A stretch of 37,973 nucleotides of DNA from Candidatus Synechococcus spongiarum SP3 (GTDB lineage Bacteria > Cyanobacteriota > Cyanobacteriia > PCC-6307 > Cyanobiaceae). The stretch spans positions 1 to 37,973 of the forward strand of contig JXQG01000014.1 of NCBI GenBank assembly GCA_001007665.1, in the 5' to 3' direction. Shown in pieces: positions 1 to 37,973 of this stretch. The position numbers were made by a program, and so were the translations under genes. Position 1 is the first letter of the stretch, and each line of letters begins with the position of its first letter. The notes beneath the pieces were generated by a model. It did no database searches, was not told the DNA's origin, and saw only the letters and a program-made list of their open reading frames with translations.

Positions 1-64
1 CGCTATCTGGAACCTTGTGGCAGCCCTTCTTGCATCACGCTAAATCCTTTTTGTCCACAGGACC
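1..64 (+). mobile_element. Right end of an IS5-family insertion sequence, cut by the window edge
   Basis: Bases 2-43 read as the last codons of a transposase (ending WNLVAALLASR, then TAA). They are followed by TTGTCCACAGGACC at 51-64. The same arrangement of a WN-L-VA-LL tail and then TTGTCCACAGGCCC closes the decayed IS at 8943-9787, so both are ends of related elements of the IS5 (IS427/IS1031-like) type. The tail here keeps its reading frame, unlike the second copy. The rest of the element lies to the left of the window, so its integrity cannot be judged. Confidence 0.7.
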
Positions 65-68
65 TGGT

Positions 69-143
69 CAAAGTGAGCAACTGCAAAGAGGAGAGGCCAG
101 CGAAGATATTGGCAGGAAAGCTGCTCAGGGAATTATTATCTAA
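69..143 (-). pseudogene. Leucine-rich-repeat protein fragment (about one repeat)
   Basis: On the minus strand this stretch reads LDNNSLSSFPANIFAGLSS followed by LQLLTL. This matches the leucine-rich-repeat consensus (LxLxxNxLxxLPxxxFxxLxxLxxL) over about 25 residues. Nothing resembling a repeat protein continues on either side: the IS end starts at 64 and an unrelated kinase fragment lies at 136-333. It is therefore a remnant, not a gene. LRR proteins of this style are eukaryote-like surface or effector proteins known to be enriched in sponge symbionts; that link is inference from one repeat. Confidence 0.55.
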
Positions 144-333
144 GGTCCAGACTGAGGGTGTCCTGCTGCCAGGGATCTTCCCCCCAGCGCCAGCGCAGCA
201 GCCCCCCGACCTGGGCGCCGCCCCAGTCAATCCGGGCCTGCCAGAGACACGGCAGCCGCTCCTGTCCCGTCAACTCCAGCAACGCCAGCTTATGGCTGGT
301 GCTGCCGGCATTCACCACAAGACTGGTGGGCAT
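136..333 (-). pseudogene. ackA: Acetate kinase N-terminal fragment
   Basis: The 65-residue reading frame starts MPTSLVVNAGSTSHKLALLE, which matches the conserved N-terminus of acetate kinase (the VLNxGSSSxK phosphate-binding strand). Full-length acetate kinase is about 400 residues, so roughly 85 percent of the protein is absent. The frame runs into a stop at 136 next to an LRR fragment. Acetate kinase interconverts acetyl phosphate and ADP with acetate and ATP, but this piece cannot encode an active enzyme. Its start codon looks original. The fragment sits in a run of unrelated gene remnants. Confidence 0.6.
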
Positions 334-454
334 TGGTCGGAAGACAAGGCTGCCTAAAGCCTGCCACTGAGCCAGGCTTGAAATCTATCGTCCAAAGCAT
401 CTCGGTGCTCGGACCACCACCCGTGATAAAAAGAGCAAACTGGTCTTCAGGCTG

Positions 455-691
455 GCCATCCGTCAGCAGCCTTGGCGTCTCGGCGCCGGCAGACCACCAA
501 ACGACATCCTCCTTGATGGTGTCCAGCTTGGCCAAGGGGCGGGCTTGTCCCGCTTCCGTTTCCAGCACGGCATAAATCTCGTCCCTGGGCACCCCGTCAC
601 AGAGCAAAGCCCACTCCATGTTGTTGATGGGTCGCTTCTCCAAACTGCGCTTGCCCGGATAGGTTGCCGTATCGAATATGGCGCAAACATC
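455..691 (-). pseudogene. PotD-like ABC transporter substrate-binding protein fragment
   Basis: About 79 residues on the minus strand (including FDTATYPGKRSLEKRP, then NNMEWALL and VVWWSAGAETPRLLTDGQ) resemble the middle of periplasmic spermidine/putrescine-type solute-binding proteins, where a PGKR segment and a WW-SAG segment are usual. A complete protein is about 350 residues. Neither the N-terminal signal region nor the C-terminal lobe is present: upstream DNA switches to an outer-membrane barrel fragment on the other strand, and downstream to acetate kinase. Substrate cannot be told. Confidence 0.5.
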
Positions 692-740
692 GGTTGGCGG
701 CTGGCATCCGATGCCGTCGCATCGACAAGATCCCAGGTGA

Positions 741-1206
741 CGGCTCCTCCTCTCCCACGCAGCGGAGGGCTTACGGGATCGGGGCTTCTCCGGTTCCCTC
801 TCCTGGCGGCAGAAGCCAGACTCGGATCTGGGGGCCGCCCTGTCGCTGACCCAGGCTGTGGGTGGGTCCTCCTCCGGCGGCGCAGACGCCCTGCTCTCCC
901 GCGTCACCCTGGCGGAAAGGGCCGCTAACGACGACGGCACACCAACGGACCGCCTGAAGGGCCAACGCCTGGACCTCCAACTCGGCTACGGCTTCCTCAC
1001 CTTCGGCGACCGCTTCACCCTCACCCCGGAGGTGGGGTTGGGCCTCGACGACAGCGGACGCGACTACCCATCGGCTGGAGCTTGGTCCGACCGGATGATG
1101 GGGAATCCTTCTCCTTCTCCTTCGACATGACCCGCCGGGGCCCAACAACAACGCTGGCTCCATGCCAGAGCACGGGATCCAACTTGAGTTGAACACACGG
1201 TTCTGA
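741..1206 (+). pseudogene. Autotransporter / outer-membrane beta-barrel C-terminal fragment
   Basis: From 741 one frame reads a barrel-like sequence (GFSGSLSWRQKPDSDLGAAL, later LDLQLGYGFLTFGDRFTLTP) of alternating polar and hydrophobic strands. The frame breaks near 1074: IGWSLVRPDDGESFSFSFDM continues in a second frame, and the tail EHGIQLELNTRF is in a third, ending at TGA 1206. The closing phenylalanine is the classic terminal signature of proteins assembled by the BAM complex. At least two frameshifts and the missing passenger and signal peptide make this a pseudogene. The match to an autotransporter barrel is by strand pattern and C-terminus, without a database search. Confidence 0.6.
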
Positions 1207-1389
1207 ACACAGCAACCCTGCCCAAGAATGATCACCGCTCCGTTGAGCAGTGTTCAGAGAACGGCAATATCAGAGGTGTCTTATGTCCAAATATCCTGTT
1301 GATTCTCCCAATATTCCCTGACATTCTCGAATCGGTGGATTCTTTCTGTAATCTTGCCAATCTCTCGCGGATAGAAGTCCATCATGACA

Positions 1390-2043
1390 TCACAAAAACT
1401 GTAACATCCACTCTTTTCTTGAATTTCGCTCTATCATGCGAATGCTGTTCGAGTTGGCAATCTGAATCTGTCCCCAGCCAAGGGCGCCTACAGTCAAACA
1501 CTTCCAATCAAGAAACTCAATTGGCGTGAACAAGACATCTGAAACTTCAAGATCAGTTCCTTCAATCGAATACTTGATCATGACGAGAGAGAAAACGTTG
1601 GCATCTGATTCATAAAATCTTGCCAGCCGCTCGACAGATATAAGATTGGGCATGTTGAAGCTGGTACCCTCTCTATGGGTGTTTACGTCTATCACAGAGT
1701 AGATTCCCTGCACATCGGTGAATGCCATATCAGCCATGGCACGTCGTGCAAACTCGCACGAATACTCGCTACACCAATCTCCAAGGAAGCTCTCGAACCT
1801 GTCGGCCACCAAAGACTCCAATGCATCTCCGACGGCTCTTGGGCTACGGGATGTTTGTGGCGAAAGGAAACCATCCCGGGAGTTGATGTACTCCTTGATT
1901 CTGGTTGCCACTTTCTTATGATGCCCTTGGTAGTAGAAAATCGACTTCATTCGAAAATCGCTCCTTGGGAAGAGTTGTTCTGTCTTTTTGCTTGGGATAC
2001 TCTTTGTTGCTGAGGGAAGAGTTTCGTTCCCAGAATACGCCAT
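1390..2043 (-). CDS. Putative type II restriction endonuclease (PD-(D/E)XK-like, lysine replaced)
   Basis: The gene lies just downstream of and overlaps a DNA methyltransferase on the same strand, the usual arrangement of a type II restriction-modification pair. The protein (217 residues from ATG 2043, preceded by AAGGA at a good distance; an alternative ATG at 1950 also has AAGGAG upstream and gives 186) contains SRSPRAVGDALESLVADRF, then DMAFTD and VIDVNTHREG, then FNMPNLISVERLARFYESD. The spaced D...VID-x-(K)-TH layout fits a PD-(D/E)XK nuclease core, but the expected lysine is asparagine (AAC at 1681-1683). No recognition site can be read from the sequence. AT-rich codon use differs from the GC-rich neighbours, suggesting acquisition by transfer. 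Either a degenerated enzyme or a natural variant. Confidence 0.65.
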   Translation of the reverse strand: MAYSGNETLPSATKSIPSKKTEQLFPRSDFRMKSIFYYQGHHKKVATRIKEYINSRDGFLSPQTSRSPRAVGDALESLVADRFESFLGDWCSEYSCEFARRAMADMAFTDVQGIYSVIDVNTHREGTSFNMPNLISVERLARFYESDANVFSLVMIKYSIEGTDLEVSDVLFTPIEFLDWKCLTVGALGWGQIQIANSNSIRMIERNSRKEWMLQFL

Positions 2044-3058
2044 CTTTATATCCTTGGATGGCTGAATCCCATCGTACAGCAGAAAGTCGTTTTCTTGTCC
2101 AGCAAAGGTATTCCATATTGATGTCAATACCACACCAACGTCTGCACAGTTTTTCCGCAACCACTGCAGACGTGCCACTCCCCAAGAACGGGTCAAAGAC
2201 AAAGTCGCCTTCTTTAGAACTCGCAAGAATCAGTTTTGCAAATAACTTTTCTGGCTTTTGTGCAGGATGAGGAGTGTTTTCAGGCATTGACCAGAATGGT
2301 ACCGTCAAATCTGTCCAAATGTTGGATGGATGTGTTAAACGAAAATTCCCATCGCTCTCGTGCTTCCAATCTTTCGGGTTTCCGTTCAGGCGATAAGGTG
2401 CCAATACTTTGCGCTTCAGCTTTACAGCATCTACATCGAAATAGTAATTCTCGTAATTAGTACAAAACCAAATGTCTTCCGTATTGTTCTTCCAATTTCG
2501 TCTTGCACCTCTCCCCTTTTCCCGTTCCCAAGTGATTCTGTTTTGCACTAAAAATCGTTTTTCCAAAACTGGCAGTACTAATGCTGATGTCCTCCAATCG
2601 GAACATACATAGAGCGTGGCTGTAGGCTTCATCATTGGAATCAGTAATTCTATCACTCTCTCAAACCAAGATGCGTAGCACTCTTTATTCAGTTTCCTGA
2701 AGTAATTTCCATTGTAGTTTTTTGTTAGATTATATGGTGAATCGAGGATGAGCAGGTCAATGAATTGAGTGGGAAGGCGAGCCGCTATTTCGAAGAAGTC
2801 ACCTCCGACAAGCTGGCAGTCTATGTCCTGACGGTCAACTGCTGTTTCAACACGCAAAATGGACTTGGAAAGCGCAAGAAGCTCTTCTGGAGCACATGTC
2901 AGCGTTCGATTCCGTGGAGCGACCGACCGATCACAGGCAACTTGTCGCCCGTCAGGTCGTTCGCCTTGAAGTCCGTCCTGTACCGTCGCCCCCTGCACGG
3001 ATGGGAGCCCTTGACACGCCGACGGCTGAAGGCGGAAGGATGGACCAGCATTGGTCAT
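1916..3058 (-). CDS. Type II DNA methyltransferase, beta class (N6-adenine or N4-cytosine)
   Basis: The methyltransferase core is clear: motif IV DSPYNL at residues 106-111, and near the C-terminus FDPFLGSGTSAVVAEKL (residues 288-304), the AdoMet-binding FxGxGT motif, preceded by HPAQKPEKLFAKLIL. Motif IV before motif I defines the beta class. Motif IV normally reads (D/N/S)PP(Y/F); here the first proline is serine (TCA). The protein would modify the site cut by the overlapping endonuclease. The first about 50 residues (to about 2910) are GC-rich, unlike the rest, show no recognisable domain, and the ATG at 3058 lacks a ribosome-binding site. The true 5' end may have been replaced by foreign sequence; a TTG within codons 65-70 is a possible alternative. 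Confidence 0.75.
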   Translation of the reverse strand: MTNAGPSFRLQPSACQGLPSVQGATVQDGLQGERPDGRQVACDRSVAPRNRTLTCAPEELLALSKSILRVETAVDRQDIDCQLVGGDFFEIAARLPTQFIDLLILDSPYNLTKNYNGNYFRKLNKECYASWFERVIELLIPMMKPTATLYVCSDWRTSALVLPVLEKRFLVQNRITWEREKGRGARRNWKNNTEDIWFCTNYENYYFDVDAVKLKRKVLAPYRLNGNPKDWKHESDGNFRLTHPSNIWTDLTVPFWSMPENTPHPAQKPEKLFAKLILASSKEGDFVFDPFLGSGTSAVVAEKLCRRWCGIDINMEYLCWTRKRLSAVRWDSAIQGYKDGVFWERNSSLSNKEYPKQKDRTTLPKERFSNEVDFLLPRAS

Positions 3059-3087
3059 GCATGATTCAGTATGAATGTTATAGACTC

Positions 3088-3728
3088 ATGCCCCCCGTCC
3101 CCCTGGCTGCCCTGAATCCCGCAGATGGCGCCCCAGGCCTGGCATTGGCCTGCTAGCGCGCCCTCGTGCTGGGTGTCGTCCAGGGTCTCACCGAGTTTCC
3201 CCCATCAGCAGCACGGCCCACCTCAAGGCGGTGCCGGTGTTGCTGGGCTGGGGGGATCCTGGCGTGGCGGTCACCGCTGTGTTGCAACTGGGCAGCATCG
3301 TGGCCGTGATCGCCTATTTCCGGAAGGATTTGCGCCAACTGGGCCTGGGGCTGTTGCGGGGCCTGCGGCAAGGGAATCTGAATGCCCCGGAGACGCGGCT
3401 GGGGCTGGCCGTTGCGGTGGGCACCGTGCCCATTCTTGCGGCCGGCCTCACCATTCGGCTGTTCTTCTACGAGGCCTACGGGGCATCGGTGCTGCGCAGC
3501 TTGGCGGGGATCGGGGTGGTGTCCATGGTGATGGCGGCGCTGCTGGCCTTGGCGGAGCGGGTGGGTCGGCGGCGCCATGGCCTTTGGCAGGTGAGCGTCA
3601 CCGCGGAGTGGCTGTTGGGGTTGGCGCAGATGCTGGCCCTGGTGCCGGGGGTGTCCCGCTCGGGCAGCACCCTCACGGCAGCGCTGCTGATGGGCTGGCT
3701 TGTTCGCGGGCTTGGGGGACATCCTTAG
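3088..3728 (+). pseudogene. uppP: Broken undecaprenyl-diphosphatase
   Basis: UppP (BacA) is an inner-membrane phosphatase that recycles undecaprenyl pyrophosphate for peptidoglycan synthesis. The order of conserved pieces is intact: LVLGVVQGLTEF, then ISSTAHLKAVPVLLGWGDPG, then GVSRSGSTLTAALL. There are three lesions. An in-frame TAG at 3154-3156 replaces the tryptophan expected before RALVLGV. One base is missing in the TTTCCCCC stretch around 3197-3203, shifting the frame inside the ELPISS motif. The coding sequence ends at 3728, right after the GVSRSG motif, so the last third of the membrane domain is missing. The start ATG at 3088 is a guess. UppP activity is essential, so another copy or a PAP2-type phosphatase is expected elsewhere. 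Confidence 0.85.
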
Positions 3729-3764
3729 CCTGGCTGTGGACTTTTCCTGCGTTGCAGGGCGCCC

Positions 3765-4226
3765 TCAGGTGAGGTTGAATTCCGCCAGGGCATGAACAAG
3801 GTTGTGGTGATCATGGCCGGGGCGCACCAGCTTGCACAGGGCAAAGCGCTCCAGTTCACTGAGCCGCTGCCATTGGGCTTGGCGCATGGTTTGTCCTGCG
3901 GCGTGAAGAGCAGCGGTCATCCCGGCAGGGGGCTGCTCCTGCCGCCAGGGGGGAACCTGGGGAATGGGCAGCTCCCCGACGGGACCATCCCCCATGACCG
4001 CAGTTCGTTGTTTGAGATGCACGGCGAAATCCCGGAGATCCTGGGGCCCATCCGGCCAGTCCACCAACTGTTGCCGCTCCCCCTGATCCAGGGCCAGCCA
4101 GTGGCGCAGTTTGAGCTTGATGCCGCTCAGGTCCAGCTTGCGGCGCACACAGAGGGGGATGCAGCGCCAACTGCCCATGAAGTCTGCTTCAAAGGCAAAG
4201 CAGCGGCTCGCCTCACTTATCGGCAT
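3765..4226 (-). CDS. narM: Nitrate reductase-associated protein NarM
   Basis: The 153-residue protein matches the cyanobacterial nitrate-reductase-associated family: FAFEADFMGSWRCIPLCVRR followed by KLDLSGIKLKLRHW and ERQQLVDWP. NarM is needed for active ferredoxin-dependent nitrate reductase NarB in cyanobacteria, probably for its maturation. Its ATG (4226) overlaps the end of the TrpD-like gene by 10 bp, so the two are co-transcribed and translationally coupled. No narB, nirA or nitrate transporter gene lies in the window, so the partner enzyme would have to be elsewhere. The gene converges on the broken uppP with only 36 bp between. Confidence 0.8.
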   Translation of the reverse strand: MPISEASRCFAFEADFMGSWRCIPLCVRRKLDLSGIKLKLRHWLALDQGERQQLVDWPDGPQDLRDFAVHLKQRTAVMGDGPVGELPIPQVPPWRQEQPPAGMTAALHAAGQTMRQAQWQRLSELERFALCKLVRPGHDHHNLVHALAEFNLT

Positions 4227-5299
4227 GTTGCATGTTGGCGTTGCGTTTTCATGCTCTGCAGCACTTGACGGAGGCGATCCCGCTTCCGGCGCACCTGGCC
4301 ACTGGCCAGCAGCTCATCCGCCTCCGCCAGGCAATCGGGCAAGCAGCGCTCACGGTTCAGGAACCACAGGTAGGAGCCGCTGTTCCAGAGCACAGCCCGG
4401 CGCAGGGGGCCGTGGCCCTGCAAGGCAGCTTCCGCCATCCGGGACCAGGCCTCCTCATCGCTCCACACCAGATCCTGCCCAAAATAACCGTGGTCGCGGG
4501 GATGGAAGATCTGTCGCTCCGTCTGCCCGTTGCGCACATGGGCAAGGATGCCGACGCGACTGGTGGGGATATCCGTGCTGCCCTCCAACCCCTTCACCGT
4601 GACAACGTTGCGCTCTCCATATTCCGCCAGGGCCGCCCAGGCTCGGCTCTCCGTTGGGGGATGGACAAATCCGGACACCAGCAGATGGGCCCCCTTGTGG
4701 GGAGACCAGAGCAACTCCAGACTTGCCACCGGGGGGCGCTTGCCCAGTTCGTCGCGAATCTCCACCAGCGCCTCGGCTGCCGGGAAGTGCAGGGGCTGAT
4801 GGGTCAGGGCCAGGGTCTCCTGGTCAAGACAGTCCTGCACAGCGGCAATGGTGAGCCCGGAAAAGTCAATGCCCACGTATTGAAACAACTCCATGGGGGT
4901 GATGCCGTATTTGATGGGCATGCGCCGCCCCCCATGGAGAATGACGGGATGTCCCGCTGTTGCCAATACCAGGGCGGTTAGGGGAAAAACCGGCGCGGTC
5001 CTGGTGCGACCGTCGTAGGGCATCCCGAAGGAAACGGGCAGGTGCGGGCCCTGGCTGTGAAGGGATGGGCCATGGGCATCGTAGTGGTCCAACATGCCCG
5101 CCAACTCCTGGGGTTCCGGGCGGCGGATGCGATGGGCAATGAGAAAAGCCCCCACCTGCGCGGGGGTGGCGTCGCCGCTGAGCATCAACGCCATGGCTTC
5201 CGCAGCCTCCTCCCGGGAAAGACCGAGGCTGGTGTGTTCGCCGCTGCCAATTTTGCGCAGTAGCTCACGGAAGCGTTGCCGGCTGCTCCGATTCACCAT
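4217..5299 (-). CDS. Anthranilate phosphoribosyltransferase-family protein (TrpD-like)
   Basis: The protein (360 residues) has the family fold in order: an N-terminal helical domain (EEAAEAMALMLSGDATPAQV, then GAFLIAHRIR), followed by a PRPP-binding-like domain with LVLATAGHPVILHGGRRMPI and KYGITPMELFQYVGI. True TrpD has a GTGGD motif in this region; here the equivalent loop is not evident, and this longer cyanobacterial branch is usually annotated only as TrpD-family. It may therefore not make phosphoribosyl-anthranilate. It is the first gene of a two-gene operon with narM (10-bp overlap), and relatives near nitrate genes in marine cyanobacteria suggest a nitrogen-linked role, which is inference. 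No NtcA box (GTA-N8-TAC) was found in the 277 bp upstream. Confidence 0.75.
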   Translation of the reverse strand: MVNRSSRQRFRELLRKIGSGEHTSLGLSREEAAEAMALMLSGDATPAQVGAFLIAHRIRRPEPQELAGMLDHYDAHGPSLHSQGPHLPVSFGMPYDGRTRTAPVFPLTALVLATAGHPVILHGGRRMPIKYGITPMELFQYVGIDFSGLTIAAVQDCLDQETLALTHQPLHFPAAEALVEIRDELGKRPPVASLELLWSPHKGAHLLVSGFVHPPTESRAWAALAEYGERNVVTVKGLEGSTDIPTSRVGILAHVRNGQTERQIFHPRDHGYFGQDLVWSDEEAWSRMAEAALQGHGPLRRAVLWNSGSYLWFLNRERCLPDCLAEADELLASGQVRRKRDRLRQVLQSMKTQRQHATCR

Positions 5300-5576
5300 G
5301 ACGAGCCTCCCGAGATCATCTCAGCAACTGCCGCTGGTGACAATGCAGGAATGATCCATGTGTTGTTCCGGCCTCGTCGTCCTGGCAACTGCTCCATGCA
5401 GCCGTAATTTTTGGGTCTCCCCATCCTGCTGAGGGGGCGCGACCCTTCGAGTATCTATTGCGACAGTTTTTGCCGAGTCCCTGGATTGGCGTCGGTGAAA
5501 CCATCCACGGGGATGCGCCAACGCGGGCCACGGTCCTTATGGTTAAGCAACCTCCGTGTCCTGGACTGCTGTTGCC

Positions 5577-6002
5577 ATGAATGCCTCCCATCAGGTCACC
5601 AGTCCGGAGCTTGCCCAGACTGTTGCCAGTGTGGCCACGGCCTTCCGCCAACGGTTTCCCGACGGACAAGCCGATCTTTGCCCCTGGCGGGACGATTGGC
5701 GCACCCGCCGTTGGGAGCAGCCCAACTCCATCGACCTGGGCTTTCACTTCCCCGGCTGGAGTCCTCGCCTGGCCTGCCGTAGTGTATTGGTGCAGTTGCA
5801 GTTCAAGACGCCGCCAGGGCAGCAGGGGCAACTGTTGGGCCTGGTGCTGCGGGGCATCAGCTTTCGGGGGGAGCAGTGGCGGCTTGCCACCCTGGGGCCA
5901 TGGCAGCCGGAGGGCAAAGACACGCCTACAGAGGACGTGAGCCAGGCGCTGCAGCACTTTTGCCGTGATGTTTTCAAGCTGTTCGGTGCTGTCGCCAGCT
6001 AA
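5577..6002 (+). CDS. Conserved hypothetical protein, picocyanobacterial type
   Basis: The 141-residue soluble protein has no motif I recognise. It has few charged repeats and no signal peptide or membrane segment. Visible features are WRTRRWEQPNSIDLGFHFPG in the first half and LVQLQFKTPPGQQG in the middle. GC-rich third positions and a regular amino-acid mix support real coding. ATG 5577 was chosen over an earlier in-frame start at 5556 because the next residues look like a normal soluble N-terminus. It converges with the GNAT gene (67-bp gap). The 277 bp upstream (5300-5576) shows no gene or clear promoter. Confidence 0.6.
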   Translation: MNASHQVTSPELAQTVASVATAFRQRFPDGQADLCPWRDDWRTRRWEQPNSIDLGFHFPGWSPRLACRSVLVQLQFKTPPGQQGQLLGLVLRGISFRGEQWRLATLGPWQPEGKDTPTEDVSQALQHFCRDVFKLFGAVAS

Positions 6003-6068
6003 GAATCCAGTTGAGAACAAGACAACTGGGCACCAGTGCCGCGCTTCACAGTTGCGGGGCTGGCGCCT

Positions 6069-6674
6069 TTACTCCAAGGGTGGTGTGTGGCGGTACACCA
6101 GGCTGCCGTCCAGCAGAGTGGGCTCACGCTGGGCGCCCAGTGCCTCCATCAAGCCAATGCAACGGGTGTTGTCTGGAGAGACGTAGCTCACCAGGCGGGG
6201 AAACTCCAGCGCTCTGAAGGCGTAATCCCGTGCCGCCTGGGCGGCCTCCAAGGCAAGGCCCTGGCCTTCGGCGGCCTGGATGAGGGTGATTCCCAACTCC
6301 GGGTCTTGATCACCCGGCTCAAACCCAAGCAGAACCACCCCCAACGGGTCGCCATCCGCCTTCTGCGCCATGACCCACGCACCATGGCCACGCCAGAGCC
6401 AGGTGCTGCATATGCGTGCGAAATCATCCCAGGCCTCCTCCCGTGTCATGGGGCCGTTCATGAACTGCGCCCGCTGGGAGCAGGCGATCTGGGCATAGAT
6501 CTGGAAATCCGTGATGTGGGGAGCCCGCAGCCACAGGCGTGCTGTCTCCAAAATCGGGATCTGGGCGGTGATGCGCCGGGCCAGTGCCGCTGCCGGTCCC
6601 ACGGGGGGACATTCATGGGGGCCGGGTCTCTCGGACGTGTTCACAGCTAGAGACCTCACAGACCCGTGATGCAA
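6069..6674 (-). CDS. GNAT-family N-acetyltransferase (RimJ/RimL-like)
   Basis: The opening ETARLWLRAPHITDF is the typical start of RimJ/RimL-like acetyltransferases. PLGVVLLGFEPGDQDPELGI and AAEGQGLALEAAQAARDYAF cover the acetyl-CoA-binding motif A, although the usual Q/R-x-x-G-x-G/A is diverged to EGQGLA. VSYVSPDNTRCIGLMEALG covers motif B (the N-x-x-S/C position). Substrate unknown; homologues acetylate ribosomal N-termini or small molecules. The ATG at 6674 lies inside the end of fabI (19-bp overlap); a GTG at 6644 is an alternative start. It follows fabI directly and is likely co-transcribed. Confidence 0.8.
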   Translation of the reverse strand: MHHGSVRSLAVNTSERPGPHECPPVGPAAALARRITAQIPILETARLWLRAPHITDFQIYAQIACSQRAQFMNGPMTREEAWDDFARICSTWLWRGHGAWVMAQKADGDPLGVVLLGFEPGDQDPELGITLIQAAEGQGLALEAAQAARDYAFRALEFPRLVSYVSPDNTRCIGLMEALGAQREPTLLDGSLVYRHTPPLE

Positions 6675-7435
6675 TAGCCCCCGTCCACGTAAAGAACCTG
6701 TCCGCTGATGCCGGAGGCCAGGGGGCTGGCCAGGAACGCGGCGGTGTTGCCCACTTCCTGTTGGGTCACGGTGCGGCGCAGGGGGGCCTTGGCCTCCACG
6801 TGATGGATCATGTCCAGAATGCCTCCCACAGCAGAGCTGGCGAGGGTGCGGATGGGGCCGGCGCTGATGGCGTTCACCCGCACCTGCTGGGGCCCCAGCT
6901 CAGCCGCCAGGTAGCGCACGGACGCCTCCAGGGCCGCCTTGGCCAGTCCCATGACGTTGTAGTTGGGAACGGCCCGCTCGGCCCCCAGGTAGGTCAGGGT
7001 GATCACACTGGCCTCTGGCGAGAAGAGGGGTTTGGCCAGGCGGCAGAGGGACGTGAAGGAGTAGGTGCTGATCTCCAGGGCGCTGCGAAACCCCTGGGCC
7101 GTGGTGTCGCTGAAGTCCCCCACCAGATCCGCCTTGTTGGCAAAGGCAAGGCAGTGAACGAGAATATCCAGTTGGCCCCACTGGCTCTCCAGTCGCTGGA
7201 ACACCGCCTGCATCTGGTCCGGATTCTGCACGTCCATGGGCAGAAAGAGGCCGGGATTGAGGGGCGCCGTGAGCTCCCGCACCTTGGCCTCAAACCGCCC
7301 CTTCTCGTCAGGGAGATAGGTGATGCCCAGCTCAGCCCCGGCAAGATGGAGTTGCTGGGCAATGCCCCAGGCGATGGAGCGGTTGTTGGCAATGCCGGTT
7401 ACCAGGGCCTTCTTGCCGCTGAGATCAAGGAGCAT
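6656..7435 (-). CDS. fabI: Enoyl-[acyl-carrier-protein] reductase (NADH)
   Basis: FabI reduces the trans-2 double bond of enoyl-ACP, the last step of each fatty-acid elongation cycle, in the cytosol. The 259-residue protein has the expected length. The N-terminal nucleotide-binding loop reads LVTGIANNRSIAWGIA, which is diagnostic of FabI rather than other short-chain dehydrogenases. The catalytic residues Tyr149, Tyr159 and Lys166 (spaced as in E. coli Tyr146, Tyr156, Lys163) sit in LTYLGAERAVPNYNVMGLAK. The substrate-binding loop AISAGPIRTLA and the tail LYVDGGYCITGL complete the match. It precedes the GNAT gene in the same direction. Confidence 0.97.
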   Translation of the reverse strand: MLLDLSGKKALVTGIANNRSIAWGIAQQLHLAGAELGITYLPDEKGRFEAKVRELTAPLNPGLFLPMDVQNPDQMQAVFQRLESQWGQLDILVHCLAFANKADLVGDFSDTTAQGFRSALEISTYSFTSLCRLAKPLFSPEASVITLTYLGAERAVPNYNVMGLAKAALEASVRYLAAELGPQQVRVNAISAGPIRTLASSAVGGILDMIHHVEAKAPLRRTVTQQEVGNTAAFLASPLASGISGQVLYVDGGYCITGL

Positions 7436-7570
7436 GATTGCAAAGGAGCACGTGGTGTTATTGTCCCTTAGCGGATGCCCTCAGAGATGTCCTGGGCCGT
7501 GGGCTCCTTGACCGGACGCCCCCTTGGAGGTAGGTAGGATCAGTAAAGGTTGTCTTGGTGAACAGGCCTG

Positions 7571-8776
7571 ATGTCCAGCAACGACAGGGGGAGAGACTCA
7601 AATTCAGGACATTCTCTATTTCTTGTGTTCATGTGGGGAGTGGTGGTGATACTCGATGTTGTTGTTGCCATCCTGCCATCGGCACGGAATCGTATAGGGA
7701 GTTCAGATCAGGATACATCTCCACAGGTTGAGGAAATTTTCCAGCCTTCTCTTAATGAGAAAGAAGTCAGCGGCGACGATACTATTGAGTGCTTGCACAC
7801 AGCAACCACGTCGTCTTCACAAGGAACGTCACCACCAGCTCCATCACCCACGTCACCATCAATCTCCAAACTCTCCAGCGATGAGTTGAATCAGTTGCGT
7901 TATCATGCGCTCCGACTTATCAACAACGACAGGACAATTCATGGGCTTCCTCCTCTTGTGCTTGGCGCGAACCACGCTGCACAGCTCCACGCTGAAGATA
8001 TGCTGGTCAACGATTATTTTGGGCACTGGTGGGCGGACGGCCGCAAGCCCTATATGGTGTATACGCAGACCGGTGGCACAAGCTATGCCTCCGAGAATGT
8101 GGCGACCAGCGGGTGGATGTATGATGAATGGGCAGCCAACGGCTGCAATACTTCGTATGTGCGCTGCGAAGTCCCTACACCAAAGGAGGTGATCACCGAC
8201 CATCAATGGGGCATGATGTATGACGATGCCCATGCGGACTGGGGCCACCGTGACAACATTCTGGGCAAGACTCATCGTGCTGTGAACATTGGCATTGGGT
8301 TCAACGGCTTGCGCATGACATTTGTTCAGCATTTTGAGGGTGGAGCCGTACAGGCCAATGAGCCGCCAGTCCTGAACCAGAATGGCGAGCTGTGTCTTTC
8401 CCTCGGCAAACGGGAGACGGGAATTGCCGTTGGGGGAATCAGCATTGTCTATGATCCGCCACCCACACCCAAGACACCGGCACAAATTGGCGCACTCAAC
8501 AGGTACTGCATGGGTGGAGGATTTACAGACCATTGCTCCGAGTTCGACGTTGCCACGATCCGGGAGCCACCGCCGCCGGGCCTCTACTATTCAAACCTGA
8601 ACGCAAACGAAGTGGTGGCCAGCAGATGGATAGATTCTCCCAGCAACTTTATTCTCAGAGCCAAGACGGGTTCCCTGCTCAAAAAGCCTGGCGTGTACAC
8701 TATAATTATCTGGCGCGACAATGGAGAAGAATGGTGGTCCGAGCAACTCATTGCGTTGTCCCTGTTTGTTGAGTAG
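7571..8776 (+). CDS. Secreted or membrane-anchored CAP-domain (SCP/PR-1-like) protein
   Basis: Residues 16-36 form one hydrophobic segment (signal anchor), followed by a Ser/Pro/Thr-rich linker (about 80-100). A CAP domain covers about 105-260, with the metal- or lipid-binding residues in place: His140 in HAEDML, Glu175 in ASENVATSGW and His226 in WGHRDNIL. The remaining about 140 residues contain Cys and Pro but no domain I know, and might be a binding module. The CAP fold is exported in both bacteria and animals, with proposed roles in sterol or fatty-acid binding, proteolysis or host contact; the activity here is unknown. AT-richer codons than the neighbours and an IS just downstream suggest acquired DNA. 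Confidence 0.8.
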   Translation: MSSNDRGRDSNSGHSLFLVFMWGVVVILDVVVAILPSARNRIGSSDQDTSPQVEEIFQPSLNEKEVSGDDTIECLHTATTSSSQGTSPPAPSPTSPSISKLSSDELNQLRYHALRLINNDRTIHGLPPLVLGANHAAQLHAEDMLVNDYFGHWWADGRKPYMVYTQTGGTSYASENVATSGWMYDEWAANGCNTSYVRCEVPTPKEVITDHQWGMMYDDAHADWGHRDNILGKTHRAVNIGIGFNGLRMTFVQHFEGGAVQANEPPVLNQNGELCLSLGKRETGIAVGGISIVYDPPPTPKTPAQIGALNRYCMGGGFTDHCSEFDVATIREPPPPGLYYSNLNANEVVASRWIDSPSNFILRAKTGSLLKKPGVYTIIIWRDNGEEWWSEQLIALSLFVE

Positions 8777-8942
8777 TGTGAGACGACTGGCAAAAATAAC
8801 GGATTCTCCACCGCAACCAGCTTGACCCATGGTCTTTCCGGCTGTGGGGCTCTGAGGCGCAGCATTTTCCACAGGGCATCAAGATGAAACTCCAGATTGC
8901 ACTGTTCAGTGTGCAAGAAGAGACAATAGGAGCAAAGGGCCA

Positions 8943-8956
8943 GGGCTTGTGGACAA
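8943..8956 (+). repeat. Left terminal inverted repeat of the IS5-family element
   Basis: GGGCTTGTGGACAA pairs with the reverse complement of 9774-9787 with a single mismatch (T to C at the fifth position). Confidence 0.75.
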
Positions 8957-9011
8957 TAAACCCTTATCAGATGGGTGTAGGGGTGTTTTAACCTTCAGGA
9001 TGGAGGTTGTC

Positions 9012-9770
9012 ATGGGCGAGCACCGTTTTACAATCACGGACCGGCTCTGGCAGCGCATTGCACCGCCGCTTTCCGGTAAGGCTACGGATCGTGGCGTTAC
9101 CGCAAGAGACAACCGTCTGTTTCTCGAAGCTGTTTTCCAGAAGGTGGGCACCGGCGCCCACTGGCGAGATCTGCCTGATGGCTTCGGCAAGTGGAACCGC
9201 CAGTTCCGCTGCTGTCGACGCTGGGCAACCAGTGGTGTGGTTCAGCGATTGTTCCAGGCCCTGCGTGGCGACCCTGATCTGGAGGTTGTGCTCATCGACG
9301 GCGCCATTGTCCTGGTTCACCAGAAAGCTGCTGGGGCAAAAAGGGCGCCAATCGCCAGTGCATGGGCTGCTCCTGCGGCGAGCTGACAACGAAGATCGTG
9401 GCACGGGTGGACGCACTGGACAATCTGGTGCGCTTCCTCCTCTTACCCGGACAAACCCACGAGAGCAAAGTTGTAGCGCCACGGATCAGCAACCTGCCCT
9501 TTGGTGCGCTGCTGACTGACAAAGTGTTCCACAGCAATGGCTTGTTCAAAGAGTTGCCGGTGCGTGGCGCCACAGTGGTCATCCCCCCAAGGCGAACGCA
9601 AGAATCGGCGCTCCTGCGACAGGGAAGCCTGCAAGTGGCGCCGTCGGATCGAGAATTTCCTTGTCAGAATCAAGGAATACCAGGACATTGCCACCGGTTA
9701 CGGCAAAACCGACAGCAGCGATGCCGCCCACTGGAACCCGTGGCAACCCTTCTCCCATCATGGTACATCC
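9012..9770 (+). pseudogene. IS5-family transposase, frameshifted
   Basis: The N-terminal half (MGEHRFTITDRLWQRIAPPL, then GAHWRDLPDGFGKWN) is the IS5-type DUF4096 region. LEVVLIDGAIVLVHQKAAG carries the first catalytic aspartate of the DDE domain, and a second frame from about 9365 has LTTKIVARVDAL, FLLLPGQTHESK and ALLTDKVF with the second aspartate. The C-terminal part (RRRIENFLVRIKEYQDIATG, with the glutamate) is in a third frame after a shift near 9590. The tail WN-x-VATLLPSW needs one more shift near 9738. The first shift might be programmed, as in some IS5 members; the later ones are decay. Inactive. Confidence 0.85.
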
Positions 9771-9773
9771 CTT

Positions 9774-9787
9774 TTGTCCACAGGCCC
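9774..9787 (-). repeat. Right terminal inverted repeat of the IS5-family element
   Basis: TTGTCCACAGGCCC is the inverted partner of 8943-8956 and is nearly identical to TTGTCCACAGGACC at 51-64. Confidence 0.75.
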
Positions 9788-10690
9788 CAGGTGGCTGTTG
9801 AAAAAGTCCTCAGGAACGGTCGCTTCCCTCTCGTCGTGGAGAATAATTGTCAGGAACTACTGTCAACGGCGTCATTATTTACAGTCAAGCAACTGGTCAA
9901 ACTCCATTCCCTGAACAGGGCTTAGGACAATGTTGAGCTGCTTTGCCCTGATAGACAGCAAGTCAACTCCTGAATTGATTCTCTCTTTCAGATGGCCCGG
10001 CCGACTTTTTCTTCAAGCTGCTAAAGGTCACAAAGCGCTACACCGTACCGCTCATGCTATGGGGAATCAAGGTGAGTGAGTGATTGGCATTCATTCACTC
10101 CATACCGCAGTTGGTGTCCATCACGGTGCAAGCCTGTGCCGATCCGCTGCCCAAACGAATGGGATTGTACAAGATGCTCTCCTATATCACACCGTTCCGC
10201 AACGCTCTGGCTGGCTGTCTTGTCCATGCGCAAATCTCGCCTGCATGACTCACCACGAGAGTACATCCGCTACAGCGCTCAGCCCCCTATAAAGAAGCGA
10301 CACGCCAAGCCCATGGGCAGGCTGCGGAGGTTTCCAGCCATCTCTATGCGGGACCGACGTCATTGCCCCGGCGGCAAGGGGCCCCGGCGGCAAGGGCCGG
10401 GCCACTATAAAGGCCGCCGATACGCTCAGCACCACCGCCTGCACTCCAAGCGCCAGAGGACACACCTGGAGCGCCAGGGACAGGGCCCAGGACCCACCAC
10501 CATGGAGCCCCCGCACGGCAGCTGATGGCGCACCGTGTTGCCGCCATTCGTGAATCAGCAGTCCGAAGACCGGATGGCCATGGAGCCGTCCAGATCCGTC
10601 GGAACCCGTCGGAATCAACCCGTTGTGCATTGTCTTGATTGCTGCCCCATCGCCCCCCTGCCGATGCTTATCCGTTGCCCATAGGGGGCA
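9788..10690. other. Relict intergenic stretch, about 900 bp without an intact gene
   Basis: No reading frame here has a recognisable domain or a convincing start. It holds one broken frame (9979-10248, listed separately). The 10290-10560 part is rich in CCGGCGGCAAGG-type short repeats: CCCCGGCGGCAAGGG occurs twice, about 16 bp apart, around 10367-10397. Together with the dead IS on its left this looks like decaying DNA. Confidence 0.5.
9979..10248 (+). pseudogene. Unrecognised reading frame interrupted by one stop
   Basis: One frame reads DGPADFFFKLLKVTKRYTVP, then LMLWGIKVSE, an in-frame TGA at 10081-10083, and then continues in the same frame as SIPQLVSITVQACADPLPKR, then MGLYKMLSYITPFRNALAG and on to TGA at 10246. 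The sequence is protein-like across the stop (hydrophobic and basic residues in plausible order), which suggests a gene killed by a nonsense change. No upstream start was found and I do not recognise the family. Confidence 0.3.
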
Positions 10691-11524
10691 TCAGGCCTGA
10701 TGGGCAATGACCTCACCCCAGGCAAATGCGGCGAAGCCGCCCGGGTCAGCCCGCCATGCGTCCAGTGCTTCGCCCCAGGCGGCAAAGTCGTTCTCGGTGG
10801 CAAGGCCGTACTGGATGGTTGGATCCTTCATCTTGGGCGCAAAGAACCAGTTACGGATGAAGCCTTGGAGAAATATGCGATCCTCCTCCTTGCTAAACGG
10901 CTCAAATGAAGCCGTGGCGCGCACGGTACGGAAGCCGGCTTCCAGCAGGACGCTTTTCAAGGCCTTGCCCAGGTGGGGGTGGCCACCGTTGGTGGTCAGG
11001 AGTTTGGCGAAGGTGTCCGTTGTCTGCTTCAGGAGCCCTTGCGGGTCGGGCTCAAAGACGTAAGCTTCAAGCACCGATTCCCGTGCCGACAGGAGACCGT
11101 CTGGCTTCAGCACGCGCTTCACTTCCGCCAGTACCTGGTCAAGGTTCAGCACATGCATCAGAACCGCATGGCAATGGACCACGTCAAAGGTGTTGTCCGC
11201 AAAGGGCAGGTTGGTCGCGTCACTGACCTGGAAGCGGGCATTGCCATGCCCCCCGGCCTGGGCCGCAGCCTGGGCCATGGCGATCTGGGAGGCTTCGATG
11301 TCCACACCGTGCAGATCACCGGGCGCCACTGCTTTGGCCAGTCCCACGGAAATGGTGCCTGGGCCGCAACCGCAATCCAGCACTTTCATTCCTGGCCGCA
11401 GGTGGGGGAGCAGGTGAACGGCCACCGTCTCGGCGTTGCGGCGGGCCAGCAGGCCCAAGAACTCTTTGCTGTACCCCATGGCATAGGGGGAAGGGTGCGG
11501 CGAGGCTTGGTCCCGAAAGGTCAT
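10691..11524 (-). CDS. Class I SAM-dependent methyltransferase
   Basis: The 277-residue protein carries motif I VLDCGCGPGTISVGLAKAV (residues about 48-66), the acidic ribose-binding position in LHGVDIEASQIAMA, DATNLPFADNTFDVVHCHAV and RVLKPDGLL, the full set of a UbiE/Methyltransf_11-type enzyme. The C-terminal third (FEPFSKEEDRIFLQGFIRNW) is not in UbiE itself and may select the substrate, which is unknown. Its start overlaps the stop of the DUF1350 gene by 4 bp, so it is the third gene of a bcp-DUF1350-methyltransferase operon. Confidence 0.85.
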   Translation of the reverse strand: MTFRDQASPHPSPYAMGYSKEFLGLLARRNAETVAVHLLPHLRPGMKVLDCGCGPGTISVGLAKAVAPGDLHGVDIEASQIAMAQAAAQAGGHGNARFQVSDATNLPFADNTFDVVHCHAVLMHVLNLDQVLAEVKRVLKPDGLLSARESVLEAYVFEPDPQGLLKQTTDTFAKLLTTNGGHPHLGKALKSVLLEAGFRTVRATASFEPFSKEEDRIFLQGFIRNWFFAPKMKDPTIQYGLATENDFAAWGEALDAWRADPGGFAAFAWGEVIAHQA

Positions 11525-12312
11525 GGGTGGGTCGTGGACATGGGGTCGTCCCCCTTATTCTGGGGGACCGGAGCGGAATCGACAAGCCCCTGGCCCAGCG
11601 CCAGCACTTGGTGGGCCAATCTGTTGATGCGGCGACCCCTGGGATCCTCGGCCGTGCCCAGGATCCGCTGGCGCAGGCCCGCACTGGCGGGGGTGGTGTG
11701 CTGGCCGGGAAGCACCACAAGCTGGCTTTGATCCCCGCTTCTGGCCTTGAGCTGCGCATAGAGGTGCGGGCTCTGGTCAATGGTGTCGTCACGGAAGCGC
11801 ACCAGCAGGTTGCGGGGCTGACGGTAGCGCTCAGCCGCCAGCTCCATGGTGCGCCGCGGCGGCGGGTTGAATTCCACCGTGAACCCCAGCGATGGCCCCA
11901 ACCGGTTCACCAGAGGAATGGAGCGGCCCGCGGAGTAATTGTTGAAGGCCAGCATGGCGGCCCCGCCACAGCCCAGGCCTTGATCAGGGGCCAGCAGCAG
12001 CAGCTTGCAGCCCAGGCTATGCCCCACCCGCAGCAGGGGCAATCGCGCCAGGTCCGGCTCTCGCCGCAACACCCGCTCCAGGTCCAGAAACGCCTGATCC
12101 GCCTGCTGCTGGTGGTCCAGGCTGAGGCGGTAGGCCCAGGTGAGCACACCCCAACCCTGGGCTTCGAAGGCCCGCAACAGCCGCTGATAGCTCCATTGCG
12201 GCTGGACCGCCAGGCCGTTGCCGCCGATGAACTGGATGATGCCCACCGGCTGGGGCGGCAGCGCCATCCACACCCTGCCCAACTGGCGCCAATGGCGGGG
12301 AAGACCATTCAA
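11521..12312 (-). CDS. DUF1350-family alpha/beta-hydrolase-like protein
   Basis: The protein (263 residues) has the DUF1350 pattern found in cyanobacteria and plastids: PVGIIQFIGGNGLAVQPQWS, then YQRLLRAFEAQGWGVLTWAY, and a nucleophile-elbow-like GHSLGCKLLLL. LAFNNYSAGRSIPL and VEFNPPPRRTMELA are further family-like segments. Function is unknown; the GHSLG elbow suggests a serine hydrolase or a lipid-related role. It overlaps bcp by 4 bp upstream and the methyltransferase by 4 bp downstream, so all three are translated from one message. Confidence 0.8.
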   Translation of the reverse strand: MNGLPRHWRQLGRVWMALPPQPVGIIQFIGGNGLAVQPQWSYQRLLRAFEAQGWGVLTWAYRLSLDHQQQADQAFLDLERVLRREPDLARLPLLRVGHSLGCKLLLLAPDQGLGCGGAAMLAFNNYSAGRSIPLVNRLGPSLGFTVEFNPPPRRTMELAAERYRQPRNLLVRFRDDTIDQSPHLYAQLKARSGDQSQLVVLPGQHTTPASAGLRQRILGTAEDPRGRRINRLAHQVLALGQGLVDSAPVPQNKGDDPMSTTHP

Positions 12313-12761
12313 CGGGCCAGTTGCTCCAGATAGGCCCGGGCCTCCTGAACATGGGCCTTGGCATTGAGCAGGGCATTGAACACGAGGCGCACCACTCCCT
12401 CCGGATCCACCACGTAGGTGACCCGACCCGGCAGGAACATGGCGGAGGGCACCCCAAAGCGTTTGCGCACCCCGTTGCCCACGTCCGCCAGCAGGGGGAA
12501 GGTGAGGTTGTGCTTCGCGGCGAAGCGCCGGTGGCTCTCCAGGTCATCCCCGGAAATGCCCAGCACGGCGGCGCCCAGTGTTTGGAATTGGGCCAAATTG
12601 TCTCGAAAGTCACAGGCCTCCATCGTGCAGCCCGGCGTGTCGTCCTTGGGGTAGAAAAACACCACCACCCATTGCCCCCGCAGGTCCTGGAGGCGGACAG
12701 CGCCCCCTTGGCTGGAGGGGAGTTCAAAGTCTGGGGCTTGATCCCCCACGCCGATCGCCAT
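12309..12761 (-). CDS. bcp: Thioredoxin-dependent peroxiredoxin (BCP/PrxQ type)
   Basis: The enzyme reduces hydrogen peroxide and organic hydroperoxides with electrons from thioredoxin. The peroxidatic Cys45 and resolving Cys50 lie in FYPKDDTPGCTMEACDFRDN, the C-x4-C arrangement of atypical two-Cys PrxQ. The start APDFELPSSQGG and the segment GISGDDLESHRRFAAKHNL are standard. At 150 residues the length is normal. It is the first gene of a three-gene overlapping operon and is transcribed away from the exonuclease gene, with a 48-bp divergent gap that probably holds both promoters. Confidence 0.95.
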   Translation of the reverse strand: MAIGVGDQAPDFELPSSQGGAVRLQDLRGQWVVVFFYPKDDTPGCTMEACDFRDNLAQFQTLGAAVLGISGDDLESHRRFAAKHNLTFPLLADVGNGVRKRFGVPSAMFLPGRVTYVVDPEGVVRLVFNALLNAKAHVQEARAYLEQLAR

Positions 12762-12809
12762 GGTCGCTGGACAATTGACATCAGCCTAGAGAGAGGGACC
12801 CCCCAGCCG

Positions 12810-13523
12810 ATGGTCATTACCGCGCCGCCTGTGCCCACAACCCTGCTGATCCTGGATCTGGAAACCACGGGTCTGCATCCTGGGCAGGACCACTGCATTG
12901 AATTGGCGGCCGTGCTGTTTTCCGTGCCCTTGCGCACCACCCTTGGCCAGGTGTCCACCTTGTTCCCTGTAGCGGAGAACCAGGCTGAGGGGATCAACGG
13001 GATTCCCCCGGCCGCCAGCCAATGCCGCCAGCCGTGGCGCCAGGCCCTGGCGTTGTTTACGGCCATGGCCCAACAGGCCGATGCCGCGGTGGCCCACAAC
13101 GCGGCCTTCGACCGGCCCTGGTTCGAGCAGCCGCCGTTGCCGCGGTTGCCGCTGCCCTGGATCTGCACCTGTGACGACGTGGTGTGGCCGTTGCGCCTGA
13201 ACTTGAAACCCAAACCCTCTTTGCGAGACCTGGCCTTGGCCCATGGGATCCCCGTCTGGGCCACGCACCGCGCCCTCACGGATTGCACCTATCTGGCCCA
13301 GGTGCTGTCCCGTTGCGGCGATCTTGAGGGTCTGCTCCTGGAAGCCCGCCAACCCCGCCAGCTCTATAGAGCCAAGGTGAGCTACGAGCAGCGGCACCTG
13401 GCCAAGGCAGCGGGGTTTCACTGGAACAGCCTGGTGCCTGGAGCCTGGGCACGCCGCCTCTCCGCTTCCCAACGGGAGCACCTGTCCTTCCCCGTGGAGC
13501 TTGTGGATGAACCACCTTTCTGA
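12810..13523 (+). CDS. DnaQ-like 3'-5' exonuclease (DEDDh)
   Basis: Three exonuclease motifs are visible: ExoI in LLILDLETTGLHPGQDHCIE (Asp and Glu), ExoII in AVAHNAAFDRPWF, and ExoIII in THRALTDCTYLAQVL (His and Asp). This is the proofreading or RNase T-like DEDDh family. The 237-residue length and the C-terminal tail (KAAGFHWNSLVPGAWARRL) fit the cyanobacterial branch of DnaQ-like exonucleases. The exact role, polymerase III epsilon-like or a repair or RNA enzyme, cannot be told. ATG 12810 was chosen as the first methionine before the conserved region. It overlaps the GMC oxidoreductase start by 17 bp. Confidence 0.85.
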   Translation: MVITAPPVPTTLLILDLETTGLHPGQDHCIELAAVLFSVPLRTTLGQVSTLFPVAENQAEGINGIPPAASQCRQPWRQALALFTAMAQQADAAVAHNAAFDRPWFEQPPLPRLPLPWICTCDDVVWPLRLNLKPKPSLRDLALAHGIPVWATHRALTDCTYLAQVLSRCGDLEGLLLEARQPRQLYRAKVSYEQRHLAKAAGFHWNSLVPGAWARRLSASQREHLSFPVELVDEPPF

Positions 13524-15207
13524 ACACCGCAACGCTGACTGCACCCCACCAACGGACTGTGACGCCGTGGTGGTGGGCTCCGGGGCCACCGGTGGTGTTG
13601 CCGCCATGACACTGGCGGAAGCAGGATTGGATGTGGTGGTGGTGGAGGCGGGGCCGGCGTTGACGCCGCGCCAGGCGTTGGGGGGTGAGCCCGGCAACAC
13701 CTGGAAGCGCCTTACCCGTCTCCTGGGGGGCCGGCAGCGGCGCCAAGCCCATCACCCCGGCTATTGGAAGGCCAATCCGGATCTGTTTGTGGATGAGCGC
13801 AAGCATCCCTACAGCACCCCACCGGATCAACCGTTTCTGTGGACACGGGGCCGCCAGGTGGGGGGGCGCAGCCTCACCTGGGGGGGCATCACGCTGCGGC
13901 TGTCGGATCGGGAGTTGCGGGCGGCGGACGGGGATGGCTACGGCCGCAACTGGCCCCTGCGCCACAGGGATCTGGATCCCCACTACACCTGGTTGGAGCA
14001 GTTCCTGGCGGTGCGGGGCCAGCGGGACGGGTTGAGTGTGCTGCCGGATGGGTGCTACCGCCCGGCCAGTCCCCTCACTGCGGCGGAGCAGCACATGCGG
14101 CGGGCCTTGACCTGTCATCGCCCCGAGGATCGGCTCATCCCCTCCCGCGGTTTTGCCCTGGAGCCCAATCCGGACGGCGGGAATCCCTGGCCGCGACGCA
14201 CCAGCCAGGGGGCGGCCCTGGCGCGGGCCATGGCCACCGGTCGCTGTCGTCTCGTCAGTGGCGCCGTCGTCAGCCATGTAGCCATGGCCAAGGGGGGCCA
14301 GCAGGCGGAGGGGGTGGCGTACCGTGCAGGGAGCCCGCCCCGGGAGTTGCTGCTGCGGGCACGGCTGGTGGTGCTCTGCGCCTCCACCATTGAAAGCCTG
14401 CGCATCCTGCTCCATTCCGGTCCCGCCCATCGCACACCGGGTCTCCCCGATCCGGCGGGTCTCACGGGTCGGGGCTTGATGGACCATGTGTCCGTTGCCC
14501 GATTTTTTCACCTGCCTGGCGTAGCGGTTGGGGAGGCCACGGCGCCCCTCTCCGGCGCAGAGAGCTTTTTCATTCCCCACAACGGCAGTCACAACACCGC
14601 CGCGGCCACGTCCGGGGGCGCCCCGTTGCGGGGGTATGGGCTGTGGGGCGGCGCCCAGCGCCTGGGGATACCGGCGCCGTTGCGGCGGGTGGGGCCGGGA
14701 GCTATCGGGTTTCTGGTGGGCCATGGGGAGGTGCTCAGCCATCCCGATAATCGGGTTCAACTGGACCACAACCGTCATGACCATTGCGGTTTACCCGTTC
14801 CCCTGGTTCGTTGCCGCTGGCGATCAGCGGAACGGGGCCTCCTGCGCGCCATGGCGCACCACATGGCCGAGGTGGTGCGGGTCAGCGGTGGGGTGACGGC
14901 GGGTCTGCCGGAGCTGGTGCGGATGCCGGGCGTCGCTGGTGTGGTGCGGGCTGTGGAGGTGCGCCATCACCACGGGGCGCCACCGGGCTATTACATCCAT
15001 GAAGTGGGCGGTGCATCCATGGGATGCAGCCCCCGGGAGAGCCTCCTGGATCCCTGGAATCGCCACTGGCACTGCCCCAACCTGCTGGTGACCGACGGGG
15101 CTTGCTGGGTAAGTTCCGGCTGGCAAAGCCCTACGCTCACCGCCATGGCCATCACCCGCCGCGCCTGCCAGGCCGAGGCCCAGCGCCTGGGTCACGGTGG
15201 AGCATGA
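13507..15207 (+). CDS. GMC-family FAD-dependent oxidoreductase
   Basis: The N-terminal FAD site CDAVVVGSGATGGVAAMTLA (Rossmann GxGxxG) and VVVVEAG define the flavin domain. GRQVGGRSLTWGGITLRL is the GMC signature region. The C-terminal domain has HEVGGASMG and, near the end, PNLLVTDGACWVSSGWQSPT, the HxxG and C-terminal GMC signature. At 566 residues from ATG 13507 it is the usual length. GMC enzymes oxidise alcohols or sugars; the substrate is not predictable here. It overlaps the exonuclease gene by 17 bp and so may share its operon, and it converges with lepA. Confidence 0.9.
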   Translation: MNHLSEHRNADCTPPTDCDAVVVGSGATGGVAAMTLAEAGLDVVVVEAGPALTPRQALGGEPGNTWKRLTRLLGGRQRRQAHHPGYWKANPDLFVDERKHPYSTPPDQPFLWTRGRQVGGRSLTWGGITLRLSDRELRAADGDGYGRNWPLRHRDLDPHYTWLEQFLAVRGQRDGLSVLPDGCYRPASPLTAAEQHMRRALTCHRPEDRLIPSRGFALEPNPDGGNPWPRRTSQGAALARAMATGRCRLVSGAVVSHVAMAKGGQQAEGVAYRAGSPPRELLLRARLVVLCASTIESLRILLHSGPAHRTPGLPDPAGLTGRGLMDHVSVARFFHLPGVAVGEATAPLSGAESFFIPHNGSHNTAAATSGGAPLRGYGLWGGAQRLGIPAPLRRVGPGAIGFLVGHGEVLSHPDNRVQLDHNRHDHCGLPVPLVRCRWRSAERGLLRAMAHHMAEVVRVSGGVTAGLPELVRMPGVAGVVRAVEVRHHHGAPPGYYIHEVGGASMGCSPRESLLDPWNRHWHCPNLLVTDGACWVSSGWQSPTLTAMAITRRACQAEAQRLGHGGA

Positions 15208-15255
15208 GGGCCATGGGGCGGTGCCAGAAAGGTCCCTGGCCAAGGCCACCAACCA

Positions 15256-17064
15256 TCAGCCATGAAGCTTCAGCACCGCCATAAACGCCTCCTGGGGCAC
15301 CTCCACCTTGCCCATGGCTTTCATGCGTTTTTTCCCCTTGGCTTGTTTCTTGAGCAGTTTCTTCTTGCGGGAAATATCACCGCCATAACATTTGGCCAGC
15401 ACGTCTTTACGCATGGCGGAAATCGATGTGGCAGCGATCACCCGCGAACCAATGGCCGCCTGGATGGGAATTTTGAACTGTTGCCGTGGCACCAACTCTT
15501 TGAGTTTATCCACCAGGGCTCTGCCGATTCCATAGGCTTTATCCCGATGCACAATGGTGGTGAGGGGGTCGGCCCGTTCGCCGTTGATCAAAATATCCAG
15601 CCGCACCAATGGATTCTCGCGATAGCCAATCAACGCGTAGTCCATGGAGGCATATCCCTTGGTGCGGGATTTCAATTGGTCAAAAAAATCATTGACAACT
15701 TCAGCCAAGGGCAATTCATAAATCAGCATGACCCGCTCTTTGGTGATGTATTTCATATCGGTGAATTCACCCCGTCGTTCCTGGCACAGTTCCATCAAGG
15801 CGCCGTTGTAACTGTTGGGGGCATAGATTTCGAGGCGCACATAGGGTTCCTCAAGGGAGAGGCGCTGTTGGGGATCCGGCAGGGTGGCCGGGTTATCCAC
15901 CAGTTGGGTGGCGCCATCCAGACAAATCACGCGATAAACCACCGATGGCGCGGTGACGATCAAATCCAGGCCGTATTCCCGCTCCAGCCGCTCCTGCACC
16001 ACGTCCATGTGGAGCAGACCAAGAAAGCCACAGCGAAAGCCAAAGCCCATGGCGCTGCTGGTTTCCGGTTCATGGTGCAAGGCGGCATCGGACAGCTTGA
16101 GTTTTTCCAAGGCGTCCCGCACATCAGGGTATTGATCCGCTTCCATTGGAAACAACCCGCAGAACACCATGGGTTTGGCTTCGCTATAGCCAGGCAGGGG
16201 ATGGTCCGTGGGGGAGGCCGCTGTGGTGATGGTGTCTCCCACCCGGGCATCGGCCACTGCCTTGATGGAGGCCGCCAGATAGCCCACCTCCCCGGCGTGC
16301 AATTGGTCCACCTGTTGCTGATTGGGGGCCATCACCCCCACTTCATCCAGGGCGTAGCTTTTCCCGGAGGCCATGAGCAGGATGGAATCCTTGGCGCCAA
16401 TGGCGCCAGCCATCACGCGAAAGTACACCACCACGCCCCGGTAGGGGTCATAGTAGGAATCAAAGATGAGGGCGGCCAGTGGCTCCCCAGTGCGCTCGGT
16501 GGGGGCGGGAATGCGCTGGACGATGGCTTGCAGAATCTCCCCAATGCCCAGGCCCGTCTTGGCGGAGCAGGTGATGGCCGTGCTGGCGTCCAACCCGATG
16601 ATCTCCTCGATTTCCGTTTTGACCCGCTCGGGCTCGGCGCCGGGGAGATCCACCTTGTTGAGCACCGGGATAATCTCCAGGTTGTTCTCAAGGGCCAGGT
16701 AGACGTTGGAAAGGGTTTGGGCCTCCACCCCCTGGCTGGCATCCACCACCAGCAAAGCCCCTTCACAGGCCTGCAAGCTGCGGCTCACCTCATAGGAGAA
16801 GTCCACATGGCCAGGCGTGTCAATCAGGTTCAGGCAATAGGCCTGCCCGTCCCCGGTCTGGTGCATCATGCGGGCGGCCTGGAGCTTGATGGTGATGCCC
16901 CGCTCCCGCTCCAGGTCCATGGTGTCCAGGAATTGGTCCTGCATGTCCCGCTGGGCCACGGTGCCCGTGTCTTGCAGCAGCCGGTCCGCCAGGGTGGATT
17001 TGCCGTGGTCGATGTGGGCAATGATGCAGAAGTTGCGGATGTGGGAAGTGGGAACGTCGGTCAT
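15256..17064 (-). CDS. lepA: Elongation factor 4 (LepA), ribosome back-translocase GTPase
   Basis: LepA is a ribosome-binding GTPase related to EF-G. It has G1 [17 protein letters not shown]2 around RERGITI, G3 [11 protein letters not shown] and G4 [13 protein letters not shown]. The LepA C-terminal domain follows, with KITKER-type [32 protein letters not shown] and a basic end with [20 protein letters not shown]. The start at ATG 17064 ([13 protein letters not shown]) gives 602 residues, the family length; an in-frame ATG at 17109 would add 15 unconserved residues. Confidence 0.97.
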
Positions 17065-17361
17065 CGGCAACGCCAGCCCGCTGGCCGACTCTGGGTCAAG
17101 GTGGGCCAATGTTAGGCTCAGGACTCATCAAGCGAGGGAGGGAGCCTCCTCGGCAGGGAGGGAGCCCCAACAGACCTTCAACAGGCGGGATGGTCCCCCT
17201 GTTCCAGCTCAGTGAGCATCCGCTGGAGAGCATCCAACCCTTCTTTCCCAGGTCTCGTGGTGGGAGCCGTGTGGATGACCGCAAGGGGCCACGTCACAAC
17301 GGCCCCATTGCCCCCTTGACGACTCCATCTGAAGGGGTGATCGCAAGTCAAGGGCAACGTC
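17065..17361. other. Intergenic region with a short 20-bp-spaced G-rich repeat
   Basis: About 300 bp between lepA (leftward) and the end of cobH. AGGGAGGGAGCC occurs twice (17135-17146 and 17155-17166) at a 20-bp period, right upstream of lepA. No reading frame with recognisable sequence, tRNA or terminator hairpin was found. It may hold the lepA promoter. Confidence 0.4.
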
Positions 17362-17988
17362 TTATTGCGAATTCAGCCAAGACCGGCGCAGCAGGGCGTT
17401 GACCACTGCCGCCGCCAGGCCGGCCCCACCCCGGCTGCCTTCCAGGCGCACGTGGGGCCAGCCGCTGCGGGCCAGGGCTGCCTTGGCCTCCCGCACCCCC
17501 ACAAATCCCACCGGCATCCCCACCACCATCACCGGAGGCGCAAGACGGCCTTCCCTTCCCAAGGCCAGCAAATGGAGCAGGGCCGTGGGGGCGCTGCCAA
17601 TGACCACCACGCTGCAGGGGTGGCGCTGCACAGCGGCGGCCAGGCCCAGGGCGGTGCGGGTCTGGCCAGACGGAGCTGCCTCCGGCGCCCAGGCCAGGCC
17701 GTTGATCACGGGATTGGCAAAGGTGCGCCGGGCCGTGGGGGTCACTGCCGCGGCCGCCATGGCGGTGTCGGTGAGAATGGGCGCTCCACGAGCCAGGGCG
17801 GCCATGGCCTGTTCACAGGCGGCGGCGGGACAGCGTAACGCCGTGGCCAGCCGCCAGTCCCCGCCGCTGTGGATCAGCCGCACCAGCACGTCTTGTTGGA
17901 CACCGTGGAGTCCGGTTGAGGGAAGGCGCTGCCGGATCAGCGCCAGGCTCTCCGTCAAAATCGGGTGATCGATGGGGGATGGTTCCAT
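17362..17988 (-). CDS. cobH: Precorrin-8X methylmutase
   Basis: CobH/CbiC moves the methyl group from C-11 to C-12 of precorrin-8X to give hydrogenobyrinic acid (or cobalt-precorrin-8 to cobyrinate) in cobalamin synthesis. The 208-residue protein has the family landmarks TDTAMAAAAVTPTARR, VVVIGSAPTALLHLL, and MVVGMPVGFVGVREAKAAL followed by RGGAGLAAAVVNALL. Its start ATG overlaps the start of holA on the other strand (shared CATG at 17986-17989), so the promoters of both genes must lie inside the opposite gene. Confidence 0.93.
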   Translation of the reverse strand: MEPSPIDHPILTESLALIRQRLPSTGLHGVQQDVLVRLIHSGGDWRLATALRCPAAACEQAMAALARGAPILTDTAMAAAAVTPTARRTFANPVINGLAWAPEAAPSGQTRTALGLAAAVQRHPCSVVVIGSAPTALLHLLALGREGRLAPPVMVVGMPVGFVGVREAKAALARSGWPHVRLEGSRGGAGLAAAVVNALLRRSWLNSQ

Positions 17989-18967
17989 GCCGGCGCATGT
18001 CTACTGGGGTGATGACACCACGGCGCTGGAGCATGCGGTGACGGCCCTGGCCCAAAAGGTGCTGGATCCCGCCTGGGAAAGCTTCAACCTGCAACGCCTG
18101 GATGGACAGCAAGGGGAGGCGGCAACCCTGGCGTTAACCACCGTGCGCATGGCCCCCTTCGGCAGTGGCGGGCGGTTGGTTCACGTGGCCAACAGCCCCT
18201 TTTGTGACCGCTGCCCGCCGGAACTGCTGGCGGCCCTCACCGCCACCTTGCCCCAGATTCCCTCCAACTGCCACCTGTTGCTCACCTCCGCCAACAAGCC
18301 TGATGGCCGCTTGAAATCCACAAAGCTTCTCCAGAAGGCGGCCACCATACAGTCTTTCCCCCGGCCAGCAGTGTGGGACAGCAGGGGTCAGCGGCAGATG
18401 GTGCAGCGTGCCGCCAAGGCCGCCGGCGTCGCCATGGAGCCCGCGGCAGAAGCGGCGCTGGCGGAAGCTGTGGGCAGCGATAGCGGGCGCTTGGCAGGAG
18501 AACTGGAGAAGCTGGATCTCTACAGCGCCGGCGCCACCGTCACGGCTGCGGCGGTGGCGTCCCTGGTGGGCGCCACCAGCCAAACCAGCTTGCAAGTTGG
18601 CGAGGCCCTGCTCCACAACCACGTTCCCACCGCCCTGCATCTGCTGGACGAACTGCTCCGATCCAACGAACCCGCCCTGCGGATCCAGGCCAGTCTTGTG
18701 AGCCAGGTGCGCGGCTGGCTTTGGGTGGCGCTGATGACGTCCGCCGGAGAGAAGGATGCGCAGACCATCGCCAAGGCCGCCGGTCTCGGGAATCCCAAGC
18801 GGGTCTATGTGTTGCTGCGGCAGGTGCGGGGTTGTCAGCCCCGGCGGCTGCAACAGCTTTTGGCGGCACTGCTGGAGTTGGAATGGGCCCTCAAGCGGGG
18901 CACACCACCCCACCAGGCTTTTCGGGAGCACCTGCTGCCCTTGGCCCAGGCCCGCCAGGGCGGATAA
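17987..18967 (+). CDS. holA: DNA polymerase III delta subunit
   Basis: HolA is the clamp-loader subunit that opens the beta sliding clamp. The 326-residue protein has the expected layout: an N-terminal AAA-like region beginning VYWGDDTTALEHAV without an active Walker A, a middle with GRLAGELEKLDLYS, the family's LLDELLRSNEPALRIQASL, and a C-terminal collar domain ending LLALLELEWALKRGTPPHQ, then [17 protein letters not shown] 17987 was chosen because the MPAHVYWGDD start is typical. The last about 47 bp (from 18921) belong to a segment that is repeated 2009 bp downstream in front of lysC. Confidence 0.9.
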   Translation: MPAHVYWGDDTTALEHAVTALAQKVLDPAWESFNLQRLDGQQGEAATLALTTVRMAPFGSGGRLVHVANSPFCDRCPPELLAALTATLPQIPSNCHLLLTSANKPDGRLKSTKLLQKAATIQSFPRPAVWDSRGQRQMVQRAAKAAGVAMEPAAEAALAEAVGSDSGRLAGELEKLDLYSAGATVTAAAVASLVGATSQTSLQVGEALLHNHVPTALHLLDELLRSNEPALRIQASLVSQVRGWLWVALMTSAGEKDAQTIAKAAGLGNPKRVYVLLRQVRGCQPRRLQQLLAALLELEWALKRGTPPHQAFREHLLPLAQARQGG

Positions 18968-19004
18968 TCACCCCATCCCTCCTGGCGGCCATGGCACCCC
19001 TGGT
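18921..19004 (+). repeat. Direct repeat copy A: holA 3' end plus lysC-like start
   Basis: An 84-bp segment covering the last 15 codons of holA, the stop, GGATAATCACCCCATCCCTC and a lysC-like ATGGC. It is about 93 percent identical to 20930-21013, with only scattered mismatches in the first 75 bases. Its lysC-like end dies after about 14 bases, so this copy keeps the real holA end but a dead lysC start. Confidence 0.85.
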
Positions 19005-19147
19005 AACCTGTGGCTACACTGGAGTCAACCCGGCGCCCCAGGCTGCAACTAAGTTGATGGTGTTCTCTGGTAGGTTGGGTAGCAGGATGATCGCAGCCGC
19101 GGCCATCGCTGGACCATGGTAAAAACAAGCTGACCAGGAGTATCACT

Positions 19148-20164
19148 GTGCTGAATCAAATCGAATTGACAAATTTCGGGCCACTTGGCCAGATGAAATG
19201 GGATAATCTTGGTCCCATCAACCTGATCATCGGCGGCAACGGAGCCGGCAAGACGTTCCTGATGAAAGCCTGCTACTGCGCCATGCGGACACTGGAAGCA
19301 TACAAGCGGGGTAACGACACAAAAACCGCCACGGAGATTCTCGCCGAAAAGCTCAAATGGACGTTCCAAACAGGCAAGATTGGTGATCTGGTGAGCAAGG
19401 GTGCCGAAAGCCCACTGTCATCCAGAATACAACTTGATGGAAACGACTTCCAGTACAGTTTTGGCAAGGACACGACCAAGGTAATTCACTCACTCGAAAA
19501 TCACGTGCCGCCACGGGACAGCAATTCCATCTTCTTGCCCGCGAAGGAAGTACTGTCATTGCATCAAGTCATTTTTAATTCTCGCGATCAGTACTGGCTC
19601 TTTGGTTTTGATGACACCTACTACGATCTTGCCAAAGCATTGATGACCCCCACCACTCAGGGCAGGCTGCTTCCCGAGCTTAAGAGGTCCCGAGATAAAT
19701 TGGAGGATTTGCTGGGTGGCAAGGTAGACCAGGATAACAAAACCGGTCATTGGCAGTTCAAGAAAGGGAATCAGAAATTCCCTATCGGAATGACCGCCGA
19801 AGGCATCAAGAAGATAGCAATGCTTGATCGCTTAATCGGGAATCGGTACATCGGTAAAAAATCAATTGTATTTGTTGACGAACCGGAGTCGGCTCTGCAC
19901 CCCTCGACAATCTCGGAATTTATGGACATCATTGTCCAGCTTGCCAGACGCGACATCCAGTTTTTTCTGGCCAGCCATTCCTATTTTGTCGTGAAGAAGC
20001 TGTATCTGATTGCTCAAGAGAAGAATATGCCCATTCCGATCGTCCTGGTGAATAAAGAAAATGAGTGCATCTACACAGACCTCCTGCAGGGGATGCCAGA
20101 CAACACCATCATTGATGAGTCGATTAATCCGTATAAGCAGAAAGTTAAACTGGCACTCGGATGA
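19148..20164 (+). CDS. AAA/OLD-like ATPase, first gene of an inserted two-gene cassette
   Basis: GTG 19148 is preceded by AGGAG seven bases away. The 338-residue protein begins MLNQIELTNFGPLGQMKWDN and has Walker A GGNGAGKT (residues 29-36), a possible ABC-type signature near TAEGIKKIA, Walker B SIVFVDEPESALHP (239-252) and a His switch in LASHSYFVV (His277). This is the SMC/Rad50-like AAA_15/AAA_21 class found in defence ATPases (OLD, AriA, PtuA). It lacks a C-terminal TOPRIM domain, so it would need a partner, and the next gene overlaps it by 4 bp (ATGA). A/T-rich codons set it apart from holA and lysC. Role in phage defence is inference from the class and context. Confidence 0.85.
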   Translation: MLNQIELTNFGPLGQMKWDNLGPINLIIGGNGAGKTFLMKACYCAMRTLEAYKRGNDTKTATEILAEKLKWTFQTGKIGDLVSKGAESPLSSRIQLDGNDFQYSFGKDTTKVIHSLENHVPPRDSNSIFLPAKEVLSLHQVIFNSRDQYWLFGFDDTYYDLAKALMTPTTQGRLLPELKRSRDKLEDLLGGKVDQDNKTGHWQFKKGNQKFPIGMTAEGIKKIAMLDRLIGNRYIGKKSIVFVDEPESALHPSTISEFMDIIVQLARRDIQFFLASHSYFVVKKLYLIAQEKNMPIPIVLVNKENECIYTDLLQGMPDNTIIDESINPYKQKVKLALG

Positions 20165-20697
20165 GCACACAACTAATCACTATCACTGAATCAGGCATGT
20201 GCTTCGGCCCGTTTGAGAGGAGTCGATGCTTTCATATCGAGAAAAGCAAGGTCTATGGGACCATTCGGAACTATGGTGTAAAGATGGTAGAGTTTTTGTT
20301 GTTGCGTACCAATGACAACACCATAAGCAACAAAATCCTCGAAATCTGGATTGTTGAGGCCAAATCAACTCCGCCTCGTGACGATAACGAAATCGGCGCT
20401 ATTAGAGACAAGTTAATCAATGCACTCTCTCTAGGATTGGCCTCTGCCTTGGAAAGACACCCGCAATTCAAATCGGAATTACCCAGTGCATTCACGGAGA
20501 TCAGTCTGTCCCAGGTTCAGGTAAAGTTCGCATTGGTGATGAGGGATCATCCGGAATCGGACTTGGAGCAACTCGAGGAAACCCTGGAGAAAGAATTGCG
20601 ACCAACCATCAGGACCTGGGATTTTGGTCCCAATTCAGTTGCCGTACTTAACGAAGCGCTGGCACGCGAAAACGGCTTGATAGATGCTACGCCGTGA
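20161..20697 (+). CDS. Uncharacterised partner protein with E-A-K motif (putative PD-(D/E)XK nuclease-like)
   Basis: The 178-residue protein starts at ATG 20161, overlapping the ATPase stop as ATGA, so translation is coupled. I do not recognise its family. It has FGPFERSRCFHIEKSK near the N-terminus, then GVKMVEFLLLRTND (Glu44, Asp52) and a strand ending EIWIVEAKSTPP (Glu66, Lys68). A strand closing in E-x-K after an upstream acidic residue is the pattern of PD-(D/E)XK nucleases; this is a pattern-level call. The C-terminal half has VKFALVMRDHPESDLEQLEE and DFGPNSVAVLNEALARENG. No TOPRIM, HNH or transmembrane segment is seen. It may be the effector of the ATPase. Confidence 0.7.
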   Translation: MSTQLITITESGMCFGPFERSRCFHIEKSKVYGTIRNYGVKMVEFLLLRTNDNTISNKILEIWIVEAKSTPPRDDNEIGAIRDKLINALSLGLASALERHPQFKSELPSAFTEISLSQVQVKFALVMRDHPESDLEQLEETLEKELRPTIRTWDFGPNSVAVLNEALARENGLIDATP

Positions 20698-20929
20698 GGT
20701 GGCGTATGGGGAGTGTACGACTGTCTTCTCATAACGTTTCGGGATCCAGGCGACAGCAGCAGCCATTGCCATGGGTAAATCGAAGCCACGGCTTGCCATT
20801 GACATAAAGGATAGGGGCATGGGCAAGGCCAGGAGTTGCTTGGGGTGCCCCGGCTGGGTTGAGGGATGCCGGTTGCACCGATTTTGGCCCAAGGCTGTGC
20901 TTGCCAACTGGTCCGCTCTGGCGATCCGT
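20698..20929. other. Tail of the inserted cassette, no gene recognised
   Basis: This 232-bp stretch between the partner gene and repeat copy B contains no convincing gene and no integrase or transposase remnant. A GC-rich part at 20826-20870 loosely resembles the reverse complement of 19024-19058 on the other side of the cassette, which might be imperfect ends; the match is weak. Confidence 0.4.
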
Positions 20930-21013
20930 TTCGGGAGCGCCTGCTGCCCTTGGCCCAGGCCCGCCAGGGCGGATAATCACCCCATCCCTCCCGGCGGCCA
21001 TGGCGCTTCTGGT
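20930..21013 (+). repeat. Direct repeat copy B: holA-like end plus the real lysC start
   Basis: This copy matches 18921-19004 at an offset of 2009 bp, including a holA-like tail encoding [14 protein letters not shown]-type residues, the stop region and the ATG of lysC. Here the lysC frame continues normally, so this copy is the intact junction for lysC while copy A is the intact junction for holA. Confidence 0.85.
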
Positions 21014-22778
21014 GCAAAAATTTGGTGGCAGCTCCGTTGGCTCTCTCGATCGCATCAAGGCTGTTGCCCGGCGGGTTCGCAACACACGCCTTGCCGGAGA
21101 CGACGTGGTGGTGGTGGTGTCCGCCATGGGAAAAACCACCGACGAACTCACCCGGTTGGCGTGTTCCATCAGCCATCATCCGCCGCAACGGGAGCTGGAC
21201 ATGCTGCTGGCCAGTGGGGAGCAGGTGAGCATTGCTCTGCTCAGCATGGCCCTGCAGGAGTTGGGGGTGGCGGCAGTGTCCATGACGGGCCAGCAGGTGG
21301 GGATTGTCACGGAAGCGGCCCACGGTCGGGCCCGCATTCTGAACATCCACACCGAGCGGGTGCGTGCCCACCTGGCGGAGGGCGCCGTGGTGGTGGTGGC
21401 TGGTTTTCAGGGCGCCGCCACCAGCGCCAACGGCAACCTGGAGATCACCACCTTGGGGCGGGGCGGCTCGGACACCTCCGCCGTGGCCTTGGCGGCGGCC
21501 CTGGGGGCCCAGTGCTGTGAGATCTACACCGACGTGGAAGGGGTGCTCACCACCGACCCCCGCATTGTGCCCAGCGCCCAGTTGCTGGAGCGCATCAGTT
21601 GTGACGAGATGCTGGAGCTGGCCAGCCTGGGGGCGGCGGTGCTCCACCCCCGGGCCGTGGAAATTGCCCGCAATTACGGTCTTCCCCTGGTGGTGCGCTC
21701 CAGTTGGAGTGACCATCCGGGCACCTGCCTCACCAGCAACCGACGCCAGCGGGTGGCGGGAGTGGCGCTGGAGTTGGGCAAACCCGTGGATGCCCTGGAG
21801 CTGGTGCGCCACCAGGGGCTCATTGCCCTCTCCCATGTGCCGGATCGCCCTGGCGTGGCGGCCCAACTGTCCGAGGCGCTGTCCGAGGCTGGCATCAACG
21901 TGGACCTGATTGTGCAATCCCTCCATGAGGGAGCCAGCAACGACATGGCCTTCACCCTGGAGCGGAGGGATTTGCAACGGGCCCAGGCTGTGGTCAGCGC
22001 CCTGAGCGGCCATCTGGGGGGTCCCCAACCCTTCGTCGTCGCCGCTTATCCCGAACTGGCCAAGCTGAGTCTGGTGGGCGCTGGGATCACCGGCCGCCCT
22101 GATGTTGCCGCCAGCATGTTTGCCACGCTGGGGCAGGCCGGCATCAGCCTGCGGATGATCGCCACCAGTGAGGTGAAAGTGAGCTGTGTGATTGCGGACA
22201 GCGACGCTGCCCAGGCGCTGGATTTGCTCCGGGAGCGGTTTGCGTTGACGCCGTCTCAGGTGCATCTGGAGGCCATCCCCTGTGAAGACAGCACCCCGGC
22301 TGTGCGGGGCGTGGCCCTGGATTGCGGGCAGGCCCAGGCGTCCATCCATGGGGTGCCGGACTGGCCGGGGGCGGCGGCGGCGGTCTGCCGCGCCATGGGC
22401 GACGGCAACGTCTGCCTGGACACCATCGTGCAATCGGAGCGCACCCGCCAAACGCCCCTGGGCAACGCCAGAGACCTGGCCTTCACCTTGCCCCGCCAGG
22501 ACTTGGAGCAGGCCCGCCAAGCCCTGGATCCGTTGCTCCGGCAATGGCCGGGTGCAAAGCTGATTCCGGGGGGACCCATTGCCCGGGTCAGTGCCGTGGG
22601 GGCGGGCATGCCCTGTACCGCTGGCACCGCTGGCCGCATGTTCCGCGCCTTGGCGGATGCGGGCATCAACATCGCCATGATTGCCACCAGCGAGATCCGC
22701 ATCAGCTGTGTGGTGGCTCAGGAGGACGGGGAAGCTGCCCTGCGGGCGGTCCACCACGGCTTCAGCCTGGCAGGCTGA
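21000..22778 (+). CDS. lysC: Aspartate kinase with four ACT domains
   Basis: LysC phosphorylates aspartate, the first step to lysine, threonine, methionine and diaminopimelate. The catalytic domain starts [19 protein letters not shown] (the KFGGSSV signature) and includes [20 protein letters not shown] and [14 protein letters not shown]. Four ACT domains follow, the first two opening near [20 protein letters not shown] and [20 protein letters not shown], the third near [17 protein letters not shown] and the fourth near [20 protein letters not shown]. Four ACT domains in one chain are typical of cyanobacterial LysC and imply feedback control by lysine and/or threonine. The length is 592 residues. 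The ATG lies inside repeat copy B. Confidence 0.96.
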
Positions 22779-22795
22779 GGAGCACTGTCCATGAG

Positions 22796-22807
22796 CCGTT
22801 ATAACGG
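22796..22807. promoter_or_regulatory. Perfect 12-bp palindrome before the Tat-signal gene
   Basis: CCGTTATAACGG is its own reverse complement and ends one base before the GTG of the next gene. It could be an operator or only part of the translation start region; nothing else supports a regulator here. Confidence 0.25.
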
Positions 22808-23908
22808 GTGCAGAAATGTGGTCCTGGATTGGCCCAGTCCCTGACACGGCGGCAGCTGCTCACCACCATCGGGGTGGGGGTGGGAGCCACGGCAGCCCTG
22901 CGGCTGTGGCGCACCCGGGCGTTGGGTCAGCGGAAGGGGCAGCGGCTGCTCTATGTGAAGAATCAGGGCCCCAAGGCCTGGCTCCAACAGCTCCCCCAAC
23001 CCTGGACAGCGCAGTCGCGCGCCAGCATGGAGCATCTGGCGGCGGACCTTCAGGTCGAGGCCGTTGATCTGGCCATGGTGGGGGAGGCCTGGCTCCCCCG
23101 TCTGCAACCCCAGCTTCAGCCCTTTGGCCTCCCGGATCTCGTTCAGCCCCTGCTGAACGCCGCACGGGATCCCGCAGTGCTGGGTGGCGGCGTGACCGCT
23201 GCCCCCGTGGCGTTTCCCTGGGCGTTTGGCAGTTGGGTGATGGTCTTTCGGAACCGACCGGCCTGGGCAGAGCGGAGCCGACGGGAGGGCTGGTCCCTTC
23301 TGGCCGCGGCGGAGTTGCAGGATGCCTGGATCCTGCCGGCCAGTCCCCGGGTGGTGACGGCCTTGGCGCTACAGAGCCTGGGGCGATCCCCCAACACCAC
23401 GAACCTCTCTCTTGTGCCCGATTTGACGGCGCGCCTGGCCACCGTGGTGCGCCGGGCACGGGCGTTTGACAGTCGCCATGCCCTCACCCGCCTGGTGAAT
23501 GGCCACGGATCTGCTGCGGTGGCGCCCTCCTGGACCGTGATTCCCCACCTGCTTCGTGATCAGCGGCTGGTGGCCGTGCGGCCCACCGATCAACCCCCTC
23601 TCCTCAGTTGGCAGGTGCTGGTGCGTCCCCGCCGGGCCGGGCCCGTCCCCAGGCCGTGGGTACAGGCCGGCACAAAGGGGGTGATCCTCAATGACCTTCT
23701 CCAGGCTGGCTTCTGCCCACCCCTGCCCATGAAAGCCCTCCAACCCCAGCTGGCCCGGCAACCTGCCGCCACCCTGCTTCACCCTGGGGACGAGGCCATG
23801 GCACAGGCAGAAACCCTGCAACCCTTGACCCCAGAGCACCAGGGGCAGGTCCAACAGGTCTGGGATGAGGCCATGGGGGAGCGCCTCCACGCCACCGGGG
23901 CAGCTTGA
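22808..23908 (+). CDS. Tat-signal exported protein, possible solute-binding protein
   Basis: The N-terminus QSLTRRQLLTTIGVGVGATA is a twin-arginine signal (RR in TRRQLL, then a hydrophobic stretch), so the protein is exported folded. The mature part (about 330 residues) has FPWAFGSWVMVFRNRPAWAE, LLAAAELQDAWILPASPRVV and GHGSAAVAPSWTVIPHLLRD, which suggest the two-lobe fold of PotD-like binding proteins, but conservation is low and I cannot name a ligand. Start is GTG 22808 or TTG 22829. It lies 30 bp after lysC in the same direction, with the palindrome CCGTTATAACGG (22796-22807) directly in front. Confidence 0.6.
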   Translation: MQKCGPGLAQSLTRRQLLTTIGVGVGATAALRLWRTRALGQRKGQRLLYVKNQGPKAWLQQLPQPWTAQSRASMEHLAADLQVEAVDLAMVGEAWLPRLQPQLQPFGLPDLVQPLLNAARDPAVLGGGVTAAPVAFPWAFGSWVMVFRNRPAWAERSRREGWSLLAAAELQDAWILPASPRVVTALALQSLGRSPNTTNLSLVPDLTARLATVVRRARAFDSRHALTRLVNGHGSAAVAPSWTVIPHLLRDQRLVAVRPTDQPPLLSWQVLVRPRRAGPVPRPWVQAGTKGVILNDLLQAGFCPPLPMKALQPQLARQPAATLLHPGDEAMAQAETLQPLTPEHQGQVQQVWDEAMGERLHATGAA

Positions 23909-23919
23909 CCAACCCACCG

Positions 23920-25044
23920 TCACCAACCCCAGAGCCGGCGCCGTGGCGGGCCTTGCAGCAGCCCATGGGTGTGCTGCAGCAGGGTGGGAATCTCCAGATT
24001 CCGCGGGCAGCGCGGTAGACAGTCGCCACAGCGGGTGCAGGCATCCCCACGCACCATGGGCAACCAGTGGCCCGCTTGACCAATAAGGCCATAGCGCTCC
24101 TCGCAGAAGGCAGCCATCCCGTGGCCGAGGCGCAGATTGCGCAACCGCAGCAGAGTGGGGATGTCGATGTCCTCCGGGCAGGGGAGGCAGCAGCGGCATT
24201 GGCCGCAGAAGGTGTCCTGTAGCCGCTGTTGCCGGGCCTGGTTCAGCCGTTCGGCGGCGGCAGCCACGGCAGGGGGCATGCCGTCCCCCACCCGAGCCAG
24301 CCGCTGGGCCCAACCCAGGTGGGAGGGGTGGGCCGCCCCGATGGTCAGGGTGCTGACGCCATGGCCCAAGAGCCAGCGGTACGCCAGCTCCAGGGGATCG
24401 AAGGGGGCGCACTGCCGCCGCAGCAAGTCCGGCGGATCAAACAGTCGTCCCCCCTTGTCCGCCGGTGAAATGGCCATCACCCCCATGCCGGCGGCCATGG
24501 CCTGACGGGCCAACGGCATCATGGCGGGATTCAGCAGGTGCAGATGTAAACTGCAAAAGCCGAAGCGGCCGCTGGCAATGGCCTGCTCCACAAGCTCCGG
24601 GCTGCCGTGGCTGCTAAAGCCCACCTGTCCCACAAGACCCTCCGCCTCGCAGGCCGCCAGAATCTCGGCGCCAGGGCCGTGCAAGGCCCAGTGAAGGTGC
24701 TCAGGCCGGTTGATGCCGTGGACAGCCAGTTGATCCAGTTGGTCGAGTCTCAGATGTTCAAGGGTGGCGCGCACCACCGCCAGACCGTTCTCCACGTCGT
24801 CCATCCCCGGCAAAAGCTTGCTGGTGATCCCATAGCGATGCCGGGGCACGGCCAAAGCGGCCAGGGCCTGACCCAGGTAGATCTGAGAAGGCCCGTAGGC
24901 GGGCGCCGTTTCAAAGTGGTTGATGCCGATGGCCAAGGCTCTGGCCACCACCTGCTGCAGTTGCAGAGGGCTGGCCAGGGCGCGCATGAGCCCCAAGGTG
25001 AAGACACTCACCGTCCGCCCCTGGCCAAAGGGCCGGCGGTTCAT
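23920..25044 (-). CDS. Aldo/keto reductase fused to a C-terminal [4Fe-4S] ferredoxin-like domain
   Basis: The first about 260 residues are an aldo/keto reductase barrel (FETAPAYGPSQIYLGQALAA for the catalytic Asp/Tyr region, DQLAVHGINRPEH, IGAAHPSHLGWAQRL). The tail carries two cysteine clusters, CGQCRCCLPCPEDIDIPTLL and ACTRCGDCLPRCPRNLEIPT, both CxxCxxC(x2-3)CP-like and fitting iron-sulfur clusters. Such fusions occur in cyanobacteria and may take electrons from ferredoxin instead of NADPH; the substrate is unknown. ATG 25044 is preferred, with GTG 25068 eight codons earlier. The gene follows the bifunctional nuclease in the same direction, 33 bp away. Confidence 0.85.
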   Translation of the reverse strand: MNRRPFGQGRTVSVFTLGLMRALASPLQLQQVVARALAIGINHFETAPAYGPSQIYLGQALAALAVPRHRYGITSKLLPGMDDVENGLAVVRATLEHLRLDQLDQLAVHGINRPEHLHWALHGPGAEILAACEAEGLVGQVGFSSHGSPELVEQAIASGRFGFCSLHLHLLNPAMMPLARQAMAAGMGVMAISPADKGGRLFDPPDLLRRQCAPFDPLELAYRWLLGHGVSTLTIGAAHPSHLGWAQRLARVGDGMPPAVAAAAERLNQARQQRLQDTFCGQCRCCLPCPEDIDIPTLLRLRNLRLGHGMAAFCEERYGLIGQAGHWLPMVRGDACTRCGDCLPRCPRNLEIPTLLQHTHGLLQGPPRRRLWGW

Positions 25045-25077
25045 GGGAGGGGCAACAACAGTCACCACCGGCGCACA

Positions 25078-25623
25078 TCAACTCCCGGATTCGGATGACT
25101 CCTCTGGCGAATCCAGGTTCACTCCGGAGCGACGGATCAACTCCGCAGGGCTGATCTCGGCAATGGCCTTGTGGAAGGCTTCGGTGTCCATGGCGTCAGC
25201 CTCCTCATCTACCGGAATGGAGGCATCACTGACCACCTCTTCCAGCATCCAGATGCTGACCTTGCTGCGCACCGCCAGGGCAATGGCGTCACTGGGTCGA
25301 CAATCGAGACTCACCACTGTTTTGTCTTGCCGTCGCAGACGCAGCTCTGCGTGGAAGGTGCTGTCTTGAATGCTGCTAATGATGATGCGGTCGAATTCCA
25401 GCTCGGCCACCTGAAGCAGGTTCAGCATCAGGTCGTGGGTCATGGGGCGGGGAGGGTGGAGACCCTTCAAACCAAAGATGATGCTGTGGGCCTGCACCTT
25501 GTCCACCCAGATGGGCACCTGACGACGGCCATCGGGATCACGCAGCAGCACAATGGGCTGATAACTGGTGGCATCAATGATAATGCCAGTAATACCCATC
25601 TCCACCATGTCGGCATTCCCCAA
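25078..25623 (-). CDS. Bifunctional nuclease family protein (DUF151)
   Basis: The 181-residue protein has the BFN domain: QPIVLLRDPDGRRQVPIWVD, then AHSIIFGLKGLHPPRPMTHD, LELDRIIISSIQD-like sequence, and SLDCRPSDAIALAVRS, the family hallmark (rPSDAIALA). Plant and algal members have been reported to cut RNA and DNA; bacterial activity is less clear. An internal ATG five codons in (MVEMGITGIIIDA) is an equally likely start. The divergent gap to ribE is 55 bp. Confidence 0.9.
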   Translation of the reverse strand: MGNADMVEMGITGIIIDATSYQPIVLLRDPDGRRQVPIWVDKVQAHSIIFGLKGLHPPRPMTHDLMLNLLQVAELEFDRIIISSIQDSTFHAELRLRRQDKTVVSLDCRPSDAIALAVRSKVSIWMLEEVVSDASIPVDEEADAMDTEAFHKAIAEISPAELIRRSGVNLDSPEESSESGS

Positions 25624-25678
25624 TCGCGATCTACGTTGATTATGGGGGTAGAGCTGCCTTGCTTTCTATGGAACGGTC

Positions 25679-26341
25679 ATGTTCACCGGACTGATTCAGG
25701 CCATAGGTCAGGCCACCATTGGCTTGGGGGGCATTGCCATTCGAAGTCCGGACTTCCTTGCAACGGTTAACCCTCGGCAAGGGGATAGCATCGCGGTGGA
25801 TGGTGTCTGCCTCACTGTGGCCAGGCTTGCGTCCTGGGGATTCCAGGCAGACGTGAGCCCCGAAACCATGGCCCGATGCACCATGGGTCACCCCACAGCC
25901 GCCAGGACCATGGTGAACCTGGAGCCGGCTCTGAGGCTCCAGGACCGGCTGGGGGGGCACTTGGTGTCCGGTCACGTGGACGGATTGGGGGAAATTGTGG
26001 CCATCGAACGTCAACCCCGGTCCTGGAGTGTGGAGATCCGCTGGCAGGATCCGGCTTTTGGGAGGTATACGGTGAGCAAGGGCAGTGTTGCGGTAGATGG
26101 CGTCAGCCTCACCGTGGCCCGGTGCAGTGCCGGGGGAAAGCGCTTCTCGGTGGCGGTGATTCCCGTCACATGGGGGGAAACAACTTTGCAGGACCGGCAG
26201 GTGGGGGATTGGGTTAATCTGGAGGCGGATCTCCTGGCCAAATACAGCGAGCGACTGCTGGGCCTGGAGCCACCCCAATCCTCCAGTCCCCGGCAGCAGA
26301 CCATCAGTCAGGCCTGGCTCCTGGAGCAGGGGTGGCCCTAA
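25679..26341 (+). CDS. ribE: Riboflavin synthase alpha chain
   Basis: Riboflavin synthase dismutates two 6,7-dimethyl-8-ribityllumazine molecules into riboflavin and a pyrimidinedione. The protein is an internal duplication: MFTGLIQAIG starts domain 1, with GDSIAVDGVCLTV and a first SPETM near the lumazine site, and GHLVSGHVDGLGEIV followed by GSVAVDGVSLTVARC starts domain 2. The 220-residue length is normal. The start at 25679 is fixed by the MFTGL motif. It diverges from the bifunctional nuclease gene. Confidence 0.96.
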   Translation: MFTGLIQAIGQATIGLGGIAIRSPDFLATVNPRQGDSIAVDGVCLTVARLASWGFQADVSPETMARCTMGHPTAARTMVNLEPALRLQDRLGGHLVSGHVDGLGEIVAIERQPRSWSVEIRWQDPAFGRYTVSKGSVAVDGVSLTVARCSAGGKRFSVAVIPVTWGETTLQDRQVGDWVNLEADLLAKYSERLLGLEPPQSSSPRQQTISQAWLLEQGWP

Positions 26342-26366
26342 GGCGCCCCCAACCGTGGGGAACGGG

Positions 26367-26747
26367 TTAAACCCGCAGGTCTTTCCCGTTGCAAGGCCAG
26401 AGGAAGATGGATCCGGTGTCCGCCTGAATCTCGATAAAAAACTCCTGGCCCGGCTCAATGCCGGCGCGATGGGTGTACGTCTGGCCAATCAGCAGATTGC
26501 CGTTGCCATGGACTCGGGTGGTGAAGTCTGCCTGGCGACCTCGTCTTTTTATGGTGTTGTCCTCCCTGCCTGGCACCTGAAAGCCCTTGGCCAGCACCAG
26601 GGCAGAATAGAATTTCTGCCTCAGCAGCCGTCCGGCCGGCCCAACATAACCACAAATCCTGGCGATCTGATCCAGAGGGCGGTCCGCAAAAATTCTGACT
26701 TTGGCCAGCAGTGTCTCTCCCTCCAACATGCTCTCATTGTTTGGCAT
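26367..26747 (-). CDS. cyAbrB-type transcriptional regulator
   Basis: The cyanobacterial AbrB pattern is present: GETLLAKVRIFADRPLDQIA, then RICGYVGPAGRLLRQKFYSA, then LVLAKG, followed by the DNA-binding C-terminus VHGNGNLLIGQTYTHRAGIE and PGQEFFIEI. These regulators control carbon and nitrogen balance in other cyanobacteria. The start is ATG 26747 or ATG 26729. It follows coxC in the same direction with 18 bp between, so it may be transcribed with the oxidase genes. The length (126 residues) is usual. Confidence 0.85.
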   Translation of the reverse strand: MPNNESMLEGETLLAKVRIFADRPLDQIARICGYVGPAGRLLRQKFYSALVLAKGFQVPGREDNTIKRRGRQADFTTRVHGNGNLLIGQTYTHRAGIEPGQEFFIEIQADTGSIFLWPCNGKDLRV

Positions 26748-26765
26748 TGGCTTTTCAGTCCGGGC

Positions 26766-27416
26766 TTACAGAAGATAAAGCAAAGCAAATAGTACCACCC
26801 AAACCCCATCAACAAAGTGCCAGTACAGCTCCGCCGCTGCAAAGCCGAAGTGATTCTCTGTCGTAAAATATCCCTTGCTACCCGCTTGCCACCATACAAT
26901 TAGAATCATCATGGCCCCCAAGGTGACGTGGAGCCCATGAAAGCCGGTCAAGGCATAAAAGGTGCTGGCAAAGAGATTGTCGGTTAATCCAAAGGGGAGA
27001 TGAAAGTATTCCCACATCTGGCCTGCCATGAAGGTCACCCCCAGGGCAGCCGTGAGCAGCAGCCAGCCGCGACAGACGGCCATGCGGTTGGCCATGAGCG
27101 CCTTGCTGCTGCGGTGGAAGGTGAGGCTGCTGGCCAGCAACACCAGGGTGTTCACGGCAGGCAACAACAACTCCAGTTCGTACTCCGCGTTCACGGGCAG
27201 GGGATTGACCGCCCGATAGGTGAGGTAGGCGGCAAAGAAGCCGGCGAAGGTCATCCCGTCCGCCACCAGAAAAATACCCAGACCAAAGAGGCGCACGTCC
27301 GGGTGATGGGCATGGGCCGGAACTTGCGGTTGGCCCTCTTGCTGTGGATCACGGGGGGGGGAGGTGGGCTGTTGGATCAGGGTGGTCACGTTGAGGGATG
27401 GCAAGGATGAAAACAT
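26766..27416 (-). CDS. coxC: Cytochrome c oxidase subunit III
   Basis: A membrane subunit of the aa3-type oxidase that stabilises subunit I. Hydrophobic segments are clear, and the family motifs NTLVLLASSLTFHRSSKAL, WEYFHLPFGLTDNLFASTFY, GFHGLHVTLGAMMILIVW and YWHFVDGVWVVLFALLYL (with the conserved E/H residues) are present. ATG 27416 gives 216 residues and lies 30 bp after coxA; a start at 27449 would only add residues overlapping coxA's end. Third gene of coxBAC. Confidence 0.95.
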   Translation of the reverse strand: MFSSLPSLNVTTLIQQPTSPPRDPQQEGQPQVPAHAHHPDVRLFGLGIFLVADGMTFAGFFAAYLTYRAVNPLPVNAEYELELLLPAVNTLVLLASSLTFHRSSKALMANRMAVCRGWLLLTAALGVTFMAGQMWEYFHLPFGLTDNLFASTFYALTGFHGLHVTLGAMMILIVWWQAGSKGYFTTENHFGFAAAELYWHFVDGVWVVLFALLYLL

Positions 27417-27445
27417 GGGAAAACACAGACCCGCGCCCCGCAGGC

Positions 27446-29131
27446 TCAACGGCCTGCGGACCAGAGCTCACGGCCCTGGACAGTGGTGACCGGCATGGCA
27501 TCCTCCGGGCTGCCGTAGTCGTAAGGTTCTGTCACAAGGGGAGCCTCGTGGAGCCAGTTTTCCACGGGTGGGGGGGAACTGGTGAGCCACTCCGGGGTGC
27601 AAGCCTGCCAGGGATTGTCCCCTGCCGGCACTCCTTTCCACAGGCTCCAGGCCACGTTGATCAGGAAGGGGAGGGTGCTGATGGCCAGAAGCAGGGCGCC
27701 GACGGAAGAAATTTGATTGACGAGCTGAAACTGGGGATCATATTCCGCCACCCGCCGCGGCATGCCGTTGAGTCCCAACCAGTGCTGGGGAAAAAAGCAG
27801 ATGTTAAAGCCTAGAAACGAGAGCAAACAGTGAAGGCGTCCCAGGTGTTCATTAAGAAGGCGGCCGCTGATTTTAGGGAACCAGTGATAAATTGCTGCGA
27901 AAATGACAAAGACGGTTCCGCCAAAAACAATATAATGGAAGTGGGCCACAACAAAGTAGGTGTCATGGACATGGACATCAAAAGGAACTTGGGCCAAAGC
28001 TACCCCTGTGATTCCGCCAAAAACAAAATTGAAAATGAAACCACAACAAAACAACAAAGCACTGTTCAGGGCCAGCTTACCTTGCCAGAGGGTGGCCAGC
28101 CAGTTAAAGAATTTGATGCCGGTTGGCACAGCAATAATAGCCGTCGCAATTGTGAAAAACAAACGCATCCATGGAGGTGTTCCACTGGTAAACATGTGGT
28201 GAGCCCAGACAATTAAACCCAAAAAGACAATGCCCAAAATTGAATAGATCATGGACCGATAACCAAACAGAGGTTTACGGGCATGGATGGGCAGAATTTC
28301 GCTGACCAAGCCAAAGGCAGGCAGCACCATAATATAAACAGCGGGATGGGAATAGAACCAGAACAAATGCTGATAGACCACGGCATTCCCCCCCAGAGCC
28401 GGATTAAAAAAGCCGGTGCCGGCAACAATATCCATGCTCAGCAGGATCAGTGCGCCTGCAAGCACGGGCGTGGCCAGCACCACCAAGACGCTGGTGCCCA
28501 ACATGGCCCAGCAAAACATGGGCAACTGAAACAGCCCCAGTCCAGAGCGCCGCAACTTGAGGATCGTGGCAATGAAGTTGACCGCGCCAAAGATGGAGCT
28601 GCCCCCCAACAGCAGCACGCTGACGATCCAGATGACCTGTCCCACCGCAGGCGTGGTGATGCTGAGGGGAGGGTAGGCCGTCCAGCCGGATTGGGCGGCG
28701 CCCCCAATAAAATAACTGCTCAGCAAGAGAAAACCTGCTGGAGGAAGCATCCAGAAGGCCACCGCATTGAGGCGCGGGAAGGCCATATCCCTTGCCCCCA
28801 CATGGAACGGCACCAGGTAATTTCCAAAAGCCCCGTTGACCACGGGCACGATCCAGAGAAAGATCATGATGGTGCCGTGCAAGGTCAAGACCTGATTGTA
28901 CGTCTCCCGGGCCATGAAATCCGAGAGAGGCGTCACCAGCTCAACACGGATCATGCCCGCCAGTGCGCCACCCACCAGATAGAAAAAAAAGCCCGTCACC
29001 AAATACTGGATACCGATCACCTTATGGTCAAGGCTGAAGCCAAAGTATTCGTGCCAAGGGGTGTGGTGTTGAACATCCACAGGGTGTGGCTCCCTATGGT
29101 GCGGTGAGACTGGCAGGGCGTTTGTTGTCAT
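27446..29131 (-). CDS. coxA: Cytochrome c oxidase subunit I
   Basis: The catalytic subunit holds heme a and the heme a3-CuB centre and reduces oxygen at the thylakoid or cytoplasmic membrane. LHGTIMIFLWIVP carries a heme a histidine, FWFYSHPAVYIMVLPAFG carries CuB His and the cross-linked Tyr, HHMFTSG the other CuB histidines, and VVAHFHYIVFGG the heme histidines. About 12 transmembrane segments are evident. ATG 29131 was chosen; a TTG at 29164 overlapping the coxB stop (TTGA) is possible and would add 11 residues. Confidence 0.96.
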   Translation of the reverse strand: MTTNALPVSPHHREPHPVDVQHHTPWHEYFGFSLDHKVIGIQYLVTGFFFYLVGGALAGMIRVELVTPLSDFMARETYNQVLTLHGTIMIFLWIVPVVNGAFGNYLVPFHVGARDMAFPRLNAVAFWMLPPAGFLLLSSYFIGGAAQSGWTAYPPLSITTPAVGQVIWIVSVLLLGGSSIFGAVNFIATILKLRRSGLGLFQLPMFCWAMLGTSVLVVLATPVLAGALILLSMDIVAGTGFFNPALGGNAVVYQHLFWFYSHPAVYIMVLPAFGLVSEILPIHARKPLFGYRSMIYSILGIVFLGLIVWAHHMFTSGTPPWMRLFFTIATAIIAVPTGIKFFNWLATLWQGKLALNSALLFCCGFIFNFVFGGITGVALAQVPFDVHVHDTYFVVAHFHYIVFGGTVFVIFAAIYHWFPKISGRLLNEHLGRLHCLLSFLGFNICFFPQHWLGLNGMPRRVAEYDPQFQLVNQISSVGALLLAISTLPFLINVAWSLWKGVPAGDNPWQACTPEWLTSSPPPVENWLHEAPLVTEPYDYGSPEDAMPVTTVQGRELWSAGR

Positions 29132-29160
29132 GGATCTTGTCGGTAACTGTGAATGTGTGG

Positions 29161-30012
29161 TCAAGCAATTGGAGAGGAGTCAGGGGCTGTGGCAACCGTG
29201 GCTGGTGTGTTATGAACGAGCCACTCCTCAAAACTCCGGGGATCCTCCACCACAACCTTGGAGCGCATTCCCCCATGGTAAGGCCCGCAGAGTTCAGCGC
29301 AGACAATGTCGTAATCGCCCTGCCGATTTGCGGTGAAGCTGAGCACCGTAGGTTGCCCCGGAATCACGTCCTGCTTGAGACGAAACTCGGGGACCCAGAA
29401 GGCATGAATCACGTCATTGGATTTTAACCGCAACTCCACGGGTTGCCCCAGAGGCAAGTGCAGCTCTCCGGTGGTAAAGTTTTGCCGAGGATAGTGAAAG
29501 ATGAAAGCAAATTGCATGGCCGTCACCTCCACGGGGAACGCCATCCCGTCCGTGCGATCAATGCCCCCCCAGATCACGGTTTCCGGATCTGCCGGGTGCC
29601 CCAAAGAGACCTGCTCCACCTCTCGTGGCGGCATGGATGTGTGGTGATGGAAGTCGGCCATGCCACCCATCTGTGCATAAATGTCGTAGCTGTAGACGCC
29701 AAGAATCAGGATCACAATGGCGGGAACCGCCGTCCAGAACACTTCCAGGGGAAGATTGCCCTCCACGGCAGGGCCGTCCAGGTGATCGCCGTCCCGGCGG
29801 CGGAAGTGAACCAGGGCCACCACCAGCATGGCGGTGATGCCCAGCAGAAGGCCGACACCAATGGAAAAGAGAACCTTGAACAGTGCATCCACAGTGCCGG
29901 CATCATCTGCTGCGGCAACGGGCATCAGATTGATGTTTTGCCCAGCCCAGAGGCTGATCAACGCCAGAAGGATGCCGGCAGCCAGGGTGAGAATGGACGC
30001 AGGAATCGGCAC
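29161..30012 (-). CDS. coxB: Cytochrome c oxidase subunit II
   Basis: This subunit takes electrons from cytochrome c6 or plastocyanin through its CuA centre. Two transmembrane helices occur near residues 10-28 and 43-68, then a periplasmic domain with CuA ligands in DVIHAFWVPEF and CAELCGPYHGGMRSK (H..C..x..C...H..M). The aromatic patch usual in the electron-entry region is MQFAFIFHYP here. Start is ATG 30012. First gene of the coxBAC operon, divergent from ctaA across 132 bp. Confidence 0.95.
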   Translation of the reverse strand: MPIPASILTLAAGILLALISLWAGQNINLMPVAAADDAGTVDALFKVLFSIGVGLLLGITAMLVVALVHFRRRDGDHLDGPAVEGNLPLEVFWTAVPAIVILILGVYSYDIYAQMGGMADFHHHTSMPPREVEQVSLGHPADPETVIWGGIDRTDGMAFPVEVTAMQFAFIFHYPRQNFTTGELHLPLGQPVELRLKSNDVIHAFWVPEFRLKQDVIPGQPTVLSFTANRQGDYDIVCAELCGPYHGGMRSKVVVEDPRSFEEWLVHNTPATVATAPDSSPIA

Positions 30013-30144
30013 GGCATGCGCCTGTCAAGTGCCTTCAGCGTATGAATGGTTGTCCGTGAATTTCTAACGGGAATCTAAAAAAGCGGCACGGGGCATGAGT
30101 GATTTCACTTACCTGGCTAGCTTGTAACCATTCGTAGCCTGACT
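30013..30144. promoter_or_regulatory. Divergent coxB/ctaA control region
   Basis: These 132 bp must hold the promoters of both oxidase operons. GAATGGTT (30044-30051) and AACCATTC (30126-30133) form an inverted repeat, extended with TA and A/T on the outer side, 74 bp apart. No regulator is known to me for this sequence. Confidence 0.35.
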
Positions 30145-31059
30145 GTGTCAACTTCTGCCGGCCTGGTGGCGCCGCCTCTCCACAGGTCGCCCCTGCTGCT
30201 GGTGCTGAGTACCCATCTGGTGGTGGCCCTGGTGGCCCTGGTGACGGTGGGCGGCGCCACACGGGTGATGGAAGCCGGCCTGTCCTGCCCGGACTGGCCC
30301 CTCTGCTACGGCAGCGTTCTGCCCACGGCAAAGATGACCGTTCGGGTCTTCCTGGAATGGTTCCATCGTCTGGATGCGGCGCTGGTGGCCTTGGGGCTGC
30401 TGCTGGCGGCGGCCCTCAGTTGGGGGCAACGGCGGCACTTGCCCCCGGCGGCGCCCGGTCTGGCCACCACCGCCCTGGTGCTGGTCGTGGTGCAAGTCGC
30501 CCTCGGCGCCTTGACGGTGACACAACTGCTGCGCTTTGACGTTGTCACCGCCCACTTGGCCACGGGCCTGTTGCTGGTGGCCCTGCTGAGCCTGCTGCGG
30601 CAGCGACTGCGCCTGGCCCTGGAGCCCCTGCCACCGGGCATGGATGGAGCCTTGACGGGGCCTTGGCGCTGGTGGCCGGCGTTGGCCGCCCTGCTGGTCT
30701 ATCTCCAATGCGTCCTGGGCGGCTTGCTGGCCAGCCATTGGGCCACAGGACGCTGCCTGCAATGGCTGCAGGGCTGCCACTGGCTCATGGCCCATCGCCT
30801 GCTGGCCGGTGTTGCCCTGGCGGCTGTTGTGGCGCTGCCCCTCAAAGCCGCGACTGCAGCCTGGCCCCACCCCCTGCGACACCTGTCCTTTGCCGCTGGC
30901 CTCCTGGTGCTGCTGCAAGCAGGCCTGGGGGCGCTCACGCTGCACCTGTCCCTGTCCCAGCCGCTGGTGACCATTGGCCACCAGTTGGTTGCAGCCCTGC
31001 TGCTCAGCATGTTGACCAGCCTGGCCGGTCTTCTCCACCCTCTGCCCTCCTCCCCATGA
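30145..31059 (+). CDS. ctaA: Heme A synthase (COX15/CtaA)
   Basis: CtaA oxidises the methyl group at C-8 of heme O to give heme A, the cofactor of subunit I. The protein (304 residues, GTG start 30145) has about eight transmembrane segments. [20 protein letters not shown], with [13 protein letters not shown] next, are the first heme-binding part, [11 protein letters not shown] and [10 protein letters not shown] carry histidines, and [11 protein letters not shown] another. The stop overlaps the ctaB start (ATGA), so the two genes are translationally coupled. Confidence 0.93.
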
Positions 31060-32048
31060 CCCAGGCCGCCGTCACCCTCTCCGGGCGGGACGCCGTTGTG
31101 CCCAGTCGCCGGCATCTGCGCCTGCCCCCTTGGCTGGAGGTTGCCAAACCCCGGCTGATTCCCTTGCTGCTGGCCACCACGTTGGGAGGCATGGCCCTGT
31201 CGGAATCCTGGCCCCTGCCTGCCCCCCAGTTGGCCTGCACCATGGGGGGCGGCGCCCTGGCTGCCGCGGCGGCGGGGGTGCTCAACTGCCTCTGGGAGCG
31301 GGAGCTGGACGGGCGCATGGCCCGGACCGCAGGGCGGGCGTTGCCGTCAGGACGCCTATCGGCGCAGACAGCCTTTCTCCTGGCGGTCAGCCTCACCATG
31401 GCCGCCGCCATGCTGCTGGTGGCGGGCGTGAACTGCCTGGCGGCCGGACTCTCGCTGTTAGGTCTGTGCAGCTACGTGCTGCTGTACACCGCTGTGCTGA
31501 AACCCCGCACCAGCCGGAACATTGTTATTGGCGGTGTGGCGGGCGCCATTCCGCCTCTGGTGGGCGCCGCGGCTGCGGCTGGCCACGTCGGCCTCGGGGG
31601 CTGGTGGCTGTTCGGCCTGGTGATGGTCTGGACGCCAGCCCACTTCTGGGCCCTGGCCCTGCTTCTGAAAGACGACTATGCCGCGGTGGGCATTCCCATG
31701 TTGCCCGTGGTGAAAGGGGCTCTGGTGACCAGTCAAGCCATCGGCCGCTATGCCAGGCTGACGGCCGTGGCCAGCCTGGCGGGCATGGCCCTGTTGCCCA
31801 GTGGCGGGGCCTTGTACGGCCTGTTGGTGCTGCCCCTCAACGGGCGGCTGCTCCAGCTCAGCACCGCACTCCGGCAGCAGCCGGAAGAACGGCAGCGGGC
31901 CACCAGCCTGTTCCGGTTTTCCATCCTCTATCTCTTCGGCATCTGCGGACTGATCCTGTGGTCCCGCAGCGGGGCCGCCACCCTGTTGAGCCAGCAAGTG
32001 CTGCGCCTGTTGGGGCATTGGTCCACAGGACTTCTCGCTGGCCTGTGA
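31056..32048 (+). CDS. ctaB: Protoheme IX farnesyltransferase (heme O synthase)
   Basis: CtaB adds a farnesyl chain to protoheme IX, giving heme O for CtaA. The prenyltransferase Asp-rich sites are [18 protein letters not shown] and [17 protein letters not shown], and [20 protein letters not shown] is also typical. The 330-residue chain has about nine membrane segments. Starts at ATG 31056 (ATGA overlap with ctaA). The ABC exporter genes follow 43 bp later and may be in the same operon. Confidence 0.95.
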
Positions 32049-32090
32049 CCGTTTCTAGAATCACCCACAGTTGAACTTCTTGGCAGACCC

Positions 32091-33098
32091 GTGATCAGAC
32101 TGGAGGGAGTACGGAAGTCCTATGGCGCCGTTCAGGCCTTGGCAGGTCTGGATCTGGAGGTTCCCCCGGGCTACATCTATGGACTGCTGGGACCCAACGG
32201 CGCCGGCAAGACCACGGCCTTGCGCATCCTCTGCACCCTGCTGGCCCCCGATGACGGCCGGGTATGGCTGGATAACATTGACGTGTTGGCCCAACCCCGC
32301 CTGGCGCGCCGTCGCCTGGGCTACGTGGCGCAGGATGCCGCCCTGGACAAAATCCTGAGTGGGCGCGAGATGCTGCATCTGCACGGCGCCCTCTACCACC
32401 TGGATCGGGACACCACCCGGCGCCGTGCCGTGGAGCTGGCCGACCAGTTGGAGATGGATGCCTGGCTGGATCGCCCCTGTGGCGCCTACTCCGGCGGGAT
32501 GCGCCGCCGGCTGGATCTGGCCACCGGCCTGCTCCACCGCCCGCCCCTGCTGGTGCTGGACGAACCTACCGCCGGCCTGGACGTGGAGAGTCGTTATGCC
32601 CTGTGGGCAGTGCTGCGTCAGCTCAAGGCGGAGGGCGCCACCATCCTCTTGAGCAGCCACGACCTGGAAGAGGTGAATGCCATGGCTGACGAGTTGGCCA
32701 TCCTGGATCAGGGCGCCTTGATCGCAGCAGGACCACCCAGCCAACTGAAGGCAGCCCTGGGGGGTGAGCGCATTACCCTCAAACTGCGGGAGTTCACCAG
32801 TGACGGGGAAGCCAGCCAGGCCCTGGCGCTGCTCCAGCAGCAGGACGGGGTGAGTCAACCGGTGATGAACCGCGCCCAGGGCAACGCCATCAGCTTTTTT
32901 GCCCGTGATGCCCGGCTTGTGGAGGTGCTGCGCCAGCAGTTGCAAGACCACGGCCTGCCCATCTTCTGCCTGAGCCAGAGCCAACCCAGCCTGGATGACG
33001 TCTATCTACAGGCCACAGGCCGCACCCTGATGGATGCGGAACTGGCCATGGCCACCACCCGGGACACCAAGGCCGAGCAAAAGGCCGCCATGCGCTAA
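32091..33098 (+). CDS. ABC transporter ATP-binding subunit (DrrA/CcmA-like exporter)
   Basis: The nucleotide-binding domain has Walker A GLLGPNGAGKTTALRIL, Q-loop in LGYVAQDAALD, signature YSGGMRRRLDLATGL, Walker B LLVLDEPTAGLDVESR and His switch LLSSHDLEEV. The C-terminal about 90 residues resemble the regulatory extension of the DrrA/daunorubicin type. It begins with GTG 32091 and is followed by its permease 9 bp later. The substrate of this exporter is not clear; DrrA relatives export lipids, drugs or polyketides. Confidence 0.93.
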   Translation: MIRLEGVRKSYGAVQALAGLDLEVPPGYIYGLLGPNGAGKTTALRILCTLLAPDDGRVWLDNIDVLAQPRLARRRLGYVAQDAALDKILSGREMLHLHGALYHLDRDTTRRRAVELADQLEMDAWLDRPCGAYSGGMRRRLDLATGLLHRPPLLVLDEPTAGLDVESRYALWAVLRQLKAEGATILLSSHDLEEVNAMADELAILDQGALIAAGPPSQLKAALGGERITLKLREFTSDGEASQALALLQQQDGVSQPVMNRAQGNAISFFARDARLVEVLRQQLQDHGLPIFCLSQSQPSLDDVYLQATGRTLMDAELAMATTRDTKAEQKAAMR

Positions 33099-33107
33099 CA
33101 CCCCACC

Positions 33108-33980
33108 ATGACCGGATTGACTACCCACGCCCCATCTGCTGCGCCGCGCCCATCGGAGGATTCCAGCGCCCCTGCCTGGGCGGAAGTGTTGCAAGAAACA
33201 TGGGCCCTCAGTGGACGTTTGTTTCTGCAGTTGCAACGGCGGCCCACCACCCTGGTGGCAGGGGTGCTGCAACCCCTCATCTGGCTGGTGCTGTTTGGCG
33301 CCCTGTTTCAGCGGGCGCCGGAGGGGCTGTTGCCGGGCGGATTGAGCTACGGCCGCTTTCTCGGCGCCGGGATCATTGTGTTCACCGCCTTCAGCGGCGC
33401 CCTCAATGCCGGCCTGCCGGTGATGTTTGACCGGGAGTTCGGCTTCCTCAACCGGCTGCTGGTGGCGCCCTTGCGGTCCCGCTACTCCATTGTTCTGGCC
33501 TCCGTGCTCTACATCACCAGCCTGAGCGGGGTGCAGAGCCTGGCCATCATGGGCACTGCCGGCATCATGGGCAACGGTTGGCCTGGCGGATCCGGCCTGG
33601 TGGTGGTGGCCGTCGTCCTGCTGCTGCTGGTGCTGGCGGTGACGGGCCTCAGCCTCGGCCTGGCCTTTGCCCTGCCCGGACACATTGAACTGCTGGCGGT
33701 GATCTTTGTGGCCAACCTGCCCCTGCTGTTTGCCAGCACCGCCCTGGCCCCCCTCAGCTTCATGCCTCCCTGGCTGGCCTGGCTGGCGGCCCTCAATCCC
33801 CTCAGCTTTGCCATTGCGCCCATCCGCGCCGTCTACAACGGTTCCCCCACCTGGTCCACCGTGGTGCTGGAGGCCCCCTACGGCTCCGTCACCATGGGCG
33901 CCTGCCTGCTGGTGCTGGCCGCACTGGCGGGACTGCTGTTTCTCTCCATCCGCCCCCTCTTGCGCCGCAAACTCGGCTGA
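33108..33980 (+). CDS. ABC-2 type transporter permease
   Basis: The permease partner of the preceding ATPase. About six hydrophobic helices lie in the 290 residues. The ABC-2 motif region LNRLLVAPLRSRYSIVLA (the PLR-type loop) and the family ending with a glycine-rich last helix (CLLVLAALAGLLFLSIRP) are present. FLGAGIIVFTAFSGALNAG and PVMFDREFGFLN are typical too. The substrate is unknown. Confidence 0.9.
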   Translation: MTGLTTHAPSAAPRPSEDSSAPAWAEVLQETWALSGRLFLQLQRRPTTLVAGVLQPLIWLVLFGALFQRAPEGLLPGGLSYGRFLGAGIIVFTAFSGALNAGLPVMFDREFGFLNRLLVAPLRSRYSIVLASVLYITSLSGVQSLAIMGTAGIMGNGWPGGSGLVVVAVVLLLLVLAVTGLSLGLAFALPGHIELLAVIFVANLPLLFASTALAPLSFMPPWLAWLAALNPLSFAIAPIRAVYNGSPTWSTVVLEAPYGSVTMGACLLVLAALAGLLFLSIRPLLRRKLG

Positions 33981-34018
33981 GACAAGCTGAAACAGCCCCG
34001 GCACAGTGTGAGAGCAGA

Positions 34019-34600
34019 ATGATCCAGGAACGGGTGATGGCGCAGGTTCAGCCGCGTCTGCAGCACTGTCTGGAGCAGAGGGATGGTCCAGGCATCCTTG
34101 CCCTCACCACATGGCTGGTGCATCGCCATGGTCATCCCCTTCTGCAACAACTGCTCAGCCAACCCGAGTGGGCGGACCATTGTCTGTGGTGGGAAGAGCA
34201 GATCAGCCATCCGAACCCCAAGGCCGCAGACAAGACCTCAACGGCCACCAGGAGCACGTCAGACCCGTTGGAGCGGGGGCAACACCTTGAACCGCAGGGC
34301 GGGCTCCGTCCTGACGGGCATTCGGCACATCCCGCCAACCCGACGGAATCCCTGGACCAGACCCGTGAGGATGTCAAGCTGACGCCAGCCCAGGTGAGCA
34401 AGCAGCGGCTGACGATGGGCAGGTTGCCCAAGCCCGCCAAGTCCGCCCCTGTTCAGGAGGAGGATGGAGAGGCGCCCACCATGACCCGGGCGGCTAGCAA
34501 GGCGCGGCCCAGGAGGACGGCGGCAGGCCGGCAGCACCGTTCCCTCCGTCTGCGGGATTGGCTGCCGCGTAGCTGGCTTCCCCATCAGGATGCAGCATGA
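34019..34600 (+). CDS. Hypothetical protein, low-complexity middle and basic tail
   Basis: The 193-residue protein has a structured N-terminus (MIQERVMAQVQPRLQHCLEQ, then GILALTTWLVHRHG), a long polar middle rich in Pro, Thr and Ser, and a basic C-terminus RSLRLRDWLPRSWLPHQ. I recognise no domain. The stop overlaps nanE as ATGA, so it is translationally linked to that gene. Possibly a marine-cyanobacterial lineage protein; function unknown. Confidence 0.55.
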   Translation: MIQERVMAQVQPRLQHCLEQRDGPGILALTTWLVHRHGHPLLQQLLSQPEWADHCLWWEEQISHPNPKAADKTSTATRSTSDPLERGQHLEPQGGLRPDGHSAHPANPTESLDQTREDVKLTPAQVSKQRLTMGRLPKPAKSAPVQEEDGEAPTMTRAASKARPRRTAAGRQHRSLRLRDWLPRSWLPHQDAA

Positions 34601-35325
34601 GCACCAGCCGGACCCACGACAGTCGTCCGGAGGTCCCGGAGGGCGGGTTGATTGTTTCCGTTCAGGCGCCCCAGGGCTCCCCCTGCCATGCCACCGAGGT
34701 GATCACCGCCATGGCCGCGGCCAGCATGGGCAACGGCGCCGCCGGCGTGCGGCTCAACTCCCCGGAGCATGTGGCGGCCGTGCGGCGCCGTTGCCCAAAG
34801 GCGTTGATCATCGGCCTTTGGAAACGCCCCCACCTCAACGGCCCCGTCATCATCACCCCCCGGTACGAGGATCTGGCGGCTGTTTGGTCGGCGGGGGCTG
34901 ACGTGGTGGCCCTGGATGCCACGGACCGGCCCCGCCCGGGAGGGGAACGTCTGGAGGCGATGGTCACCCGCGCCAAAGCAGAGTTGGCGGCCACTCTGAT
35001 GGCGGACATTGACACCCTCGCCAATGCCGAGCGGGCCGCGGCCATGGGCTGTGATTGGGTAGGCACCACCCTCTACGGCTACACCCAGGCCACCGCCCAT
35101 CGACATCCCCCGGGGCTGGAGTTGTTGCAGCCCCTACGCCAGCGACTGAGCATCCCTGTGCTGTGCGAAGGAGGCATCGCCTCACCCCGACAAGCCCGGC
35201 AAGCCATGGACCTGGGGGCCACAGCCGTGGTGGTGGGCACCGCCATCACGGGCATTGATCAACAGGTGAGTTGCTATAGCCAAGCCTTGGCCACTTGCAG
35301 TGGGGCCGCCACAGGGACAGGCTGA
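34597..35325 (+). CDS. nanE: N-acetylmannosamine-6-phosphate 2-epimerase
   Basis: NanE interconverts N-acetylmannosamine-6-phosphate and N-acetylglucosamine-6-phosphate in sialic acid or amino-sugar use. The TIM-barrel family marks are ALIIGLWKRPHLNGPVIITP, ADVVALDATDRPRPGGE, GCDWVGTTLYGYT and IPVLCEGGIASPRQARQAMD. The 242-residue length is usual. No other sialic acid gene is in the window, so the role could be amino-sugar recycling. It starts at ATG 34597 overlapping the previous gene. Confidence 0.9.
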   Translation: MSTSRTHDSRPEVPEGGLIVSVQAPQGSPCHATEVITAMAAASMGNGAAGVRLNSPEHVAAVRRRCPKALIIGLWKRPHLNGPVIITPRYEDLAAVWSAGADVVALDATDRPRPGGERLEAMVTRAKAELAATLMADIDTLANAERAAAMGCDWVGTTLYGYTQATAHRHPPGLELLQPLRQRLSIPVLCEGGIASPRQARQAMDLGATAVVVGTAITGIDQQVSCYSQALATCSGAATGTG

Positions 35326-35731
35326 TAAGGAAACACTGGAAAAAAACGATGAAGGGGGTGAGGATGAACGCGGCATAGTGAGTTCTTCTGTCTGGCCAAC
35401 GCTAGCGATACTGATTCCTGACGGTCAATTTCCACATCGGATCATCAGCTCATCAGCTCATCAGCCTGCCGTCAAGACGGTCCAAGCCTCCGGCGCCGGC
35501 AGCATGGGCCAAAGCCCTGCCCACTCGGATGTCGGTGAAGACGGTGGGGCCGTCAGGCTTCCCAAAATCCCACCAGGCCAGCAAAAGTACTGGCACTCTG
35601 GTCCCCTTATCCAGAATTGGAGTTTTCATAGCATTATGGGAGTAGTGTGACAACACACTGCTTTCAGGGTATTGATAGAGCATCAGGAAGACTATTGAAG
35701 AGCAAAAACAGGATCTTCCGACCCTGACAAC
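35326..35731. other. Relict stretch between nanE and the IS1595-family element
   Basis: No gene I can name. An open frame on the minus strand (35683-35453) reads MKTPILDKGTRVPVLLLAWW, then DFGKPDGPTVFTDI and RVGRALAHAAGAG. It looks protein-like but matches no family I know. CATCAGCT is repeated almost three times at 35443-35465. If the IS1595-family element is removed, the sequence just left of it could contain the lost 3' end of the glycosyltransferase. Confidence 0.35.
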
Positions 35732-35748
35732 GGGACTTACATACTTAA
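35732..35748 (+). repeat. Left terminal inverted repeat of the IS1595-family element
   Basis: GGGACTTACATACTTAA pairs with the reverse complement of 37249-37265 with one mismatch (A to G at position four). Confidence 0.8.
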
Positions 35749-36063
35749 TTATTCAGAGAAAGCGGTCTCGCAAGGGTCACATTGGATGCCTGTGTACTTA
35801 GTGGAGGTATCTTCCTGGGAGGTCTGCTGAGATCCCCAATAGCATGACCCACCCCTGTCTGAAGGAAAGTGGGTTAGTGCTTGTGGCAGCAGAGCAGCAG
35901 GCTGTTTCCACTGCATTGACGATCTCTTTGTCTCTTGGCTGCCGTTGGGTTGGCCGCAGGACTCCGTAAGATATTTCTCTGCCACAAGAGGTTTCTGGAC
36001 TAGCCGTTGAGCGATCTGTTCTGGTGTAGCATCAATGGGCGGTAGAACAAGTTTGCCAGGCAT
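35749..36063 (-). CDS. Passenger ORF of the IS1595-family element, function unknown
   Basis: A 104-residue frame that starts at the transposase stop (ATG overlapping it at 36063) and ends exactly at the left inverted repeat, so it lies inside the element. Its N-terminus, MPGKLVLPPIDATPEQIAQR, resembles the small proteins often attached to IS1595-type transposases that share the IDATPE-type start. Such ORFs are common passengers in this family, without a known role. The C-terminal half is Ser/Thr/Gln-rich and may be a readthrough or frameshifted tail. Confidence 0.5.
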   Translation of the reverse strand: MPGKLVLPPIDATPEQIAQRLVQKPLVAEKYLTESCGQPNGSQETKRSSMQWKQPAALLPQALTHFPSDRGGSCYWGSQQTSQEDTSTKYTGIQCDPCETAFSE

Positions 36064-37034
36064 CAGGAGATTCCGACTGGATGGACAAGTGCATGACAGG
36101 TTAGTCGCTTACCAACCATCCTTAGAACCATGTTGGCCATGATGCTGATGGTGTCTTTTACATGCATATTGAAACGTGTTACGAACTCGTTGACGTATCG
36201 ATGCAGATGCTGGGGAGAGGCATGGTGAAAGGTAGCAATATAGGCATGCTTCAAGGGACTCCAAAAGCTCTCGATGCCGTTGGTATGTGCCATCTGCCGA
36301 ACATATTCAAGAGCTGAATGGTTCGCTGATGCGCGGTGGTATTCGGGCATACCTTTGTAGGAATGTGACTCATCTGCGTAGAGAGTGACTCCTGGTAGGA
36401 CAGGGTCTCGAACAAAGCGCTGTAAGGAGTCAGCATCTGTGGTTGGCAAGACGCGAGCTGCACACTGCTTTGTTGGACGGTCTTTCATGCCTGCCACTGC
36501 GGTCTTGCCAACGGTGCCGGTGCCGGTCATCTGCTGGCGTTTGTCAAGAGACATGTTCTTGCGCTTACCACCAAGGTAAGTTTCACCAGCTTCGGCCGAT
36601 TCTTCCATGCTGAATGGCATGCCTGAGCATGCTTGAGGGAGTCTTTGAGCAAGGAAATAAGCTGATTTCTGTGTGATACCCAAGTCACGATGTAATTTCA
36701 TAGAAGACCCATCTTTGAAGGAGGTGGCCCAAAGATAGATAGCGATTGCCAACTTGCATAAGGGTATTGGAGAGCGGTGCATCAGCGTACCAACACGAAC
36801 ACTAAAATGACGCCGACAGGAACCACATCCATAAGAGAGAGGCTGACGCGATGCAATTTTACAAATCCTGTGTGTGGAACCACAGATTGGGCAATGTGTG
36901 GGCTTTCCAGCTTGTCCCCAGCGATGTTCTTCAAACCATGCTTCTGCCGTGGCATCGCCTGGGAACATCTCAAACAGTTGAATCAGTGTGATGCTTTTGC
37001 GGAAGTGTATTCCCGGACCGCTGGTGTGAGTCAT
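36063..37034 (-). CDS. IS1595-family transposase (first catalytic Asp replaced by Gly)
   Basis: The 323-residue protein has the IS1595 zinc ribbon (HCPICGS and YGCGSCRRHFSVRVGTLM), then the ISXO2-like DDE domain. The first acidic site, expected in a VDET context, reads AEAGETYLGGKRKN (Gly150 at 36585-36587, codon GGT, one base from GAT). The second (LYADESHSYKGM, Asp221) and the third (TNGIESFWSPLKHAY, Glu255) are intact. The start ATG 37034 fits the family. With the first aspartate lost, activity is doubtful although the frame is complete. Confidence 0.85.
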   Translation of the reverse strand: MTHTSGPGIHFRKSITLIQLFEMFPGDATAEAWFEEHRWGQAGKPTHCPICGSTHRICKIASRQPLSYGCGSCRRHFSVRVGTLMHRSPIPLCKLAIAIYLWATSFKDGSSMKLHRDLGITQKSAYFLAQRLPQACSGMPFSMEESAEAGETYLGGKRKNMSLDKRQQMTGTGTVGKTAVAGMKDRPTKQCAARVLPTTDADSLQRFVRDPVLPGVTLYADESHSYKGMPEYHRASANHSALEYVRQMAHTNGIESFWSPLKHAYIATFHHASPQHLHRYVNEFVTRFNMHVKDTISIMANMVLRMVGKRLTCHALVHPVGIS

Positions 37035-37207
37035 GACTTCAGAAGGAGAACTGATGAAAACATCATATACGGACTTAGAGAACTTGTCAAGTGTATAATA
37101 ATGTATCTCGCCTGTGAGAAATACTTCTGAGATAGTGTGCCGTATCTTTCTGTGAAGTGATTTCTTCTTGCTTCCATCTCAATGCGTTCCCAGTCCGCTG
37201 CGGGAGG

Positions 37208-37973
37208 CTAAAGTCGCCCGCCGCCGGCCTCCTGTCTGCCCTGAATCGTTAAGTATGTAAGCCCCCTGAGGAGCGCCGCCAGTGCGGTGGCCACCCGCTC
37301 CATCGCCTCTGTCCAGTTGCCCTGTTCCCGTTGACGGAAGAGCCGCATGGAGGGGTACCAGAAGCTGCGTTCCCCTTCCACACCCCAGCGCCATGCGGGC
37401 GTTTTGACCAGCAGCAGCCAGGCGGGGTGGCCCATCCCTGCAGCCAAGTGGGCAACAGCGGTGTCGGAGGTGACGACCAGCTTGCAGTTGGCGATGATGG
37501 CAGCGGTTTCCACAAAGTCCCACGTCTGGTTGACGTCTTCCTGACAGCCGACAAAGCGATGGAGGAACGAGCAATCCGCCAGTTGCTCGGAACCGTGACC
37601 CTTTTGCAGGGAGAGCAAAGTGACGGTAGTTGTCTTAACAATGGGAGCAAAGGCTTCCAGAGGCAGCGATCGCCAATCCTCCGTTTTTCCTGACGGCGCT
37701 GGCCGCAGAGTGCCCGACCAATTGATCCCGATGATGGGTTGTTGTTCGGCTGCCAGTTTCTGCCGCCAGTGATCAACCTGCCGCTCTGGCGCCTTGATAT
37801 AGGGTGTATCAACAATGGGATGATCTGGCCGAACCTGCAGATATCCTGGTAAAGAGAGAAGTGGGAGCCACTTGCCTGTTGTGAGTTGATTTGCCTGCTC
37901 AGGACTATAGATCACTGTGGTGATTTCTGAAACTCGAATCAGATCATGTAATTTGGTTTGTGCGCAAAGAGTT
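37208..37973 (-). pseudogene. Glycosyltransferase (GT9/TPR-associated type), 3' end lost to the IS, 5' end beyond window
   Basis: The frame stays open to the right edge. It has GINWSGTLRPAPSGKTEDWR, LHRFVGCQEDVNQTWDF and VVTSDTAVAHLAAGMGHPAW followed by LLLVKTPAWRWG, with FWYPSMRLFRQ. This is the C-terminal, heptosyltransferase-like half of TPR-containing glycosyltransferases, including the SDTAVAHLA loop. The terminal 15-20 codons from 37265 to the stop at 37208 are IS sequence, so the original C-terminus was replaced or shortened. The protein may still be partly functional. Confidence 0.75.

Follow-up and report, generated by a model that had tools for sequence, protein, structure and literature searches.

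Whether a restriction-modification pair whose two enzymes both carry a changed catalytic motif is still at work, has been reduced to methylation or is disappearing is the question raised by this locus. The window, a stretch of 37,973 nucleotides, is contig C113 of a Candidatus Synechococcus spongiarum-like draft genome (2.13 Mb, 117 contigs). Candidatus Synechococcus spongiarum is a cyanobacterial sponge symbiont, and the best match of the window endonuclease is that of isolate 1 of this organism (locus L002; 84% across the protein). On the minus strand lie a type II methyltransferase (M) and then its endonuclease (R), whose features are collected in Table 1. Neither gene is intact: R has lost a lysine of its active-site motif and carries a frameshift, while M has a proline-to-serine change and a frameshifted tail. 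The locus very probably represents a decaying type II restriction-modification pair of a sponge symbiont, in which R would have been lost first and M would now be failing or weakened. The frame listed for R, 2226-1390, starts within M; the start conserved in relatives, whose R begins MKS/MRS-xFYY, is the ATG given in the table, from which window R has 186 residues versus 222-223 in typical open relatives.

Table 1. Coordinates of the pair, its lesions and related features (window positions unless another contig is named).
Feature	Position	Strand	Basis
M: N6/N4 DNA methyltransferase ORF, PF01555, 380 aa	1916..3058	-	Pfam E=6e-39; PADLOC MTase_II E=2.4e-57; PDB relatives 8urk, MboIIA; DNA alignment
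M motif IV codon TCA (Ser; 2740-2738), D-S-P-Y for D-P-P-Y	2738..2740	-	Alignments with relatives
M, one base missing between 2015 and 2014 in comparison with L002 and L003	2014..2016	-	DNA alignment; tail alignment
R: remnant of a HincII/SwaI-like type II endonuclease, ATG 1950-1948, stop 1392-1390	1390..1950	-	Alignment; fold of relative L003
R codon for the most likely catalytic lysine, now AAC (Asn)	1681..1683	-	Lys in 15/15 relatives; aligns with Lys of HincII LLDVKT
Five-T run, one base longer than in relatives, +1 frameshift ending R	1394..1398	-	DNA alignment
Former C-terminal coding stretch of R, recognisable, out of frame	1281..1393	-	DNA alignment with L002-L005
uppP/BacA (undecaprenyl-diphosphatase) pseudogene; one base missing after 3199, truncated after 3699	3084..3699	+	Same neighbour in two related genomes
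Other stop-interrupted PF01555 methylase genes of this genome	G000:C51:7214-8142, C67:3762-4418, C16:84171-84377, C9:8488-8823		

From the perspective of family membership, M matches PF01555 with 134.7 bits against a cut-off of 26.7, and its relatives in the PDB include 8urk (E=6e-32), MboIIA (E=2e-20) and RsrI (E=1.9e-14). The PF01555 domain is shared with methylases of the N6_N4_Mtase family such as MboIIA, RsrI, YhdJ/PRK11524 and CcrM, from which window M differs by DSPY in place of DPPY and by its frameshifted tail; against the named NCBIfam methylase models it scores below their cut-offs. The AdoMet motif I (DPFxGSGT) is present as DPFLGSGT.

For R, neither Pfam nor NCBIfam provided a family, and PADLOC returned a weak REase_II match (E=1.6e-4 for the relative L003); a match of the relative L013 to a bacteriocin-related model (E=0.045) was taken as chance. 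A profile of 13 R sequences, from which the window, L002 and L016 were left out, reached HincII in the PDB at E=0.062, with A-D...V-D-V-K-T aligned to A-D...L-D-V-K-T of HincII, so that TADILL...LLDVKT of this enzyme corresponds to the D...DVK motif of the R family. The HincII active site, D114, D127 and K129, fits this alignment. The fold was examined on the open R of L003 rather than on the window protein, with an AlphaFold2 model (pLDDT 77.8, pTM 0.77, low confidence at 65-81) whose structural matches were SwaI (Z 13.9), HincII (Z 11.3; Foldseek E 1.9e-7) and EcoRV (Z 10.3). The L003 protein is predicted to share the EcoRV-like PD-(D/E)XK fold of HincII/SwaI-like endonucleases, although the structural alignments contain just 12-20% identical residues. 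Given the HincII alignment and these fold matches, the lysine lost in window R is most likely the PD-(D/E)XK lysine; window R differs from HincII/SwaI-like enzymes in being without this residue and without its C-terminal end. No homologues of R were found in plasmids, nor in viral contigs with window R as the query, although in the viral contig L074 an endonuclease with VVDIKTH adjoins a relative of M. The Prevotella record H1, a possible route to named relatives, carries no annotation there.

The earlier note had called attention to VIDVNTHR in place of VIDVKTH in the endonuclease (codon AAC) and to DSPYNL in place of DPPYNL in the methyltransferase (codon TCA), and comparison with relatives bears out both observations. 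Lysine occupies the R site in all 15 relatives from the genome-contig collection, both aspartates of the active-site motif being kept in the window, and DPPYNL is found in each of the 14 close M relatives with a readable motif IV, a count that leaves out L016, in which only the C-terminal part of M is in frame. Within a profile alignment, built from 12 relatives and searched against ORFs from closely related loci, from viral contigs and from a wider set of loci of the same phylum, the second position of motif IV is a proline in 67 of 67 aligned M homologues (53 DPPY, 6 DPPF and 8 SPPY); 21 more matches did not cover this column. The profile alignment replaced a coarse regular-expression count, which picked up chance motifs. 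Where PF01555 methylases have (D/N/S)PP(Y/F/W), window M has DSPY. Homologues with asparagine and serine at the two positions, which the earlier note had named as the contrary case, were looked for, and no such functional variant was found among close relatives (15), relatives on viral contigs (20) and additional homologues covering the motif (33). Both changes are thus private to the window among the sequences examined. The emphasis on catalytic sites is to some extent post hoc. Of the invariant columns, 2 of 132 in M and 2 of 64 in R are broken in the window, a tally not exceeding that of several open homologues (range 0-6) and one that speaks against heavy decay, but two of these four breaks are the catalytic-motif residues themselves.

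In addition to the motif changes, base-level DNA alignment revealed two lesions that the earlier note did not contain. In R, the extra T leads the frame into its present stop, so that the last ~37 residues are lost, their former codons remaining readable out of frame; in the L003 model, helix 178-192 ends within the missing stretch, which also contains the last predicted helix (198-216). M keeps to the frame of its relatives as far as residue ~347; beyond this, the missing base replaces a native tail of ~23-24 residues, poorly conserved among relatives, by 33 others. The truncation of R bears on the reading that the pair is an active variant, in which asparagine serves a working endonuclease and DSPY is tolerated. 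Substitutions at the lysine position of PD-(D/E)XK nucleases are tolerated in some enzymes, which lends this reading some plausibility, but the loss of the C-terminal residues of R and the absence of either change from every relative examined make it extremely improbable. The frameshifts are also relevant to the possibility that the pair works and that its defects were introduced by sequencing or assembly, as one of them is a length change in a homopolymer of T, the other a 1-base deletion in a CT-rich run, and the genome is a draft of 117 contigs. Such errors are nevertheless an improbable explanation for the locus, since both motif changes are substitutions and conserved genes elsewhere in the window, lepA and cbiC among them, give full-length Pfam matches. 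Moreover, M and R are also damaged in the sister genome, which comes from a separate record, and the lesions there are different ones.

The comparison with this sister genome argues for decay rather than error. The pair was found in three of ten genomes of the genus, namely the window's own, G002 (contig C16, which is L002) and G004 (contig C44, which is L003), each being counted once. Both genes are open in L003. In L002, M is interrupted by TGA after ...KECYTS and carries its own 1-base deletion, at a site other than that of the window, and R is interrupted by TAG just before GIYSVIDVKTH. Because the lesions of L002 differ from those of the window in both genes, decay occurred independently in the two lineages. 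One change is common to them, a threonine-to-isoleucine substitution at R column 100, which is invariant in the 14 other R proteins. The earlier proposal that the pair may be dying, or its endonuclease already inactive, gains from the private changes, the truncating frameshift of R, the stops in both genes of the sister and the relaxed constraint on R described below. Across a wider range, in all 15 relatives, R is immediately preceded by M sequence on the same strand, the M of L016 being partly in frame. This last locus (L016 2799-3965) is a decayed or misassembled member, in which M is in frame from residue ~173 and R is frameshifted after residue ~131; only the R codon alignment included it, and L010, which has a 2-residue deletion, was kept in the alignments.

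With regard to the order of loss, purifying selection between the two broken lineages is weaker on R than on M: the window-L002 omega (dN/dS) is 0.271 for R (95% interval 0.126-0.556) and 0.109 for M (0.063-0.178), the R value being the higher in 1955 of 2000 bootstraps. Ten further R pairs for which omega was computed lie between 0.067 and 0.151 (nine at 0.067-0.131, and L012-L014 at 0.151), the intervals of L012-L014 and of L007-L009 (0.131) overlapping the window-L002 value. On the window branch itself, strict parsimony assigns 4 nonsynonymous and 15 synonymous codon changes to M and 6 and 5 to R, a contrast that falls short of significance (Fisher p=0.11, against 0.037 for the raw pair), and a three-taxon estimate gives M an omega of ~0.125; along this branch both genes look mostly conserved still. 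The omega contrast and the shared threonine-to-isoleucine change would fit an early loss of R and a later loss of M, the data being few.

In the succession of events proposed here, window R would no longer cut DNA, and its loss would have come first, perhaps before the window and L002 lineages separated; selection would then have preserved M for some time as a solitary methylase, and M would now be failing or weakened. Such an order is expected to be survivable, because a cell is killed by an active cutter whose methylase is missing. Degenerate restriction-modification systems and solitary methylases left behind by the loss of the endonuclease are of a known kind, which the window resembles in that its R is truncated and mutated and the adjacent M is better conserved, and from which it differs in that M itself has a motif change and the sister genome has stops in both genes. 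The three genomes form a series, from an open pair through one with both motifs hit to one with stops in both genes, that bears on the order in which a restriction-modification system dies in a sponge symbiont; the series matches what is expected if the endonuclease has to be lost first, and is otherwise ordinary gene decay.

How far M has gone along this path is the point at which further readings diverge. According to one of them, R is dead, and M, with DSPY and its new tail, still methylates its site, perhaps more slowly, and is kept for that purpose. The T4 Dam variants P172A and P172T, studied by Kossykh in 1993, reportedly keep much of kcat, which is modestly lower, with weaker AdoMet binding. 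The portions of PMC3814359 consulted describe the first proline of motif IV as acting via its main-chain carbonyl, and natural dimethylating RNA methylases as having a small hydrophobic residue at this position. Together with an M frame that is open over all the conserved motifs, the low omega of M on the window branch and the poor conservation of the native tail, these data favour a working methylase, and the proline-to-serine change alone is no proof of inactivity, as its effect may be weakening only. Set against them are the proline kept by every aligned homologue, the nonsense codon in the M of the sister and the accumulation of two lesions in one gene, M, which leave a maintained, methylation-only remnant rather unlikely. 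Doubtful to a greater degree is the variant in which M persisted as a solitary methylase after the death of R and was later turned down, so that DSPY would mark a weak-but-working or product-altered enzyme, an attenuated form favoured by selection and not a dead gene. Among the matches listed in a literature search, DSPY did not occur. A decaying pair with M failing or weakened is the preferred reading.

The surroundings of the pair are themselves disturbed. The pair adjoins uppP in the window, in G002 and in G004, and this neighbour is intact in the latter two. An intact uppP of the same genome, 91% identical to the window copy, lies at G000:C8:21001-21780 with no restriction-modification genes beside it. 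The ~9% difference is about that between copies of different species, so that the copy in the window could be an ancient duplicate or a lateral acquisition that arrived with the pair. The match to both G002 and G004 ends left of ~1248, and, in view of this and of the broken uppP copy, the pair can be placed in a rearranged, decaying patch. At the start of the contig (1-70), a repeat of ~68 bases has many copies in the genome, a dozen of them at 97-100% identity and several at contig ends; it is probably a dispersed element at which the assembly breaks.

Other methylases of this genome are interrupted as well: internal stops occur in 4 of its 11 PF01555 matches (Table 1), which suggests a wider methylase loss in this symbiont. 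In other genomes, at least three PF01555 matches with internal stops were present among those listed (two in G079 and one in G064). Enrichment of restriction-modification systems in sponge symbionts is reported in the consulted parts of PMC6506613 and PMC5649159, none of which treats this pair; as far as these literature searches reach, the pair is undescribed.

Finally, the relatives of the pair are widely distributed. Loci L002-L016, with R identities of 61-84%, come from records labelled Synechococcus, Alpha-, Gamma- and Deltaproteobacteria, Rhodothermales and Bacteroidetes, a spread that points to lateral transfer. The pair also occurs on virus-like contigs: in L074, an IMG/VR viral contig, a relative of M with DPPYNL adjoins an endonuclease with VVDIKTHRMDTHFNMPNLT.
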